A stretch of DNA of 64,000 bases from Natrinema ejinorense (GTDB lineage: Archaea; Halobacteriota; Halobacteria; Halobacteriales; Natrialbaceae), in contig NZ_NXNI01000001.1 of NCBI RefSeq assembly GCF_002494345.1, positions 1,116,001 to 1,180,000 of the forward strand, written 5' to 3'. Position 1 is the first letter of the stretch, and every line of letters begins with the position of its first letter. Of the stretch, positions 1 to 64,000 are shown one piece after another. The notes beneath the pieces were generated by a model that had not been told where the DNA came from, searched no databases, and was given only the letters and a program-made list of their open reading frames with translations. The translations under genes were made by a program, and so were the position numbers.

Positions 1-687
1 GAGGGCGGCCTCGAGCGCCTCGAGGTCGACCCGCCCCTCGTCGTCGCTGGGAAGGGAGACGACGTCGTAGCCGCCGAGGGCGGCGCTGGCGAAGTTCGTC
101 CCGTGGGCGCTCTCGGGAACGATGACCTCGTCTCGATGGCCCTCCCCGTTGTGTTCGTGGTAGGCCGCGGCGACCCGAATCCCGACGAACTCGCCCGCTG
201 CGCCGGCGGGTGGCTGTAGCGTCACCGCGTCCATTCCGCCGATGCGACCGAGGTAGTCCTGCAGGCGAGCGAGGAGCTCGAGGGTTCCCTGAACGGACCC
301 CTCGGACCGATCGGGGTGGACGGCAGCCGACGGCAACGCGGCCACGTCTTCGGTGAACTTCGGGTTGTACTTCATCGTACACGATCCCAGCGGGTAGGGA
401 CCGCTGTCGATCCCGTAGATCATCTGGGAGAGGCGCGTGTAGTGGCGGGCCAGTTCCGGCTCGGAGAGTTCGGGGAGTTCGAGGGAATCGCGGGTGAGAT
501 CGTCGGGAAGGGGCGAGGTGCCCCCGCCGTCGGTGCCGGGAGCATCGTCGCCGCCGATCTCGACTCGCGTCCGGTCTTTCTCCGAGAGCAGCGGCTCGTA
601 CTCGCCGTTCTCGACGTATCGCGCCTGATCGTACCGCGACTGTGCGGCGTCATCGTCGCCGGGAGCGTCGGATCGGTCGCCGGTCAT
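1..687 (-). CDS. gcvPB: Glycine dehydrogenase (decarboxylating) subunit 2, 3' end beyond window
   Basis: This is the C-terminal-half subunit of the two-part P-protein of the glycine cleavage system. With GcvPA it decarboxylates glycine and passes the aminomethyl group to lipoylated GcvH. The 229 visible residues start with an acidic leader and include the family stretches [13 protein letters not shown] and [10 protein letters not shown]. The pyridoxal-phosphate lysine lies further on, past the window edge. The ATG at 687 overlaps the gcvPA stop by four bases, so the two genes are translationally coupled. The gene is cut by the left edge and not visibly broken. Partner genes gcvT and gcvH lie about 17 kb away on the other strand. 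Confidence 0.95.
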
Positions 688-2021
688 CGTACCACCTCCT
701 CGAGAGCCGCGGCGAAGCGATCGATCCGCTCGTCGGAGACGCCGGCGATACAGACCTGTATCTCGTGGTCGCCGACGACGTGGACCGCGAAACCGAACTC
801 CACGAGGTCGTCCGCGACGGCTCGAGCGGGCTGGTCGACGTGGGCGACGAACTCCCGGAGATGGTACCGGTCGTGAACCGGCGCTTTGACGCCGACGATG
901 TCGTCGAGACGTGCCGCGAGCGCCCGCGCTCGCCGGACGTCCCGTTCCGCGAGGTCGACCATCCCGCTCGGTCCGAGCGCGGCGGCGTGCATGGCGGTCC
1001 GAAGCGCCACCCAGGCCTGGTTCGTACAGATGTTACTCGTCGCGCGTTCCCGGCGAATGTGCTGTTCGCGGGTCTGCAAGGTGAGCGTGAACGCCCGGCG
1101 GTCGGTCGCGTCCTCGCTCGCCCCGACCAGCCGACCGGGGACCTGCCGGAGGAACTCCTCCCGGGTCGCGAACAGCCCCAGTCCCATCCCGTAGCTCGTC
1201 GGGAGTCCGAGGACGCTCGCGTCGCCGACGACGACGTCCGCACCGACGTCGGCGGGTCGCTCGAGCAGGGCGAGTGCGATCGGATCCGAACCCAGCGTAA
1301 AGAGGGCGTCGTTGGCCGCGGCGAGTTCGCCAACCGCCGTGAGGTTCTCCTCGATCGTTCCCCGAACCGTCGGGCTCTCGGCGTAGAGCATGACGACGTC
1401 CTCGTCGACGATCTCCTCGAGCCCCGACAGATCGGCGGTGCCGTCGTCGACCGGATACGCGTCGACCGTGAGGGCCGTGCCGGCGACGTAGTTCTCGAGG
1501 GTGCTTCGGCGCTCTTCTCGCAGGAGTTCGGGGACGAGCACGCGGTAGCCCGTGGTGTCGCGAACCCGCTCGGCAAGCGTCGCCGCCTCGCCGAGTGCGG
1601 TCGCGGCGTCGTACATCGAGCAGTTCGCGACCCCGAGACCGGTTAGTTCGACCAGCAGCGACTGATACTCGAACAGGGCCTGCAGGAACCCCTGGGAGAT
1701 CTCGGGTTGATACTGCGTGTAGGACGTGAGAAACTCCGAGCGATCCGCGAGGTGGTCGACCAGCGACGGGACGTAGTAGCCGTAGTGGCCGCGTCCGAGC
1801 AGTTCCGTCAGGTCGTCGTTGCGACTCAGAATCGACCGCACCAGCCGGCGCGTCTCCCGTTCCGTCCGCGAGTCGATATCGAAGTCTCCATCGAACTCGA
1901 TCGTGGCCGGGATATCGAAGAGTTCCTCGACGGCCGCCGCGTCGACCGCCTCGAGCATCGCCGAGCGGTCCTCCTCCGTGTGGGGAGCGTACGGACTCCC
2001 CGTGACGTGTGATCCGTGCAT
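684..2021 (-). CDS. gcvPA: Glycine dehydrogenase (decarboxylating) subunit 1
   Basis: N-terminal-half subunit of the split P-protein of the glycine cleavage system, a cytoplasmic PLP-fold protein that forms a heterotetramer with GcvPB. The product is 445 residues, the usual length. It begins [18 protein letters not shown] and carries the family stretch [14 protein letters not shown]. An upstream in-frame start would add 14 Arg/Ser-rich residues (to 2063). The ATG at 2021 was chosen because the family begins close to the PHTEED motif. First gene of a gcvPA-gcvPB pair with a four-base overlap. Confidence 0.95.
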
Positions 2022-2235
2022 GATTAGCAGTCGTCTCGATCGATCGGACCGGTCGGTCCCCACCTGCGTCGATTACAGCGTTCGATCCGAGACACGATAC
2101 CCGCCTCTAGCGGCCACGGGGTAATGAACGCACCCGTTTGGGAGCACGCCGGCCGATCCCCCATCCACGCTGCCACCACGGTCCCTGCAGTCGCTACACG
2201 GACCACTATGCACGACGGCGGTGTCGGACGGTGCC

Positions 2236-3015
2236 ATGGTCGACGAAAGCGACGATCGTGAGCCGACCGATCGCGGCCGTCGGGACGGCCCACTCGAGGG
2301 GGACAGCGGGGACGATCGAGCTGACCGTGACGGGCCACTCGATCGCGGCGACCAGGAGATCGGTGCGACGGTCGCCGGCGATACCGATTCGTTGCTCGGC
2401 GTCCTCCCACACTTCTATCGCGGCGAGGTCAGCCAGGCCACCAACGCACAGGATCGGATCGATCGGACGACCGACTGGGCGATCACGCTGCTGGCCGCGG
2501 TGCTCTCGCTCGTCTTCTCGAGCCGGAACATGCCGGCGTTCCTGCTCTTGATCGGGATGTTCGTCCTGTCGATCTTCCTGTTCTTCGAGGTGCGTCGGTA
2601 CCGGTTCTACGACCACTGGCGCGCCCGCGTCCGTTTCGTTCAGGAGAACGTGTTCGCGAACGCGCTGGAACCGACGGGGGTCGAACATCCCGCCTGGCGC
2701 GAAGAACTCAGCGACGACCTCAGACATCCGACGTTCAAGGTCTCGAATCGGGAAGCGCTTTCCCGGCGGATACGACGCGTCTACGGCCTGTTGTTCTCGG
2801 TAGCCGTGGTCGGCTGGGTATTCAAAGTCACGCTGTTCACGCCGGAACAGCGCTGGACGGAAGCCGCGGAACTCCCCGGCGTTCCTGGCACGTTGGTGGC
2901 GGTGCTCCTCGGCGTTTTCTTCGGAAGCATACTCGCGCTCGGAGTCTGGCCGAGCCGGCGGCAGGCGAAAGGCGAGATCAACGGCCAGGAGCCAGGGAAG
3001 TGGAAAAACGACTGA
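2236..3015 (+). CDS. DUF2270 family membrane protein
   Basis: Predicted integral membrane protein of the DUF2270 family, function unknown. The 259 residues open with about 50 very acidic, disordered residues. A conserved segment LPHFYRGEVSQA follows, then two close hydrophobic helices (around residues 75-115). After a basic cytoplasmic stretch rich in R, Y and F there are two more helices near the C-terminus. The ATG at 2236 is preferred over an in-frame GTG at 2221, which would add only five residues. The gene converges with the transporter-like gene that ends at 3136. Confidence 0.85.
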   Translation: MVDESDDREPTDRGRRDGPLEGDSGDDRADRDGPLDRGDQEIGATVAGDTDSLLGVLPHFYRGEVSQATNAQDRIDRTTDWAITLLAAVLSLVFSSRNMPAFLLLIGMFVLSIFLFFEVRRYRFYDHWRARVRFVQENVFANALEPTGVEHPAWREELSDDLRHPTFKVSNREALSRRIRRVYGLLFSVAVVGWVFKVTLFTPEQRWTEAAELPGVPGTLVAVLLGVFFGSILALGVWPSRRQAKGEINGQEPGKWKND

Positions 3016-3135
3016 TACTGTCGGACACGCGTCGGTGAACGGATGTATTGCTGATCGTCACGCCCTGGTTCTCCCACCCGATTCGACGTCCCACAGTGGT
3101 CGACATCTCCGCCAGCACGAGGCACCGACAGTCGG

Positions 3136-4275
3136 TCACAAGCCGGCGTCGCCGTCTCCGTCCGAATCGGTCGTCGACTCGATTTCGTCGGTCGGAGCCA
3201 CGGTATCGGCATCCGAATCCTCGCTTTCGAGAGCGGCTCCGGGCGGGGCATCTCCGGTCCGCACTCGGGCGAAGCAATCGAACGCGAGTTTCGCGCCGCC
3301 GAGGACGACGGGGCCGATGAACAGCCCGACGGCACCGAAGACGACGAGTCCGCCGAAGATGCCGACGACGACGGTCGCGGAGTTGAAAGCGCTGGTCCGA
3401 CCGATCAGCGCGGGACGAAGGTACGAATCCGAGAACGTGACGAGCAGTCCGTAGACGGCCATCGCCCCACCGGCAGTCGGCCGGCCGATCGCCACCAGGT
3501 AGACCGCTGCCGGGATCCAGATCCCGAACGCACCGACGAGCGGAAGCAACGTCAGGACGAACGTCGCGACGGTGAGAAAGACGACTGCGGGGACGCCGGC
3601 GATCGCTAACCCGACGCCGAGCAGCCCCGCCTGAATGCCTGCGACGGCGACGTTGCCGACGACCGACGCCCACATGAGCCGGTCCAGCCCCGTGCGCAGT
3701 TCCGTCAGGATCTCGTCGTCGATCGGCAACACCCATTGAAACCACGCGACGAGGTCCTTCCCATCCCGTAACAGCGCAAAGAGGACGAACAGCGTGACCG
3801 TCAACCCGATGAAGAGATTCGGCAAACTGCCGATGATATCGATCGCGCCCGACGTGACCTCCTGGATGGCGCTCGCGATTCGGCCCTGATTCGATTCGTA
3901 GAGATCGACGAGATCGACGGCGTAGCCGTTGGTCTCGAGAACCTCCTCGATCGTCTCGATGTCGACACCTCCCCGCCTGATGGAGCGGACGACCCGAAGC
4001 GACTGTCGGACGGCGACCGAGAGGATGTAGACGAGTGGGATCAAAACGACGACTAACGTGGTGATCACCACCCCGATCGCTGCGAACGTGGGTCTCACGT
4101 ATCGCTCGAGGCGTTGCTGTACGGGAAACATGATGTACGCGAGGACGACACCGAAGAGGACGTACTGGAGATACGGCAGGAGAACGAACAGCGCGAGAAG
4201 CCCGCTCAGTAGTGCGACCGCCATCAATCCGGACTGCTCGACGATCCAGTCGGGGGGATCGGGACTGTCTGACAT
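3136..4275 (-). CDS. AI-2E family transporter (PerM/YdiK-like permease)
   Basis: Polytopic membrane protein of the AI-2E/DUF20 exporter family, 379 residues. Hydrophobic helices lie near residues 12-55 and 63-88, and more are spread over roughly 150-325. A long soluble loop at about 90-145 carries the amphipathic segment typical of the family. The C-terminal 35 residues are acidic and probably cytoplasmic. The transported substrate is unknown; some bacterial homologues export autoinducer-2 and others act as Na+/H+ antiporters. No operon partner is evident. Confidence 0.85.
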   Translation of the reverse strand: MSDSPDPPDWIVEQSGLMAVALLSGLLALFVLLPYLQYVLFGVVLAYIMFPVQQRLERYVRPTFAAIGVVITTLVVVLIPLVYILSVAVRQSLRVVRSIRRGGVDIETIEEVLETNGYAVDLVDLYESNQGRIASAIQEVTSGAIDIIGSLPNLFIGLTVTLFVLFALLRDGKDLVAWFQWVLPIDDEILTELRTGLDRLMWASVVGNVAVAGIQAGLLGVGLAIAGVPAVVFLTVATFVLTLLPLVGAFGIWIPAAVYLVAIGRPTAGGAMAVYGLLVTFSDSYLRPALIGRTSAFNSATVVVGIFGGLVVFGAVGLFIGPVVLGGAKLAFDCFARVRTGDAPPGAALESEDSDADTVAPTDEIESTTDSDGDGDAGL

Positions 4276-4400
4276 ATTCAGGGATATGTCAGCCCTACAA
4301 ATTAGTCCACTGATACAACGAGCCGGCGGGACTGGGTCTCCGAGCAGGAAACGCCGGGCCTGGCGTTTTTATGGCGTGCTCGGTCCCAACGCCGTCCGAG

Positions 4401-4415
4401 AAAAACGGCCGTTAT
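4401..4415 (-). terminator. Possible terminator after HMG-CoA synthase gene
   Basis: Read on the minus strand, the self-complementary AACGGCCGTT is followed by a run of Ts, directly at the stop codon of the HMG-CoA synthase gene. An oligo-T end fits haloarchaeal intrinsic termination, but the stem is short and has no loop, so this is tentative. Confidence 0.35.
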
Positions 4416-5749
4416 TCGACGTATCGGTACTTCCGCTCGCCCATGCGGCCCCAGCCGTCGAAAACGAACTCCTCGCTTGGCGTCGTGAACTCCTCGACGT
4501 CGACGTCCATCTCGTGGTTGTGGGCGTCGTGGATCTCCTCGTAGTCGTCCCACGTCATCTCGTAGCGCTCGGCGAGCTGTTCGTCGATATTCAACGCCGT
4601 GATCTCCTCCTCCCAGCCGTCCCGGACGGTCTCCGAGTGGATCTCCGCCTGTGCACCGCTGCCGTAGGAGCCAATGAGTAGTTTCTTACCGGTCATCTCG
4701 CGGTCGCTCTCGAGTGCGTGTTTCAACGCGCTCGCGCGGGCGACGTGAACGGAACCGGTGTACCAGTTGCCGACCTCGCGGGCGATCGTCAGCGTCGGAT
4801 CGATCGTCGCCTCGTACCACTCGGCGTAGCGGTCGGTGCGTTTCAGCGAATCCATGTACTCCCGGAGGGCGTCGCGGTACTCGTCGTCGGAGTCGAACGC
4901 CTCGGGGCGGGGCTGCCGACCGATTTCCGTGGCTAGATCGTCCTCGATCTCCGTATCGCGGATGACGTGGCGGTAGGCCAACAGGGCCGCCTTCCGGACC
5001 ATGCCCGGGAACGGCGTGTGGAAGGGCGCGTAGACGAAGTCCTCTTCGTGGACCTCGCCCGCGACGCTCTCGAAGTCCTCGAGGGCTTCGCGCATCCGCG
5101 CGAGGTACACCTGCACGGAGCGTTTGCCGTCGACGGACGGGAACTGCTGGTTGGGCTTGAGGAAGTCGGTTTCGTCGGCCGACCCGTACCCCTGTTCGGC
5201 GGAGAGTTCGACGAGGTTCGGATCCTCGCTGATGAGCATCGCGACGGCACCGGCACCTTGCGTCGCCTCACCGTCGTCGCCCCGTGCGTACAGCGCCGTG
5301 TCGGTCGCGATGACCAGCGCGGAGCGACCGCGACTGCGGCCCGCACGGATCCAGTTGTACGCGTCGTCGAGGCTCTGTGTTCCCGCGATGCAGGCGAACT
5401 TCCGCTCGCCCTTGTTCGCGTGGTGGAAGTCCCCGTCGTAGACCTGCTCGAGACACCCAGCGACGTACGTCGAAACCGGCTTCGAGTTATCGAACGCGCT
5501 CTCGGTTGCTACGTCGATACGGCCAATATCGTCGGGCTCGAGGCCTTTGCGTTCCATCAGCCGGTGGGCAGCGTTCGCCCCCATCGTGACGATGTCCTCG
5601 TAACTATCAGGAAAGGAACTGGCGTTGAGACCGAGCCCTTTCGTATACTTTTCCGGGTCTTCGCCCTTTTCCGGGGCGAACGTGCCGGGAAGGTCGAGTT
5701 TGAGGTTCCCGGTCCAGATCTCGACGGCGTCGATGCCGACTGCAGTCAT
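4412..5749 (-). CDS. hmgB: Hydroxymethylglutaryl-CoA synthase
   Basis: Condenses acetyl-CoA with acetoacetyl-CoA to HMG-CoA, the committed carbon for isoprenoid lipids through the archaeal mevalonate route. The 445 residues align with the eukaryotic-type/haloarchaeal enzyme. The general base Glu is in ATESAFDNSKP (E83) and the nucleophilic Cys in FACIAGTQ (C120). The histidine that polarises the acetyl carbonyl lies in APFHTPFPGM. The haloarchaeal form is reported to be soluble and salt-tolerant. The gene stands alone and is followed by a short T-rich terminator-like site. Confidence 0.95.
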   Translation of the reverse strand: MTAVGIDAVEIWTGNLKLDLPGTFAPEKGEDPEKYTKGLGLNASSFPDSYEDIVTMGANAAHRLMERKGLEPDDIGRIDVATESAFDNSKPVSTYVAGCLEQVYDGDFHHANKGERKFACIAGTQSLDDAYNWIRAGRSRGRSALVIATDTALYARGDDGEATQGAGAVAMLISEDPNLVELSAEQGYGSADETDFLKPNQQFPSVDGKRSVQVYLARMREALEDFESVAGEVHEEDFVYAPFHTPFPGMVRKAALLAYRHVIRDTEIEDDLATEIGRQPRPEAFDSDDEYRDALREYMDSLKRTDRYAEWYEATIDPTLTIAREVGNWYTGSVHVARASALKHALESDREMTGKKLLIGSYGSGAQAEIHSETVRDGWEEEITALNIDEQLAERYEMTWDDYEEIHDAHNHEMDVDVEEFTTPSEEFVFDGWGRMGERKYRYVE

Positions 5750-5896
5750 ACGTTGTCAATACAGGTGACGGTACAAGGTATTGTCGTTCGACGTTTCGAC
5801 GATCGTCGAACCATCTGCTATGCCTCGTAGTATCGCTCCCCAGTATCACCGTCTCGGAACCGCGAGACGTCAGGGCCGGTGTTTCGGTGTCATCGA

Positions 5897-7903
5897 TCAC
5901 CAGGTCCACCCAACCGCAGGCGTCCCACGCACGTCGACGCCGTTTGGCGAGAAGTCGAACGGTCCCGGATCGTCGCCGCGCCGGAACTCCGCCCCGTCGA
6001 CGAAGAGCGTGTTCGAACCCCGATTGAGGTCCCCCGTCATCGTACCGAATGGACCGACGTCGATCGTACTCCGGTCGAGCGTCATATCGTCGCTGGACTC
6101 GAGGGCGATCTCCTGGCCGATTCCGGTCGATTCGAAATCGGAAGCCGTCGCGTCGAACGACGCGCCTGCCGTGATCGTTATCGTTCCCTCCGTCTGCACG
6201 ACTGCACGGCGAAGCCCGACACTGTCATCGCCGGAGACAGTGATCGATCCGTAGCTCGCGTCGGTTGCATCGAGCGTGGCGTCGTCGGCGGTAATCGAGC
6301 CGGAAGCACCCATGTCGATCCCACCGCTGGAGCGAATCGTTCCGCCCGAGAGATCCGTCCCACCGGCCGCATCCAGCGTGACGCTCTGTCCGGAGCCTGC
6401 GGTCGTATCGAGCGTTCCTGCAACGGCCACCTCGCCGCTGTTCGTCGTCAACTGAATCCCGCCGTACCGCGTCTCCAACGTCGCACCCTCCTCGACGGTG
6501 AGGCGTTCTGCGGTGAGATCCATCCCGTTCGCCGAGAACGCGTCGCCAACGACGATCAACGAGCCGGACACGTCGACGCTTTCGAGGTCGGCTTCCGTGT
6601 ACGTCGGCTCGCCGTCGTTGTAGACGCCGTCGTCGTTCCGGTCGTGGTAGGCGACGCTCCCGTCGGGGAGGGAAGCCTCCGCCGACTCGACCGCGACGGT
6701 GACATCGAGCGCGTCACCCGCGCCGCCGCTCGAGGCGAACAGCGTTGTGGTCCCGTTCGACCGCGCTTCGAGGGCAGTCTCGTGGACGCCATCCTGAATC
6801 GTCCCACGTCCCGGAACGAGTCCGGCGATCTCGTTGTTCCCGACGGCGTACTCCACGGCTGCATCGTCGACGGCCGGTACGGTCTCGACGGAAGCTGGTA
6901 TCGTGTCTCCCGCATTGGCCGCAGTGAACGTACAGCTCTCGTCCGTACAAGAAACGCGTTCCTCGTCGTTGATTCGATCCGTGTCCCACCGAACGTCGTA
7001 CGCACCGCTCGAATCGGTGTCGTCAGCGGTCACTCGGTTGATATCGAACTCGTCGGACCCGTCGTCGCGTCCGTCGCCGACTGCGATGCGAGCCATCCGG
7101 AGTTCGTACTCCGTGTCGCCCTCGAGTTCGACCGTCAGCTGACCGTCCGCGTAGCCGGTGACTCTCGCGTGTTCCGCCCCGGACGCTGGCCCGAACTCGG
7201 TCCCGATCGATTCGTTCCACGCGCGCGGCGACGCCGTCGGAACCGTGATCGTGATATTTGCACCGTCGTCTTCGAGGGTGATCGGATCGGTAGGCCCACT
7301 CAGAATCCTGGTATCGACGGTCGTCGCGCCCCTCGAGGACATCGACAGGCTGCCCTCGACGAGGACGATCGTGATCCGCTCGTCGTCGATCACGGGCTGA
7401 TCGGTGAGCGCGACCGACGCGTCGCTGAACTCGTTGAACGCGAATCCGTGCTCGAGCCGGGTCGTCGGCGCGTCACGGTACTCGTTGTACGACGGCTCGT
7501 AGCTGAGCGTCCGCGTCTCGAAGTCCTCCCCCAGAAGCTCGTCTGCAGTCGTTGTGTATCTGCCGTCGAATTCGGCGTTGTCGATACCGACGGCTCCGGT
7601 CTCACTCGTCCGGAGCGTTCCCGTCGGGTCCGTCGGGTTGGTTAGAAAGGTCCGGGTCGGATACCGGGTGCCGAGGGTGACCGAGACCGATTCCGAACCG
7701 CCGCTCGTCCCGACGTTACGGATCGCGTTGCGCAAGTCCTGCAGTTCGTCGTGGACCTGCTGGTTGTGTTCGCTCTCGATCGCGCCGTTCTGGGCCGGAA
7801 CGACGTTGACCTGGTAGAGCGCGAGCGCGGCGAAGAGGATCGCAAGCAGGAGGACCGCCCCGATCTGGACGGTTACTGCACGCTCGTCTCCCCAGCGTGA
7901 CAT
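5897..7903 (-). CDS. Large pilin-like surface protein with beta-helix-type region
   Basis: Hypothetical haloarchaeal protein of 668 residues. The N-terminus has a short charged leader (MSRWGDERAV) followed by one hydrophobic helix (about 10-34) ending in QVNVVPAQN. This resembles the type IV pilin-like or single-pass anchors of haloarchaeal surface proteins. The remainder is Thr/Ser/Asp-rich and predicted extracellular. Residues about 430-620 are made of short repeated strands (such as GTLDTTAGSG, GGIDMGASGS, YGSITVSGDD), the spacing expected for a right-handed parallel beta-helix. One CTDESCTF pair could form a disulphide. No enzyme motif is seen. A prepilin-peptidase site is possible but not canonical. 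Confidence 0.6.
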   Translation of the reverse strand: MSRWGDERAVTVQIGAVLLLAILFAALALYQVNVVPAQNGAIESEHNQQVHDELQDLRNAIRNVGTSGGSESVSVTLGTRYPTRTFLTNPTDPTGTLRTSETGAVGIDNAEFDGRYTTTADELLGEDFETRTLSYEPSYNEYRDAPTTRLEHGFAFNEFSDASVALTDQPVIDDERITIVLVEGSLSMSSRGATTVDTRILSGPTDPITLEDDGANITITVPTASPRAWNESIGTEFGPASGAEHARVTGYADGQLTVELEGDTEYELRMARIAVGDGRDDGSDEFDINRVTADDTDSSGAYDVRWDTDRINDEERVSCTDESCTFTAANAGDTIPASVETVPAVDDAAVEYAVGNNEIAGLVPGRGTIQDGVHETALEARSNGTTTLFASSGGAGDALDVTVAVESAEASLPDGSVAYHDRNDDGVYNDGEPTYTEADLESVDVSGSLIVVGDAFSANGMDLTAERLTVEEGATLETRYGGIQLTTNSGEVAVAGTLDTTAGSGQSVTLDAAGGTDLSGGTIRSSGGIDMGASGSITADDATLDATDASYGSITVSGDDSVGLRRAVVQTEGTITITAGASFDATASDFESTGIGQEIALESSDDMTLDRSTIDVGPFGTMTGDLNRGSNTLFVDGAEFRRGDDPGPFDFSPNGVDVRGTPAVGWTW

Positions 7904-7980
7904 AGGCGAGAATAGTCACCACGGCTTAAACGTCTGGTGGCTTCTCGAGGCGACGCCGTGGTCGGAACCCGTCGACCGAG

Positions 7981-8559
7981 CTACTCGTCTTCCTCGACGA
8001 CTTCCGGATCGCTCATCGCGCTCTGGAGGCTATCGAGTCCGTTGATCCATTCGGTGACCAGCCCGTACTCGAGGTCCTCGGCGACGGTCATGTCGAGGTC
8101 CTGGTCGTCGATGATGAGCGTCCCCGCTTGCGCCGCGTAGCCGAGCGCGGCGTCGAGATCCTCCTCGGCTTCGGCGTCGGCCGCAGCGCCGAGATAGTCG
8201 CCGACGCTGCCGTCCTCGGCCGGGCCGTTCGCGACGTACTCCTCGGCGGCGAAGAAGACACAGACCAGGCTCGTCTGGACGCCGTCGACGAGGATCAACT
8301 TCTCTTCGTCTTCGATGTCGATCTCGCTCAGGACGATCTCGCGGACGTCGTTGATCTCCTCGAGTGCGTCCTCTTGCTCGAGTTCCCCGTCGTCGTAGGC
8401 GGCGACGATCTTGGCGATCGCGATCGCCGTGTCGTCCTGCAGGTTCAACAGGAGCCGCGCCGAGGATTCGTCTTCCGGATCGATGTCTTCGTCTTTGATG
8501 CGATCGATCCAGTTCTGCCAGCGTTCCTCCGAGTAGAACTCGGTCGGGGGATTGCTCAT
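7981..8559 (-). CDS. DUF2150 family protein
   Basis: Cytoplasmic protein of 192 residues belonging to DUF2150, an archaeal family without assigned function. It begins with a conserved block (EFYSEERWQNWIDRI). It is strongly acidic, and predicted helices dominate, including a conserved VDGVQTSLVCVFFAAEEYV segment. No catalytic motif or membrane segment is evident. The gene is separated by 77 bases from the pilin-like gene downstream and appears monocistronic or loosely linked. Confidence 0.85.
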   Translation of the reverse strand: MSNPPTEFYSEERWQNWIDRIKDEDIDPEDESSARLLLNLQDDTAIAIAKIVAAYDDGELEQEDALEEINDVREIVLSEIDIEDEEKLILVDGVQTSLVCVFFAAEEYVANGPAEDGSVGDYLGAAADAEAEEDLDAALGYAAQAGTLIIDDQDLDMTVAEDLEYGLVTEWINGLDSLQSAMSDPEVVEEDE

Positions 8560-8727
8560 ACAGACACCTACACCGGCCGCTTGAAATGCCTTTCTCTACA
8601 CTAGCCGTCGAAAGTGAATGTTTGGGTGAACAGGTTGATCGGCTAGTATCGCCATACAGCCGCTCAGACCACCATCAGGCCGCCCTCAATCCGTCGATGC
8701 CTTCGCTCGAGCAACCCTAATCAGTTA

Positions 8728-9579
8728 TTACCCGTCTCGCTCGAGGGTCGCTTCCGTGTCGATGCCGTAAACTCGCCGTGGCGTCTCGACGTGGGCGATC
8801 CGGACCGCCTCGTCGTGGCCGTTCTCGAGGAGCCACCGGACCCGCCGCGGAACCGTCTTGGGACCGAGTACCGCACCCGGCCGATCGGGATCGTCGATGT
8901 AGTCGGTCTCCATCAGGAACGGCTCGCCGCGCTCGGCGGCGGTTTCGAGGCGGTCTTTATTCGACATCACGCTCGGCGTCGGGCCCTCGAGGCGGCCGCC
9001 CGCGTAGTGTTTGACGACGCGACGGGACGGCAGTCCCGCGTCCTCTGCCCAGTCGGCGACCTCGGTCATGTCCTCGCTGGCCTCCGCGTGGAGCTGGACG
9101 GCACACTCGAGGGCGGCTCCGTGCTCGAAGGCGTGGCGCATGACCGCATTGGAGGCCGCCCAGACGTCGTCGTCGACCTCGTAGTGTGGGCGACCGGACT
9201 TCAGCGCCAGCGCTTCGCCCGACTCGACGTACTCCGCGGCGACGTCGAGCCCGGCCTGCATGAGATCGCGGGCGTCCTCGGGCGACACGCCGCGGTCGTC
9301 GACCAGCCGCGATATCAGTCCGGGGTGGACGCCCAACACCGGCCACGCCCGCCCCGCGAGTTCGCTCGAGGCGTCGTCGACGATCTCGATCGTCCGCTCG
9401 AAGACCGCACGAAAGTCCTCGCCGGTCTCGGCCTCGACGCCGAGGTGCCAGGAGGGTTTGTTGACGACGAGCAGATGAGTGCCGCCGACGCGAGCGAAGT
9501 CTCTGACGGCATCGATGCCGCGATTGTTGTCCGGGTCGAGGTGGAGGTGATCGTCCAGTACCGGCCGATCGTCGATCAT
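8728..9579 (-). CDS. TatD-related metal-dependent hydrolase
   Basis: Amidohydrolase-fold protein of the archaeal TatD-like group, 283 residues. The metal-binding HxH lies near the N-terminus (DDHLHLDP). Further candidate ligands are the histidines in LGVHPG, QLHAEAS and VKHYAGG and the acidic residue in METDYIDD. TatD enzymes are Mg-dependent 3'-5' exonucleases, but the archaeal branch is uncharacterised, so the substrate is unknown. The ATG at 9579 places the HxH about 14 residues in, as usual. An upstream in-frame start (9600) would add seven residues. Confidence 0.8.
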   Translation of the reverse strand: MIDDRPVLDDHLHLDPDNNRGIDAVRDFARVGGTHLLVVNKPSWHLGVEAETGEDFRAVFERTIEIVDDASSELAGRAWPVLGVHPGLISRLVDDRGVSPEDARDLMQAGLDVAAEYVESGEALALKSGRPHYEVDDDVWAASNAVMRHAFEHGAALECAVQLHAEASEDMTEVADWAEDAGLPSRRVVKHYAGGRLEGPTPSVMSNKDRLETAAERGEPFLMETDYIDDPDRPGAVLGPKTVPRRVRWLLENGHDEAVRIAHVETPRRVYGIDTEATLERDG

Positions 9580-9814
9580 ACGTTCGACTGGGCGAGCCAC
9601 GCTGGAATAGCCTCCGACTTTCGGGCGGAACGCCGGGACCGACGTCCCGTGCCCGCCGCGGGCCGGATCGAAGTCGATGGATAAATGATAGCCGTCACCC
9701 GTATTGGCTCAAGGACCGATGGTAGACGACTCTCACAGCGGCTCGGTTTTGTCAACAATAGTTATTATGACCCATCCAGATAGATCGGACGTGTTTCAGT
9801 ATGAGTGATCGACT

Positions 9815-11386
9815 ATGAGCGAGAACGGAGCGACGCCATCCGACGAGGATCCGTCCGATCAGTTCATCGGCGGGGAGACCGACGGTGGACCGCGAGTCGA
9901 GTTCTACGGCGGCCGGGGAATGAGCGCGTTTCCGATCGCGTTTTTCATCCTGTGGGCCATCGTCCAGACGGCCCTCTGGCGAATCGGCGATACGGGCGGT
10001 CTCATCGTCGGGATCCTGGTCGGGCTCATCGTCGGGATGTTCTTCGTCCGGGGGAACTGGAAATCGTACGCCAACACGATTTTCGAGGGGATGACCCAGC
10101 CGGTCGCGGTGACCGCTATCGTGGCGTGGATCTGGGCCGGCATGTTCGCCCAGCTCCTGCAGGACGGCGGCTTCGTCGGCGGCCTCGTCTGGCTGGCCGA
10201 CACTGCGGGCGTCGGCGCGGCGCTGTTCCCGGCGATCACGTTCGTCCTCGCCGCCGTCTTCACGACCGGGATCGGGACGGGCTACGGCGCGAGCGTCGCC
10301 TTCGTCGGCCTCTTCTTCCCGGCCGGCGTGTTGCTCGGCGCGAACCCAGTTCTCATGTTCGGCGCGATCCTCTCGGGAGCGATCTTCGGCGACAACCTCG
10401 CGCCCGTCAGCGACACGACGATCGTCAGCGCCGTCACGCAGGACGCCGACATCGGCGGTGTCGTCGCCTCGCGGTTCAAGTACGTGATCATCGCCGCCGT
10501 GATCGCCTTCCTGGGCTACATCGTCGCCGGCGGCGCGATGGACGGCCTCGAGATCGGTGCCGAGGCCCAGTCGATCTTCCTCGAGGGAAGCGAGGCGATC
10601 GGTCTCGTCCACGTGGTCTCGATGCTCGCCGTGATCGGTGCGGCGGTCGCCGGCCGCCACATCGTCGAGGCGATCTCCTGGGGGATCGTCATCGCCGTCG
10701 CGTTCAACCTCGTCTTCGACCTGACGACCCTCGGTGACATCGTCATGTTCAACGCGCCCGCGGACGCACCGCTGGCCCAACCCCTCGAGTCCCTGCCGAT
10801 CCTCACGATCGTCGAGGACCCCGACGCGGTCGGCGTCGGCGGGAGCCTGATGAACGGCGTCGCCGGCTTCCTCGAACTCTCGATTCTCGTCCTCCTGATC
10901 ATCGGCGCAGCCCAGATCATGATTCGGGGCGGCGCGTTCGAGGTCCTCCTCGAGTGGTCGCTCGAAAACCTCGCGACCAGCGTCCGCAACGCCGAACTCA
11001 CGATGGTCGCCACTGCGGCGCTGATCAACGCGATCATCACGATCAACACGGCCGCCGAGGTCGCGATCGGTCCGTACATCTCGAAGATCGGAGAGCGATT
11101 CAATCTGAACGGCTACCGCCGGGCGAACATCTTGGACGGCCAGACCGCTGCCATGGGCTATATCTTCCCGTGGTCGGGCGGTGTTCTCGCCGGGTACGGC
11201 GCGATGCAGACCTTGCCCGGGGAGTACGAGTGGCTCGACCAGTCGATGCTCGTCACGCCGATCGACGTCGTCCCCTTCGTCTTCCAGGGGTGGCTGCTGG
11301 TGGCCGTCTTCGTCCTCGCGGCACTGACCGGCTTCGGCCGCGAGTACATTACCGATCGCGAAACCGAGGAGGTGGCTCGCGTATGA
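9815..11386 (+). CDS. nhaC: NhaC family Na+/H+ antiporter
   Basis: Secondary transporter predicted to exchange Na+ for H+ across the cytoplasmic membrane, supporting pH and sodium homeostasis in brine. The 523 residues have a short acidic N-terminus and then about 11-12 hydrophobic helices. Family blocks include GTGYGASVAFVGLFFP, the discontinuous-helix motif GDNLAPVSDTT with its acidic residue, and INTAAEVAIGPY. Upstream (around 9755-9770) is an AT-rich TATA-like stretch. The TGA stop overlaps the ATG of the following TRAM-like gene, indicating coupled translation. NhaC-like family members can carry other ions or amino acids, so the exact substrate is inferred. Confidence 0.9.
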   Translation: MSENGATPSDEDPSDQFIGGETDGGPRVEFYGGRGMSAFPIAFFILWAIVQTALWRIGDTGGLIVGILVGLIVGMFFVRGNWKSYANTIFEGMTQPVAVTAIVAWIWAGMFAQLLQDGGFVGGLVWLADTAGVGAALFPAITFVLAAVFTTGIGTGYGASVAFVGLFFPAGVLLGANPVLMFGAILSGAIFGDNLAPVSDTTIVSAVTQDADIGGVVASRFKYVIIAAVIAFLGYIVAGGAMDGLEIGAEAQSIFLEGSEAIGLVHVVSMLAVIGAAVAGRHIVEAISWGIVIAVAFNLVFDLTTLGDIVMFNAPADAPLAQPLESLPILTIVEDPDAVGVGGSLMNGVAGFLELSILVLLIIGAAQIMIRGGAFEVLLEWSLENLATSVRNAELTMVATAALINAIITINTAAEVAIGPYISKIGERFNLNGYRRANILDGQTAAMGYIFPWSGGVLAGYGAMQTLPGEYEWLDQSMLVTPIDVVPFVFQGWLLVAVFVLAALTGFGREYITDRETEEVARV

Positions 11387-11655
11387 GCTTCCTCGGAAAG
11401 TACTTCAAAGGCTGGCGGTTCCGGACGTCTCGCCCCTCCCTCGAGCGCGGAAGCGAGGTCACCGTCTTCATCGCGGAGTCGAACGGCACGGCAGGTCGCG
11501 CATATATCGGCGACACCGAACTGATCGTCGAGGACGCCGGGCCGGAAACCATCGAGAAGCAGGTGCGAGTCCGCGTGACCGAATTCGACGACGCGGCCGC
11601 AACCGGTCGCGGCGAGTTCATCGAGATCGTCGGCGAGAGTTCCTACGCGGAATAG
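11383..11655 (+). CDS. Small TRAM-like domain protein
   Basis: Ninety-residue protein with a basic N-terminus (SFLGKYFKGWRFRTSRPS). The rest resembles a TRAM/OB-fold beta barrel: a VTVFIAESNGTAGRAYIGD strand-turn pattern, a second strand pair around IEKQVRVRVTEFD, and the closing GRGEFIEIVG. TRAM proteins bind RNA or act as RNA chaperones in archaea. Here the domain is inferred from pattern only. The ATG overlaps the nhaC stop (ATGA), so the two are co-expressed. A strong hairpin follows the stop codon immediately. Confidence 0.7.
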   Translation: MSFLGKYFKGWRFRTSRPSLERGSEVTVFIAESNGTAGRAYIGDTELIVEDAGPETIEKQVRVRVTEFDDAAATGRGEFIEIVGESSYAE

Positions 11656-11680
11656 CGTTCCCGGCTCCGAACCGGGAACG
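11656..11680 (+). terminator. Hairpin terminator after nhaC operon
   Basis: Perfect nine-base-pair stem CGTTCCCGG / CCGGGAACG (11656-11664 with 11672-11680) and a seven-base loop, starting at the base after the TAG stop. There is no T-run. It lies between converging genes, so it may serve as a terminator or 3'-end stabiliser. Confidence 0.55.
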
Positions 11681-11754
11681 AGGATCGCCCGACGTTTCCG
11701 ACAGTCGCTCTGGTGGTTCGGTACGCCAGAACGGAACACCGCAACTGCGCAGCG

Positions 11755-12420
11755 TTATTCGTTCCCTTCGACTCCGAGTTCTGCGCTGAACTGCACGAAA
11801 AACTCCTCCATAAACTCCCATCGAGCGGTTCCAAGCTGGCGTCCGGGGGACGTATACAGTGCATCGAGACGCTCTTTGGCCCACTCTCGAAGGAGCGAGA
11901 TGTCCGGCCCATCCGATGGCTCCATCTCGAGAGCTGATGCATCGTCGATAACGGCGTATTTTCCGCCCGTCCGACCTGACCGCTCCCCGACGATACAGGC
12001 CAGCCGAACGAGACCACGTGCTCCGACGGCGTCCAACTTGTCCGCGTCGAAGAGTAACTTCGCTTCGAGCGTCTCTGGCTCCGGAGAGGACGTTCGAATA
12101 CTGTGCGATCGAAGACAGTGATCGATCGCCTCGATGCGATCGGACGGCACCGATTCAGCCGCGAGACGTGCTGACGCTTCAGCTGCAGCCCACTCTCCGT
12201 GATTTTCTATCTCTCCCCTTCGTTCTCGTGGCCGGCCGATATCGTGTACCCAAGCCGCCGCTGACAGCACGTCTCTATCGACATTGCCCTCGCACTCGTT
12301 CGCTAACCGAATCGAGACGTCACGGACCCGTTTGGCGTGGAACCGATCGTGCGCCGGAAGGGCCTCTTCGTAGTACGGGAAGGACAACTCTCGAGCAAGG
12401 GGACCTAATTCCTGCGTCAT
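11755..12420 (-). CDS. HD domain phosphohydrolase
   Basis: Protein of 221 residues with the HD metal-dependent phosphohydrolase signature. A first histidine lies in HDRFHAKRV, the HD doublet in WVHDIGR, histidines in IENHGEW and DHCLRSHS, and the closing aspartate in FDADKLDAVG. This is the YedJ/YfbR-like pattern typical of hydrolases of nucleotides or phosphorylated small molecules; the substrate is unknown. The ATG at 12420 is used; an upstream in-frame start at 12444 would add eight residues. The AT-rich intergenic region upstream is short. Confidence 0.8.
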   Translation of the reverse strand: MTQELGPLARELSFPYYEEALPAHDRFHAKRVRDVSIRLANECEGNVDRDVLSAAAWVHDIGRPRERRGEIENHGEWAAAEASARLAAESVPSDRIEAIDHCLRSHSIRTSSPEPETLEAKLLFDADKLDAVGARGLVRLACIVGERSGRTGGKYAVIDDASALEMEPSDGPDISLLREWAKERLDALYTSPGRQLGTARWEFMEEFFVQFSAELGVEGNE

Positions 12421-12523
12421 CGGAGCGTGACAGTTGACTTTCAAACGGCATAGTAGCTATGAAAGGCGCAGACAGCGGAGCGAAGAAGCAGCCAAGCCCC
12501 CGATAAGTCGCCTCCGGAGACAC

Positions 12524-12982
12524 TCAGACGTCGAGTGTCACTGCATCGTCGGCCGCGTTCTGTAGTGCGTCCGAACGACCGTGTGACCCCGGTGCGATCG
12601 CGATCGTTTCGACGCCGACGGTGCCCGCGTACTCGAGGACGGGTTTGAAATCCGTATCCCGCGAGGCGATCGCGAGTCGGTCGATGGTGCCCTCGCCGGC
12701 GAACGCGGTCGCGTCGACCGCGAGTTTGACGTCGACGTCGCCGCTGGTGACGATCACTTCGAAGCCGCGGGCCTCGGCGGCCTGGATGAGACCGGGAGTC
12801 GCGTGTTCGTCGAGGTAGAGACGGATGACGCCGACCCGTCCGAGCCGGCGGACCGTCTCGCGGAGATCGTCCAGATCGACGTCGAACTCGTCGCGGAAGA
12901 CGTTCGGCCCGTCGACGAACAACCCCACTGCCGGCTCGGTTTCGGTATCGGGCGCGAGACGGGTACGAACGCGGTCAAACAT
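12524..12982 (-). CDS. NYN domain (PIN-like) protein, TIGR00288-like
   Basis: Small cytoplasmic protein of 152 residues with the NYN domain, a PIN-like nuclease fold. Conserved acidic positions lie in GLFVDGPNVFRD (about residue 24), TSGDVDVKLAVDA and IASRDTDFKPVLEYA. This archaeal family is expected to act on RNA, but its role is not established. The N-terminal MFDRVRTRLAPD extension is typical of haloarchaeal members. Nothing in the context identifies a partner. Confidence 0.8.
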   Translation of the reverse strand: MFDRVRTRLAPDTETEPAVGLFVDGPNVFRDEFDVDLDDLRETVRRLGRVGVIRLYLDEHATPGLIQAAEARGFEVIVTSGDVDVKLAVDATAFAGEGTIDRLAIASRDTDFKPVLEYAGTVGVETIAIAPGSHGRSDALQNAADDAVTLDV

Positions 12983-13310
12983 AGTCAGTTGCCCGCTTTT
13001 TCCCGCGCCCGGAGATAGGTGTGGCGAAACGCCAGCGTCGTCGCTATTCTTGCCGGCTCGACCGGAGTCCCCGATCGAAATCGGTTCGATACCGGTGAAC
13101 GGGGCGAAAAGACACCGTTGCCGAAGGCAAGAATAAACAGTTATTCTGTTTATTATCTACTAAAACGGCGGACCGAAGATCGCACCCCGGTAGTATCTAA
13201 TAGCAATAGCCTCTCTCGCGACGTATTATATCGCAACTATCTAGATTATATCAAATTATAGTATGTTTGAAAAATCTTTAATACGCGAATAAAATTCGTT
13301 CATCTGCATC
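12983..13310 (+). promoter_or_regulatory. AT-rich promoter region of first protease, with a palindrome
   Basis: No gene seen. From about 13130 the composition switches abruptly to AT-rich. A perfect nine-base inverted repeat AATAAACAG / CTGTTTATT with loop TTATT spans 13132-13154 and could be an operator. A 19-base motif at 13191-13209 (TAGTATCTAATAGCAATAG) recurs nearly intact, inverted, upstream of the second protease (15144-15159). A TATA-like tract lies at about 13270-13295, 20-40 bases before the protease ATG. Confidence 0.5.
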
Positions 13311-14990
13311 ATGTCTGATGACAACTACTCGCACGTGAATCGACGATCGCTCCTCGAAGCAGTCGGCGCGTTCGGTGCGCTTGTTGGTCTCGGCGGCGTT
13401 ACGTCCGCAACGCCGGGACGCGAACCGGGGCCAAAAAAGGACGAACTGATCGTCGGTGTCGACTCCGACGTTTCGGACATCGAAGCGGCAGTCGAGCCGA
13501 AACTCCCGAGCAACGCGAATATCGTACACACGAACGAAACGCTCGGCTACGCGTCGGTAGCGATGGCCGACGAGGCCTCCATACAGGCCAAGGAAAACGT
13601 CAAGCGAAACCTCATGGACGTCAACGAGGTACAGTACACGGAGGACAACGTCACCTACCAGGCACTCGAGGCCGAGCCGCTCGGGTCGGGAACCGACGAC
13701 GAGACGGCAGGCGCACAAGGTGGTGCATCGCCACTGTACACTCCCAACGATCCGAGCTTCGGGAGTCAGTACGCGCCACAGCAGGTCAACTGTGAGGAAG
13801 CCTGGGAGGAGACCCTCGGCGATCCGAGCGTGACGATCTCGATCGTCGATCAGGGAATCCAGTACGATCATCCGAATCTCGCGGAGAACATGGACGACAG
13901 CGTCTCGAACAACGGCGATGACTTCGTCGACGCCGACGGCGATCCGTATCCGGTAGACGCAAGCGAGAACCACGGCACGCACGTCGGCGGGATCGCCGCC
14001 GGCGGCACCGACAACGGGACGGGTCACGCCGGCATTTCGAACTGTTCGCTCCTCTCGGCCCGCGCGCTCGCGTCCGGTGGTGGCGGGTCGCTCTCGGACA
14101 TCGCCGACGCGGTCCAGTGGTCGGCCGATCAGGGTGCAGATATCATCAATATGTCCCTCGGCGGCGGCGGCGCGACGAACCTGATGCAACAGGCCTGTGA
14201 GTACGCGCAATCGCAGGGCTCGTTGCTCGTTGCGGCCGCCGGCAACGATTACGGCAGCCCCGTCTCGTATCCGGCCGCCTACGACACCGTTCTGGCCGTC
14301 TCTTCGCTCGACGAGGGAGAGACGTTGTCGGACTTCTCGAACGTCGGTCCGAAAATCGAACTGGCCGCACCCGGTGGCGACGTCCTCTCGACGATTCCCT
14401 TCGACGACTACGATACCTTCGGCGGTACCTCGATGGCGTCGCCAGTCGTCGCCGGCGTCGCCGGACTGACGCTGTCGGCCTGGCCGAATCTCTCGAACGA
14501 GGAGTTGCGGACGCACCTCAACGAGACGGCCGTCGACATCGGTCTGGACGATACCGAACAAGGAAACGGTCGCGTCGACGCCGGGAACGCCGTCACCACC
14601 GAGCCCGGCACGACCCCCGATCCGGACCCGGACCCGGATCCCGAACCCGGCGAATGCGGCGACGAAGTGAACACGGCCAGCGGGGAGGGCCAACTCAGCG
14701 GCGGCTGGTGGGGCAATCCAAGCGACACCTACACGTATACACTCAAGACGGCGAACCCCTGCAGCGCTACCGTCACCCTCGAGGGGCCGGGGACTGCGGA
14801 CTTCGATCTCTACTTGACCCTCGACGGACGGACGCCGACGCAGCAGGACTACGATGAACGGTCGGTCAACGACGACTCGAACGAATCGATCGACGTGGAT
14901 CTCAGCGGCGACGAGGAGTTCGGTATCCTCGTCAGGCGATACAGCGGCAGCGGTTCCTACACGGTGAGCGTCGAAGAGCGGGGTAAATAG
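13311..14990 (+). CDS. Tat-exported S8 family serine protease (halolysin-like) with C-terminal PPC-type domain
   Basis: Secreted subtilisin-type protease precursor of 559 residues. The twin-arginine signal ([11 protein letters not shown]11-R12) and hydrophobic stretch end at TSATPG. Residues about 40-115 form an I9-like propeptide. The catalytic domain (about 140-430) shows D180 in [11 protein letters not shown]221 in HGTHVGG, oxyanion N in AAAGN and S374 in GGTSMASP. A Pro/Asp linker ([10 protein letters not shown]) leads to a pre-peptidase-C-like beta domain (about 450-559) that resembles the tail of the next protease. It lies in tandem with a paralogue and has its own AT-rich promoter, so the two are probably regulated separately. 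Confidence 0.92.
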
Positions 14991-15255
14991 AACCGTTCGG
15001 TTCGGAACCGCCGATTACGGTCGCGGTTCGAAGTCGCCGGCGGAGACAGCTCTCTGACCCGTCACATCACTTCGGGAAACCGCAATCGTGTTTCTCGGGT
15101 TTCGGACGGTTGCCGTAAGTGGTCGACTTCACATATTCACTTACTATTGCTAGATACTATTTTATTCGATCACTATTAGCTCGGTCATTTCGAAAATAAA
15201 TCGGACGAAGTTCGATAAGTGTTTACTAATTTCAGGTCCTGGTGACTGTCATCCG
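14991..15255 (+). promoter_or_regulatory. Intergenic region between the two proteases, with promoter of the second
   Basis: The first 120 bases are GC-rich and start with small inverted repeats (CGGTTC/GAACCG) just after the stop. From about 15130 the sequence becomes AT-rich. CTATTGCTAGATACTA at 15144-15159 is the reverse complement of the motif before the first protease, minus three bases. A TATA-like stretch follows upstream of the ATG at 15256. Confidence 0.4.
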
Positions 15256-16857
15256 ATGACACAAAACGGTCCGCCGGCCGACGACCACGACCCCACATAC
15301 GACCGTCGATCGATCCTGACCGGCGCTAGTTCGGTCGCCGTCGGGGGTCTGATCGGCTCGAGCAGCGTCACGAGCGCGGCGCCCGGCCGCACGCCCGGGC
15401 CGAAACGAGACGAGATCATCGTCGGTATCTCGCCATCGGCCTCGGACGTTGCGAAGGAAGCTCGAAGCGCCGTCCCCGGCGATGCCGATGTCGTCCATAC
15501 GAACGAAACGATCCGGTACGCCGTCGTCGCCTTTCCCTCGGATGCGCCCGACGGCGCTCGCGAGGAGTTCATCGATGCGATCACCGCCTCGCCCGCCGTC
15601 GAGTACGCGGAACCCAACGTCACGGTCCAGACGCTTTTCGAGCCCGACGACCCCTACTACGACTCCCAGCACGCTCCCCAGCAGGTCAACTGCGAGGCGG
15701 CCTGGGAGACCACGCGCGGGAGCGAGGAGGTCGTCATCTCCGTGGTCGATCAGGGGATCCAGTACGACCACCCCGCACTCGATCGCGTCGTCGACGATCG
15801 GATCGGTGCGGACTTCGTCGACGACGACGGCGACCCGTACCCGACCGGCGGCGAGGATCACGGAACCCACGTCGGCGGGATCGCCGCCGGCGGCACGGAC
15901 GACGGGATCGGCCACGCGGGTATCAGCGACTGTTCGCTCCTGTCGGTCCGCGCACTGAACGAAGACGGGGTCGGCTCGCTCTCGGACATCGCCGACGGGA
16001 TTCAGTGGTCCGCCGACGCCGGTGCCGACATCATCAACCTCTCGCTGGGCGTCGACGGCACCTACGAGACGCTGTCCGCGGCCTGCGAGTACGCGGCCGA
16101 TCAGGGCGCGCTCCTCGTCGGTGCGGCCGGCAACGAGGGGAACGATCGCGTCTTCTCTCCCGCGAACGAGGACACCGTCATCGGCGTCTCCGCACTCGAG
16201 GACGACGATTCGATCGCCTCGTTTTCCAACACCGGGTCGGCGATCGAACTCGCCGCACCGGGGAGTCGGCTCGTCTCGAGCGCCACCGGCGACGACTACA
16301 TCCGCATGTCGGGGACGTCGATGGCAACGCCGGTGGTCGCGGGGGTCGCCGGGCTCGCCCTGTCGGCCCATCCGGACCTCTCGCGGGCGGAACTCCGCGA
16401 GCACCTTCGGGCGACCGCCGCCGATCTCGGCCTCCGGGATACCCAACAGGGGTACGGCCGCGTCGATGCGGCTGCAGCGGTCGAGACCGATCCGTTCCCC
16501 GACGAGGAAGAACCTGGGGAGTGTGGCGACGAGACGATCACCGCGAGCGCGACCGGCTCCCTCGATGGCAGCGGCTGGTGGGGCGAGAGCGACCGCTACA
16601 GCTACTCGTTGAACGCCACCGACCCCTGTTCGGCGACGATCACGCTCGAGGGACCTGACGACACCGACTTCGACCTCTACGTGACCACGGACGGCAGCAA
16701 ACCCACCAGATGGGATCACGACGCGTCGTCCACGAACGCGGGCACGAGCGAATCCATCACGGTCTCGCTCGAGGGCGACGAGGAGATCCGGATCCAGCTA
16801 CACGCGGTCAGCGGGAGCGGCGAGTACACGCTCCGACTCGAGGAACGGGGTCGATAA
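15256..16857 (+). CDS. Second tandem Tat-exported S8 family serine protease
   Basis: Paralogue of the protease immediately upstream, 533 residues. It has a twin-arginine leader (YDRRSILTGAS), a short propeptide (RDEIIVGISP to about residue 125) and a subtilisin-fold catalytic domain. D165 lies in [11 protein letters not shown]202 in HGTHVGG, the oxyanion Asn in GAAGNEG and S355 in GTSMATP. The C-terminal domain (about 420-533) matches the first protease: GECGDE, SGWWGESDRYSY, DPCSATITLEGPD, DFDLYV. The linker between the domains is shorter than in its neighbour. Tandem duplication followed by divergence is the simplest reading. Confidence 0.92.
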   Translation: MTQNGPPADDHDPTYDRRSILTGASSVAVGGLIGSSSVTSAAPGRTPGPKRDEIIVGISPSASDVAKEARSAVPGDADVVHTNETIRYAVVAFPSDAPDGAREEFIDAITASPAVEYAEPNVTVQTLFEPDDPYYDSQHAPQQVNCEAAWETTRGSEEVVISVVDQGIQYDHPALDRVVDDRIGADFVDDDGDPYPTGGEDHGTHVGGIAAGGTDDGIGHAGISDCSLLSVRALNEDGVGSLSDIADGIQWSADAGADIINLSLGVDGTYETLSAACEYAADQGALLVGAAGNEGNDRVFSPANEDTVIGVSALEDDDSIASFSNTGSAIELAAPGSRLVSSATGDDYIRMSGTSMATPVVAGVAGLALSAHPDLSRAELREHLRATAADLGLRDTQQGYGRVDAAAAVETDPFPDEEEPGECGDETITASATGSLDGSGWWGESDRYSYSLNATDPCSATITLEGPDDTDFDLYVTTDGSKPTRWDHDASSTNAGTSESITVSLEGDEEIRIQLHAVSGSGEYTLRLEERGR

Positions 16858-16952
16858 CGACGTCGGCTCGATATCCCCGTCGGACCGATATCGCAACCGA
16901 TGCGTCGATATTCCGACCGAGAGATCGATATCTCCGACGGACTCGAGGAGCG

Positions 16953-18434
16953 TTACTCGAAGACGAAGTAATCGCGTTCCTCGCCCTGGACGGAGATCCA
17001 CTTGGGCTCGGTGAGTTCCTGTACGATCCACTCGCCGTGGTAGCGGCCGAGCCCCGACTGCTTGACGCCGCCGAAGGGCGCGTTGTGGTCCTCGTTGATC
17101 GGCTGGTCGTTGATGTGGACCATCCCGGCCTCGACCCGATCGGCGAGGTCGCGGGCGCGCTCGGCGTCCTCGCAGAAGACCGACGCCGAGAGACCGTACT
17201 CGGTGTCGTTCGCCAGCTCGATCGCTTCCTCGTCGTCCGAGAACGGGATCACGGGCGCGACGGGGCCGAAGTGTTCGTTACACGCCGTCGGCATGTCGTT
17301 GGTACAGTCCGAGAGGACCGTCGGTTCGACGAACAGGCCGTCGGCCTCGCCGCCGGTCTCGAGGGTGGCTCCCGCCTCGAGCGAGCCCTCGATGAACTCG
17401 ACCAGGTCGTCGCGCTGGGTTTCGTTCTGGACGGGGCCGAACGTGACGTCGTCGTTTTCGGACGGATCGCCGATCACCAGTGATTCGGCGTGCTCGACCA
17501 GCAGGTCGACGTACTCGTCGTAGAGGTCCTCGTGGACCAGATGTCGGTTGATCGAGATACAGACCTGCCCCTGGTGGAAGAAGGAGCCGAACGCGCCGGC
17601 GCGGGCGGCCTTCTCGAGGTCGGCCTCGTCGGTGACGATGAACGGCGCGTTACCGCCGAGTTCGAGGGCCGGCAACGCGAGGTTCTTGCCGGCCTGCTCG
17701 GCGACGCCCTTGCCGACGGCCGTCGAGCCCGTAAAGGAGACGACCCGTGGCGTCGGGTGCCCGGCCATTCGGTCGCCGATCTCCGAGCCACGTCCGGTGA
17801 CGACGTTGACGACGCCGTCGGGGACGCCCGCGGCCTCACAGAGCTTCGCGATGAGGAGTCCGCCCGTGATCGGGGTGTCCGTCGCGGGCTTCAGGACGAC
17901 CGTGTTGCCCAGCGCGATCGCCGGGGCGACCGCACGGAGGGTGAGATGCAGCGGGAAGTTCCACGGCGAGATGACGCCGACGACGCCGACCGGCTCGTAG
18001 ACGATGTGGTTGTCCTTGTCCTCGATCGACGGCGACGGCCGGACCTCCTCCTCGGGGGCCTCGAGTTCGAGTGCCATCTCCACGTCGCCGGTCGCGGTCG
18101 CGAACTCGCCCATCGCGCGATACCCCGGCGTTCCGGCTTCGGTCGCGAGCAAGCCGGCGATCGCCTCGAAATTCTCGTTGAGTTCCGCGAGCAGGTTCTC
18201 GACGATTTCGTTGCGCTCCGCACGCGGGGTTTCGGCCCACGCCGGCTGTGCCGCCTCGGCGGCCTCGTAGGCCGCGTCGACGTCGGCTTCCGTGGCCGCC
18301 GGGACCTCCGTAAACACTTCCTGTTTCGCCGGGTTCTCTACCGGGATCGTGTCGCCGCTCGAGGCGTCACGCCACTCGCCGTCGATGTAAATCCCGTTCC
18401 AGTCCGCCTGTGGCTCGAGTGCTGGGCCAGTCAT
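16953..18434 (-). CDS. NAD(P)-dependent aldehyde dehydrogenase
   Basis: Cytoplasmic aldehyde dehydrogenase of 493 residues, oxidising an aldehyde to the acid. Landmarks in order are the fold-defining SPWNFPLHL, the cofactor-binding block FTGSTAVGK, the general base Glu in LELGGNAPF, the catalytic Cys in GQVCISINR, the Glu in EHFGPVAP, and the C-terminal FGGVKQSGLGRYHG. Family level is certain, but the substrate is not. The closest-looking groups are benzaldehyde- and succinate-semialdehyde-type enzymes. It is divergent from gcvT, sharing a 313-base intergenic region. Confidence 0.9.
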   Translation of the reverse strand: MTGPALEPQADWNGIYIDGEWRDASSGDTIPVENPAKQEVFTEVPAATEADVDAAYEAAEAAQPAWAETPRAERNEIVENLLAELNENFEAIAGLLATEAGTPGYRAMGEFATATGDVEMALELEAPEEEVRPSPSIEDKDNHIVYEPVGVVGVISPWNFPLHLTLRAVAPAIALGNTVVLKPATDTPITGGLLIAKLCEAAGVPDGVVNVVTGRGSEIGDRMAGHPTPRVVSFTGSTAVGKGVAEQAGKNLALPALELGGNAPFIVTDEADLEKAARAGAFGSFFHQGQVCISINRHLVHEDLYDEYVDLLVEHAESLVIGDPSENDDVTFGPVQNETQRDDLVEFIEGSLEAGATLETGGEADGLFVEPTVLSDCTNDMPTACNEHFGPVAPVIPFSDDEEAIELANDTEYGLSASVFCEDAERARDLADRVEAGMVHINDQPINEDHNAPFGGVKQSGLGRYHGEWIVQELTEPKWISVQGEERDYFVFE

Positions 18435-18747
18435 CGTACAACGCTGGTACGGGAGATGCAGTGATATGTTTTTGTCAACCGGAGACCGTCAGGTTACAAG
18501 TTCGTAACCGCGATTATTTATGTGTCGAGCAGCAGCGGGTCGATCGCGTGCGATACGCCTCGATGACCCCAGTTATCCGGGTCCGCGAGACCGTCGCTCC
18601 CGCGCGATTCGTTTTCCGAGGCGCTCGTTTCACTCGTGTCTCGGTCGTTCACCACGGCCCAGTGCGTGCTACCGCATGCCAGTTACCAGGTACGCGGGTC
18701 GCTGGCCGACAAAAAGACATTACTACGCTGCGGCTGATAGCTCGAGT
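18435..18747 (+). promoter_or_regulatory. Divergent promoter region between aldehyde dehydrogenase and gcvT
   Basis: No gene seen in these 313 bases. AT-rich tracts occur near 18464-18478 (a likely promoter for the aldehyde dehydrogenase) and 18511-18521 (GATTATTTAT, TATA-like). Between them lies the dyad GGTTAC-AAGTTC-GTAACC (18492-18509), a candidate operator. No glycine riboswitch-like pair of aptamers was recognised upstream of gcvT. Confidence 0.35.
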
Positions 18748-19848
18748 ATGCCGCTTCAGACGCCGCCGTTGCGTGGGATACACGACGAGCGCGGGGCGAA
18801 GTTCACGGAGTTTGGCGGCTGGGACATGCCGGTCGAGTTCGATTCGATTCAGACCGAGCACGCCGCCGTCCGGGAGGACGTCGGGATCTTCGACGTCTCG
18901 CATATGGGCCAGATCCACGTCACCGGGCCGGACGCGACGGCGTTGATGCAACGCCTGACGTCAAACGACGTCTCGCGGCTCGCGGTCGGCGACTCCCAGT
19001 ACGCCGCGATCACCGACGAGGATGGGATCATCGTCGACGACACCGTCGTCTATCGGCTCCCCGACGAGAGGGACGACCCGACTTACCTGTTCGTTCCCAA
19101 CGCCGGCACCGACGAGGCGACCCACGAACGGTGGCTCGGCTACCGCAACGAGTGGGAGCTCGAGGCGACCGTCGACAACCGGACCGACGAGTACGCGATG
19201 TTCGCCGTCCAGGGACCGAACGCGGCTGACCTCCTCGAGCGCGTCACCGACGAATCGGTGGCCGATCTCGACCGGTTCGAGGCGCGGTACGCGACGATCG
19301 ACGGCGTCGACTGCTGGACGGCCCGGACGGGCTACACCGGCGAGGACGGCTTCGAACTGATCGTCCCCTGGGCGGCAGCAGAGGAGATCTGGTCCGTGTT
19401 CGACTGCCAGCCCTGCGGGCTCGGGGCCCGCGATACGCTCCGAATCGAGGCCGGATTGTTGCTCGCCGGGCAGGACTTCGACGCGGAGTCGAACCCGCGG
19501 ACGCCCTACGAGGCCGGGATCGGCTTTACCGTCGCACTCGAGACGGAGTTCGTCGGTCGGGACGCGCTCGCGGCGATCGAGGAGGCAGGCGTCGACGAGC
19601 GACTCGTCGGCTTCCAGTTGATCGATCGCGGCGTCCCCCGACACGGCTACGACATCACGAACGCCGAGAGCCGGGTCATCGGCACCGTCACCAGCGGGAC
19701 GATGAGTCCGACCGTCGAGAAACCGATCGGTCTGGGCTACGTACCCGTGGCGTACGCGGAGCCGGGGACCACGCTGCAGGTCGTCGTCCGCGGCCAATCG
19801 AAGAAAGCACGAGTCGAAACCACACCCTTCATCGATACAGTACAATGA
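18748..19848 (+). CDS. gcvT: Glycine cleavage system T-protein (aminomethyltransferase)
   Basis: Transfers the methylene carbon from aminomethyl-lipoyl GcvH to tetrahydrofolate and releases ammonia. The 366 residues carry family blocks [54 protein letters not shown] and the C-terminal [11 protein letters not shown]. The ATG at 18748 gives the canonical N-terminus [18 protein letters not shown]; a longer in-frame extension upstream is Arg/Ser-rich and rejected. Its stop overlaps the gcvH start by four bases. The P-protein genes are at the left end of the window on the other strand. Confidence 0.95.
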
Positions 19849-20228
19849 GCTTCGACATTCCCGACGAGAGACGGTATCTAGAATCACACGAGTGGGCACT
19901 CGAGACAGACGGCGTCGTCCGCGTGGGCATCACCGATTTCGCACAGGACGAACTCGGCGACGTAGTCTTCGTCGAACTCCCCGACGAGGGCGACGTCCTC
20001 GAGGGGGAAACGGAGTTCGGCGTCGTCGAATCGATCAAGGCCGTTTCCGACCTCTACGCGCCCGTCAGCGGCGAGGTCATCGCGATCAACGAGGCGCTGT
20101 TCGACGCCCCCGAACTCGTCAACGAGGATCCCTTCGGCGAGGGCTGGATGCTCGAGATCGACGCCGACGATCCCGACGAACTCGAGGCCCTGCTGACCGC
20201 CGACGAGTACGAAGACCAGATCGCCTGA
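19845..20228 (+). CDS. gcvH: Glycine cleavage system H-protein (lipoyl carrier)
   Basis: Small shuttle protein of 127 residues that carries the aminomethyl and dihydrolipoyl intermediates between the P, T and L proteins. The lipoylation lysine is K65 in [11 protein letters not shown], followed by the hallmark YAPVSGEV. The start [18 protein letters not shown] is standard. Translation is coupled to gcvT (ATGA overlap). A palindromic-element-like sequence lies a few bases after the stop. Confidence 0.96.
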
Positions 20229-20235
20229 CTCGCGG

Positions 20236-20262
20236 CCCATACGGACTCCTGTCCGTCAGTGA
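20236..20262 (+). repeat. Degenerate half-copy of dispersed palindromic element
   Basis: ACTCCTGTCCGTCAGTGACGG, eight to thirty bases after the gcvH stop, matches the left half of the elements at 24402 and (inverted) 35533. The right half is not recognisable, so this is a partial or decayed copy. Confidence 0.4.
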
Positions 20263-20383
20263 CGGCACAACGCAGGGCGGTTCGCGAGTGCGCCGGCAAA
20301 GCGACTGATTGCAGAGGGAAGTGCGGGTATACAACTCGGGACACCGTGTGGGAGTCCGTCCCGTCGGGCCACCGGACGAGACG

Positions 20384-21094
20384 CTACTCGAGACTGACGA
20401 GGTATTCGAGCATCTCGTCCAGGGGTGCGTTCGTCACGGCCAGCGAGTAGCCGTCGATCCGCGCCAGATCGGCAGCGTGGTCCCAGAGGTCGCCCTCGTC
20501 GATACCGTGGAGGATAACGGCGTTGGGCGTCGGGTTGACGACCCGGAGCGCCACGAGGGGCGACTCCCCGCGCGTCACGCCCGTAAACACGAGTACGCGG
20601 TTCGTGCTCTGCCCGTAGAGCCGGAAGAACTCCTCGCTCGAGAGGCGCGTGATCGCTTTGATGCTGTCGATAACGGTGTGCCCGCTGACGCTGTCGGTAC
20701 CGCTCGAGGCGATTTCGGTCGCCTCGAGGTCGTCGTACAGCCTCTCGAGGGGAAGGGACGTAGCGTACTCGCGGAGGTCGTAGACGACGTCGCTCTCGAA
20801 GCCCGCCGAGAGGACGCGACCGTACTGTCGGATGCGCTCGCCGCCGCGGCGTTCGTCGATCGTGAGCAAGCCCTCGACGAGTCGGCCGACGACGCCGATG
20901 CCGGGGCTCTCCCGGCGTCCGCTCTCGTAGTCGGAGATGACCGACGACGAGACCTCGAGTTCGGCCGCGAGGTCGGTCTGTGAGACGTTGAAGTCGGTGC
21001 GCCACTTGCGCAGGGTCGCACCGGGATCGTCGCTCAACGTGATCTCACCGGCGATCTTCTCCGCGAGTTCTCGTTTCGGTCCGCGTCCGCCCAT
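20384..21094 (-). CDS. HTH transcriptional regulator, COG1709-like
   Basis: Archaeal predicted transcriptional regulator of 236 residues. An N-terminal lambda-repressor-like helix-turn-helix (about 25-75) contains FNVSQTDLAAELEVSSSVISDYESGRR. The remainder forms an uncharacterised C-terminal domain with conserved stretches around ITRLSSEEFFRLYGQS, RVLVFTGVTRGESPLVALR and LARIDGYSLAVTNAP. This may bind a small molecule. The arrangement is conserved across archaea, but no regulon is known. It converges with gcvH. Its start is near a GC-rich, promoter-poor stretch. Confidence 0.8.
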   Translation of the reverse strand: MGGRGPKRELAEKIAGEITLSDDPGATLRKWRTDFNVSQTDLAAELEVSSSVISDYESGRRESPGIGVVGRLVEGLLTIDERRGGERIRQYGRVLSAGFESDVVYDLREYATSLPLERLYDDLEATEIASSGTDSVSGHTVIDSIKAITRLSSEEFFRLYGQSTNRVLVFTGVTRGESPLVALRVVNPTPNAVILHGIDEGDLWDHAADLARIDGYSLAVTNAPLDEMLEYLVSLE

Positions 21095-21206
21095 ACCCGT
21101 CGGTCGAGCGGTCGGTCCAAGTAGCTACCGAAGACGAAGTGGTCGTCTCGAGGCGGAACGAACGTCGACAACCGCCGTCTGCCCGGGCCGTCCGTCGCGG
21201 TGTCGA

Positions 21207-21893
21207 ATGCCCCAACAGTCAAGCCCCCGGGGTTCGAGTCGGTGGGATGTGCCATCGACCGTCGTCCACGTCGCGTTCGCAGGACTGATCGGGGTCGCCT
21301 TACTCGGCGACGAGTTCGACACGCGGGCGATCGCGATCGTGATGGCGTGTAGCGCCGTGCTGGATCTCGACACGTTGATCGGCATCGTCGTGCCGGGCAC
21401 CCATCGCGCGGCCTTTCACAACCTCTGGATCGTCCTCGTCCCCGCCGCCGTCCTGCTGTGGGACGGTGCGATCCGCGATCGATCGATCGTCCGGGACCGG
21501 TGGGGCGAGTACGGCCACCGCATCGCGTGGGCCAGTTTGGCCGGACTGCTCTTCGCACACGTGCTGTTCGACGCGTTCTTCAACGGCGTCAACCTCTTCT
21601 GGCCGGTCCACGATCGGTTTTACGACCTGTCCGGATCGCTTCTCGTGACCGACCAGCGCGGACTCGTCCAGACGTTCGTCGAACTCGACGCCGGAACCGT
21701 AGCCGAGTCGACGGCCCGCGGGACCACCGAGAACACCCACTACAGGACCGGGTTCGATCCCACTCGAGACGGACCGGCGACCGCCGTCGAACGGATCTTC
21801 CCCATCGCGGCGACCGGCGAACGGTTCGTCCTCACCGTCGCCGGCTTCGCGACGGTTCTCGTACGGATCGTCGAAGACCGACGGGGTGACTGA
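21207..21893 (+). CDS. Membrane-bound metal-dependent hydrolase (YdjM/DUF457-like)
   Basis: Membrane protein of 228 residues in the YdjM-type family of predicted membrane-bound metal hydrolases. Conserved candidate metal ligands are in VVHVAFAGL, SAVLDLDTLIG, AAFHNLW and AHVLFDAFFNG. Four or five hydrophobic helices span residues 18-60, 72-90, 110-130 and the C-terminus. Members are sometimes annotated as LexA-binding or DNA-damage-related, without firm function. The ATG at 21207 precedes MPQQSSPRGSSRWDVPST. A longer in-frame version overlapping the regulator gene lacks hydrophobic or conserved content. Confidence 0.75.
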   Translation: MPQQSSPRGSSRWDVPSTVVHVAFAGLIGVALLGDEFDTRAIAIVMACSAVLDLDTLIGIVVPGTHRAAFHNLWIVLVPAAVLLWDGAIRDRSIVRDRWGEYGHRIAWASLAGLLFAHVLFDAFFNGVNLFWPVHDRFYDLSGSLLVTDQRGLVQTFVELDAGTVAESTARGTTENTHYRTGFDPTRDGPATAVERIFPIAATGERFVLTVAGFATVLVRIVEDRRGD

Positions 21894-21933
21894 CGTCGGG
21901 CCGAGACGGAGCCGATCGCGTTACCCGTGGCCG

Positions 21934-22683
21934 CTACTCGCTTGCGGACGGTGGCGCGGTCGTCTCCACGCGCTCGCGGAGCCACGCGATCGCCGCCTCG
22001 ACCGTCTCCGGATCGGTACTCGAGACGCGGATCCGGCCGGGCCGGTTCTCGCTTCGCGGATAACTCCCGACCGAGACGTCGAACCGGTCGGTGACGCCCT
22101 CGAGCACGTCGTGCAGCGATCCCTCGGGTGCCGGCGTGTACAGCGTGTCCGCGGTCGAATCGCCCTGAAACTCGTCGGCCACCGCGTCGAACATCGCCCG
22201 CATCTCGTCGGGGATGCCGGCGAAGACGTAGACGTTCTCGACGACGCAGCCGGGTGCCCACCCCTCGTCGACGACGATGGGCGTCGCACCCTCCGGGATC
22301 GAGGCCGCGGCATCGATGTCGAGATGCAGATCGTACTCCTCGACCAGGTCCGGGTTTTCCTCCCGGAACGCCGCCGCCTTCTCGACCAACCCGTCTCGAA
22401 TCTCGCCGTGGACGACGAACTCGCGCTCGAGGCCGTCGGCGACGGCCTCGACGGTCACGTCGTCGGGGGTCCCGCCGATCCCGCCGGTGACGATCACGGC
22501 GTCGAACTCGTCGCTCCACCGGGCGACGGAGTCGGCGATGAGTTCGCGGTCGTCGGGAATCGTCAGGATTCGCTGTACTGTGCTGCCCCGCTCGGTGATC
22601 CGCTCGGCCAGCCACGACGCGTTGGTATTGGTCGTCGACCCCGCGAGAATCTCGTCGCCGACGGTGACGATCGCGACGTTCAT
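21934..22683 (-). CDS. CinA/MoeA-type molybdopterin-binding domain protein
   Basis: Cytoplasmic protein of 249 residues built mainly of a MoCF-binding (CinA N-terminal) domain. Its signatures are VTVGDEILAGSTTNTNA near the start, VTGGIGGTPDDVT in the middle and VYVFAGIPDEMRAM. In bacteria CinA acts as a pyrophosphatase or nicotinamide-nucleotide deamidase, but the deamidase domain is absent here, as in other archaeal single-domain members. The ATG at 22683 overlaps the stop of a small upstream Cys-rich reading frame (ATGA). An alternative start at 22692 adds three residues. Confidence 0.85.
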   Translation of the reverse strand: MNVAIVTVGDEILAGSTTNTNASWLAERITERGSTVQRILTIPDDRELIADSVARWSDEFDAVIVTGGIGGTPDDVTVEAVADGLEREFVVHGEIRDGLVEKAAAFREENPDLVEEYDLHLDIDAAASIPEGATPIVVDEGWAPGCVVENVYVFAGIPDEMRAMFDAVADEFQGDSTADTLYTPAPEGSLHDVLEGVTDRFDVSVGSYPRSENRPGRIRVSSTDPETVEAAIAWLRERVETTAPPSASE

Positions 22684-22856
22684 AGCCGGCATTCGAGTTC
22701 CGGGCAGTTATCCGCTCCGGCATCCGGTCGGCAGTCGAGACACGAATCGGAAGTCGATACGGGAAAACAGCGCTCGAGCGCCCGCCGAGACGGCCGAACG
22801 CACTCGGCGGTCCAGCGGACCGGCGAACGGCGGCCCGCATCGATCGCCAGCGCCAC
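22680..22856 (-). CDS. Hypothetical small Cys-rich protein coupled to the CinA-like gene
   Basis: A reading frame of 58 residues from a GTG at 22856, not matched to any family I know. It contains six cysteines (AEC, ERCF, DSCLDC, DNC, LEC), spaced in a way that could bind zinc or form disulphides. Its TGA overlaps the ATG of the CinA-like gene, the usual haloarchaeal coupling. This is the main support for it being a real gene. The start is uncertain, since the open frame continues upstream. Confidence 0.4.
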   Translation of the reverse strand: MALAIDAGRRSPVRWTAECVRPSRRALERCFPVSTSDSCLDCRPDAGADNCPELECRL

Positions 22857-23056
22857 GGTTTTGTAAGCTGTGTGCCAACTGGTCGTATGAGCGTGGATAC
22901 CGGCGATGGGTCCTTTGCTGTCCCCCCGTCGCCGAGCGATGCATGCCGTCCCACCGGTTCGGACGCGGTGGACGGCCGAATCACTCGTCGAACACGGAGT
23001 CGGTCCCACCGGACGCTACCGGTAGCGGACCGCTCACAGCGATCCGGAGTGGATCC

Positions 23057-24403
23057 ATGGTAGCAGTGGATCTCGCCTTCTCGTTCGGGCGACTCCTCTT
23101 TGCCTTCTTCCTGGTCTTCCTGAACGGCTTCTTCGTCGCCGCCGAGTTCGCATACGTCCGCATCCGGCCGACGCAGATCCAGACCCTCGTCGACGAGGGC
23201 CGGTCGTCGGCGAAACTCGTCCAGGAGGCCGAGGAGAACCTGGACGACTACCTCGCGACGACCCAACTGGGGATCACGATCGCCTCGCTGGGGCTGGGGT
23301 GGGTCGGTGAGCCCGCCATCGCCTCGCTTCTCGAGCCCGTGTTAGGGCCGATACTCCCCGCGGGAACGCTTCATCTCGTGTCGATCGCGATCGGATTCAG
23401 CATCATCACCTTCCTGCACGTCGTTTTCGGGGAGCTCGCGCCCAAGACCCTCGCCATCGCGGACGCCGAACGGATCGCGCTGCTCGTCGCCGCGCCGATG
23501 AAGTTCTTCTACTACATCTTCATCCCCGGGATTATCGTATTCAACGGCACGGCGAACTTCTTCACCCGACTCATCGGCGTCGCGCCGGCCTCCGAGCGCG
23601 ACGAGAGTCACAGCCAGGAAGAGATCCTGCGGATCGTTTCCCAGTCGGGCCGCCAGGGTGCCGTCGAGATGGCGGAAGTCGAGATGATCGAATCGATCTT
23701 CGACCTCAGCGACACGGTCGCTCGAGAGGTGATGATCCCCCGCCCTGACGTCGTTACCGTTCGCGCCGGGATGCCACTCTCGGAGCTCCGGGGCGTGGCG
23801 GCCAGCGGGACCTACACCCGGTTCCCCGTGGTCGACGAGGAGGCTGACCAGCCCGTCGTCGGGTTCGTTCACGCGAAAGACGTGCTGCAGGCCATCGAGA
23901 CCGCGGACGGCGGCGACGAACCGACCGCTCACGATCTCGCTCGAGACATCATCATCGTCCCCGAGACTCGCCGAATCGACGAGATTCTCGGGGAATTCCG
24001 TCGGCAGAACGTCCAGATGGCAGTCGTCATCGACGAGTGGGGTGCCTTCGAGGGCATCCTCACCATCGAGGACGTCATCGAGGAAGTCGTCGGAGAGATC
24101 CAAGACGAGTTCGACGTCGCCGAAATGGAGCCCTCGGTCGACGAACTCCCCGACGGCCGCTACGCCATGGACGGCGGCGTCTCCCTCGCGGACGTCAACG
24201 AACTCCTCGGAACGACGTTCGAAGGCGATGCGTTCGACACCATCGGCGGCCTCGTGTTGAGTCGCCTCGGCCGCGCACCGGAAATCGGCGACGCGATCGA
24301 GGCCGACGGCTACGAGGTGACCGTCGAGGACGTAGAGGGCACGCGGATCTCGAGCGTGATCGTGAGCGAGGTCATCGCGGAGGCCGAGGAGTCGACCGAT
24401 TGA
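23057..24403 (+). CDS. CNNM/CBS domain membrane protein (hemolysin C / CorC family)
   Basis: Integral membrane protein of 448 residues with three domains in order. A CNNM (DUF21) transmembrane domain (about 1-190) contains LNGFFVAAEFAYVRIRP. A pair of CBS domains follows (about 210-345; MIPRPDVVTVRAG, FPVVDEEADQPVVGFVHAKD). A CorC/HlyC transporter-associated domain closes the protein (about 360-445; DGGVSLADVNELLG). The family is linked to Mg2+/Na+ transport, so cation efflux is likely. The ATG at 23057 gives the usual short N-terminus. The stop codon runs directly into a palindromic repeat element. Confidence 0.9.
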   Translation: MVAVDLAFSFGRLLFAFFLVFLNGFFVAAEFAYVRIRPTQIQTLVDEGRSSAKLVQEAEENLDDYLATTQLGITIASLGLGWVGEPAIASLLEPVLGPILPAGTLHLVSIAIGFSIITFLHVVFGELAPKTLAIADAERIALLVAAPMKFFYYIFIPGIIVFNGTANFFTRLIGVAPASERDESHSQEEILRIVSQSGRQGAVEMAEVEMIESIFDLSDTVAREVMIPRPDVVTVRAGMPLSELRGVAASGTYTRFPVVDEEADQPVVGFVHAKDVLQAIETADGGDEPTAHDLARDIIIVPETRRIDEILGEFRRQNVQMAVVIDEWGAFEGILTIEDVIEEVVGEIQDEFDVAEMEPSVDELPDGRYAMDGGVSLADVNELLGTTFEGDAFDTIGGLVLSRLGRAPEIGDAIEADGYEVTVEDVEGTRISSVIVSEVIAEAEESTD

Positions 24404-24488
24404 GACGGTCTCCTGTCCGTCAGGGCCGGTGGGACCGGGACCACCCTGCGGTCCCACCGAGAAATCGGGACAGCAAACCGTATGAGAC
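24402..24488 (+). repeat. Dispersed palindromic element, copy A
   Basis: Eighty-seven-base element beginning inside the TGA of the CNNM gene. The inner hairpin has a ten-base stem GGTGGGACCG / CGGTCCCACC (24428-24437 with 24449-24458) and an eleven-base loop. The outer arms are ACGGT...ACCGT, and TGAGAC occurs at both ends. A copy about 90 percent identical lies inverted at 35533. Possible roles are a transcript 3'-end structure or a small mobile palindrome. Confidence 0.75.
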
Positions 24489-24674
24489 GCCGCGTCGGAA
24501 CGCGACGCGGTTCGTGCTGCGGTCGACGGGCTCTCCATCGGATGTCATATCGTGTGGCGTTCCGTCTCGAGCCGATGGTCCGCCGTTGCGGACGGTCCCT
24601 CACAGACCCATGACTGTAATCAGATATACCATATTTGCGACATCTTTATGCTGTGAGATCTGCTTCCTCCGGCT

Positions 24675-25589
24675 ATGGAACGACGGACTTTCATCGGCGT
24701 CTCGGGAGTCGGACTCGGACTCGCAGGCTGTCTCAACGCGGGCCTCGACGGATCGGACGCCGCGAACGGGACCAAAAACGAAACGGGCGAGACCACCGAC
24801 GATTCGTTCAGCGACACGAATTCGTCCGACGGCACCGGAACCGGGACGGAGACCGACGACGACTCCGCTGTGGGGAGCGACGCCGAGAGCGAGGGGTCGG
24901 AGCGAACGGTCTCGTTTCCCTCCTGTACCCGGGCAGAGCTCACGGGATCGTTCGAAGCCGGCGACGTCGCCTTCGCGAGTACGGGGTTCTACGACGATGG
25001 GCTGTACGGAAACACCGTGGTCGAGGACGGGGTCGTCTTCGGCGAGGACGTCGACGCACCGTTCTCGGGAACGGTGGTGTTCGAGATCGGCGACGACTCC
25101 GCCGTCCACGAGAGCGACGACGAAATCACCGTCGAGATCCCGGAGTACGGCAGCGACGGCACCGTTATTTCGTCTCTCACGACCGACGAGATGGCGTATC
25201 GAGCGGGGGGAACGACACACGGGAATCCGAACGCGCGTGAGTGTCTGGGCGAGATCGAGCCTGACGACGGCGGGACCGACGAGACCGCGACGTTCGAACT
25301 GGTGAGCCTCGAGACGAACGCCCCCATCGATTCCGGCGAGTTCCTCGAGGTGAGCGTCACAGTCGAGAACACCGGCGACGCTGCCGGCAGGCAGGACCTC
25401 GAGTTGATCGTCGGCCACAGCGCGGCCCGAGTCGACCGGCACGCGGTGAGCCTCGACGCCGGGGAGCGGACGGTAATCACGACGGGGTACGAAACGCCAC
25501 GCGTCGACAGCGATCAGGAGTTTCCCGTCCGCATCGAATCGGCGGACGATTCGGCCGAGCGATCCGTGCTCGTCTACGGCGCGGACTGA
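24675..25589 (+). CDS. Tat lipoprotein with CARDB-like C-terminal domain
   Basis: Secreted, probably lipid-anchored protein of 304 residues. The N-terminus MERRTFIGVSGVGLGLAGCLNAG combines a twin-arginine motif with a lipobox (LAGC, Cys19). A Thr/Ser/Asp/Gly-rich spacer follows (about 20-80). A globular region (about 85-200) holds two cysteines and no recognised motif. A CARDB-like beta-sandwich closes the protein (about 210-304; [39 protein letters not shown]). CARDB domains mediate adhesion or protein contacts at archaeal surfaces. Function unknown. Confidence 0.8.
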   Translation: MERRTFIGVSGVGLGLAGCLNAGLDGSDAANGTKNETGETTDDSFSDTNSSDGTGTGTETDDDSAVGSDAESEGSERTVSFPSCTRAELTGSFEAGDVAFASTGFYDDGLYGNTVVEDGVVFGEDVDAPFSGTVVFEIGDDSAVHESDDEITVEIPEYGSDGTVISSLTTDEMAYRAGGTTHGNPNARECLGEIEPDDGGTDETATFELVSLETNAPIDSGEFLEVSVTVENTGDAAGRQDLELIVGHSAARVDRHAVSLDAGERTVITTGYETPRVDSDQEFPVRIESADDSAERSVLVYGAD

Positions 25590-25632
25590 GACGGTCCCCT
25601 GTCCCGAGTGACTGACAGCGGTTCCGTCTGAG
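25588..25632 (+). repeat. Short palindromic element related to the dispersed family
   Basis: Imperfect inverted repeat starting in the TGA of the lipoprotein gene: GAGACGGTCCCCTGTC at the left and its partial complement GACAGCGGTTCCGTCTGAG at the right. The left arm equals that of copy A (24402) but the central hairpin is missing. Confidence 0.5.
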
Positions 25633-25682
25633 AACGTCCGCGGCGATCCGTCCGATAGCGTTCGATTCAGGGTACGTTCCTC

Positions 25683-27197
25683 TCACGACCACTGCGCAAC
25701 CGGCTCGCCGCTCGTCGACCGGTCGACGTACTCGGTTTGCATCTCGAAGACGGCCTCGTCGAAGTCCAGCCCTGCCTCGAGTCGGTCGCGGACACGCTCT
25801 AGCTTCCACTGGCTCGGCGTCACCCGATCGGTCCACCGTGCCTCGAGCGGTGCGAGATAGTCCTCGATCGTGTCCGCGGGAACGCCCTGCTCGCGGAGGC
25901 CGCGCCGAGCGAATCCGAACAGTTCGTCGTAGATCACGGCCGAGTCAGTCGTTCGGTCGCCGTCGACGGTAACCCACGCGAGGTCGGCGTCGAGTCCGTT
26001 TTCGACGGCGTCGTAGAAGCTCCGTTCGGCGACATCTCGATCGAGGGTCGCGAGCGGATGACCGACCGCACACAGGCCGTGGACGAGTCCGGCGACCAGA
26101 CACTGGAGGCCGACGTTTTCGACGATCGTGGGCTGGGTGGGGAGCGGGCGATATTCGATGCGAATGGACCACCGATCGCCCTGCTCGACCGGCTGCCCCC
26201 CGACAACGGTGCGGAGCCACCGCCAGTACGTTCCTCGCTTGTGATTGAGCTCCCAGAACAGGTCCGGAAACGTCTCGCGGTCGCCGTCGCCGACCCACTC
26301 CTGGAGGAAGGGGGCACACGTCGGATCGGCGCGGAGTCGGTCGATCGTCGCTGCCGTTCGGCGTATTTTCTCGGGAAAGCGGACCTTCTCCCATGCCCCG
26401 TTGATCGACTGCTCGAACACCGGAATCCGGAGTTCGTGATACGTCTCCTCGAGCAAGCGACCGGGATCGTCGATGTCGTACAGATCCGGCGGCAACAGCG
26501 GCGAGTTCGTCGCCAACGCGAGGACCGGGCCGAGCGTCCCCACGGCGGTGTTGTGATACCGCGAGAACTCCTCGACGTCGGGTATCTGGACGTGTGGCTG
26601 GATCGAGCTCGTCAGTGACTCGAAGAGGATCGACGGGAACCGCCGTTCGACGCCCGGCACCGAGAGGGTGACCGATCCCCCGGTTCGTGCCAGCACGTCG
26701 TTGTCGATCGCACAGTATCGCGGCGACGGCGTCATGTTCTCGGCGATCGTCATCCCCTCGCTCTCGTCGACGGCCGCCAGATACGCGTGGCTCCCGTTCG
26801 ACGGCGGAATCGTCCACATCGCATCCAGTACGATCGCTCCCCCCGCCCGGTCGGCCGCCTGCTGTGCGTTCCGGTAGTCCCGCCGGAGCGCCGCTGCCCC
26901 CGCAGCGATACCGTCCCCGTCGAACCGCGTCGGCTCGGTGTTGAACTCGACGTTGTGTACCCCGAGTTCCTTGTCACAGTGGCCGTCGAAGACGTCCTCG
27001 GGCACGCGAGCGAGCCGTCCGTCCGCATCGACCGCGTAGGCCTCGAGTTCGATTCCGAGGCCGAAACTCGGGCTGTCGAGTCGCCCCGCCTGAAGGGCCT
27101 CGATGAGACGATCGGCCTGCTCGTCGACGCGCCGATCGAACTCGCGTCGCGTGGCGTCCTCGAGCGATCGCGTAACGAGGTCGATGAACTCCGCCAT
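25683..27197 (-). CDS. GCS2-type glutamate-cysteine ligase-like protein (long form)
   Basis: Protein of 504 residues resembling carboxylate-amine ligases of the GCS2/COG2170 group. It has the opening GLGIELEAYAVD, an acidic metal-binding motif in VHNVEFNTEP, SRYHNTAVGT, and the IRIEYRPLPTQPTIVENVGL block typical of gamma-glutamylcysteine synthetase-like enzymes. Haloarchaea make gamma-glutamylcysteine with a shorter GshA. This longer relative may ligate glutamate to another amine, or be a second such enzyme. The C-terminal 100 residues (from ARRGLREQGVP) are helical and lack a known motif. It stands alone and runs toward the lipoprotein gene. Confidence 0.65.
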   Translation of the reverse strand: MAEFIDLVTRSLEDATRREFDRRVDEQADRLIEALQAGRLDSPSFGLGIELEAYAVDADGRLARVPEDVFDGHCDKELGVHNVEFNTEPTRFDGDGIAAGAAALRRDYRNAQQAADRAGGAIVLDAMWTIPPSNGSHAYLAAVDESEGMTIAENMTPSPRYCAIDNDVLARTGGSVTLSVPGVERRFPSILFESLTSSIQPHVQIPDVEEFSRYHNTAVGTLGPVLALATNSPLLPPDLYDIDDPGRLLEETYHELRIPVFEQSINGAWEKVRFPEKIRRTAATIDRLRADPTCAPFLQEWVGDGDRETFPDLFWELNHKRGTYWRWLRTVVGGQPVEQGDRWSIRIEYRPLPTQPTIVENVGLQCLVAGLVHGLCAVGHPLATLDRDVAERSFYDAVENGLDADLAWVTVDGDRTTDSAVIYDELFGFARRGLREQGVPADTIEDYLAPLEARWTDRVTPSQWKLERVRDRLEAGLDFDEAVFEMQTEYVDRSTSGEPVAQWS

Positions 27198-27280
27198 TAC
27201 CGAACGAAGCAGTTCCAGTCGCTTAGAGCTACGGTTCCGAGCGTGACGCTCGGGGCCGAATTGGATCGCGAGTCACCCCG

Positions 27281-27391
27281 TTCGACGCACTCTACCTCGT
27301 CGAATCGAACGGTGGGGCTATCGTCTCGAGCGACGACACGGACGAGAATACGACACCTCGTCTCGACCTGACGACAGGAACTGCGGAGTGA
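27281..27391 (+). pseudogene. Remnant of the 3' end of a vapC-like PIN toxin gene
   Basis: In frame, these bases encode about 36 residues (FDALYLVESNGG, then SSDDTDENTTPRLDLTT) ending in a TGA. They align with the C-terminus of the intact vapC at 28104-28214, including the two PIN-domain aspartate regions. No upstream part of the gene or start is present. The similarity continues past the stop through the intergenic spacer to the first five codons of rfcL, so this is part of a direct repeat and not an independent gene. Confidence 0.8.
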
Positions 27392-27446
27392 CGCTCCGCA
27401 ACCACAACGCAGCTCGCACCAACCACTGTCCAATGACCGACTGGAC
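27281..27446 (+). repeat. Left copy of direct repeat flanking vapBC
   Basis: A 166-base segment about 89 percent identical to 28104-28271. It covers the vapC 3' end, the intergenic CAACCACTGTCCA block and a copy of the rfcL start (ATGACCGACTGGAC at 27433). The copy of the rfcL start runs out of homology after five codons and reaches a stop at 27482. Confidence 0.85.
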
Positions 27447-27608
27447 CGACAAGTCGGGAAGATATGATATCGATTCGATGTGCTGAGATCGTCGAAGACG
27501 AATCGTTGTGTGGCCGTGGATGCGGAGACGAATTTCGACCGGCAGGCACAAATGGGAATTTCGCTATATCGGGGAACACTTTTGTTTTCTCCCACCGTCT
27601 GCCAAGAC

Positions 27609-27839
27609 ATGTCCGACATAGCGCTGGACGACCGTGGTCGTCTCACGCTCCCAAAGGAGGTCCGAGAGCGATATGGAGACCGATATCACGTCGTTCAGCT
27701 TCCCGACGGGGTCAAATTGGTTCCGGTTGCCGACGACCCGCTCGAGGCACTCAGGGACGAATTCGCGGACATCGAAAAGTCGGCGGACGAACTTCGTGAA
27801 GAAGTTCGTGACGCAGCGCTCGACGAGGCCGGACGATAG
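27609..27839 (+). CDS. vapB: VapB-type antitoxin, AbrB/SpoVT fold
   Basis: Antitoxin of 76 residues. The N-terminal swapped-hairpin DNA-binding domain of the AbrB class spans about 1-48 (LDDRGRLTLPKEVRERYG, then VVQLPDGVKLVPVADD). A C-terminal helical tail (ALRDEFADIEKSADELREEV) would neutralise the toxin and occupy its active site. The ATG at 27609 gives the standard N-terminus. The TAG is followed directly by the toxin ATG without a gap. Such pairs usually repress their own promoter; an AT-rich stretch lies at about 27550-27600. Confidence 0.88.
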   Translation: MSDIALDDRGRLTLPKEVRERYGDRYHVVQLPDGVKLVPVADDPLEALRDEFADIEKSADELREEVRDAALDEAGR

Positions 27840-28214
27840 ATGTATGCAGAAACCGATTTTCTCCTCGCGCTTATCAAAGACGAAGACTGGCTCGGAGACG
27901 CCGCCGAGTCGGTGTACCGAGAACACCGAGATGAGTTATGGACGTCGCAGTTCACGCTCATCGAACTCCTGATGGTCGCCTACCGCGAGGAACGCGATAC
28001 CGAACGCGTCGTGTCGAACGCCGCCACCCTCGTCGAGGTACGCGGTGACGTGGAGACAGTCGTTACGGCGGCGACGTACGTTGAAGACCACGGGTTCACG
28101 CCATTTGACGCGCTCCACCTCGTCGAATCGAACGGCGATACCATCGTCTCGAGCGACGACGCGTACGAGAATACGACACCTCGCCTCGATCTGACGACAG
28201 TAACTGAGGAGTGA
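27840..28214 (+). CDS. vapC: VapC-type PIN domain toxin (endoribonuclease)
   Basis: PIN-domain ribonuclease of 124 residues, predicted to cleave RNA when free of VapB. Acidic residues expected in the active site are visible: D6 in AETDFLLAL, the Glu in TLIELLMVAY, the Asp in FTPFDALHLVE, and the Asp pair in SSDDAYEN. It starts on the base after the vapB stop, so the two form one operon. Its 3' end and the following spacer are duplicated at 27281-27446. Confidence 0.9.
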   Translation: MYAETDFLLALIKDEDWLGDAAESVYREHRDELWTSQFTLIELLMVAYREERDTERVVSNAATLVEVRGDVETVVTAATYVEDHGFTPFDALHLVESNGDTIVSSDDAYENTTPRLDLTTVTEE

Positions 28215-28271
28215 CGCTCCGCAACCACTAAACGCGACTCGCACCAACCACTGTCCAATGACCGACTGGAC
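28104..28271 (+). repeat. Right copy of direct repeat flanking vapBC
   Basis: This 168-base segment overlaps the end of vapC, the 43-base spacer and the first five codons of rfcL. The left copy is at 27281-27446. About sixteen substitutions and one two-base gap separate the copies, so the duplication is not very recent. Confidence 0.85.
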
Positions 28272-29781
28272 GGAGACGTACCGCCCGACGACCCTGTCGG
28301 AGGTACGCGGGAACAACAAGGCCCGCGACCAACTCGAGGAGTGGGCCGAGAGCTGGGACGACCACCGGAAGTCGGTGATCGTCCACGGCAGCCCCGGCGT
28401 CGGGAAGACCTCCGCCGCACACGCGCTGGCCAACGACATGGGCTGGCCGGTGATGGAACTCAATGCCAGCGACAGCCGAGGGGCCGATGTCATCGAGCGG
28501 ATCGCGGGGGAAGCCGCCAAGAGCGGGACGCTCACCGGCGGCGAGTCGGGTCGGCGGCTGGTCATCCTCGACGAGGCGGACAACTTCCACGGCAACGCCG
28601 ACTACGGCGGCTCGCGGGAGGTTACCCGCGTCGTCAAGGACGCCAACCAGCCGATCGTCCTCGTGGCAAACGAGTTCTACGACATGAGCCAATCGCTGCG
28701 CAACTCCTGTGAGACGATCGAGTTCCGCGACGTTTCGAAGCGCTCGATCGTCCCCGTGTTGCGGGACATCTGCCGCCGCGAGGGTGTCGACTTCGAGGAG
28801 GAAGCCCTCGAGAAGATCGCCGAGTCGACGAGCGGCGACCTTCGGTCGGCGGTCAACGACCTGCAGGCGGTCGCCGAGGAGACCGAGCGGTTGACCGTCG
28901 AGGACGTGGTGACGAGCGAGCGCGATACGACCGAGGGGATCTTCGACTTCCTCGACGAACTCATCAAGGAGAAAGACGCCGAGGGCGCGCTGCGAGCCTC
29001 CTACGACGTCGACGAGACGCCAGACGACCTGCTCAACTGGATCGAGGACAACGTCCCGAAGGACTACGAGGGGGCCGAACTGGCCGATGCCTACGGGTTC
29101 CTCTCGAACGCCGACCGGTGGCTGGGCCGGGTTCGAGCCACGCAGGACTACTCCTACTGGCGATACGCGACCGACAACATGACCGCCGGCGTCGCCGCCT
29201 CGAGACGCGGCGACAAGGGCGGCTGGACCCGCTATGGCCCGCCGAGCTACTGGTCGAAACTCGGCCGGACCAAGGGGACCCGTAACACCCGCGATTCGAT
29301 CGCCGAACGTATCGCGGAACGGGAGGGTGCGAGCGTCGCCACCGCTCGCCGGGAGATTCTCCCGTTCCTCTCGGCGATGACCCACCACTGCAAGAACCGC
29401 GACCTGACCGTCCGCATGGCAGCAGCCTACGATCTCGACGAGGCCGATGTCTCGTTCGTCACCGGAAGCGGGAAAGACACCAACAAGGTCGCGTCGATCG
29501 TCGAGGACGCCGACGAGCTGAAAACCACGGAAGCGGTCGAGCACTCGGGCAACGCCTTCTTCACGCCGGACGACTCGCGTTCGGACGCCGACGAGACGAC
29601 CGACGGGGAGCCAAACGGCGACGACGAAGACGGCGACCAGAACGAGCAACGAACGCTTACGGTCCCGGAAGACGACGACTCAGAACGATCAGCCACGGCG
29701 AGTGACCGATCGGCGTCCGACGATTCGGCGACGGCCGACGAACCGGCCGACGATCAGTCGGGATTGAGTGACTTCATGTAG
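28258..29781 (+). CDS. rfcL: Replication factor C large subunit
   Basis: Clamp-loader large subunit that, with RfcS, opens the PCNA ring at primer termini. The protein has 507 residues. The AAA+ domain (about 1-230) carries Walker A GSPGVGKT (44-51), Walker B LVILDEAD (102-108) and sensor-region SGDLRSAVNDLQ. A helical collar follows (to about 400). The C-terminal hundred residues are very acidic, and the protein ends in QSGLSDFM, a PCNA-interacting (PIP) motif. The ATG lies within a sequence duplicated 825 bases upstream. Confidence 0.97.
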   Translation: MTDWTETYRPTTLSEVRGNNKARDQLEEWAESWDDHRKSVIVHGSPGVGKTSAAHALANDMGWPVMELNASDSRGADVIERIAGEAAKSGTLTGGESGRRLVILDEADNFHGNADYGGSREVTRVVKDANQPIVLVANEFYDMSQSLRNSCETIEFRDVSKRSIVPVLRDICRREGVDFEEEALEKIAESTSGDLRSAVNDLQAVAEETERLTVEDVVTSERDTTEGIFDFLDELIKEKDAEGALRASYDVDETPDDLLNWIEDNVPKDYEGAELADAYGFLSNADRWLGRVRATQDYSYWRYATDNMTAGVAASRRGDKGGWTRYGPPSYWSKLGRTKGTRNTRDSIAERIAEREGASVATARREILPFLSAMTHHCKNRDLTVRMAAAYDLDEADVSFVTGSGKDTNKVASIVEDADELKTTEAVEHSGNAFFTPDDSRSDADETTDGEPNGDDEDGDQNEQRTLTVPEDDDSERSATASDRSASDDSATADEPADDQSGLSDFM

Positions 29782-29926
29782 GCCCGCCCGCTCCGCCGAC
29801 GATCCGGGTAGCAGATCCTGTCGGGCGTCGATCCCAGGGTGTGTTTCGAACGAATGTGTCCATTTATTGACTGATCGACACTATTACGTCGATGATCGAT
29901 GAGAGTACCGCATGGTGATCGGCAGA

Positions 29927-30124
29927 ATGACAGACCCACACAGCTGCCCGCTCTGTACCGAGCGATACGACGACCGTACCGATCTTCGGGTCCACCTCGA
30001 GGTGGAACACCGGAAATCGGAAGTAGTCTCCTATCTCATCGAACTCGAAACGGAGGATACCGAGGTTCCGATCGACCGGGAGGGACCGACGGTCGGCGAA
30101 GAGCGGCCGGCGACGTCGGCCTGA
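29927..30124 (+). CDS. Small C2H2 zinc-finger protein
   Basis: Protein of 65 residues with one classical finger at its N-terminus: CPLCTERYDDRTDLRVHLEVEH (C-x2-C, then H-x4-H). An acidic tail follows. Haloarchaea encode many such single-finger proteins, presumably for DNA, RNA or protein contacts; none is assigned here. The ATG at 29927 is used, but the ATG at 29912 in the same frame is equally possible. It converges with bioD. Confidence 0.7.
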   Translation: MTDPHSCPLCTERYDDRTDLRVHLEVEHRKSEVVSYLIELETEDTEVPIDREGPTVGEERPATSA

Positions 30125-30138
30125 GTGGGCGCGGAGCG

Positions 30139-30846
30139 TTACCGAGGCGTTTCTACCGGAAGGCGATCGTACAACGCCGGCGAGAGTGCGTCACTGACGC
30201 CGGCAGCGAACTCCCGTGGTGTCGTCTCGCCGTCGTCACCGTTCGCCAGCGGCGGCACCGTCTCGACCGAATAGCCGGTCATCCGCTCGAGTTCGTCGGG
30301 GTTGGTCCGTTCGGCGAGCGTTTCGCCTGCGTACTCGTTGACGACGATCCCACGGATGTCGATCCCGCGGGCCTCGAGCGCGTCGATCGAGAGCGCGGTG
30401 TGATTGAGGGTGCCCAGTCCCGACCGCGTGACGACGACCGCCGCGGCCTCGAGGTCTGCGACGAGGTCAATCACTTCACGGTCGCCGGCCAGGGGGACAC
30501 GGAGACCACCGATTCCCTCGACGATCGGGACCGGCGTCGCCTCGATCTCGCGTTCGCAGGCCTCGCGGATACGTTCGTACGCGAGCGGTTCGTCGGCGAC
30601 GTCGGCTGCGACGCGGGGAGCCAGCGCCGGCTCGAGGAAGCGCGGACAGGTCGCGGCGTCGGGATCGTCACAGGCCGCGGCGACGAATCCGGCGTCGTCG
30701 TCCGGCGGGTGGCCGGTCTGGGCCGGTTTGATCGCTCGCGCCTCGTGGCCGGCGTCCCGGAGCATCTGTGTCAGCCCGGCCGTAATAACCGTCTTCCCGA
30801 CGCCGGTCCCGGTCCCGACTACGGCGATCGGCTGGGTCCCGGTCAC
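30139..30846 (-). CDS. bioD: Dethiobiotin synthase
   Basis: ATP-dependent carboxylase closing the ureido ring of dethiobiotin from 7,8-diaminononanoate. It has 235 residues with the P-loop GTGTGVGKT at 11-19, the substrate lysine region IKPAQTG, VEGIGGLRVPL, and TRSGLGTLNHT. The start is a GTG (30846) that overlaps the bioF TGA by four bases. A much longer in-frame upstream extension overlapping bioF is an artefact of high GC. Last gene of the biotin operon. Confidence 0.93.
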   Translation of the reverse strand: MTGTQPIAVVGTGTGVGKTVITAGLTQMLRDAGHEARAIKPAQTGHPPDDDAGFVAAACDDPDAATCPRFLEPALAPRVAADVADEPLAYERIREACEREIEATPVPIVEGIGGLRVPLAGDREVIDLVADLEAAAVVVTRSGLGTLNHTALSIDALEARGIDIRGIVVNEYAGETLAERTNPDELERMTGYSVETVPPLANGDDGETTPREFAAGVSDALSPALYDRLPVETPR

Positions 30847-32066
30847 AGTACCCCGACCTCCTCGCCCGCCGCCTGAAAGGCCTCGAGACAGGTGATGATG
30901 TCGTCCTGGTCGTGCGTGGCCATCGGCACGACGCGAATGCGACTCGTTCCCTCCGGGACGGTTGGTGGCCGGATCACCGGGGCGACGACCTCTCGCTCGC
31001 GGATCCCATCGGCGAGTGCGATCGCGTCCGTCCGGTCGCCCACGAGAACGGGGAGGATCTGGGAGTCGCCCAGCACCTCGAATCCCATCGACTCGAGGCC
31101 GTCGCGGAGGTGGGCGACGTTCTCCCAGAGGCGGTCTCGCACGTCGCTGTGACGGGCGACGTGCAGCGCCTCGCTGGCGGCCGCAGCGGCCGGCGGCGTG
31201 AGGCCGGTCGAGAAGACGAACGACCGCGCGTCGTTGATCAGACAGTCGATCAACGCTTCGCTGCCGGCGACGTAGCCGCCCTGACTCGCCAGGGCCTTCG
31301 AGAGCGTCCCCATCTGTACCTGGACGCGGTCCTCGAGCCCCTCCGCCTGAACGACGCCGCCGCCGTTGGCGTAGAGCCCCGTCGCGTGGGCCTCGTCGAC
31401 CATCATCCACGCGCCGAACTCCTCGGCAGCGTCGCAGATAGCCGCGAGCGGGGCAACGGTCCCGTCCATGCTGAACACCGAGTCGGTGACGATCAGCCAG
31501 GATTCCTCGTCCGGGTCTCGACCGTCCTGGGCAGCCGTTCGGGCGCGTTCCTCGAGCTTCGATCGCAGGCTCGCGGCGTCACAGTGGTCGTAGACGACAG
31601 TGTCGGCGTCCGCGAGCCGACAGCCGTCGATGATACTCGCGTGATTGAGCTCATCCGAGAAGACGACGTCCGGCTCGAGGGCAGTAATCGTCCCGAGGTT
31701 CGCGGCGTACCCCGAGGAAAAGGCCAGTGCGCGATCGGTTCCTTTGACCTCGGTGAGTAGCCGCTCGAGGTCGCGGTGGACCAGCGTATCGCCGGTGACG
31801 AGTCGACTCGCGCCGGCACCCGTCCCGACGGTCGCGGCGGCCCCCCGAGCCGCGTCCTGTACCCGCTGGTCGTCGGTCAGACCCAGATAGTTGTTCGACG
31901 CGAAGACCAGCGCCTCGGCCGAGTCGAGGACTGGCAGGTCGCCGCCAGAGGGGTCGGCGAAGTAGCCGCGCTCGGCGACCCGATCGACGGGCGATAACGA
32001 ACGTTTCAAATCGTCGTCCTCGAGGGTTTCGAGTCGGTCCTCGAGGTCGAACCCGCGGTCGGCCAT
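30843..32066 (-). CDS. bioF: 8-amino-7-oxononanoate synthase
   Basis: PLP enzyme condensing pimeloyl thioester with alanine, the first committed biotin step. It has 407 residues with the pyridoxal-phosphate lysine K257 in GTLSKALASQGGY, the cofactor-aspartate motif VDEAHATGLY, the FSSGYAANLGT block and SDELNHASIIDG. ATG 32066 (MADRGFDLEDRLETLE) is preferred; an in-frame GTG at 32090 adds eight residues. Translation is coupled to bioD. The gene for the usual next enzyme, BioA, is not in the cluster. Confidence 0.93.
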   Translation of the reverse strand: MADRGFDLEDRLETLEDDDLKRSLSPVDRVAERGYFADPSGGDLPVLDSAEALVFASNNYLGLTDDQRVQDAARGAAATVGTGAGASRLVTGDTLVHRDLERLLTEVKGTDRALAFSSGYAANLGTITALEPDVVFSDELNHASIIDGCRLADADTVVYDHCDAASLRSKLEERARTAAQDGRDPDEESWLIVTDSVFSMDGTVAPLAAICDAAEEFGAWMMVDEAHATGLYANGGGVVQAEGLEDRVQVQMGTLSKALASQGGYVAGSEALIDCLINDARSFVFSTGLTPPAAAAASEALHVARHSDVRDRLWENVAHLRDGLESMGFEVLGDSQILPVLVGDRTDAIALADGIREREVVAPVIRPPTVPEGTSRIRVVPMATHDQDDIITCLEAFQAAGEEVGVL

Positions 32067-32226
32067 TCGCCTAAACGGACTCAGTGCCACGGTTTGACTC
32101 TCACGGTTCCGGTCGCAGGACTTGTTCGGCTCGCTCTCGGCTCGAGCCGGTCGATACGCGGTCGTTTCGGGTATTCTGGCAAAGCGCTCATAGAAGAATC
32201 GCTCGGACAGTATCGGCGCGGGCGGC

Positions 32227-33285
32227 TCAGAAGCCGGGCATCAGGTCGGCCGGTCCGAACACGCCGTATTCGCCGGCTCGATTCCGCCGCACGCCGGCTT
32301 TCAGGTAGCCCAATGCGGGGCCGTTGACGTTGGCTTCCATACTCGTTTCGTCGCCGAGCTGGAAGGTGTTCGTCGCCGTCTCGCCGTCGAAGGTCCGGCC
32401 CGTCACGCGAACCGTGGTCGTGGTCGGCTTCTCGTCGTTGCGCACGTCGAGGATCCCGCCGACCTCGACGTCCTCGGCGTCGCAGATGCCCGCGCGCTCG
32501 AGCAGGACGTCGTCGGCGTGTTCCATGTCCTCGAACTCGATGACGCCGTCGTGGTCGTCGATGATCGCTTCGATCTCGTCTTCGGAGAGTTCGCGCGCGG
32601 TCTCGATGTCGTACTCGGGGAGGTGGGCGATGTCCTCGCGGACTGTCCCGCGATTGTCCTCGTAGCCGGACTTGAGGCCGACGCCCCACCAGATGTCGAT
32701 GTCCGTGACCTCGACGAACGACTGGGCCGCAAGCGCCGCCGCCCCGGTGAGCAGTCCGGGCGTCGCGCCCGCGCCACAGATGAACGTGATGCCCGCGTCC
32801 TCGAACGCCTCGCTGCGGTCGTCGAGCATGTCGATCACGCGCGAGCGCTTGAGCACGTCGATCATGACCCCGGAGTAGTCCCCCTCGGCGAAGCGGTCGG
32901 CGGTTCGGGGAATGAAGTCGTGTTCGTAGTTCGGCAGGGCGAGCAAGACGGCGTCGATCCGGTCGCCGTGGTCGATGACCTCCTGGATGGGATCCTCGCT
33001 GGGACGTGCCTGACTCGAGGCGACGACGCCCTTCCGTTCACCGTGTTGTTTGACGCCGCTTTCGGCCGTAGTCGCACCCGTTCCTCCATCGGTCGCGACC
33101 TCGTTGTCGATATTCCCTTCCGTCGCTGCGAGCAGTTCGTCGACGTCGAGGCCGTCGAAGTCGACGGCGACGCCGTGGCGGTCACACGCCGCGACGGGTG
33201 TCAGTGCGTCCTTGTGCTGGCTCACTTCGAGTGCTCGTCGGCCGATACCTCCGGTTCCGAGTACCGCAAACGTGATTTCGTTCAT
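32227..33285 (-). CDS. bioU: Saccharopine dehydrogenase-like oxidoreductase, probable BioU
   Basis: NAD(P)-binding Rossmann protein of 352 residues, starting with FAVLGTGGIGRRALE (dinucleotide motif). It is a haloarchaeal saccharopine-dehydrogenase-like family member. It lies between bioB and bioF, where bioA would be expected, and no bioA is present. Cyanobacterial BioU, also saccharopine-dehydrogenase-like, replaces BioA by converting the 8-amino-7-oxononanoate to the diamine using one of its own lysines as amino donor. K146 in MIDVLKRSRV is a candidate for that residue, but this is unproven. The assignment rests on context plus family; an alternative is another NAD(P)-dependent dehydrogenase of amino-acid metabolism. 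Confidence 0.7.
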   Translation of the reverse strand: MNEITFAVLGTGGIGRRALEVSQHKDALTPVAACDRHGVAVDFDGLDVDELLAATEGNIDNEVATDGGTGATTAESGVKQHGERKGVVASSQARPSEDPIQEVIDHGDRIDAVLLALPNYEHDFIPRTADRFAEGDYSGVMIDVLKRSRVIDMLDDRSEAFEDAGITFICGAGATPGLLTGAAALAAQSFVEVTDIDIWWGVGLKSGYEDNRGTVREDIAHLPEYDIETARELSEDEIEAIIDDHDGVIEFEDMEHADDVLLERAGICDAEDVEVGGILDVRNDEKPTTTTVRVTGRTFDGETATNTFQLGDETSMEANVNGPALGYLKAGVRRNRAGEYGVFGPADLMPGF

Positions 33286-33315
33286 GGTTGTCGATGTATT
33301 GGTGAAGTCGGGTGG

Positions 33316-34419
33316 CTAGTCGTCGCTCGGTTCCGCGCCCGTACTCGCCGTTTCGGTCGACGATTCCGCAGCGCCGCTGTGGCGAGCCTTGACCTCCTCC
33401 GGGTCGAAATCGTTGGTCTCCCGGTTTGGCTCGAGCCCCGCGCGCTCGATGATTTCGATGTCGTCGCCGGGCGACTGGCCCTCGGTCGTGAGGTAGTCGC
33501 CGGTGAGGAGCCCGTCCGCGCCGGCCTCGAGTGGCAGGTGCTGCTCGTCGGGCTCGAGGTTGACCTCGCGGCCGCCGGTCAGGCGGACCCGCGACTCGGG
33601 ATGGAGCAGTTTGTACACCGCGACCGTCTTGACGATTTCTTCCGTACTGATGTCGACCCCCTGCTCGGCCAGCGGCGTCCCCGCGACGGGATTGAGGACG
33701 TTGACCGGCAGCGAGGAGATGCCGATGTCCTGCAGGGCGATCGCCGCCTCGACCCGGTCTGTCGGCGTCTCGCCCATGCCGAGGATCACGCCGGCACAGA
33801 GGTCCATCCCTGCCTCCTTGGCGACCTCGAGGGTCTCGACGCGGTCCTCGAAGCTGTGGGAGTCTACGATCTCGGGGAAGTAATTCGGGGAGGTCTCGAT
33901 GTTGTGATTGTAGTGATTGATCCCCTCCTCGGCGAGGATCGCTGCCTCCTCCTCGGTGAGAATCCCGAGGGAAGCGTCGACCTCGAGTTCGCACTCGTCG
34001 CGGACGAGCCGAATGGACTCGAGGACCTCCGCCCACTCTTCGGGCCGGTGTTCCTTCGAGACGCCCTTCTCGGCGACGACGATCCCGAACCGCTGGGCAC
34101 CGTCGGCCTCCGCGCGCTTGGCGGCCTCGAGGATCTTCTCCGGACCGAGGAAGCCGTAGGTGTCGATGCCGGTGTCGAAGTGGACCGACTGGGCACAGAA
34201 CCCACAGTCCTCCGCGCAGTTGCCCGCCTTCGCGTTGACGATCGAACAGGCGTCGACCGTGCCGTCACCGAAGTGATCGCGCACGGTCGCGCCGGCCTCC
34301 GCGAGCGCCTCGACCGGCTGGGCCATCAACGCGAGCCCGTCCGTCCGATCGAGTTGCTGCCCGGCCATGACCTGCTCGAGTGCGTCGTCGACCGTCTCGT
34401 TTCCAGTCTCGTAAACCAC
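33316..34419 (-). CDS. bioB: Biotin synthase (radical SAM)
   Basis: Inserts sulphur into dethiobiotin using a radical-SAM [4Fe-4S] cluster and an auxiliary [2Fe-2S] cluster. It has 367 residues. The cluster cysteines are C68, C72 and C75 in AGNCAEDCGFC, and NAKAGN, INHYNHNIET and GMGETPTDRV follow. The C-terminal 40 residues are acidic and disordered. The start is a GTG at 34419; upstream translation reaches 34581 but is not conserved-looking. First gene of the operon bioB-bioU-bioF-bioD. Confidence 0.93.
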   Translation of the reverse strand: MVYETGNETVDDALEQVMAGQQLDRTDGLALMAQPVEALAEAGATVRDHFGDGTVDACSIVNAKAGNCAEDCGFCAQSVHFDTGIDTYGFLGPEKILEAAKRAEADGAQRFGIVVAEKGVSKEHRPEEWAEVLESIRLVRDECELEVDASLGILTEEEAAILAEEGINHYNHNIETSPNYFPEIVDSHSFEDRVETLEVAKEAGMDLCAGVILGMGETPTDRVEAAIALQDIGISSLPVNVLNPVAGTPLAEQGVDISTEEIVKTVAVYKLLHPESRVRLTGGREVNLEPDEQHLPLEAGADGLLTGDYLTTEGQSPGDDIEIIERAGLEPNRETNDFDPEEVKARHSGAAESSTETASTGAEPSDD

Positions 34420-34613
34420 GTCTCTGAATGTGGTTAACGGAACTATAATGTTTTTGGATGGTCGTTTCGGTCGACCGGTCGGTACGCGGCGTCGACATCC
34501 GGGCCTCGAGACAGTCGGATGGAACCACGTGGAGCCTGCCGGCCACCCGATTCCAGCGACTGGTTCACCTCGATTCCCCAACGTTTGAGTAGTGGTAAAC
34601 GGTATCGTGGCAT
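34420..34613. promoter_or_regulatory. Divergent promoter region of biotin operon and dehalogenase-like gene
   Basis: GTGGTTAACGG (34430-34440) sits 11 bases before the bioB start and GTGGTAAACGG (34592-34602) 12 bases before the divergent gene's ATG, differing in one base. An AT-rich TATA-like tract lies at about 34441-34455. They could be operator copies, though one pair proves little. Confidence 0.35.
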
Positions 34614-35534
34614 ATGGTTGTCAGTGTCCCAGCGGAACGATTCGAGGACGTACCGGGTTTCGACTACGATCCACAGTACGTAAGCGTCGGCGAGTTGGAC
34701 ATGGCGTACGTCGAAACCGGTGGCGAGAGCGTCGATGAGGCCGACGAAACGTTCCTCTGTCTGCACGGCGAACCGACGTGGTCGTTCCTCTACCGGAAGA
34801 TGATGCCTCTCCTCGCCGAGCGCGGCCGCGTGGTCGTGCCCGATCTGATCGGTTGCGGGCGCTCCGACAGGTACGAGGACCGCGAGGAGTACACCGTCGA
34901 GATGCATTACGACGCGCTCCGGACGTTCGTCGAGGAACTCGAGTTGACGAACGTCACGCTGGTCTGCCAGGACTGGGGTGGGCTGTTGGGGCTCTCGTTG
35001 GCGGCGAATCAGCCAGAACGGTTCGCCCGTCTGGTCCCGATGAACACCGGCCTTCCGGACGGCACACAGGAGATGACCGAGACCTGGCACGCGTTCGCCG
35101 AGATGGTGGCGACCGCCGAGGAACTGGATATCGGCGACCTCGTCGAAAACGGCTGTTACCGTGATCTCTCCGCGGACGTGGTCGACGCCTACCGTGCGCC
35201 GTTCCCGAACGAACGATACATGGCCGGCGCTCGGACGTTTCCGGGGCTGGTACCACAATCGCCCGACGACCCCGGGGCGGAGCTGTTCGGGGATGCCCGG
35301 GATCGACTCGCCGAGTGGGAGAAGCCGGCGTTCGTCCTCTTCGCCGAGCACGATCCGATCACGGCCGACAACCGCGATCCGTTGCGCGAACTCATTCCAA
35401 CTGCGAGCGAGCAACCCGACGTCTGGATCGACGAGGCCGCGCACTTCCTGCAGGAAGACGCCGGCGAGAGAATCGCAAGGCGAATCGTCGACTTCGTCGA
35501 TCGGACACCGTCGACCAGCAATAGCAGCCCCTGA
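34614..35534 (+). CDS. Haloalkane dehalogenase-like alpha/beta hydrolase
   Basis: Soluble alpha/beta-hydrolase of 306 residues. The nucleophile elbow VCQDWGG (D120, followed by W121) is the haloalkane dehalogenase signature, where the Trp helps bind the halide. The oxyanion-side motif is LHGEPTWSFLYRKM, the acid appears to be in FAEHDPIT, and the base His in DEAAHFLQED. Such enzymes release halide from haloalkanes by forming an ester with Asp, but many annotated members have unknown substrates. It is divergent from bioB and its stop codon runs into a palindromic element. Confidence 0.8.
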   Translation: MVVSVPAERFEDVPGFDYDPQYVSVGELDMAYVETGGESVDEADETFLCLHGEPTWSFLYRKMMPLLAERGRVVVPDLIGCGRSDRYEDREEYTVEMHYDALRTFVEELELTNVTLVCQDWGGLLGLSLAANQPERFARLVPMNTGLPDGTQEMTETWHAFAEMVATAEELDIGDLVENGCYRDLSADVVDAYRAPFPNERYMAGARTFPGLVPQSPDDPGAELFGDARDRLAEWEKPAFVLFAEHDPITADNRDPLRELIPTASEQPDVWIDEAAHFLQEDAGERIARRIVDFVDRTPSTSNSSP

Positions 35535-35616
35535 TACGGTTTGCCGTCCCGATTTCCCGGTGGGACCGCAGGGCGGTCCCGGTCCCACCGGCACTGACGG
35601 ACAGTAACCGTCTGAA
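35533..35616 (-). repeat. Dispersed palindromic element, copy B (inverted)
   Basis: Eighty-four-base element starting in the dehalogenase-like TGA. Its reverse complement matches 24402-24488 at about 90 percent. The central ten-base stem GGTGGGACCG / CGGTCCCACC is at 35559-35568 with 35580-35589, loop eleven bases. The outer arms are ATACGGT and ACCGT. The two copies are inverted relative to each other, 11 kb apart. Confidence 0.75.
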
Positions 35617-35640
35617 ACGAGGCCCACACTGCTCCCACCG

Positions 35641-36138
35641 CTATCGCTGCCGAGCGAAGAACGCTCGTAGCAGGGGATACCACGCCCCGAAGACGACTCC
35701 GAACGTCAACACGGCGTAGAAGCTTCCCCAGTGGTGAACGGGAACCGAATACTCGGCTCCGGTCACGACCTCGAGCAGGAGGGGGACGCCGTAGGCGACG
35801 ACGGCGACCCAGAGCAACGCGCCATAGGAGAGGCCCACGCAAGTACAGAGAAACGGGCTGCGACCGCTCTCCGCGAGCGGTCGCGGGACGTATCGACCGC
35901 CGGAGAACCACGAGACGAGTGCGACGAACGGAGCAGCGGCGGCGAGGCTGTGACAGAAGACGAGCGTCCACTCGTTGACGACGCCGTCTAGCCCGTACAC
36001 GCCAGCGACCGACCCAAAATCACCGGTCGCGTGTAACACGCCACCGAGCGCCGCCCCAGCGATCACGGCGGTTACTACTGTGGTGAGGACCGTCACCGGT
36101 GACGGGAAATCACCACGGCGTGACTTTCTGTAAGACAC
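35641..36138 (-). CDS. Hypothetical multi-spanning membrane protein
   Basis: Protein of 165 residues with a short basic N-terminus (MSYRKSRRGDFPSP) and about four transmembrane helices (around residues 14-36, 60-80, 98-122, 137-157). It begins TVLTTVVTAVIAGAALGGV and ends RAFFARQR, giving a positive-inside C-terminus. No conserved motif is recognised. The upstream region is AT-rich (36140-36180) and may hold its promoter. Confidence 0.55.
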   Translation of the reverse strand: MSYRKSRRGDFPSPVTVLTTVVTAVIAGAALGGVLHATGDFGSVAGVYGLDGVVNEWTLVFCHSLAAAAPFVALVSWFSGGRYVPRPLAESGRSPFLCTCVGLSYGALLWVAVVAYGVPLLLEVVTGAEYSVPVHHWGSFYAVLTFGVVFGAWYPLLRAFFARQR

Positions 36139-36577
36139 GACAGAATCTCACAGATACGTTTATAAGTATTTATCTTATTTCTAGACGTATGTCTGGTTCT
36201 GTGACCATTTCGGCGCGATCGGCCACCGTTTTCGACGGCACCACTCTCCCCTGAGACCGTGGTCGCTTTCACGCCATCTCTCGAGTATCGTCGCCGGCGT
36301 GGTGGTCGACCACGATGGCTCCAGTGGGGAACGTTCGTTCCGAATCGGGGACCGAGAGATCCCCACGACGGGGTGATCAGCGGGGAAAATCTCCTCTGGG
36401 CCCAAATTGTGCTATCTTCCACTGGTTCAGCATGAATTCTAGACGTTTGTCAATCATCGCAACCGCTATTACCGGCTGACGGCCAGTACACTAATATGGT
36501 GCCGCTAGTATCCACCATAGCCAGAAAAATTGCAAAAGTTAAAGTCGTGTGATAATCCATTTGCAGAAAACGGGCCT
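36139..36577. other. Intergenic region with a near-identical 15-base repeat pair
   Basis: No convincing gene in 439 bases; the only small reading frame (36189-36254, 21 codons) has no supporting feature. TTCTAGACGTATGTC (36179-36193) recurs as TTCTAGACGTTTGTC (36438-36452). The ends are AT-rich and likely hold promoters for the membrane protein to the left and the acidic protein to the right. Confidence 0.5.
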
Positions 36578-37387
36578 ATGACAGAGAGCACAACGGAGCC
36601 CCCGGCCGACGCCCCACTCGAGGTAGACTCGAGCATCGACGCCCTGTTCGAGGAACTCGAGGAAACCGATTCCAGCGGTGACCACCGGACCGAAACGACG
36701 GACGGCGACGAGATCGGGGAGGGGGACGTCGACGGCGTCGAGGACCAGACGGCAGCCGACGTCTTCGACCAACTCCGTGCTGACGGGACCGACGGGGACA
36801 CCGACGACGTTCTCGCGGACGAGACTCCGGACGACATCATCGCGAGTGTGGACGAACCGGCACCCGAACCGGCAACGCCCGTCGACGACGAACTGCTGGC
36901 CGACGACGACGAGCTGACGGAGTTCCTGCTCACCGGCCGCAGGGAAGACGAGGAGTTCCTCTGGGTCGAGACGGACGGATCGGACGAAGGAAGCGACACG
37001 GCCGCTGGGGCGGACGAGTCCGACGCCATCGAGACGGACCCTCGGACGGACGACACGACCGAATCCGAACGTATCGACGAGCGTCCTGGAACGAACGATC
37101 CTCACGGGACGGCCAGCGAGCGGACACCGGAAACCGAGCCCGACGCCGACGGCGAGACGGCACCGAACTCGAGTCCCGCCGTTTCGAGCGAGGAGGGCGT
37201 GACGGACTCGGCTCCGGACGTCGATTCGGACGAGCCCGTGGCTGAGACGGAACCTGATGACACCGGAGACGACGAGACGGAGAGCGAACTCCACGATGGG
37301 GACGACGAGGACGATTCCACGACAGCCGACGAGGAATCGTCGGGGTTCCTCGGCCGGCTGTGGTCGAGGCTCCGGGGCCTGTTCTGA
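36578..37387 (+). CDS. Highly acidic protein with cationic amphipathic C-terminus
   Basis: Unrecognised protein of 269 residues, predicted to be mostly disordered. Asp, Glu and Thr dominate throughout (ETDGDEIGEGDVDGVED, then DDTGDDETESEL) and there is no membrane segment. Short hydrophobic islands recur: SIDALFEELEET, AADVFDQLRAD, LTEFLLTGRREDEEFLW. The last 15 residues, SGFLGRLWSRLRGLF, switch to a basic amphipathic helix typical of membrane-surface or partner binding. The ATG at 36578 was chosen; the frame upstream has only a TTG. Confidence 0.65.
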   Translation: MTESTTEPPADAPLEVDSSIDALFEELEETDSSGDHRTETTDGDEIGEGDVDGVEDQTAADVFDQLRADGTDGDTDDVLADETPDDIIASVDEPAPEPATPVDDELLADDDELTEFLLTGRREDEEFLWVETDGSDEGSDTAAGADESDAIETDPRTDDTTESERIDERPGTNDPHGTASERTPETEPDADGETAPNSSPAVSSEEGVTDSAPDVDSDEPVAETEPDDTGDDETESELHDGDDEDDSTTADEESSGFLGRLWSRLRGLF

Positions 37388-37508
37388 CCAGCCCGCTGTC
37401 CTCCGGCCAGTCGGACGCCTCGGAACGGTCGCGGTGTTCGCCAGACGTTCCTCGCGGCCCGGATTCCCGCCTGTTTTCCGCAATTCACGTCATGGACTGT
37501 GATCCGGC

Positions 37509-37664
37509 TCACGAGTCGGGATGCCACCCGAGTCCGGTTCGCCGAACGGTGAACGGTTTCTCGCCGCAGCGAGGACAGGTGGTACCGCCCGTTTCCGGGT
37601 CGTCCCGACGGTCCGGAATCGTCTGCTCGTACCCACAGCCATCACACTCGAGGGAGACTGGCAT
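37509..37664 (-). CDS. Small zinc beta-ribbon protein, DUF7838-like
   Basis: A 51-residue protein with two CxxC knuckles ([10 protein letters not shown] and TTCPRCGEK), hence a one-zinc ribbon. It begins MPVSLEC and ends GWHPDS. This matches a compact haloarchaeal zinc-ribbon family of unknown function. It is short and easily missed, but the cysteine spacing, ATG and in-frame TGA are clear. Confidence 0.75.
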
Positions 37665-37812
37665 CGCAGTCGAGCCCACGGTAGCCAGACGTATGATCGG
37701 CCGGCAAGCGAGCGAGCGTGCGGACTCGCTGTCGTTCGTGTCGGAGCGACGGTCAGGATCGAAACGCGGGTCGAAAACTGCGACGATAGCGAACGATGCG
37801 AGCGACGGATCG

Positions 37813-37832
37813 CCCGCGAGTTCGCTCGCGGG
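37813..37832 (-). terminator. UUCG-tetraloop hairpin after sucD
   Basis: Perfect eight-base-pair stem CCCGCGAG / CTCGCGGG closed by TTCG, lying two bases after the sucD stop on the minus strand. It is an unusually stable structure that could terminate or stabilise the sucCD transcript. Confidence 0.6.
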
Positions 37833-37834
37833 AG

Positions 37835-38707
37835 TTACGCGAGGAACTCTTCGATGTGGTCGGCGACTTCCTCGGGGGTGTCACCGACGGGGACGCCGGC
37901 GTCGTTGAGCGCCGAGATCTTGCTCTCGGCGGTGCCGGTCCCGGAGCCGGAGACGATCGCGCCGGCGTGGCCCATCCGCTTGCCCGGCGGCGCGGTGCGG
38001 CCGGCGATGAAGCCGGCGACCGGCGTGTCGACGTAGTCGTCGATGAACGCGGCCGCTTCCTCCTCGTCCTCGCCACCGATCTCACCGCACATGACGATGG
38101 CGTCGGTGTCGGGGTCGTCCTCGAACAGTTCGAGGGCGTCGACGAAGTCCGTCCCGATGATCGGGTCGCCGCCGATACCGATAGCGGTGGTCTGGCCGAT
38201 ACCGCGATTGGTCAGGCTGTCGACGACCTGGTAGGTCAGGGTTCCCGATCGGGAGACGAGTCCGACGTTCCCCTCGGCGAAGATGTTGCCGGGGAGAATG
38301 CCCAGTTTGGCCTCGCCGGGCGTGATGAGGCCGGGACAGTTCGGGCCGATGAGTCGGGTATCCGTTTCGGAGAGGCGCTTGTTGACCCGCGCCATGTCCT
38401 GTGTCGGAATTCCTTCAGTAATCGCGACCGCGAGGTCGAGACCGGAGTCGAGCGATTCGAAGACTGCGTCGCCGGCAAAGGCCGGCGGGACGAAGATCAC
38501 GGACGTGTCCGCGTTCTCCTCGTCGACCGCTTCGTGGACCGTGTCGTAGACGGGAACGCCGCTGACCTCCTGCCCGCCCTTGCCGGGGACCGCGCCGGCG
38601 ACGACGTTGGTTCCGTACTCCATCATCTGCTCGGCGTGGAACTTGCCTTCCCCGCCGGTGATGCCCTGTACCACGACGCGCGTGTCGTCGTCGACTAGTA
38701 CGCTCAT
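37835..38707 (-). CDS. sucD: Succinate-CoA ligase (ADP-forming) subunit alpha
   Basis: CoA-binding subunit of the citric acid cycle enzyme that interconverts succinyl-CoA and succinate with ATP formation. It has 290 residues, with the CoA-binding Rossmann motif [33 protein letters not shown], and the phosphohistidine region [13 protein letters not shown] / [13 protein letters not shown]. The start codon overlaps the sucC stop by four bases (ATGA). Standard length for archaea. Confidence 0.96.
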
Positions 38708-39855
38708 TGGTCGTTCACCTCCCCAGCGTACTCGACGGCACGCTGGACCGCGTCCTCGAGGGTCTGTTCGACCGTCACGAGGTCCTCGTTCAGAATCTCC
38801 ATGCCCTCCTCCCAGTTGGTCCCGGCCAGTCGGACGACGACCGGCTTGGGGATCTCGTCGAACTGCTCGAGCGCTTCGTTGATCCCGCGGGCGACCTCGT
38901 CGCCGCGGGTGATGCCGCCGAAGATGTTGAAGACGACCGAATCGACGTTGTCGTCGGAGAACACCATATCGAGCGCGTTCGCGATGCGGGCGGCCTTCGC
39001 GCCGCCACCCACGTCGAGGAAGTTGGCGGGTTCGCCGCCGTAGTAGTCGACCAGGTCGAGCGTCGTCATCACGAGCCCGGCACCGTTGCCGATGATACCG
39101 ACGTTGCCGTCCAGCCGGACGTAGTCGAAGCCGTACTCGTCGGCTTTCTGCTCGAGTTCGTCGCCGCCGGCGGCCTCCTCTTCCATCTCGGCGAGTTCGG
39201 GCTGGCGGAACAGCGCGTCCTCGTCGATGTTCATCACGGCGTCGGCCGCGATGACCTCGTCGTCGGCCGTGACCATCAGCGGGTTGATCTCGGCGTCGGC
39301 ACCGTCCTTGTCGTCCCAGAGCTGATAGAGCGTCGTGAGAACGCTCGAGACATCGCGCGCGACCGACTGGTCGACGCCGGCGTCGTAGACGGCCTTTCGG
39401 GCCTGGTAGGGATGCATCCCGAAGGAGGGATCGATGTGTTCGCGGGCGATCGCGTCGGGGTCTTCCTCGGCGACCTCTTCGATGTTGACCCCGCCTTTGG
39501 TCGAGACCATCGCGACGGGTTTACCCTCGCCCCGATCCATCGTGATCCCGACGTAGAGTTCGTTCACGAAGTCGACCGCTTCCTCGACGAGGACGCGATC
39601 GACGTGATACCCCTTGAGATCCATGCCGAGGATCGACTCGGCCGCGTCCCGAGCCTCGTCCGCGTCCTCGACGAGTTTGATCCCGCCGGCCTTCCCCCGG
39701 CCGCCGACCTGTACCTGCGCTTTCACCGCGACTGGATACCCGATTTCCTCCGCCGCGTCGACGACGCCGTCGACGTCCGAAGCGAGCTTCGAATCCGGCG
39801 TCGGAATCCCGGCATCGGCGAAGACGCCCTTCGCCTGATACTCGTGTAATTTCAT
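38704..39855 (-). CDS. sucC: Succinate-CoA ligase (ADP-forming) subunit beta
   Basis: Nucleotide-binding subunit, 383 residues, with an ATP-grasp domain from the start ([34 protein letters not shown]) and a C-terminal ligase domain ([27 protein letters not shown]). With SucD it forms the alpha2beta2 enzyme. The ATG at 39855 gives the family N-terminus MKLHEYQ; the TTG three codons earlier is disfavoured. Confidence 0.96.
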
Positions 39856-40236
39856 GCCATTCAAACGGGCGTGCCGCCCTTGCTTAAATCCTGCCAGTTT
39901 CCACTCGCCACGGGATATCCATCGACGTGTATCAACTACTCCGGGTTCGTCAGTACCGGACTGTGTTCCGTGCCACCTTCTTTGTGTGGGTTTTCAACTG
40001 AAGGTGGGTGTGACGTACCCGCACGTCCGAACTCGGCCCCGACTCCCCGCCACGACTAGTCGATTTTCCAGTCGCTGACCGAGTCGAGACGCGGTTTCGG
40101 GGCCGACGGTCGATCGGCGGCAGTTCCCTCGAGCGATCGTGACGTCCCGGATTCCCTCGAGCGAGATCGGGGTTGGGAACCTGACACAGCATTCAAACGT
40201 GGGCTCTCCCAACGTCTCACACGAGGCCAACTCGCT
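39856..40236. other. Divergent intergenic region of sucCD and the UbiA gene
   Basis: In these 381 bases I see no credible gene; open frames on both strands lack composition or motifs of real proteins. CTCGAGCGA-type triplets repeat (40128, 40161), as is common in this genome. Promoters for sucC (toward the left) and the prenyltransferase must lie here, but no clear TATA box stands out. Confidence 0.4.
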
Positions 40237-41109
40237 GTGAGGAACTCTACTGCTCCGCATCGAACACCGGGTTTGGCGGCATCCGTCAAGCACGCGCTCC
40301 GGGTTCTGGTTCACAGCAACCTTTTTATTTCGCTGGCGACGGTTAGCGTCGCCGTGACGACCGTCCTCCTCGCGGACCTCCCCCTCGAGCCGGTGCCGCT
40401 TTTCATCGTCTTCGCGGCCACGATGTTCGTCTACACCGTCAACCGATTTACCGACCTCGAGGAGGACGAGCAGAACGTCCCGAAACGTGCGGCGTTTACG
40501 AAGCGGTACGGTCGGTTCTGGTTGACGCTCGGTATCGTTCTCTACGTCGCTGCGATCGGGGTCGGCGTCGCGCTCGGACTGGCCGGTGTAGTGTACATGC
40601 TTCTCCCGCTCGTCGTCGTTTTCCTGTACTCCGTCGGCGGCGTCAAGCAACGCTTTCTCGTCAAGAACCTCGTCGTCGGCTTCGCCTGGGGCGCGATCCC
40701 GCTCGGCGTGGGCTACTACTACGCTCGGCTGCTCGCCCACGAGATCCTGTTCCTGTTCGCCTACATCACGATCATGATCACCATCGCTGCGGTGATCTTC
40801 GACGTCAAGGACATTCAGGGCGACCGTGCCGAGGGGATTCCAACGATTCCCAACCGCTACGGCCCGCGGCGGACCCGACTCCTGTCCCTGGTGGCGACCG
40901 TCGCTGTCGCTGCGGTCGTCGTCGTTCTCGTCGGCCTCGGGACGCTCTCACAGGAGTTCCTCGTCGTCCTCGCGATGAACGCCTACGTCTGCCTCTACAT
41001 CCCGTTCGCGACCCCCGATCGCGGCCCGCTGTACTACGGGTTCGTCGTCGACGGCGAACACGTCTTTCTCGCCGCCGTCGTCGTCGTCCTCGAGTGGCTG
41101 GTCTGGTGA
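40237..41109 (+). CDS. UbiA family prenyltransferase
   Basis: Membrane prenyltransferase of 290 residues with about nine helices. The two Asp-rich motifs binding prenyl diphosphate through Mg2+ are degenerate: NRFTDLEEDEQN (about residues 69-80) and DVKDIQGDRAEG (about 189-200). Candidate products are menaquinone precursors, haem or archaeal ether lipids; the sequence alone does not decide. A GTG at 40237 is used, since no closer ATG precedes the first helix. Confidence 0.85.
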   Translation: MRNSTAPHRTPGLAASVKHALRVLVHSNLFISLATVSVAVTTVLLADLPLEPVPLFIVFAATMFVYTVNRFTDLEEDEQNVPKRAAFTKRYGRFWLTLGIVLYVAAIGVGVALGLAGVVYMLLPLVVVFLYSVGGVKQRFLVKNLVVGFAWGAIPLGVGYYYARLLAHEILFLFAYITIMITIAAVIFDVKDIQGDRAEGIPTIPNRYGPRRTRLLSLVATVAVAAVVVVLVGLGTLSQEFLVVLAMNAYVCLYIPFATPDRGPLYYGFVVDGEHVFLAAVVVVLEWLVW

Positions 41110-41305
41110 CGATCGGATCGACGTGAGACGGGGTTTCCCTCGTCGGCCATCGATCCGACGAACGGATCGCTGCCCACGGCTGGGACCGTCGGGTGAGTGA
41201 CGGGATCGAGGTGGTGCCGGGTTCGAAGTGACCGGCGCAAAATTCGCTGCTCGACGAGCGTCGCTGGGCAGAAACGCGCCGATTTCGAGGCGACAGCGGC
41301 GACGA

Positions 41306-41533
41306 TCAGTCCCGGTCGTCCTCGCTCCAGTCACACTCCTGGCACTTCCAGCCGGTGACGAGTTCGGTGACCGACGGCATGTAGGTCACCTGCAACACGT
41401 TACCGCCACACTCCGGGCACTTCCTGTCGGCCTCCTCGATCGAATCGACTTCCATCACGGAGTCGCCTTCGACGAGTTCCGCGAGTTTTTCGGCCGTCAC
41501 CATTCGCCCCTGAACGACGCGATTCTCGCTCAC
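41306..41533 (-). CDS. DUF5795 family zinc-ribbon protein
   Basis: Seventy-five-residue haloarchaeal protein with two CxxC pairs (RKCPECGG and WKCQECDWS), expected to hold one zinc. The N-terminal half is a conserved RVVQGRMVTAEKLAELVEGDSVME. Function unknown; RNA- or protein-binding roles are usual for such ribbons. Compact and well delimited. Confidence 0.8.
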   Translation of the reverse strand: MSENRVVQGRMVTAEKLAELVEGDSVMEVDSIEEADRKCPECGGNVLQVTYMPSVTELVTGWKCQECDWSEDDRD

Positions 41534-41703
41534 GTTCGGGGTGTCGAGCGCGATACCCTAAGCGTTTCCTGAAATCGATCACCAGTTCCGGGCATCGGTC
41601 GTCTCGAGTCCGGGTTCCAGACGTCGTCGCTCCGTTCGACGGCACCCAGCGGCCTGTATCTGCGGGCACAACCGTATAGATCGCTACGCTCGAACGGCTA
41701 TCC

Positions 41704-42054
41704 ATGGAGACGCGATGGGCGACCGTCGACGGGGTCACTCTCGAGCTACCGACCGACAGTACCGTCCACGAACTCAGAGACGCGCTTTACAAACCCGACG
41801 ATGCGGTGTTGATCGCGGTGACGGGTGACCTCGTGTCGGTCGTCCACGACGAAGATCGACGACTCTCGGAACTGGTCGCCGGCTGTGCGGACACCTACTA
41901 CTTCCGGCGGCCCGGGGAGCCGGATCGAAACGAGGTGCTGGCCGCACCCGAACTCGAGAAGGCGCTCGCCGGGCCGACAGCCGACGCTGACGGACAGACA
42001 GCCGACGCCGACGGGGCCGAAACGACGTTCCAGCGCCCCGGAATCGATCACTAA
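41704..42054 (+). CDS. Hypothetical protein with a beta-grasp-like pattern
   Basis: Acidic protein of 116 residues, unassigned. Residues 1-65 alternate strands and one helix (WATVDGVTLELPTDSTVHELRDALYK, then DDAVLIAVTGDLVSV) in a pattern like ubiquitin/ThiS-type beta-grasp folds. It lacks the terminal GlyGly that marks sulphur carriers. The C-terminal 30 residues are acidic with a duplicated ADADGQTADADGAE segment. Its end overlaps the MOSC gene on the other strand by four bases. Confidence 0.5.
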   Translation: METRWATVDGVTLELPTDSTVHELRDALYKPDDAVLIAVTGDLVSVVHDEDRRLSELVAGCADTYYFRRPGEPDRNEVLAAPELEKALAGPTADADGQTADADGAETTFQRPGIDH

Positions 42055-42821
42055 TCCCCGATCTCGACCGGATCGCCGACGCGGAGCGTCCCGCCGCGGT
42101 GAGCCTCGGGAACGCGCGTGATGATCATCAGCGTATAGTAGTGATCGAACGCGGCCGCGTCGGCCCAGTCGGGGAACGTTTCCTCACGCTTCCGGACGAA
42201 CCGTTCCCGGAATTTCTCGGTCGGCTCTCCCGTGTCGGGATCGCGTTGTGGGACGACACAGCGGCCACAGGGCGTCACACCGTCGAACCGGACGTCGCCG
42301 ATCTCGAACGACGGCGCGTCCTCGCCGACGAATCGGTCCTCCCAGAAGGGATCGACGCCACTGACCTCGACGTTCGCCCGCAGCCGTCGCCGTGCTCCCT
42401 CGACGGTCACATCCTCGAACCAGGACGCGAGGGTCTCGAGCGTCGCCGTGCTGATCACGGATGGCCCCATCTCGCGTCGATCGACGAACCCCAGCGACTC
42501 GTCCCGCTCGAAGGAGAGCGTCGTCTCGAAAAAGTCACTAAACCAGGCGGCTGCACCCTCCCGGTCGGCATCGAGGTCGAACGACGCCGTCTCTCCGTCG
42601 GGGGTCTCGACGGTGAGTGTACTCGTCGCCGGATCGAACCCGGTGTCGAGGGCGTGGACGCGATCGGATCGTTTGCCGTTGAAAACGTCGCCGTCCGCGT
42701 CGAACAGCGCGAACTCCCGATCGTGGGCGATCGTCCCGCCATCGAGTATCGCCGCCGTCTCGAGTTCGATGCCGTCCAGCCCTTTGACCGGATACACGGT
42801 GAGCCGGTTGAGTCGTGCCAT
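42051..42821 (-). CDS. MOSC domain protein
   Basis: Protein of 256 residues with an N-terminal MOSC beta-barrel domain (YPVKGLDGIELETAAILDGG) and a C-terminal MOSC domain. The latter contains the conserved cysteine in FDGVTPCGRCVVPQRDPDTGE, by analogy with the molybdenum-cofactor sulphurases and mARC proteins. It may carry Moco and act in sulphur transfer or N-reduction. ATG 42821 (MARLNRLTVYPVKG) is chosen. Confidence 0.85.
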   Translation of the reverse strand: MARLNRLTVYPVKGLDGIELETAAILDGGTIAHDREFALFDADGDVFNGKRSDRVHALDTGFDPATSTLTVETPDGETASFDLDADREGAAAWFSDFFETTLSFERDESLGFVDRREMGPSVISTATLETLASWFEDVTVEGARRRLRANVEVSGVDPFWEDRFVGEDAPSFEIGDVRFDGVTPCGRCVVPQRDPDTGEPTEKFRERFVRKREETFPDWADAAAFDHYYTLMIITRVPEAHRGGTLRVGDPVEIGD

Positions 42822-43064
42822 TAGCAATCCATATCGGTCGACGCGCTATTAGTGTTCGTTCGAACGACATCGAATCGTCACGCCACTCGCGACGGTCGAC
42901 GCCCCGAAAGCGTCCGACAGCTCGGTTTCGGTTGCCGGCGCGGGAGGCTCCTGGTCCGTCGGATCGGTTTCGGTCGCACGCGATCGTCGTCCTCGAGCGA
43001 CCGGCGAGCCCGGATTCGCCCACCGGTCTCCCCGTTTATGGCCCTGGCTGGGGTACGATTCGTG

Positions 43065-44363
43065 ATGGACGTACGGACGTTTCCGGTCCTGACCGACGAG
43101 GACGAGGCGCTGGTCTCCCGTCTGTCGATCGGGCTCGGCGAGAACGCGGCCCGCGTTCTGGCCTATCTGCTGTGTCGGCTGGCGGACCCCGAACTCGCGG
43201 ATGCGGCCACTCGAACGGCCGTCCACATCGGCGCGGGAGTGACCAAGAACGCAGCCACGGACGCGTTGGCCACGCTCGTCGCCGCGGACCTGATCGCCGA
43301 AACCACGGCGACGACGACTGCCCCCGGCCGACCGCCGAAAGCCTGGTACGCGGTCGCTCCCCGATCCGAGACGATTCGCCGGACGGACGCACACCACGCC
43401 GACCGCCTCCTCGAGCAAGGGCTGCGATACGCGACGGACTGGGAGTCGAGTTCGGCCGGAACCGCAAGCTCCACCGGCGCTTCCGACCGGGCGGTTCCCG
43501 ATCGGTCGACACTCGAGGGTGCGTCTCTCGCTCTCAACTGGCAGCCCAACGCTCTCCATCTCCCGCTGTTCGCCACACGGACGACCGACGTGGGCGGCGG
43601 TTCGATTTCGATCGAGGAGTACGACGGCTCGCGAGCGGCGACGGAGGCCGTCGCGTCGGGAGCCTGCGAGATCGGTGTCGCGGGAGCGGCGACGATCCTC
43701 CGAGAGCGAGAACGGAGGCGGCCGATCGTCCCGCTCGCGGTCCTCTTCCAGCGGTCGTTGGTCGTTCTCTACACGACGCGAACGGCCTTCGGCGGCCCCT
43801 TCGAAACCGTCGAGCAGCTGCGCGGACGTCGCGTCGGGATGCCGGACGGGACGGAAACCGGCCTGCTCGGACGGCTCCTCCTCGAGCAGGCCGGGATCCG
43901 AGAGAGCGTCGATCTCGTCGACGTCGACGGCGAGGAGCGGGACGCGCTTCGCTCGGGTGCGGTCGACGCCGTGACGGGGATGGCCCCCGATCCCGAGCGG
44001 CTCGAGACCGCCGACCGATCCGTCGACGAGGTCGCGGTGGCAGACGGGTATCCGGCGTACGGGCCGGCGTTGATCGTCCGGGCGGACGTCCTCCGTCGAC
44101 AGCGGTCGCGGCTCGTGGCGTTGCTCGCCGCCACAACGGGCGGCTGGGCGAACGCGGTTCGCGACCCGGCGGCGGTTGCGAACGACCTCGCGGACGAAAT
44201 GGACGGGTCGCCGGAACGAATCGGTCGGACGTTCGAGCGCGTCACCGATCGGTTCGCGACCAGTGATGCGGTCCGACGACGCGGGTGGGGCTGGCACTCG
44301 CCGACGGAGTGGCGAAACCTCCGAGACGCGCTGGCACAGGGCGGACTGCTCCCGGGCGAGTGA
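43065..44363 (+). CDS. Helix-turn-helix protein fused to NMT1/SsuA-like binding domain
   Basis: Fusion protein of about 432 residues. The N-terminus (about 1-100) is a winged helix of TrmB/MarR type (LGENAARVLAYLLCRLAD, VTKNAATDALATLVAADLI). Residues about 150-400 resemble periplasmic-type ligand-binding proteins of the NMT1/THI5 (COG0715) kind: LNWQPNALHLPLF, ACEIGVAGAATIL, LRGRRVGMPDGTETG and VDAVTGMAPDPERL. There is no signal peptide, so it is a cytoplasmic one-component sensor, perhaps for a thiamine precursor or sulphonate. ATG 43038 in frame would add nine residues. Confidence 0.75.
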   Translation: MDVRTFPVLTDEDEALVSRLSIGLGENAARVLAYLLCRLADPELADAATRTAVHIGAGVTKNAATDALATLVAADLIAETTATTTAPGRPPKAWYAVAPRSETIRRTDAHHADRLLEQGLRYATDWESSSAGTASSTGASDRAVPDRSTLEGASLALNWQPNALHLPLFATRTTDVGGGSISIEEYDGSRAATEAVASGACEIGVAGAATILRERERRRPIVPLAVLFQRSLVVLYTTRTAFGGPFETVEQLRGRRVGMPDGTETGLLGRLLLEQAGIRESVDLVDVDGEERDALRSGAVDAVTGMAPDPERLETADRSVDEVAVADGYPAYGPALIVRADVLRRQRSRLVALLAATTGGWANAVRDPAAVANDLADEMDGSPERIGRTFERVTDRFATSDAVRRRGWGWHSPTEWRNLRDALAQGGLLPGE

Positions 44364-44411
44364 TGCCGGCGGCCCGACAGCGATCGGCGACGGACTACCG
44401 GACGACGCGGG

Positions 44412-44714
44412 CTACCGAACCCTCAAGTCGTCGCCATCTTTCGGTTCCGTGAACTCGAGTTCGATCTCGAGTTCCCGCTCTCGCTGGTCGGAAAACTCGA
44501 TCTCGACCTCGATCGGGTCGCTGTAATCGAACGGTAGCTCCCACTCCGCGGCGGAGATCGTAAACGACGATCCGGCCTCGAGTTGGTCGGCGAGGTCGTG
44601 GAGGAAGGCGGCCGTCTCCTCGCTCGAGAGATAGACCTCCTGTTCGAAGAACCCGCTGGTGATCGTCCGCCGGTCGCTAGTTCGATCGTCCGGAAAGTCG
44701 ACGCGGTCACTCAT
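44412..44714 (-). CDS. amphi-Trp domain protein
   Basis: 100-residue acidic protein of the amphi-Trp family. Features are FFEQEVYLSSEETAAFLHDLADQLE followed by the AAEWELPFDYSDPIEVEIEF strand segment with the conserved tryptophan. A charged, beta-rich tail follows. Function unknown; the family is common in halophiles and often lies near regulators. It converges with the fusion regulator upstream. Confidence 0.8.
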   Translation of the reverse strand: MSDRVDFPDDRTSDRRTITSGFFEQEVYLSSEETAAFLHDLADQLEAGSSFTISAAEWELPFDYSDPIEVEIEFSDQRERELEIELEFTEPKDGDDLRVR

Positions 44715-44805
44715 ACGAACGGCTGCCACGGCGACGGCGATAAAACTACGTTCACGACCGGCGATACGCGATCGAGCGTCGGTCTCGGCCCCGAACTCGA
44801 GTCCA

Positions 44806-45156
44806 GTGAGAGACGCCGGAACCCTTCTTGAGACGGGTGTCGAACGGACGGACGTGACACTGCTCGACGCCCTGGGAAACGGGACGCGGCTGGCAATTCC
44901 CAGGGAACTCTCGCGGGAACCGATGTACGTCTCGGAGCTCGCCGCAGAGATCGGCATGGACGGGAAAACCGCCGTTCACCACCTCTCGACGCTCGAGGAA
45001 GCCGGACTGGTCGACCGCTACAGGCGGGGGAACCGAAAGTACTACCGACTGACTCGGCGCATCGAGTTGCGAATCGCGCCGCCGCCGGAACGAACCTTCC
45101 TCCTGCAAGCCGACACGCTCGACGACGAGACCGATTCCGATTCGGCCGATCCCTGA
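44806..45156 (+). CDS. Winged-helix transcriptional regulator, ArsR-like
   Basis: DNA-binding protein of about 116 residues. The winged helix contains VTLLDALGNGTRLAIPRELS, YVSELAAEIGMDGKTAVHHLSTLEEAGLV and RRGNRKYYRLTRR. The C-terminus is acidic. The start is uncertain: a GTG at 44806 (used) or a second GTG at 44854, which is closer to the family N-terminus. It overlaps no neighbour and could control itself or the exchanger gene downstream. Confidence 0.75.
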   Translation: MRDAGTLLETGVERTDVTLLDALGNGTRLAIPRELSREPMYVSELAAEIGMDGKTAVHHLSTLEEAGLVDRYRRGNRKYYRLTRRIELRIAPPPERTFLLQADTLDDETDSDSADP

Positions 45157-45277
45157 TCGACGGCACGCCTCGAGCCGGCTCCTATCGGCCTCGCCGATGG
45201 AGCCGTGTAGAGATGTCCCATGAACTGTCCCTCACGGCCTGTTAGCTATATGCCACTGGTTAGCATGCGAATGCGAC

Positions 45278-46621
45278 ATGCTCGGGAGCCACAACGAGAC
45301 CGCCAGCGTTTCCCAGCGATCGCGGGTCGTGGATACGATACGTTCGGCGGATACACTCTGCCAGAGCGGTGGGTGGGACGCCGGGTCGAGCACGGCCCAA
45401 GGAGCGTCGCTCCGTCCGTCTCGTCGGACCGGCCGCAGACTCCTCGTCGCTCTCCTGGTGGTCGCCGTGCTCCTCGCAGTCCCGGTCACACCGGCTCTCG
45501 CTCAGGGGGAGGGTACTGCGGGCCAGGACGATGCCCCCAACGAGAACGAGGGTGGTATCGAAGGGGCGATCGAAGGCTTCGTCGACGCACAGGGCATCGT
45601 GGGTGCGATACTCGTCCTCGCTGCCGGCGGAATCGTGCTGACGTTCTGTGTCGAAAAACTGATCAGTTATCTCACTCGAGCGGCGTTGGGACTGCGGATT
45701 TCGTTGTTCGCGCTCGCGATCCTCTTCACCGGGTTCGAGTTCGACGACACGATCCTCGCGCTCGTGTTGTCGGCCGGCGACCTCGAGAGCGCCGCCCTCG
45801 GGACGGCCCTCGGAACCGGACTGGCGATCATCGGCGTGACCCTCGCCCTCGCGGCGATCATCAAGCCGTTTCCGGTCGATTTACCCGTCGACTACGTCGC
45901 CCTCTTCGCGCTAGCACCGTTGCTGTTGCTCCCGTTCGTTCTCGTCGGGACCCTCACGTTCGTCCACGGAGTGCTCCTCCTCGGGGCCTTCGTCCTCCTG
46001 TTCGGGTACATCATCGTTCGGGAGTACCAGCGTGACAGACCGGTCTTCCGAGACACCGAACTCGGGGAGGGGCTACAGGCCGACGGGGGGATCGCCCTGC
46101 CGACGGAATTCTCGGAGATTTCCGAAGACGGGTTCGTCGGCGATCGCTCCGCCGCCGGTTGGATCTGGCTGTCCCTCGCCGTCCTCGCGCTGGCCGGTAT
46201 CGTGCTGGCGTCGATGCTGCTGGAGGCCGGATCGGAGGTCGTCGTCGACGGCCTCGGCATCGAAGAGACCGTCTTCGGGGCGACCGTCCTCACGGTGATT
46301 CTCACGTTCGAAGACGTCATGTTGACGGTCGAACCGGTGCGCCGGGGCGTTCCCGAGATCGGTGTCGGAAACGTCATCGGAAGCGTCCTGTTCTCGGTGA
46401 CCGGAAACGTCGGCGTGATTATGCTCCTCAGCGACCTCGAGATCTCCCGGGCCGTCCTCACGTTTCACCTCCCGACGGTGATCGTCGTGACCGCCCTCGC
46501 CGCGTACTTCCTCTCTCGGGGGACCCTCGAGCGGTGGCACGGCTACCTCCTCGCTGGGCTCTACGTCGTCTACTGGCTGGTCGCGATCGTCGTGTTCGGC
46601 GGCGTTCCGATCGGCGGCTGA
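45278..46621 (+). CDS. Sodium/calcium exchanger-like membrane protein
   Basis: Protein of 447 residues. A basic stretch and hydrophobic segment (about 50-75, ending VTPALAQGEG) look like a signal peptide placed about 50 residues in. Two related alpha-repeat regions follow. The first reads ILFTGFEFDDTILALVLSAGD and the second TVILTFEDVMLTVEPVRRGV, each ahead of glycine-rich helices GTGLAIIGVTLAL and NVIGSVLFSVTGNVG. The acidic motif differs from the usual ALPE/SEP form, so ion choice is open. Ten or so helices are expected. Confidence 0.7.
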   Translation: MLGSHNETASVSQRSRVVDTIRSADTLCQSGGWDAGSSTAQGASLRPSRRTGRRLLVALLVVAVLLAVPVTPALAQGEGTAGQDDAPNENEGGIEGAIEGFVDAQGIVGAILVLAAGGIVLTFCVEKLISYLTRAALGLRISLFALAILFTGFEFDDTILALVLSAGDLESAALGTALGTGLAIIGVTLALAAIIKPFPVDLPVDYVALFALAPLLLLPFVLVGTLTFVHGVLLLGAFVLLFGYIIVREYQRDRPVFRDTELGEGLQADGGIALPTEFSEISEDGFVGDRSAAGWIWLSLAVLALAGIVLASMLLEAGSEVVVDGLGIEETVFGATVLTVILTFEDVMLTVEPVRRGVPEIGVGNVIGSVLFSVTGNVGVIMLLSDLEISRAVLTFHLPTVIVVTALAAYFLSRGTLERWHGYLLAGLYVVYWLVAIVVFGGVPIGG

Positions 46622-46801
46622 TTCCTCTGGGCCGACGGCGACCGCGTTCGCTCGACATCGTTTGCCCTCACCGCATGCTCGGTACGAGCGCCTACCGATC
46701 GAACGCACCTCGAGGGCCGTTCTCGCGGGAACGAGCCCGGCAACGGCCGTGTTCGCAGGGTGACTGAAAAACGGCGAAAACAGCAGCGATCGGCCCGGCG
46801 A

Positions 46802-47273
46802 TCAGTCGTCGGCGGGTGCCTCGGTTTGCCAGAGTCGCTCGAGCAACGTCGGGAGTTCGAAATCGCCGGCGGCGACCGAACAGCGAACGTCGACGTGATC
46901 GGTGCTCTGTTCGACGATACCGAGCCCTGAGTTGGCGCTCGACTTCGGTGACGGCGTCCAGCGCGTCCGTCGAAAGCACCGCGTCGCTCTCGACTCGAGT
47001 GAGCTGTCGGCCGAGCACGTACTGGGCGAGAATCGCCGGCTAGAGGGCCGCCGGCTCGAGGGCATCGGCGTCGATCGTCGTGAGATCGTCGGTGGGTTCG
47101 GGCGATTCCGGGATGAGCAGGAGGGAGCCGCCGCTCTCGTCGCACTGGAGGAGGAGTTCGTCACCTTTCTGGGCACCGTGGGCACGGGCCCAGTCGGCCG
47201 GAAGCGTGACGGCGAGCGTGGACGACCCGAGTTGCTGGATCTTTCGCTTCGTTCGAATATCGTCAGCGACCAT
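46802..47273 (-). pseudogene. Decayed AbrB-domain/PhoU-like regulator gene
   Basis: From the ATG at 47273 a SpoVT/AbrB domain is read (KIQQLGSSTLAVTLPADWARAHGAQKG), typical of haloarchaeal PhoU-type regulators. An in-frame TAG at 47040-47042 stops it after 77 codons. The same frame then continues PAILAQYVLGRQLTRVESDAV until about 46930. There a frameshift moves the reading to the next frame, giving LGIVEQSTDHVDVRCSVAAG and ending TAG-less in LLERLWQTEAPADD at 46802. Homologues are usually about 330 residues, so the 3' half is also missing. At most a 77-residue AbrB-like protein may still be made. Confidence 0.75.
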
Positions 47274-47611
47274 GGTCGATCACCCGTTCGCTGTCGCGTA
47301 GTGAATACATATTGTCAGGCACTGTCGCCGCTCGGTCGTTTCTCTCCTTAGTGTCGGTGATATTTACGTGCAGTGCTTGTCACATTCTCTTTTTTCCACC
47401 ATGTTAGAGGATATATGTCCGATCCTATTATGGCCTTCTAGACCGTGAGTGAGGACACGACACTAAATTCCGATATAGAACGAAGATCGGCTACTTTTTC
47501 GCAAATATTGTTGTCCGCGTATGTATTTACGGTCTCTGTCCGCATTATCCGGACTGTGATGACGATTCGTTTTACGATGGGGACCAGCGACGTGCTCGGA
47601 GTGATCGGCGA
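47274..47611 (+). promoter_or_regulatory. AT-rich upstream region of the urease operon
   Basis: No gene seen. The region is markedly AT-rich between about 47290 and 47540, with TATA-like tracts at about 47350, 47410 and 47525, the last within 90 bases of the ureB start. GACACGACACTAAATTCCG lies in the middle. No clear repeat that would mark an operator was found. Confidence 0.4.
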
Positions 47612-47998
47612 ATGACCGAGTTCGTTCCGGGGGAACTGCTCCCGGCAGCCGAACCGGTGCGGATAAACGAGGGGCGTCCGACGGCGACCGTCACGGTCGA
47701 GAACACCGGCGACCGCCCCGTTCAGGTCGGCTCGCACTTCCACTTCTTCGAGGTCAACCCCGGCCTCGCGTTTGACCGCGAGGCCGCGTACGGGACCCGG
47801 CTGGACATTCCGGCGGGCACGGCGATCAGGTTCGAACCGGGCTGTGAACGCGACGTCGACCTCGTCGATATCGGCGGCGACCGGATCGTCCGCGGAATGG
47901 CTGGGCTGGTCGACGGCGAACTGGATGACGCGGACGTGAAAGCGACTGCGCTCGAGCGCGCTCGAGCGCAGGGCTACGTCTCGGAGGGCGACGAATGA
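47612..47998 (+). CDS. ureB: Urease subunit beta
   Basis: Structural subunit of urease, 128 residues, with the signature [26 protein letters not shown] and GTAIRFEPG near the middle. It combines with UreC and UreA into the nickel enzyme that hydrolyses urea to ammonia and carbon dioxide. Haloarchaeal urease starts with ureB, as here. The stop overlaps the ureC ATG (four bases). Confidence 0.97.
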
Positions 47999-49701
47999 GC
48001 CGCGACCTTCCGCGGACGGAGTACACGGAACTGTTCGGCCCGACAGAAGGCGACCGACTCCGACTCGGCGATACGAACCTGCTGGCGAAGATCGAGCGCG
48101 ATCACGGCGTTCCCGGCGAGGAAGCGGTCTTCGGCGGCGGAAAGACGATGCGCGACGGGATGGGGATGCAGTCGGGGACGACACAGGCCGAGGGGGCACT
48201 CGACTGGGCGTTTACGAACGTCGTGATTGTCGACCCCGTCCTCGGGATCCGAACGGGAGACATCGGCGTCCGAAACGGCAAAATCGTCGGCGTCGGCAAA
48301 GCGGGCAATCCGGACACGATGGACGGCGTTGACATGGTGATCGGCCCGAGCACGGACACGATTCCCGCCGACGGGCTGATCGCGACGCCCGGTGCGCTGG
48401 ATATCCACGTTCACTTCAACAGTCCACAACTGGTCGAGCACGCGCTCGCCTCGGGCGTGACGACGATGTTCGGCGGCGGGTTCGGCGGCGGCGCAACGAC
48501 TTGTACGCCCGGGCCCCGGAACATCCAACGGTTCCTCCAGGCCGCCGAAGAGTGGCCGGTCAACGTCGGCTTTTACGGCAAGGGCAACAGCAGCAACCCG
48601 GCGGCGCTCCGCGAACAGATCGAGGCCGGCGCGGCCGGGCTCAAACTCCACGAGGACTGGGGGTCGACCCCCGCCGCGATCGACACCTGTCTCGAGGTCG
48701 CGGAGGCCGAAGACGTCCAGGTCTGTATCCACACGGACACGTTAAACGAGTCGGGCTTCGTCGAGGATACCTTCGACGCCATCGACGGCCGCGCGATCCA
48801 CACCTTCCACATCGAAGGTGCCGGCGGCGGCCACGCACCCGACGTCCTCGAGTTGATCGGCCACGAGCACATGCTCCCCTCCTCGACGAACCCCTCGATG
48901 CCCTACACAGAGAACACGTTCGACGAGCATCTGGACATGGTAATGGTCTGTCACCACCTCAACCCCGACGTTCCCGAAGACGTCGCCTTCGCCGAATCGC
49001 GCATCCGTGCGGAGACGCTGGGCGCGGAGGACGTCCTCCACGACACCGGCGCGATCTCGATGATGACGACCGACTCGCAGGCCATGGGCCGGATGGCCGA
49101 GCTGATCTGTCGCACGTGGCAGACCGCCCACAAGATGAAGGCCCAGCGCGGCCCCCTCGAGGCGGACGAGGGAACCGACGCCGACAACGCACGGATCAAA
49201 CGCTACGTCGCGAAGTACACGATCAACCCGGCGATCACGGCGGGGATCGACGACTACGTCGGCTCGCTCGAGCCCGGAAAACTCGCCGATATCGCGCTGT
49301 GGGAGCCTGGCTTCTTCGGGATCAAGCCGAAGGCGGTGATCAAGGGCGGCTTCCCGGTCTGGTCCCAGATGGGAGAGGCAAACGGCTCGCTGATGACCTG
49401 CGAGCCGGTCATCGGCCGCGAACGCGCAGGCGCACAGGGCCGAGCGAAACACGCCCTCTCGGTGTCGTTCGTCAGCGACGCCGCCTACGAGAACGATGTC
49501 GGCGACGCCTACGACCTGCAAACGCCGGTTCGGCCGGTCGAGGGAACCAGATCGGTCCGGAAGTCCGACATGCTCCACAACGACCACTGTCCCGACGACA
49601 TCGACATCGACGCCCAGACGTTCGAAGTCGAGGTGGACGGCGAACACGTCGCCTGCGACCCCGCCGACGAAATCCCCCTCGCACAGCGGTACCTGCTCTA
49701 A
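47995..49701 (+). CDS. ureC: Urease subunit alpha (catalytic, nickel-binding)
   Basis: Catalytic subunit of 568 residues. The nickel histidines of the amidohydrolase barrel are in DIHVHFNSP (H138, H140). The carbamylated lysine bridging the nickels is K217 in [10 protein letters not shown]. Further conserved histidines lie in [13 protein letters not shown], and the flap cysteine in [15 protein letters not shown]. Full length compared with bacterial ureases. The stop is followed by a short coupled reading frame and then ureA. Confidence 0.98.
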
Positions 49702-49705
49702 ATCC

Positions 49706-49816
49706 ATGATCCACGAAGAGGCAGCCACGATAGCGACCCCGGTAGTATCGATGACGCGCACGGACGACTCGAGCCAGTTGTCACACCTGCCCGGCCGAGC
49801 GGAGGTGAGCCGATGA
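49706..49816 (+). CDS. Possible short coupled leader peptide before ureA
   Basis: A 36-codon frame ([18 protein letters not shown]...) begins four bases after the ureC stop, and its TGA overlaps the ureA ATG, so ureA translation could be coupled to it. No family is recognised and the protein may be an accident of the gap. The geometry is the only support. Confidence 0.3.
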
Positions 49817-50187
49817 ACCTCTCGCCGAAGGAGATGGAGCGGCTGACGGTCTTCATGGCCGCCGAACTCGCCCGCCGGCGCAAGGACCGCGGCGTGAAGC
49901 TCAACCATCCCGAGACGGTCGCCTACATCTCGGATTGGGCTTGCGAGGCCGCCCGCGAGGGCAAGTCCGTCTCCCGGATCCGTTCCGAGGCGACGCAGTT
50001 GCTCACCCGCGAGGACGTCATGGACGGCGTCCCCGAGCTGGTTGACATGATTCAGGTCGAGCCGGTCTTCCCCGACGGCACCAAGCTCGTCACCGTCCAC
50101 GACCCGATTCGTGCCGACAGTCCGGACCAACTCGAGACGGTCGATCCCGGCCCGGGAGAGGACCTCGAGCGGACGGAGGGCGAGTAA
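49813..50187 (+). CDS. ureA: Urease subunit gamma
   Basis: Small structural subunit of 124 residues: [41 protein letters not shown] and EVMDG-like [14 protein letters not shown]. Completes the UreABC trimer. It lies after ureC, as in other haloarchaeal urease clusters. Its stop overlaps the ureG ATG by one base (TAATG). Confidence 0.97.
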
Positions 50188-50807
50188 TGGGGTACCGCGA
50201 CGTCGCGAAGGTCGGTCTCGGCGGGCCCGTCGGCTCGGGGAAGACGGCACTGGTCAGGCGGCTCGTTCCCGAACTCGTCGACCGAGAGTACGAGGTTGGG
50301 GTCATCGCCAACGACATCATGACACAGGAAGACGCCGACGTCTTCCGGGAGTCGTTCGCCGATCTGCTGCCCGCAGACCTCGTCGAGGGCGTCGAAACCG
50401 GGGCCTGTCCGCACACGGGGATCCGCGAGGATCCGTCGATGAACCTCGCGGCCATCGACGAGTTCACCGAACGCCACCCCGAACTGGACGTGGTCCTGAT
50501 CGAGAGCGGCGGCGACAACCTCGCCGCGACGTTCAACCCCGAACTGGCGGACTACTTCCTGTTCATCATCTCCGTCGCGGAGGGCGAGGATATCCCGCGC
50601 AAGCGCGGCCCCGGCGTCACGCAGGCCGATCTGCTGGTCGTCAACAAGACCGACCTCGCACCCCACGTCGACGCCGATCTGGACGTGATCGAGGACGACG
50701 CCGCCACGGTCCGGGGCGACGACCCCTTCGTGTTCACCAACTGCAAGAACGGCGACGGGGTCGACGACGTGCTCTCCCACGTCGAGCGAGAGGTGTTGTT
50801 CGCGTGA
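50187..50807 (+). CDS. ureG: Urease accessory GTPase
   Basis: SIMIBI-class GTPase of 206 residues that delivers nickel in the UreDFG complex. The P-loop is [11 protein letters not shown] (residues 12-19), followed by [10 protein letters not shown], the metal-binding motif [17 protein letters not shown] with its Cys-Pro-His, [11 protein letters not shown] and NKTDLAPHV. The stop overlaps the ureD start (GTGA). Confidence 0.97.
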
Positions 50808-51763
50808 GTGCGGCTCACTCGAGCGCAACGGATCCCGATACGGCGCGGTTGCCGCCCGCCTTCGAGGCCTACGCCACTGAATCGCTCGCACAGGCACCCG
50901 CGGGCGGGCCGGGCAAGAACGGGCTGCTCGAGGCGACGTTCGCCCGCGAGGGTGACGGCCCGACCCGGCTCGTCCGGGATCGCGTGACCGTCCCCTACCA
51001 TCTGACCGGCACCCTCGAGACCGATCCCGCACCCGGTCTCACGACGCTGGTCGCACAGGAGCCGACCGGCGGCGTCGCACAGGGCGACCGCCATCGGATG
51101 CGACTCGACGCGCGGGCCGGTGCTCGCGCCCACGTCACGACCCAGAGCGCGACGAAGGTCCACAGCATGGCCGCCAACTACGCCCACCTCGAGACCGCGA
51201 TCCGGGTCGGGGAGGGGAGTTACCTCGAGTACGTACCGGGGCCGACGATCGTCAACGAGGACGCCCGCTGTCTCCAGACGATCGCGGTCGATCTCGCTCC
51301 GGCGTCGGTCGTCGTCGTCGCGGACGTGCTCGTCCCCGACGGCTTGACCGAGCACGAGCCGTTCGGCTTCGATCACTACCACGCGCGCGTCGAGGCCGAG
51401 TACGACGGTCGATTGGTCTGTGCCGACGCCGTCGACCTCCGACCCGACGAGCGCGATCCGCGGGACCCGGCCAGCGTCGGCGAGTACGGCGTCGTCGGCT
51501 CGCTGTACGCCTTCGCTCCGGGCGACGACGACCCCGATGGGCCATCCCCCCACCTCGAGTCCCTCGTCGAGGCGATTCGCGACCGGTTCGCCGAGCGCGA
51601 GGACATCGCGGTCGGCGTCTCGAGGCTGCCCTTCGATGCCGGAGTAATCGTCCGGCTCCTCGGCCATCGGCAGACGGACGTCACTGCGGCCGTCCGCGAT
51701 GCGTGGGACGAAACGAGACGAGCGACGCTGGGGGTCGGCACACCCGCCGACCGGCGATACTGA
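50804..51763 (+). CDS. ureD: Urease accessory protein UreD
   Basis: UreD/UreH scaffold of 319 residues that binds the apo-urease and routes nickel from UreG to the active site. Features include the N-terminal [31 protein letters not shown], and [16 protein letters not shown]. The start is a GTG at 50804 overlapping the ureG stop. Its last base is shared with ureE (TGATG). Confidence 0.93.
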
Positions 51764-52434
51764 TGGAGCGAATCGACGGTATCGTCGGCAACGTCCACGC
51801 CGACGACGAACTCGCGGCTCGACGTGTAGCCCACGAGGAAGACGGCACCCTCGAGCGTGTCGTCATCGATGCCGAGAACCGCCGCCGATCCCGGTTCCGG
51901 GCGACGACCGACGCGGGAACGGACGTCGGCGTCGTCGTCGACACCCCCGCCGTCTCGGCCGGCGACGTGTTGCTCGTCGCGGACGACCGAATGATCGTCG
52001 TCGCGTTCGAACCCGTCGACGCGCTCGCGATCGCGCTGCCCGACGCGACGGCGGCGCGTCTCGAGGCGGCGGTCGAACTCGGCCACCGCGTCGGCAACCA
52101 GCACTGGGACCTCGCGGTCGACGACGGGACCGTCTACGTCCCGCTCGAGGCGGATCGCCATATCGTCGAGCGCGTCGTCGCCGACGTCGTTCCCGGCTCC
52201 GAACTCCGGGAGACGACCGTCGAGGCCGACCTGTTCGTGACGGCCCTCGAGGACGAGGAGGCTGGCTCCGACGGCGGTCCCGGAAGCGAGCACGGCCACG
52301 GCGTTGCGGATCACATCCACGGCCACGACGGGAGCGAGCACACACACGGTCACGACGGAGGCGAACACGCACACGAGCACGGTCCAGATAACATCGACCC
52401 GACCCACGAGCACGATCACAGCCATGACCACTGA
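51763..52434 (+). CDS. ureE: Urease accessory protein UreE with long His-rich tail
   Basis: Nickel metallochaperone of 223 residues. The N-terminal domain carries a VRRF-like RSRFRATTDAG segment. The second domain includes AVELGHRVGNQHWDLAV with the metal-binding histidines. The C-terminal 60 residues are unusually His/Asp/Gly rich (HGHGVADHIHGHDG, HTHGHDGGEHAHEHG), a nickel store common in such proteins. The ureF start overlaps the final 11 bases. Confidence 0.94.
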   Translation: MERIDGIVGNVHADDELAARRVAHEEDGTLERVVIDAENRRRSRFRATTDAGTDVGVVVDTPAVSAGDVLLVADDRMIVVAFEPVDALAIALPDATAARLEAAVELGHRVGNQHWDLAVDDGTVYVPLEADRHIVERVVADVVPGSELRETTVEADLFVTALEDEEAGSDGGPGSEHGHGVADHIHGHDGSEHTHGHDGGEHAHEHGPDNIDPTHEHDHSHDH

Positions 52435-53200
52435 GCCCGGTTCGTTCCTGACGGCGCTCCGACTCGCCGACTCGTTCCTTCCCGTGGGCGGCTACACGGC
52501 CTCCTACGGTCTCGAACAGTATCTCAACGAGGACCGCATCGAGGACGGTGACGACCTCCGGGAGCTGATCGCGGCCTACTTGCGGCGCGTGGTCGGTCCC
52601 TGCGAGACCGTCGCGCTGGCGAACGCCCACGCCGCGAGCGCTGACGGCGACCTCGAGGGGCTGGTGGCGGTCGACGAACGGCTCCACGCGGTGACGATGC
52701 CCCGAGAGTTCCGCGAGAGCTCGACGAAAGCGGGTGCGAAGCTGAGCGAACTGCTGGCGTCGGACTCGAGTGGCGGTATCGCGACCGCGGTCGGGGAGAC
52801 CCGCGGGGAGGGGGTCGAGGGAGCGCCCGAGCCGCCACCGGCGGCCGACGGTGGTGATCTCACTGCTGCCTTCGCCGATGCGATCGAGACCGACGCGACG
52901 CCGGGCCACTACCCGGTCGTCTTCGGCGTCGTCAGCCAGGCGCGCGGACTCTCGCGGCTCGAGGCCTGCCTCTCGCACGCGTACTCGTTCGTCACCGGAT
53001 TGCTGGGTGCGGCCCAGCGCCTCGGCCGCTTTGGCCACACCGAGATCCAGTCGGTGCTCGAGGAACTGGAGCCGGTACTCACCGCAGTCTGCGAGCGCCA
53101 CGTCGACGACGACGCGGCGACGATGGCATCCTTCGCACCGCTGGCCGAAATCATGGGGATGCGCCACGAACGTGCCGGACGACGGCTCTTCATGAGCTGA
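52424..53200 (+). CDS. ureF: Urease accessory protein UreF
   Basis: Accessory protein of 258 residues that completes the UreDFG maturation complex. LRLADSFLPVGGYTASYGLE is at the N-terminus and RLEACLSHAYSFVTGLLGAAQRLGRFGH in the middle. A central stretch of about 40 residues (SSGGIATAVGETRGEG, EPPPAADGG) is an insertion relative to shorter homologues, probably a disordered halophilic loop. Last gene of the operon. Confidence 0.93.
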   Translation: MTTEPGSFLTALRLADSFLPVGGYTASYGLEQYLNEDRIEDGDDLRELIAAYLRRVVGPCETVALANAHAASADGDLEGLVAVDERLHAVTMPREFRESSTKAGAKLSELLASDSSGGIATAVGETRGEGVEGAPEPPPAADGGDLTAAFADAIETDATPGHYPVVFGVVSQARGLSRLEACLSHAYSFVTGLLGAAQRLGRFGHTEIQSVLEELEPVLTAVCERHVDDDAATMASFAPLAEIMGMRHERAGRRLFMS

Positions 53201-53256
53201 CTGGTCCAGTGTCGTGGGACCGTAAAGCGGGTATTCCCGTGCTCCAGCCGGTATCG

Positions 53257-53340
53257 CTACGGTCTGCTGTAACGTTTTACCGGTGCAACCGCGACCCGCC
53301 CTGCGGGTGCGCCGTCACCGGCTTCCAGCAGACCGTATCG
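53257..53340 (+). repeat. Dispersed palindromic element, copy C (divergent)
   Basis: Fifty-seven bases after ureF. The outer stem ACGGTCTGCTG / CAGCAGACCGT (53259-53269 with 53326-53336) is perfect. An inner stem CCGGTG / CACCGG (53280-53285 with 53316-53321) and CCCGC / GCGGG enclose a loop with CCT. The ends ACGGTYTGC resemble copies A and B, while the centre differs. Confidence 0.65.
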
Positions 53341-53452
53341 ATGGTCGACCGCATTCGCCGGACGGATTCGGGGTACGCGAGGAAATATAAACGGCCGAAC
53401 TGAAGCGAGGGTATTATAACGCCGTCCGCCGATTAGTTCCGGTCCGGAAATC

Positions 53453-54547
53453 ATGAACGTAGTGTACATCAGTGCGACGAACCCCATCAGTTCGATCGGC
53501 GGGGCGGCGAACACGGCGAACAAGTGGATCGACGAACTCCGCGAGCGGAACGTCGGGATCGACGTCATCTGCCGGGGCGAATCCGACACGTCACGCGTCG
53601 AGGATGGCGTCGAGATCACGGAGCTGTCCGGCCTCAAACCGCGCGATAAGATCGTGGACCGGCTCGCGACTGCGGAGTACGACGTCGCACTCGTCCAGGA
53701 CCTGTGGGCGGACATCGCACTCGAGGCGGCCGAGGCGAACGACGTGCCGACCGTCCTCTCGTTGACGACGACCCACGCGACCGACGATGTCGTCGCGGAC
53801 TTCTCGCCGACGCGGTTCGTCGCGAACTCCCGGTACACCCAGCAGTGGATCACGAGCATCTGGGGGCGCGACTCGACGGTCGTGTATCCGTACATCGACT
53901 TCGACTTCTATACCGCTCCCGAGGGGCCGTCCGATCGGATCTCGATGATCAACCCCATCGAAATGAAGGGCGGACGCACCTTTCGGGCAGTCGCCGAGCG
54001 GGTCCCCGATCGGGACTTCCTGGCGAAAGGCGGCTGGTACAGCTTCCGGACCGACGACTTCAGCTGGGATCCCGAGACCCTCCACATCCAGGGGAACACG
54101 TTCCACGGCGCCCCGCTCGAGCTCCCGGCCGAGGAGATTCTGCAACACGGGCCGACCGACGTGGGATTCGACGACCTCGATAACGTCACGTTCACCAGCG
54201 AGCCGGGTATTCTGGCTGTCTACGCGAAGACTGGCGTTCTGCTGGTACCCTCCGTCTGGGAGGAGACGTTCGGCCGCGTGGTACTCGAGGCGATGTGGAA
54301 CGGGATTCCCGTCGTCGCGAGCCACCGGGGCGGGATACCGGAGGCGTGTGGCGGTGCAGGATTGCTCGTCGAGGAGGGGGCGGAGCCGGATGCGTGGGTC
54401 GACGCGCTCGAGAAACTCGACGATCCCGCGGTCTACGACGGCTTCGCCGAACGCGGGCGGGAGCGCGCGGAGGAGTACAGAGCGACCCTCCCCGACCAGA
54501 TCGATACCCTGAAAGCGGTGCTGGCGGAGGCCACAGCCGAGGGGTAG
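53453..54547 (+). CDS. Glycosyltransferase, family GT4-like
   Basis: Nucleotide-sugar transferase of the GT-B fold, 364 residues. The N-terminal domain starts VVYISATNPISSIGGAAN and includes ADLWADIALEAAE-like QDLWADIALEAA. The C-terminal half carries the family blocks LLVPSVWEETFGRVVLEAM and VVASHRGGIPEACGGAGLLV. The acceptor is unknown, but protein N-glycosylation or surface polysaccharide assembly are common roles in haloarchaea. The neighbour to the right is a regulator transcribed toward it. Confidence 0.9.
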   Translation: MNVVYISATNPISSIGGAANTANKWIDELRERNVGIDVICRGESDTSRVEDGVEITELSGLKPRDKIVDRLATAEYDVALVQDLWADIALEAAEANDVPTVLSLTTTHATDDVVADFSPTRFVANSRYTQQWITSIWGRDSTVVYPYIDFDFYTAPEGPSDRISMINPIEMKGGRTFRAVAERVPDRDFLAKGGWYSFRTDDFSWDPETLHIQGNTFHGAPLELPAEEILQHGPTDVGFDDLDNVTFTSEPGILAVYAKTGVLLVPSVWEETFGRVVLEAMWNGIPVVASHRGGIPEACGGAGLLVEEGAEPDAWVDALEKLDDPAVYDGFAERGRERAEEYRATLPDQIDTLKAVLAEATAEG

Positions 54548-54604
54548 CTCTCGAGAACCGGGTGACTCACGCGGTGATCCGGCCTCGATCGACGCCGTTC
54601 CGGC

Positions 54605-55018
54605 TCACGTTTGGTCGGGCCGGGGCGCGTTTTCGTACTTGATCATCTTCTCGGGTTTATCGGAAATCGTCTCGTAGATCCGCTGGAGCGTCTCCTCGGC
54701 CGCGAGCAGGTTGTGCTTCTCGAGGAACGCCCGTCCCTCGTCGGTCAGACGGTAGAACTTCCAGGGATAGCCTTGCTGGCGCTCCTCGTCCGGCAGCGTG
54801 ACTTCCTCGACGATCCCGGCGTCGATCAGTTTCTGGACGTGTTTGTAGACCGTCGCCTCGCTCACGCTCGGGTTGAGCCGCTCGAGTTCGTACATCGAGG
54901 GGAGTCCCTCGGGATGTTGCAGGATATTGGAAAGCAGCGCGAACCGCGTCTCTTGGGTGACAAAGCGGACGAGTTCGCGGGTGTTCGCCCCCTCTGGAGT
55001 CCCCACGTCGGTGCTCAT
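54605..55018 (-). CDS. Winged-helix transcriptional regulator
   Basis: Regulator of 137 residues with a winged helix (FALLSNILQHPEGLPSMYELERL, VSEATVYKHVQKLIDAGIVEEV) followed by a charged extension RQQGYPWKFYRLTDEGRAFL. The helical tail fits the PadR or ArsR-like haloarchaeal set. The ATG at 55018 is used; an extension of 17 residues to 55069 runs through the promoter. Upstream, TTACTT occurs twice 15 bases apart (55044-55064). Confidence 0.8.
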   Translation of the reverse strand: MSTDVGTPEGANTRELVRFVTQETRFALLSNILQHPEGLPSMYELERLNPSVSEATVYKHVQKLIDAGIVEEVTLPDEERQQGYPWKFYRLTDEGRAFLEKHNLLAAEETLQRIYETISDKPEKMIKYENAPRPDQT

Positions 55019-55158
55019 ACCGCCAGCTACGGAGCGTGGCACCAAGTAAGTTACCCTGAAGTAAATCACTCTCCGGTAAACTGCTGACGACTTCGGAGAC
55101 TATCGGAAACGGAACGGACACGGAAACTACTATCCGCAATTCGCGAGAATCACTGCGT

Positions 55159-55707
55159 ATGACAGACGACGATCCGCCGGTCCCCGAGGGCGTCCTCACG
55201 AGCGCGACGGAGCGACTCGAGGCCGAGGAGCTCTCGCTTGCGGACAACGAGGAGATCCTCCACGCGTTGAGCGAGCTCCGGCCGGTCTACGAGAGCGAAC
55301 GGTCGTACTTCGTCCTCGGCAGCTACGATCGCGAGCCGATTCGGCGGCTGAACCTCGTCGTCGATCGGCTGAACCGCCGGTCGGACGCCTACGCCTTCCG
55401 AATGGTCGACGTTCGCGGCGAGTGGGACAACGGCATCCAGAAGTTCTCCCTGATCGCGGATCTGGTCACTCACGTCGTCGGCGTCGCCGAACGAGAACCA
55501 AGCGGCTTTCTCGTCGAACAGGGCCTGCTCGCGGGCACCGAGGAGTACTTCGAGAAGACGCACGTGCTCAAGCGGGAGTACCCGGAGGTGGACCGACCCT
55601 ACGACTGGATGCAGGACGGCGTCTTCGACCTGCTCGAGGAAGATGAACGACTGTACCGGTGGGAAACCGAAGACGACCTCGTCGAGATCACGGAGGCACT
55701 CCCGTAG
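55159..55707 (+). CDS. Hypothetical haloarchaeal protein
   Basis: Soluble protein of 182 residues. It starts with TDDDPPVPEGVLTSATERLEAEELS, followed by YFVLGSYDREPIRRLNLVVDRLN and IQKFSLIADLVTHVVGVAEREPSGFLVEQGLL, ending in an acidic helix. It has a mixed alpha/beta composition without cysteines. No motif I recognise; the conserved-looking internal segments suggest a real haloarchaeal family. It stands alone. Confidence 0.55.
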   Translation: MTDDDPPVPEGVLTSATERLEAEELSLADNEEILHALSELRPVYESERSYFVLGSYDREPIRRLNLVVDRLNRRSDAYAFRMVDVRGEWDNGIQKFSLIADLVTHVVGVAEREPSGFLVEQGLLAGTEEYFEKTHVLKREYPEVDRPYDWMQDGVFDLLEEDERLYRWETEDDLVEITEALP

Positions 55708-55962
55708 TCCGAGTAGGCGGTACTAATTACTCCGCTCGGTTCGTTCGATCGAGTGCGGAACGAACCGTCGGCGGACTGGATCGACTCATCGGAGGCGTGA
55801 TGGGAATCTGACTGCTCGCAGCTGGCTGTTCAACGCGACGACCCGGTCCTGTGGCGGGACCTACTTGCTCGGCATCGATACGACCGAGGGCACAATTCTG
55901 TTCGCGAGAGTAACGTGACGGTGGTCGTATTCGAGGGGACGTCCTCAGCAGTGTCCGGTCTA
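55708..55962. other. Gene-poor stretch with a possible gene fragment
   Basis: No intact gene. Bases 55799-55918 read in one frame as a protein-like C-terminus (LTARSWLFNATTRSC, GGTYLLGIDTTEG) ending in TGA at 55916-55918, without a start upstream. This may be debris, consistent with the gene fragment and palindromic element just to the right. Confidence 0.3.
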
Positions 55963-56048
55963 CTATAGTAGCAACTGAAAGTCATTGCACACCTGATCGC
56001 ACGACAGCGTTGCGATCAGTGTGTAAATCGTTTCAGTTGCTACTATAG
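55963..56048. mobile_element. MITE-like 86-base palindromic element
   Basis: Terminal inverted repeats CTATAGTAGCAACTGAAA (55963-55980) and their perfect complement (56031-56048) flank a second inner stem CTGATCGCA / TGCGATCAG. The whole sequence can fold into one long hairpin. No transposase is present. The right end abuts a truncated aldo-keto reductase fragment, whose stop codon it supplies, so the element probably inserted into decaying sequence. Confidence 0.75.
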
Positions 56049-56117
56049 AACCGGCTCGGCGAGGTCCTCGAGCGCCTCGATGGCCTGTGCCACGTGTTCG
56101 ACGCTGGTCGTACGATA
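56049..56117 (-). pseudogene. Fragment of an aldo-keto reductase gene
   Basis: About 22 codons, read on the minus strand, encode TTSVEHVAQAIEALEDLAEPV. They match the stretch TTSVEHLEQAVEAL near the end of the aldo-keto reductase at 58313-59287. Nothing upstream matches. The frame ends in a stop codon lying inside the adjoining palindromic element. It is a remnant of a second copy. Confidence 0.7.
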
Positions 56118-56163
56118 CGCCGGTACGACGGTACGTTCGAACTGTCTACACGGGTGGGCGCAG

Positions 56164-57894
56164 TTATTCCGCTGACTCGTCGGCGACGGGCTCCCACCCT
56201 GCTTCCCTCGCGGCTGGCAACTCGAGCGGATCGACGATGTCGTCGAGTTCGCCGTCCTGAGAGGCCTCGACGAACGGCTCGATGCGTTCGGGAACGGCAT
56301 CGTGATTTCGCTCGGAGAACTCGATCAGCGCCCGAACGGCCCAGTATCGTCGATTCCCGTCGTATGCTGGCGTGTCCCCGATCGGCCCGACGCTTTCCGT
56401 TACGGCTGCGACGGTTTCGTCGGGGATTCGGACGCCGGTCTCGGCGGTTGCAGCGAGAATTCGACACACGTTTCGCGGAATCGGCGGGGTCGTGTCCACG
56501 GCGTCGAGCAGTTCCGGAACGATTTCGGCGACCAACGTCGGATGCGCCTCCGAAACGTTCGCCAGTAACCGCTGGACGTTGTGTACGTTCGCCCCGTCGA
56601 CGAGGCCGGCGAGTACGGGCTCGGCCGCCGCCGGGTTGCAGTCGGCGACCGAGACGAGCAACTCCTTGTCGAACCGGCCATCGTACAGATCCTCCTCTCG
56701 CAACGCCTCGTAGCCGTTCGTGAGGGCGTCGGCGACGAGCTCCGGGTGGTCCTCGGCGAGTGGTACCAGCGGATCGATACCCGCGTCGAAGAGCGATCTA
56801 TCACCGGTTCGTGCGGCCACCGTCTCCTCGAGGGGCTCGAACGTCCGATCGCTCTCGCGAACGAGTCTGCCGAGCGCGTCCGCCGCGGCGGCGTGCTGAG
56901 CGTACGCCCCTCCGGTATCGTTCTCCGCGAGTTCGACCCGTAGTGTCGACGCAACGTCGTCGATCGTGTCTGGACGTCTGAGAGCGACCGAGACGAGCAA
57001 CTGCATCGTCTCCTCGGTCCGCAGCGGATAGCGCCCTCGCTCTAGCGCGTCGACGACATCGTCGGCTACCGCCTCGTACCCGATCACCCCCCGTTCGAGG
57101 AGGCCGATACTCAACTCGACGATCCGAGATCGAAGGTGTCCATCGTCGACGGTGAGGTGGTCGAGGAGCGGCTCGAGGTGGGGTGTGACCAACTCGGGAC
57201 GACGCGCTACCAGTTCGATTAGCGTCTCTATTGCCGCATTTCGGGGTTCGCAGGCCTCACCTCTGTTAAAAACGGCATCGGCTGGATCCGTAAGGGCCTC
57301 GACCAGCGTCGTCACTGCTCGGTCGGGTTCCGGGTGGGCGAGCACGACCGTCGACGCGTCGTCCAGATCGAAGAAGAGTGCGCTCGTTCGTTTTCGAATC
57401 ACCGGTACTGGATCGGCAAGCCGCTGGAACAGGCGATCGGCCAGCCAGGCGGCGGACATCGACAGTGCGGCGGTGTCCAGATCGACGTCGGCGTCGTTCT
57501 CGAACGTCGCCGCGAGTATCGGGTGCAGGTGCCTCGGCAGGAGTACCGCCTGTCTGACGGCCCAGTGTTCGTCGTCGATCCGTTCGAGCAGTCGGTCTGC
57601 AAGCAGTGCCGGCGGGTGTTCGGAAATCGCCGTATCGGCCCCCCGTAGCTGAAGGTACATCGCGTTTCGCAACACGAGGATCACTGCGCTCCGAACGGCC
57701 GGATCGGGATCCTCGAGGTGGGGGAGCAGTCGGTCGATGGTGGCGTCCGTGAGGTCCGTCGACTGGGACGGAAGCACGGTTTCGAGCCGGCGCTTGGCGA
57801 GTTTCAGGGCCGGATCGCGGCGGTCCGCCGGTGGTGTCTCGGCGACCCGTGCAGCGAGCGTCTCCAGGGACGGGTCGTCTTCAGACGGCGGCAT
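56164..57894 (-). CDS. HEAT-repeat-like helical protein
   Basis: Protein of 576 residues, built mostly of helical pairs with repeated patterns such as RLLPHLEDPDPAVRSAVILVLR, ADRLFQRLADPVPVIRKR, TLVEALTDPADAV and LVEAL/LVPLAEDHPELVADAL. These resemble HEAT/ARM repeats that form a curved scaffold for protein contacts. No enzyme motif or membrane segment is seen. Its ATG (57894) overlaps the last 14 bases of the small gene before it, so the pair is one operon. Confidence 0.6.
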   Translation of the reverse strand: MPPSEDDPSLETLAARVAETPPADRRDPALKLAKRRLETVLPSQSTDLTDATIDRLLPHLEDPDPAVRSAVILVLRNAMYLQLRGADTAISEHPPALLADRLLERIDDEHWAVRQAVLLPRHLHPILAATFENDADVDLDTAALSMSAAWLADRLFQRLADPVPVIRKRTSALFFDLDDASTVVLAHPEPDRAVTTLVEALTDPADAVFNRGEACEPRNAAIETLIELVARRPELVTPHLEPLLDHLTVDDGHLRSRIVELSIGLLERGVIGYEAVADDVVDALERGRYPLRTEETMQLLVSVALRRPDTIDDVASTLRVELAENDTGGAYAQHAAAADALGRLVRESDRTFEPLEETVAARTGDRSLFDAGIDPLVPLAEDHPELVADALTNGYEALREEDLYDGRFDKELLVSVADCNPAAAEPVLAGLVDGANVHNVQRLLANVSEAHPTLVAEIVPELLDAVDTTPPIPRNVCRILAATAETGVRIPDETVAAVTESVGPIGDTPAYDGNRRYWAVRALIEFSERNHDAVPERIEPFVEASQDGELDDIVDPLELPAAREAGWEPVADESAE

Positions 57895-58252
57895 GAATTC
57901 CGTACTTTGCGGCGAAGTAGTCGAAGTACACGCCCGGTTCCCACCGGAAGTCGGTTCGCAACTCCTCGACCGCACCGAAGCCGTCCGCCCCGTTCTCGTA
58001 GTATCTGCCGATCATCTCGCCCCACCCGCCGTCGTGGTTGATCACGAGCACCGCCCGCTCGAGGGCGTCACTGACGGTATTTAGGAGGCGATCGAGCGTC
58101 GAAACTGGCCCCTCCATCCCGCTGAACGTCAGCACGTCGTCGTAGCGGTCGGGTCCGCTCAGCCGAGTGTCGTCCCCCGCCAGAACGTCCGTAACCGCGT
58201 CTGGATCGGCCGTCTCCGCGAGTTCGGCGGCAATATGGCTCCGATGACCCAT
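57881..58252 (-). CDS. Hypothetical protein paired with the HEAT-like gene
   Basis: Protein of 123 residues, unassigned. It starts MGHRSHIAAELAETADPDAV and includes aromatic-rich DVLTFSGMEGPVSTLDRLLN and RYYENGADGFGAVEEL; the end FDYFAAKYGIHAAV is also aromatic. Its stop lies 14 bases inside the HEAT-like gene, supporting coupled expression. Whether the two proteins bind each other is not known. Confidence 0.55.
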   Translation of the reverse strand: MGHRSHIAAELAETADPDAVTDVLAGDDTRLSGPDRYDDVLTFSGMEGPVSTLDRLLNTVSDALERAVLVINHDGGWGEMIGRYYENGADGFGAVEELRTDFRWEPGVYFDYFAAKYGIHAAV

Positions 58253-58312
58253 ACCTATCCGTTTTCAACGAGGATGACAAAAAGATAGTTCAACCGGAAC
58301 GACAAAAGAGGA

Positions 58313-59287
58313 TCACTCGTGGCCCGACACCGGAACCGGCTCGTAGGGCTCCTCGAGGTACTCCATATCCGACTCCGATAGCTCGATCTCGAGGGCTTCG
58401 ACGGCCTGCTCTAAATGCTCGACGCTGGTCGTGCCGACGATCGGTGCGTCGACCCAGTCCTTGTGGAGCAGCCACGAGAGGGCGATCTGGGCCATCGTCG
58501 CGCCCCTGTCGTCGGCCAGGTCGGCGACGCGTTCGTTGATCTCCCGGCCGCCGCCCTCGCGGTATGGGTGTTCGTACATGTACTCCTCGGTCTCGCCACG
58601 GGTCGTGGCGTCGATCTCCTCGTGGGGCCGCGTCAGGTAGCCGCGGGCCATGGGCGACCACGGAACCACGCCGATCCCTTCGTTCGCACAGAGGGGCAGG
58701 GTCTCGCGTTCTTCCTCGCGATAGACGAGGTTGTAGTGGTTCTGCATCGTGGCGAAGCGCTCGAGGCCAAGCGCGTCGCTCGTGTGCAGTGCGTCGGCGA
58801 ACTGGTGGGCCCACATCGAGGAGGCCCCGATGTAACGGACGTGGCCCCGCCGGACGGCATCGTCGAGCGCTCGCAGAGTCGTCTCGATCGGCGTGTCGTA
58901 ATCCCAGCGATGGGGCTGGTAGAGATCGATCGTCTCCATCCCCAGTCGCTCCCGGCTGGCGGCCAACTCCTGTTCGATCGCCTTCCGGGAGAGCCCACCC
59001 GAGTTCGGGTCGTCGTCACGCATCCGGAAGTAGCCCTTCGTCGCGACGACGGCCTCCTCGCGGTGACCCGCGAGTGCCTCGCCCAGAATGCGTTCGGACT
59101 CGCCTCGCGAGTACATGTTCGCGGTGTCGAAGAAGTTGATCCCCAGATCGAGCGCCCGGTCGATGATCTGCTTGCTCTCCTCGTCCTCCAAGACCCACTC
59201 GCGCCAGTCGCTCGAGCCGAAGCTCATACAGCCCAGACAGATGCGGCTGACTTCCATGCCGGTCGATCCGAGGGTCGTGTACTCCAT
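58313..59287 (-). CDS. Aldo/keto reductase
   Basis: NADPH-dependent oxidoreductase of 324 residues in the TIM-barrel aldo-keto reductase family. The catalytic tetrad is visible: D54 and Y59 in FFDTANMYS, K84 in ATKGYF, and H126 in YQPHRWDY. GIGVVPWSPMARGYLTRP and the cofactor-loop region IVGTTSVEHLEQAVEAL follow. The N-terminus EYTTLGSTGMEVSRICLG is standard. Close to the L-glyceraldehyde-3-phosphate-reductase/YghZ-like group, but the substrate is unknown. A partial copy of its 3' end is at 56049-56117. Confidence 0.92.
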   Translation of the reverse strand: MEYTTLGSTGMEVSRICLGCMSFGSSDWREWVLEDEESKQIIDRALDLGINFFDTANMYSRGESERILGEALAGHREEAVVATKGYFRMRDDDPNSGGLSRKAIEQELAASRERLGMETIDLYQPHRWDYDTPIETTLRALDDAVRRGHVRYIGASSMWAHQFADALHTSDALGLERFATMQNHYNLVYREEERETLPLCANEGIGVVPWSPMARGYLTRPHEEIDATTRGETEEYMYEHPYREGGGREINERVADLADDRGATMAQIALSWLLHKDWVDAPIVGTTSVEHLEQAVEALEIELSESDMEYLEEPYEPVPVSGHE

Positions 59288-59422
59288 AGCGAGGGTACGG
59301 AAACCGGTGGGAAAACAGTACGCACTGTGGCAATCGATGACAGTCGTCTCGGGGGCGCGCTCGAGACGATACTCATTACGCCTCGTGAATAATAGATCTG
59401 GGCACTACCGAATTAACGCGGA

Positions 59423-61294
59423 CTACCAGTGGCCGAACAGTCGCTGGACGACGCTACGGTCGCTGGGCCGTTCGGCGAGCATGACCGAACTGTCGACCTC
59501 GTTGACGACGTCCATGTGCAGCGAGTCGCTCATCAGCCGCGACACCACCCCTTCCTCGGTCGCCCCGATGAGGATGAGCGAGTGGTCCTTCGACTGCCGG
59601 CAGATGGCGGCCTCGACGTCGCCCGAGTCGTCGACGACGATCTCGGCGTCCTCGAGGTCGCGTTCGGCGGCCCACTCGGCGAGGAACTGTTCGCCCCGTT
59701 CGCGGTCCTCCGGGCCGGCGACGACGTGCTGGAGCGTGATCTCGGCCCCGGAGTGGTCGCGAAGCGTCCGTGCGACCTCGGCGCTCAGATCCGAGTCCGG
59801 GCCGCCCGCAGTCGGGAGGAGGACTCGCGAGGTGTCCAGGTTCCGATCCTTGAGGATCAGGAAGTCACAGGGAAGATTGCTGGTCAGTTCGTTTATCCGA
59901 CCTTCGGCACGACCCTGGCCCCACGGTCGGTCCTCTCCCCAGCCAAGCACGACGAGATCGGCATGCTCGCGTTCCGCGGTATCGAAGACGTCCTCGAACG
60001 AGCGGTGGGAAACGACCGTCGACGTCTCGCAGTCGACGTCGTAGGACGCCGCTCGCTGGCAGACGCTTTCCATCCGCTGCTCGGACTCGGAGACGATCCG
60101 CTCGGTCTGGCCGGCACCGTATCGCATCGACGCACGACCCGGCATCTGGACGATGTGGACGGCGTGCACTGTCGCGTTCTCGTGGCCGCTGGCCAGTCGA
60201 CAGGCGAGGTCGACGATCGTCGACTCGGTTCGCGGGTTCGAAATCGGGACGAGCACGCGATAATCGCCGTTTTCGGTCGCGTGGGTCTCCGCAGTGTCGA
60301 TCAACGGGACGTACGACCGACCCACGTAGCTGCCGAACAACCACTCCGGTATCGAGAGCTGGCGATCCGCTCCCTCGAACCGGGCGGACTCGAGGCGGTG
60401 TTCGCTGGTCTGGAAGTAGTTGACGACCGTGACCAGGACGATGCCGCCGATGGTGTTTCCGAGCAGGACCGGCAGGACGAAGTCGGTGACGCCGACGAAG
60501 GGATGGAGACCGCCGTCCAGCACCAAGTAGACCATTTCCGTAAACGAGACGACGACGTGAAACAGGTCGCCGAGCGGAATGGCGAGGAAGGCCATGTAGA
60601 CGACGACGAGCCGCGAGATCGTGTCGCGGGAGGCGTAGACGATCCAGACGACGCCGGCGACGATCAACCCGGCGAACGCGGCCTTCGAGAAGAGGGCCCA
60701 CCACGAGGTCTCGACACCGTGTTCCGCGAGGCTCATCGCGGCAGCCGCCGTGTTATCGTCGAAGACCTGGCTGTAATACAGCGCGATCGCCCCGAGCCCG
60801 CCGCCGGCGAAGTTACCCGCGAGGACGATCGTCCAGTGGCGAAGCAGTGCGGGGATGCTGGCCAGTCGCTCGAGCGTCAGCGCGACCGGCGGCAGCGTGT
60901 TCTCGGTATAGAGCTGGTAGCCACCGATGATGATGTAGATGAAGCCAAGCGGATAGAGCAGTTTGCTCAGAATCGGGTTGTCGGTCTCCGCCGTCAGGGA
61001 CGCGTACAGCAGGAACGTAATCGTGATCGCAAACCCGGCGGCGAGACCGCTGAAGAACAGTTCACGACCGCCGGAGGTGATTTCCTCGTCGGCGGCGGCG
61101 ACGATCCGCTGGAAGATCTCGTCGGAGGAAAACCGATCCCGGACGACCGCTCCGACCGCCGGCGCACCGCTTCTGGACCGTTCGACCGCCTCTCGGACGT
61201 GTTCCTGTTCGGGCGGGTCTCGGTCCTGTCGTGGGGGGTCGCGACCCTGTCTTGGAGGGTCTCGCTCCGTCCGCTCCTGGTCGGGATTACTCAT
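59423..61294 (-). CDS. Formate/nitrite transporter-type protein fused to two UspA domains
   Basis: Fusion of 623 residues. The N-terminus has three copies of a RDPPRQ-like unit. Residues about 60-325 are a FNT (formate/nitrite transporter) fold with six helices: FSGLAAGFAITITFLLYAS, LLRHWTIVLAGNFAGGGLG, AFAGLIVAGVVW and LPVLLGNTIGGI. Residues about 345-480 and about 490-610 are two universal stress protein domains (VLVPISNPRTES, DLVVLGWGED; VLLPTAGGPDSD, LILIGATEEG). Ion or small-acid transport gated or sensed by nucleotide-binding UspA domains is inferred, not shown. Confidence 0.9.
   Translation of the reverse strand: MSNPDQERTERDPPRQGRDPPRQDRDPPEQEHVREAVERSRSGAPAVGAVVRDRFSSDEIFQRIVAAADEEITSGGRELFFSGLAAGFAITITFLLYASLTAETDNPILSKLLYPLGFIYIIIGGYQLYTENTLPPVALTLERLASIPALLRHWTIVLAGNFAGGGLGAIALYYSQVFDDNTAAAAMSLAEHGVETSWWALFSKAAFAGLIVAGVVWIVYASRDTISRLVVVYMAFLAIPLGDLFHVVVSFTEMVYLVLDGGLHPFVGVTDFVLPVLLGNTIGGIVLVTVVNYFQTSEHRLESARFEGADRQLSIPEWLFGSYVGRSYVPLIDTAETHATENGDYRVLVPISNPRTESTIVDLACRLASGHENATVHAVHIVQMPGRASMRYGAGQTERIVSESEQRMESVCQRAASYDVDCETSTVVSHRSFEDVFDTAEREHADLVVLGWGEDRPWGQGRAEGRINELTSNLPCDFLILKDRNLDTSRVLLPTAGGPDSDLSAEVARTLRDHSGAEITLQHVVAGPEDRERGEQFLAEWAAERDLEDAEIVVDDSGDVEAAICRQSKDHSLILIGATEEGVVSRLMSDSLHMDVVNEVDSSVMLAERPSDRSVVQRLFGHW
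61202..61264 (-). repeat. Three 21-base tandem repeats in the 5' end of the FNT-UspA gene
   Basis: Units at 61202-61222, 61223-61243 and 61244-61264 encode RDPPRQ-like heptads (RDPPRQG, RDPPRQD, RDPPEQE) on the minus strand. The copies differ by several bases. Length variation at such sites by slippage would alter the cytoplasmic N-terminus. Confidence 0.8.
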
Positions 61295-61390
61295 TAACAG
61301 GTACGCACGCCTAGAAGGACTAAGCGTTTAGGATCTGCCACTGCAACCAGTTCGAATCGCGGTCCGCGACAGCCAGGTTCGCTCGAGGCG

Positions 61391-62539
61391 TTACAGCGAA
61401 CCACCCTCGAGTCGGCCGATGGCAAGCCTGAGCGCGACGAACGCGCCGACGGCGACCAGGCAGTAGGCGGCGAGCAGTCCCCATGTCGTCGCCGTCGGGT
61501 TTCCGATCGCGAACTTCGCGACCGTGTTCGCGGGGTGTTCCGGAAGGGCGGTCGCGACGACCAGCGCGCCGACGGTGGCCACCGAGTAGAGCAACTGGGC
61601 CTGTCGTCGATCCGGGGCCCACAGCGCGATCCCGGTCCCGACGGTGACGACGAGCACTGAGAGCGCGGCCACCACTACGATCAACGCCGCCGGCCCCGCG
61701 ATCGTGGTCCCGTTGACCGCCAGCAAGAGGAGCCAGGCGAGCGCCTGGATCGGTGCCAGTGCCGCGATCGCCAGTAGCTTCGCGTCGATCACGTCCGCGA
61801 GCGACAGCGGGGCGACCCGGAGCAGTTCGAGCGTTCCGCGCTGGCGCTCCTCGATCACCGAATCGACGACGATCGAGCCGCTGATGAACACCGGCAGGAA
61901 GCACAACAGCGGGAGCAAGACCGTGTACGTGAACCCCACGTAGGGACTCGCCTGGATCTGCGACGGGACCGGAACCGGCGACCGCTCGAGCCGGCCCGCG
62001 TCGGCGTTTTGCTGGCGCTCGACGCGTTCGACGTGCTCTAAGGTGTTCCGTAGCTGGACGACGAGCAGGGTCGTCCGGAGCCCCTCCTCGGGCGCGGTCA
62101 CCCTGACGCTGAGCCGGCCGTCGTCGGTCCTGTTCGCGTCGAGAACCGCGGCTACGTCGTCGGTCTCGAACGTGTCGTAGGCGGTCCCCCGATCGCTGTA
62201 GCGCCGGGCGGTGACCCCACTTTGTTCGCTCGTAGCCGCGAGCAACTCCTCGGTGTCGTCGCCGGTGACGGCGACCGTCGTCTGGTAGTCGTCGATCGAT
62301 CCCGGATCGTACAGCGAGACGAGTCCGACCACCAGAAACGAGGAGAACCCCGCGATGAAGAGCTGGATCGCCAGCGCCAGCAGGATCGTCTTCTCCGAGC
62401 GCAGCGACGCCAGTTCTCGGCGGGCGATGGCCCAGCGTGCACCCCAGCTCGAGCCGGCATCGACACCGCCGTCCGGTCGCGCCGGCGGGTTCGGCCCGCG
62501 TCGAATCGACTCCCGATCGCGGTCGCGCTCACGCGACAA
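61391..62539 (-). CDS. ABC-2 type transporter permease
   Basis: Permease of 382 residues. It has a cytoplasmic N-terminus, a first helix (AIQLFIAGFSSFLVVGLVS), a large extracytoplasmic domain (about 75-215), and a cluster of helices in the C-terminal half. The cytoplasmic motif is EERQRGTLELLRVAPLSLADVIDAK, as in NatB-like permeases. Its start lies 11 bases before the end of the next gene, so it is co-transcribed. The ATPase of the transporter is not in the window and would be expected beyond the right edge. Confidence 0.85.
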   Translation of the reverse strand: MSRERDRDRESIRRGPNPPARPDGGVDAGSSWGARWAIARRELASLRSEKTILLALAIQLFIAGFSSFLVVGLVSLYDPGSIDDYQTTVAVTGDDTEELLAATSEQSGVTARRYSDRGTAYDTFETDDVAAVLDANRTDDGRLSVRVTAPEEGLRTTLLVVQLRNTLEHVERVERQQNADAGRLERSPVPVPSQIQASPYVGFTYTVLLPLLCFLPVFISGSIVVDSVIEERQRGTLELLRVAPLSLADVIDAKLLAIAALAPIQALAWLLLLAVNGTTIAGPAALIVVVAALSVLVVTVGTGIALWAPDRRQAQLLYSVATVGALVVATALPEHPANTVAKFAIGNPTATTWGLLAAYCLVAVGAFVALRLAIGRLEGGSL

Positions 62540-64000
62540 GCCGGAACACCCCCAGGTTGTAGGTCACGTGGAGGACCGTCGCAGCGACGAGCCCGACGAC
62601 GTAGCCGGCTCGACCGCGACTCGCCCCGAGCGCAGCGGTGACGGCCGTCACCGCATGTAAGCCAAGCGGTGCGAGGAAGACGAGCAGGAGTATCAGCGGA
62701 TCGCTCGAGAGGGCGGGGCCGAAGGCGGCGGCGCCGACTGACAGTTCGGGCAGGCCGACGAACTGGACGACGTGGGTGACTTTCTCCCCGACGAAGAAAC
62801 CGGCCCCCGAGAGCGCGCCGACGACGGCGGCCGTCCGCAGCGTCGGCTCGAACCGCGAGCGGGCGAAGCCGGCGTAGACGTGGATGCTCTTCGCGACCTC
62901 CTCGATCGCTGCGGCGACGACGACGATGACGGGCAACGCGACGCCCTGTGGAACGACGAACAGGAGGGCAACGGCGATGAGCTGGCCCGCGAAGACGAAC
63001 GGAATGAAGAGGATCGACAGCAGAGGGATGCTCCACGAGCCGTGGATCCGCCTCGCGATCGCGTCGACGACTTTCGCCGGGATCGGCTTCTGTGCGAACA
63101 TGTCCTCCTCGCGGTAGACGCCGATCCCCAGCAGGAAGCAGACGGCCGCGCTGAGATAGAACGGACCGGTCGAAAACAGGTACTCCCCCAGTCGAACCGA
63201 CTCGTCTTGCAGGTCCATCACGACCAGCGTCAGCGGCGAGATCAGTGCGATCGGGTTCACCTCCGTGAAGACCGCCGGAATGAACGTATACGTCGTCAGC
63301 ACGACGCTGATCGTGACCGTCACGAACGTTAGCTCCTTGAACGAGCGGGCGAGCATCGCGCCGATGAACGTCGACGCCAGAAAGAGTACGGCGATCGGTA
63401 TCGCCCCGGCGACGGCCAACGGGCCGCCGCCGATTGCGACGGCGACAGCGACGACGACACCGACGAGTCCGAGCAGATACGGCAGCGTCTTTCCGGCGAC
63501 GATTTCGTAGCGCGACGCCGGTGACACCAACAGGAGTTCACCCCGCCGCTTGACCCGCTCGTCCATGATCGTGCTTCCGTAGGATTGGATGACGAAGTTC
63601 ATCGGCACGATGAACAGGAACGCGAGGACGAGCGATTTGAATGGGAACGGCGGCGCGATCGAGCCGGGCGTCTGCGCCGTCGTCGATCCGTCATCGACGG
63701 TCGGAACCTGCAGGGCCCCGTCTCCCCCGGTCTCGTCGGTACTGCGATCACCACCGCCGACGGTCGTCGATCCGTCTCCACTACCGCCACCAGCCCCCTT
63801 GTCGGGGCCGTCCCCAGCATCGGTTTCGTCCCCAGTGGTGACGCCGGAACCGGTCGCCCCGCCGGGATCGCGTTGCTGATACTCGATCGAAACGGAAACC
63901 GGATAGGCGGCCGCTCGATCGGATTCGTTCTCCATGAGCCTCGAGTTGTACGCCGTGATCGAGCCGCGAAACGCCTCGTAGGCGGCCGCGCCGTTGTCGC
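62529..64000 (-). CDS. ABC-2 permease fused to PrsW-type intramembrane protease (5' end beyond window)
   Basis: The visible 490 residues are in an open frame that continues to the window edge. The internal ATG at 63935 is not its start, because coding resemblance extends upstream (DNGAAAYEAFRGSITAYNSR). The first part is a permease with a cytoplasmic motif DERVKRRGELLLVSPASRYEIVAGKTLP, and helices follow. The C-terminal part (from about DAIARRIHGSWS) is a PrsW-like glutamic protease with EEVAKSI, FFVGEKVTH, LHAVTAV and LHVTYN. A large Gly/Asp/Thr loop sits between the first helices. The substrate of transport and cleavage is unknown. Confidence 0.8.
   Translation of the reverse strand, partial: DNGAAAYEAFRGSITAYNSRLMENESDRAAAYPVSVSIEYQQRDPGGATGSGVTTGDETDAGDGPDKGAGGGSGDGSTTVGGGDRSTDETGGDGALQVPTVDDGSTTAQTPGSIAPPFPFKSLVLAFLFIVPMNFVIQSYGSTIMDERVKRRGELLLVSPASRYEIVAGKTLPYLLGLVGVVVAVAVAIGGGPLAVAGAIPIAVLFLASTFIGAMLARSFKELTFVTVTISVVLTTYTFIPAVFTEVNPIALISPLTLVVMDLQDESVRLGEYLFSTGPFYLSAAVCFLLGIGVYREEDMFAQKPIPAKVVDAIARRIHGSWSIPLLSILFIPFVFAGQLIAVALLFVVPQGVALPVIVVVAAAIEEVAKSIHVYAGFARSRFEPTLRTAAVVGALSGAGFFVGEKVTHVVQFVGLPELSVGAAAFGPALSSDPLILLLVFLAPLGLHAVTAVTAALGASRGRAGYVVGLVAATVLHVTYNLGVFRLVA

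Follow-up and report, generated by a model that had tools for sequence, protein, structure and literature searches.

We propose that the 5' end of rfcL (about nucleotides +1 to +22), which encodes the large subunit of replication factor C, is probably an attachment site for integrative elements of haloarchaea, and that in Natrinema ejinorense a vapBC cassette was inserted there at an older junction. Our comparison of 112 rfcL loci, which is based on sequences, suggests an integration site instead of a local duplication. Across these loci, the extra copies of the rfcL start have a constant edge at +22, the vapBC cassettes and recombinase-encoding elements have a common layout of arm-like sites, and cassettes have moved across genera with the left breakpoint inside the core.

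We analyzed a stretch of 64,000 nucleotides from N. ejinorense (the window); coordinates are positions within it. The window most likely contains an older vapC-rfcL junction with a second vapBC cassette inserted into its rfcL core, because of the shared edge, the cross-genus cassettes, and trees in which rfcL follows the genera and vapBC does not. Integration of a second cassette at a pre-existing vapC-rfcL junction was one of two explanations given in an earlier, sequence-only reading of this DNA. It is supported by the use of the same point in many genera and with other cargo, and the insertion point can be sharpened to the first 22 nucleotides of rfcL.

The repeat around vapBC in Natrinema ejinorense

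The window contains a pair of direct repeats, at 27273-27454 and 28096-28279, which are 88-90% identical with one 2-bp gap. The first block (27273-27405 and 28096-28228) is 133 nucleotides at 88% identity; the second block, past the gap (27406-27454 and 28231-28279), is 49 nucleotides at 90% identity. As a single alignment, the repeat is 88.3% identical over 179 columns. The top ungapped score was 93, as compared to 10.5 or less in 50 shuffles. Alignment and shuffling thus confirm the direct repeat around vapBC that the sequence-only reading had described. The right edge of the repeat is at rfcL nucleotide +22. The left copy contains codons 87-124 of vapC with the stop codon, a spacer, and nucleotides 1-22 of rfcL. 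The earlier reading had correctly recognized a vapC end and an rfcL start in this copy, but their lengths need correction: the vapC end has 38 codons plus the stop, not 36 codons, and the rfcL start has not five codons but 22 nucleotides (27433-27454), or seven codons plus one base. Between the copies lie a 154-bp upstream region, vapB, and most of vapC.

The native left flank of the site is a divergent gene (25683..27197, minus strand). It appears to be glutamate-cysteine ligase-like from reading its sequence, and it had no Pfam or NCBIfam match. All of the other features are on the plus strand. The older vapC remnant (27275..27391) is 82% identical to the intact VapC by tblastn. It is followed by the left copy of the rfcL promoter and leader (27392..27432), which has decayed and has lost the TA of CCACTAAACGCG; we identified it from an alignment with 41 other rfcL leaders and from a three-way alignment. 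Next is the left copy of rfcL nucleotides 1-22 (27433..27454), an attL-like core whose 3' half departs from rfcL as in other insertions. The left end of the cassette and the region upstream of vapB (27455..27608) are homologous to those in vapBC cassettes of other genera and families, and they include an AT-rich, promoter-like stretch near 27574-27589. Just 11 bp past the core is an arm-like direct repeat, GATATC-gattc-GATGTG (27466..27482), which has partly decayed relative to the consensus of its relatives (GATGTA-N5-GATGTA). We also considered a micro-ORF across the joint (MTDWTEKSGKYDVDSMY) as a leader peptide, but it is more simply explained as the rfcL start read into the arm sites.

Directly before vapC is a putative vapB (27609..27839), which encodes an AbrB-like antitoxin of 76 amino acids. 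This ORF has no Pfam match, only a weak AbrB-type match that is below threshold, but it is conserved and it abuts vapC in all intact units. vapC (27840..28214) encodes a PIN-domain toxin of 124 amino acids (PF01850, E = 2.8e-07, above the cut-off). Together they are a putative VapBC type II toxin-antitoxin pair. The right copy of the rfcL promoter and leader (28215..28257), which was identified by the leader alignment and the three-way alignment, is presumably the working promoter of rfcL. The right copy of the core (28258..28279; attR-like) was defined by comparing cores across genomes, and it is the start of rfcL itself (28258..29781; NF003228, E = 3e-271). The sequence TCCGCAACCACTAAACGCG before rfcL is kept across several families and resembles the rfcL core promoter.

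The rfcL start across haloarchaea

We surveyed the rfcL loci of 112 genomes from the family. Intact vapBC genes are directly upstream of rfcL in 49 of the 112; at the remaining loci we found tails of vapC, remnants of vapB, other genes, or nothing at all. Of the 49 genomes with vapBC, 31 (from 15 genera) also have a second rfcL leader (the promoter and the first 22 nucleotides) to the left of vapBC. The right edge of these left copies is at rfcL +22, with a few detected ends at +16 to +23. The +22 edge is not confined to the family: it is also found in Salinigranum salinum and Halorubrum lipolyticum, and Halobonum has a decayed form. In these organisms, the distance from the joint to vapB is 138-158 bp, as within the family.

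The sequence-only reading had suggested that a comparison across haloarchaea would find sites with zero, one, or two vapBC units, and we found all three. At short (empty) sites in relatives, the left neighbor and rfcL are 160-190 bp apart. In the genus, the final codons of vapC persist at several short sites, which implies that such sites are often scars. Eight genomes have a leftover vap remnant along with an intact unit and a left leader (G000, G027, G124, G131, G005, G107, G108, and G077). The remnant is always on the left, which would be expected if each new cassette enters beside rfcL.

The survey also turned up some unusual loci. In G079, an rfcL leader with 22 nucleotides of rfcL and a vapBC-type left end lies near 9972 on contig 6 (L304). 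Since rfcL itself is on another contig, this suggests that the site was rearranged or that a contig break falls there. G024 has two equal-scoring rfcL loci on two contigs (C1 and C4), which is a duplication or an assembly artefact. Upstream of rfcL in G008, G010, G023, and G126 is a second, more divergent type of vapB (72-80%), which is joined to a normal vapC or (in G010) has no vapC; this hints at exchange between vapB and vapC. Close relatives of vapBC (79-88% VapC identity) in Haloferax, Halogranum, and others are encoded away from rfcL. No tRNA genes that might be attachment sites were found in 15 such loci of ~8 kb each (L124, L127, L129, L130, L132, L133, L135, L139, L141, L142, L144, L146-L148, and L155).

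Cargo other than vapBC is found at the same edge of rfcL. In G085, a 2-kb insert contains a GH16 protein, and the duplicated part is rfcL nucleotides 1-23 only. G075 and G022 have a histidine-kinase gene between the two copies. (One type of histidine-kinase gene is directly upstream of rfcL in G075, G083, G084, and G022. Also, G075 and G022 share the left end past +22 (AACCATAAT..), as a second type of cassette at the same point, without the 6-mer repeat discussed below.) G011 combines a left copy of the type found in its own genus with a right copy of a foreign type. By searching for rfcL leaders, we also identified three genomes with copies at 13-31 kb upstream of rfcL. A 13.9-kb element in G092, a 13.3-kb element in G028, and a ~29-kb provirus in G109 each lie between the native leader with its 22 nucleotides and a second 22-nucleotide copy at rfcL. 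All three encode a tyrosine recombinase (Phage_integrase-like) near the rfcL end, with a small ORF adjoining. We ran Pfam and PHROGs on the recombinases of G092 and G109: the first matches PF00589 (E = 8.5e-29), with a weak match to PF02899 below the cut-off, and the second matches PF00589 only. Because the ATPase of the G109 provirus matches His2, HHPV-3, and HHPV-4, this provirus is pleolipovirus-like. Thus, attL/attR-type flanks with a constant core edge are found across genera, families, and types of cargo.

The left ends of the vapBC cassettes and of the recombinase-encoding elements have the same layout: past the core there are 11 bp and then two copies of a 6-mer, which are separated by 5 bp. 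The 6-mer is GATGTA in vapBC cassettes and in the G109 provirus, TCATGA in G092, ACATGA/TCATGA in G028, CACACA/TACACA in G085, TGTGTA in Salinigranum, and CGTGTA in Halorubrum. Of all the placements tried on 20 non-redundant left ends, a start of 11 and a spacing of 11 was the best, with a mean identity of 0.57 (background 0.257, standard deviation 0.059; best other spacing 0.38), although only about six of the motifs are independent, since the vapBC left ends share descent. The layout is absent from G075, G022, and some decayed vapBC left ends. The right ends of G092, G028, and G085 mirror the left layout (6-5-6-4-ATG). We found no arm sites at the right ends of vapBC cassettes, which have the rfcL promoter there instead. 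To judge by its sequence, the 11-6-5-6 repeat resembles the arm sites of integrases.

The vapBC cassettes do not encode a recombinase; they encode only VapB and VapC. Because they lack a recombinase and right-hand arm sites, they are not complete elements as they stand. This would fit an alternative that we consider unlikely, which is that the cassette formed once and then spread solely by the host's homologous recombination, with the rfcL leader and rfcL as the arms and with no recombinase acting on vapBC. Both flanks of the cassette are rfcL sequence that is conserved across the family, and a single founding event would also yield the constant +22 edge among vapBC cassettes. But one founding vapBC event does not explain why this edge recurs with other types of cargo, whose arm motifs are different.

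Movement of the cassette and the history of the window

In the rfcL tree (from +23 on), all genera are kept together, with 17 changes, which is the minimum. The vapC tree has 26 changes, and the genera are not kept together. A single Natrinema clade is rejected by the vapBC data (p-AU 4e-61), and a grouping of G107, G108, G017, and G005, which was picked after the trees were seen, is rejected by the rfcL data (p-AU 2e-11).

Three of these genomes, a Natribaculum (G107) and two Natrinema (G017 and G005), have cassettes that are 96-100% identical per 50 bp over ~830 bp. The shared tract runs from inside the left core to about +50. Outside it, the identity is ~30-70% to the left and 78-94% further into rfcL. 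The left leaders are mutually unlike, while the right leaders are nearly the same, which implies that the leader in the left copy belongs to the host and that the right copy came with the cassette. The left switch between Natribaculum and Natrinema occurs within ~10 bp (+7 to +16), beside unlike sequence. For spread by homologous exchange alone, this is a short distance. Also, at +20 of the core, the left copy has A and rfcL has C in 10 genomes, and the reverse holds in one; such a bias would be expected if the element contributed the 3' part of the left core. The window is among these cases (left ...CGACAAGT, right ...GGAGACGT).

The other explanation in the sequence-only reading was a tandem duplication in situ, in which a unit of vapBC and the rfcL 5' end was copied and the first copy decayed. 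Indeed, the window and G027, G124, and G131 each have a pair of tandem units of which the left unit has decayed. And the left and right leaders within one genome are often nearly alike, as would be expected from either a tandem duplication or homologous spread. But local duplication is hard to reconcile with cassettes that are nearly identical in two genera despite the different native leaders in front of them, with the incompatible histories of vapBC and rfcL, or with cargo other than vapBC at the same joint. We now think that tandem duplication is quite improbable. We did not find that both of the window's copies trace to one local lineage: the histories of the cassette and of rfcL conflict across the family. 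This conflict pertains to the family, and the window's own donor could be from the same species.

Under integration, the cassette of ~825 bp would have an attachment end with the arm-like sites at its left, then vapB and vapC, and then an extra rfcL promoter with the rfcL start. On insertion into the core, the promoter and first codons of the host would end up to the left of the cassette (attL), and rfcL would be joined to the promoter and start from the cassette (attR). Because the cassette supplies a promoter and a start, the essential rfcL gene would stay whole. In the window, the cassette would have entered the core of a junction with an older vapC-rfcL unit, which then decayed to a vapC tail. 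We infer that the cassette has a circular form and that its insertions were the work of a tyrosine recombinase supplied in trans. In many genomes, the leaders are more alike than cross-genus transfer predicts, so there must also be a role for homologous recombination or for donors of the same species; later spread and loss via the leader by homologous recombination are likely, in addition to integration.

A genome from the same species (G061) has a single junction and no vapBC. Its junction is of the left type in the vapC tail and of the right type from the promoter on, and its last 65 bp are identical to the right copy in the window. According to the sequence-only reading, relatives that carry the left repeat without vapBC, in another position, would argue against local duplication. 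G061 does have the remnant with a single junction, but it sits at the same position, so G061 alone does not refute a local origin. Either G061 represents the site before the second cassette's insertion, in which case the cassette came from the same species, or the cassette was lost by recombination between the repeats. The single copy, with its mix of types and its 65 identical bp, fits both equally well, and we see these as evenly balanced. If G061 reflects a loss, then the exchange lay upstream of the core, which would imply homologous recombination and not integrase-mediated excision.

A more specific version of our proposal is tentative, and we suspect that it is somewhat more apt to be wrong than right: the vapBC unit, at ~825 bp, may be a minimal mobile cassette that is non-autonomous and depends on the recombinases of pleolipoviruses and related elements for insertion in trans. 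It would bring along a promoter to replace that of an essential replication gene, and it could accumulate in tandem at rfcL, where addiction to the toxin would then protect the occupied site.

Searches for attP and comparison with known systems

We did not find an attP with the rfcL core in the virus, plasmid, or viral-contig collections that we searched. With the rfcL leader as the query, no phage record matched, and the one plasmid record was itself rfcL. The promoter 19-mer had no viral match. Patterns for a 16-mer of the core matched 51, 30, and 39 viral stretches. None of the first set (51) had a context like the start of rfcL, and in the sets of 30 and 39, one had a correctly placed ATG, without an rfcL-like flank. 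The recombinase of G092 had no relative in the viral contigs and no match at E of 1e-40 in the window's genome, and the search with the recombinase of G109 found only distant phage records. In the literature, we found no report that links rfcL with integration or with vapBC, and none of rfcL as an archaeal attB.

If our proposal is correct, then rfcL is likely a protein-coding attB in an essential and conserved archaeal gene, and it is used by both proviruses and tiny toxin-antitoxin cassettes. This would account for the presence of vapBC beside rfcL in nearly half of the genomes in the family and for the conflict between the trees of these neighbors. It would also be a case of a toxin-antitoxin pair that moves as a site-specific cassette without its own recombinase. 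The predicted att design (arm-5-arm-4-core-11-arm-5-arm) is concrete enough to be tested in model haloarchaea and to be used to find more elements.

Satellites and integron-like cassettes are non-autonomous elements that depend on integrases. The vapBC cassettes would be similar in having small cargo between att-like repeats, in lacking their own recombinase, and in their tandem accretion at one site. They differ in that the cargo at the rfcL site is vapBC in most cases.

SXT integrates at the 5' end of prfC and restores the gene. Elements of the pTN3 type integrate at the 5' halves of tRNAs (PMC8371274). Similarly, an element at rfcL would give the interrupted gene a new promoter and 5' sequence. 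Unlike these systems, the target is rfcL, and most of the occupants are ~825-bp vapBC cassettes without a recombinase. Some other archaeal attB sites are in protein-coding genes, such as HMG-CoA reductase for BJ1 (PMC8371274, section 19). We liken rfcL to these sites; it is absent from the list in that review.

The SNJ2-type integrases of pleolipoviruses are a family with a Phage_integrase domain and an N-terminal SAM-like domain, and they are known only from Halobacteria. The SNJ2-type tyrosine recombinase (Wang et al. 2018, as cited in PMC8371274) uses a 13-bp core at the 3' end of a tRNA. The elements at rfcL are similar in that they are from Halobacteria and encode a Phage_integrase protein with a small accessory ORF, and one of them is pleolipovirus-like. 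They differ from the SNJ2 type, as it is described in that account, in both the length of the core (~22 bp) and its location (the 5' end of a protein-coding gene).
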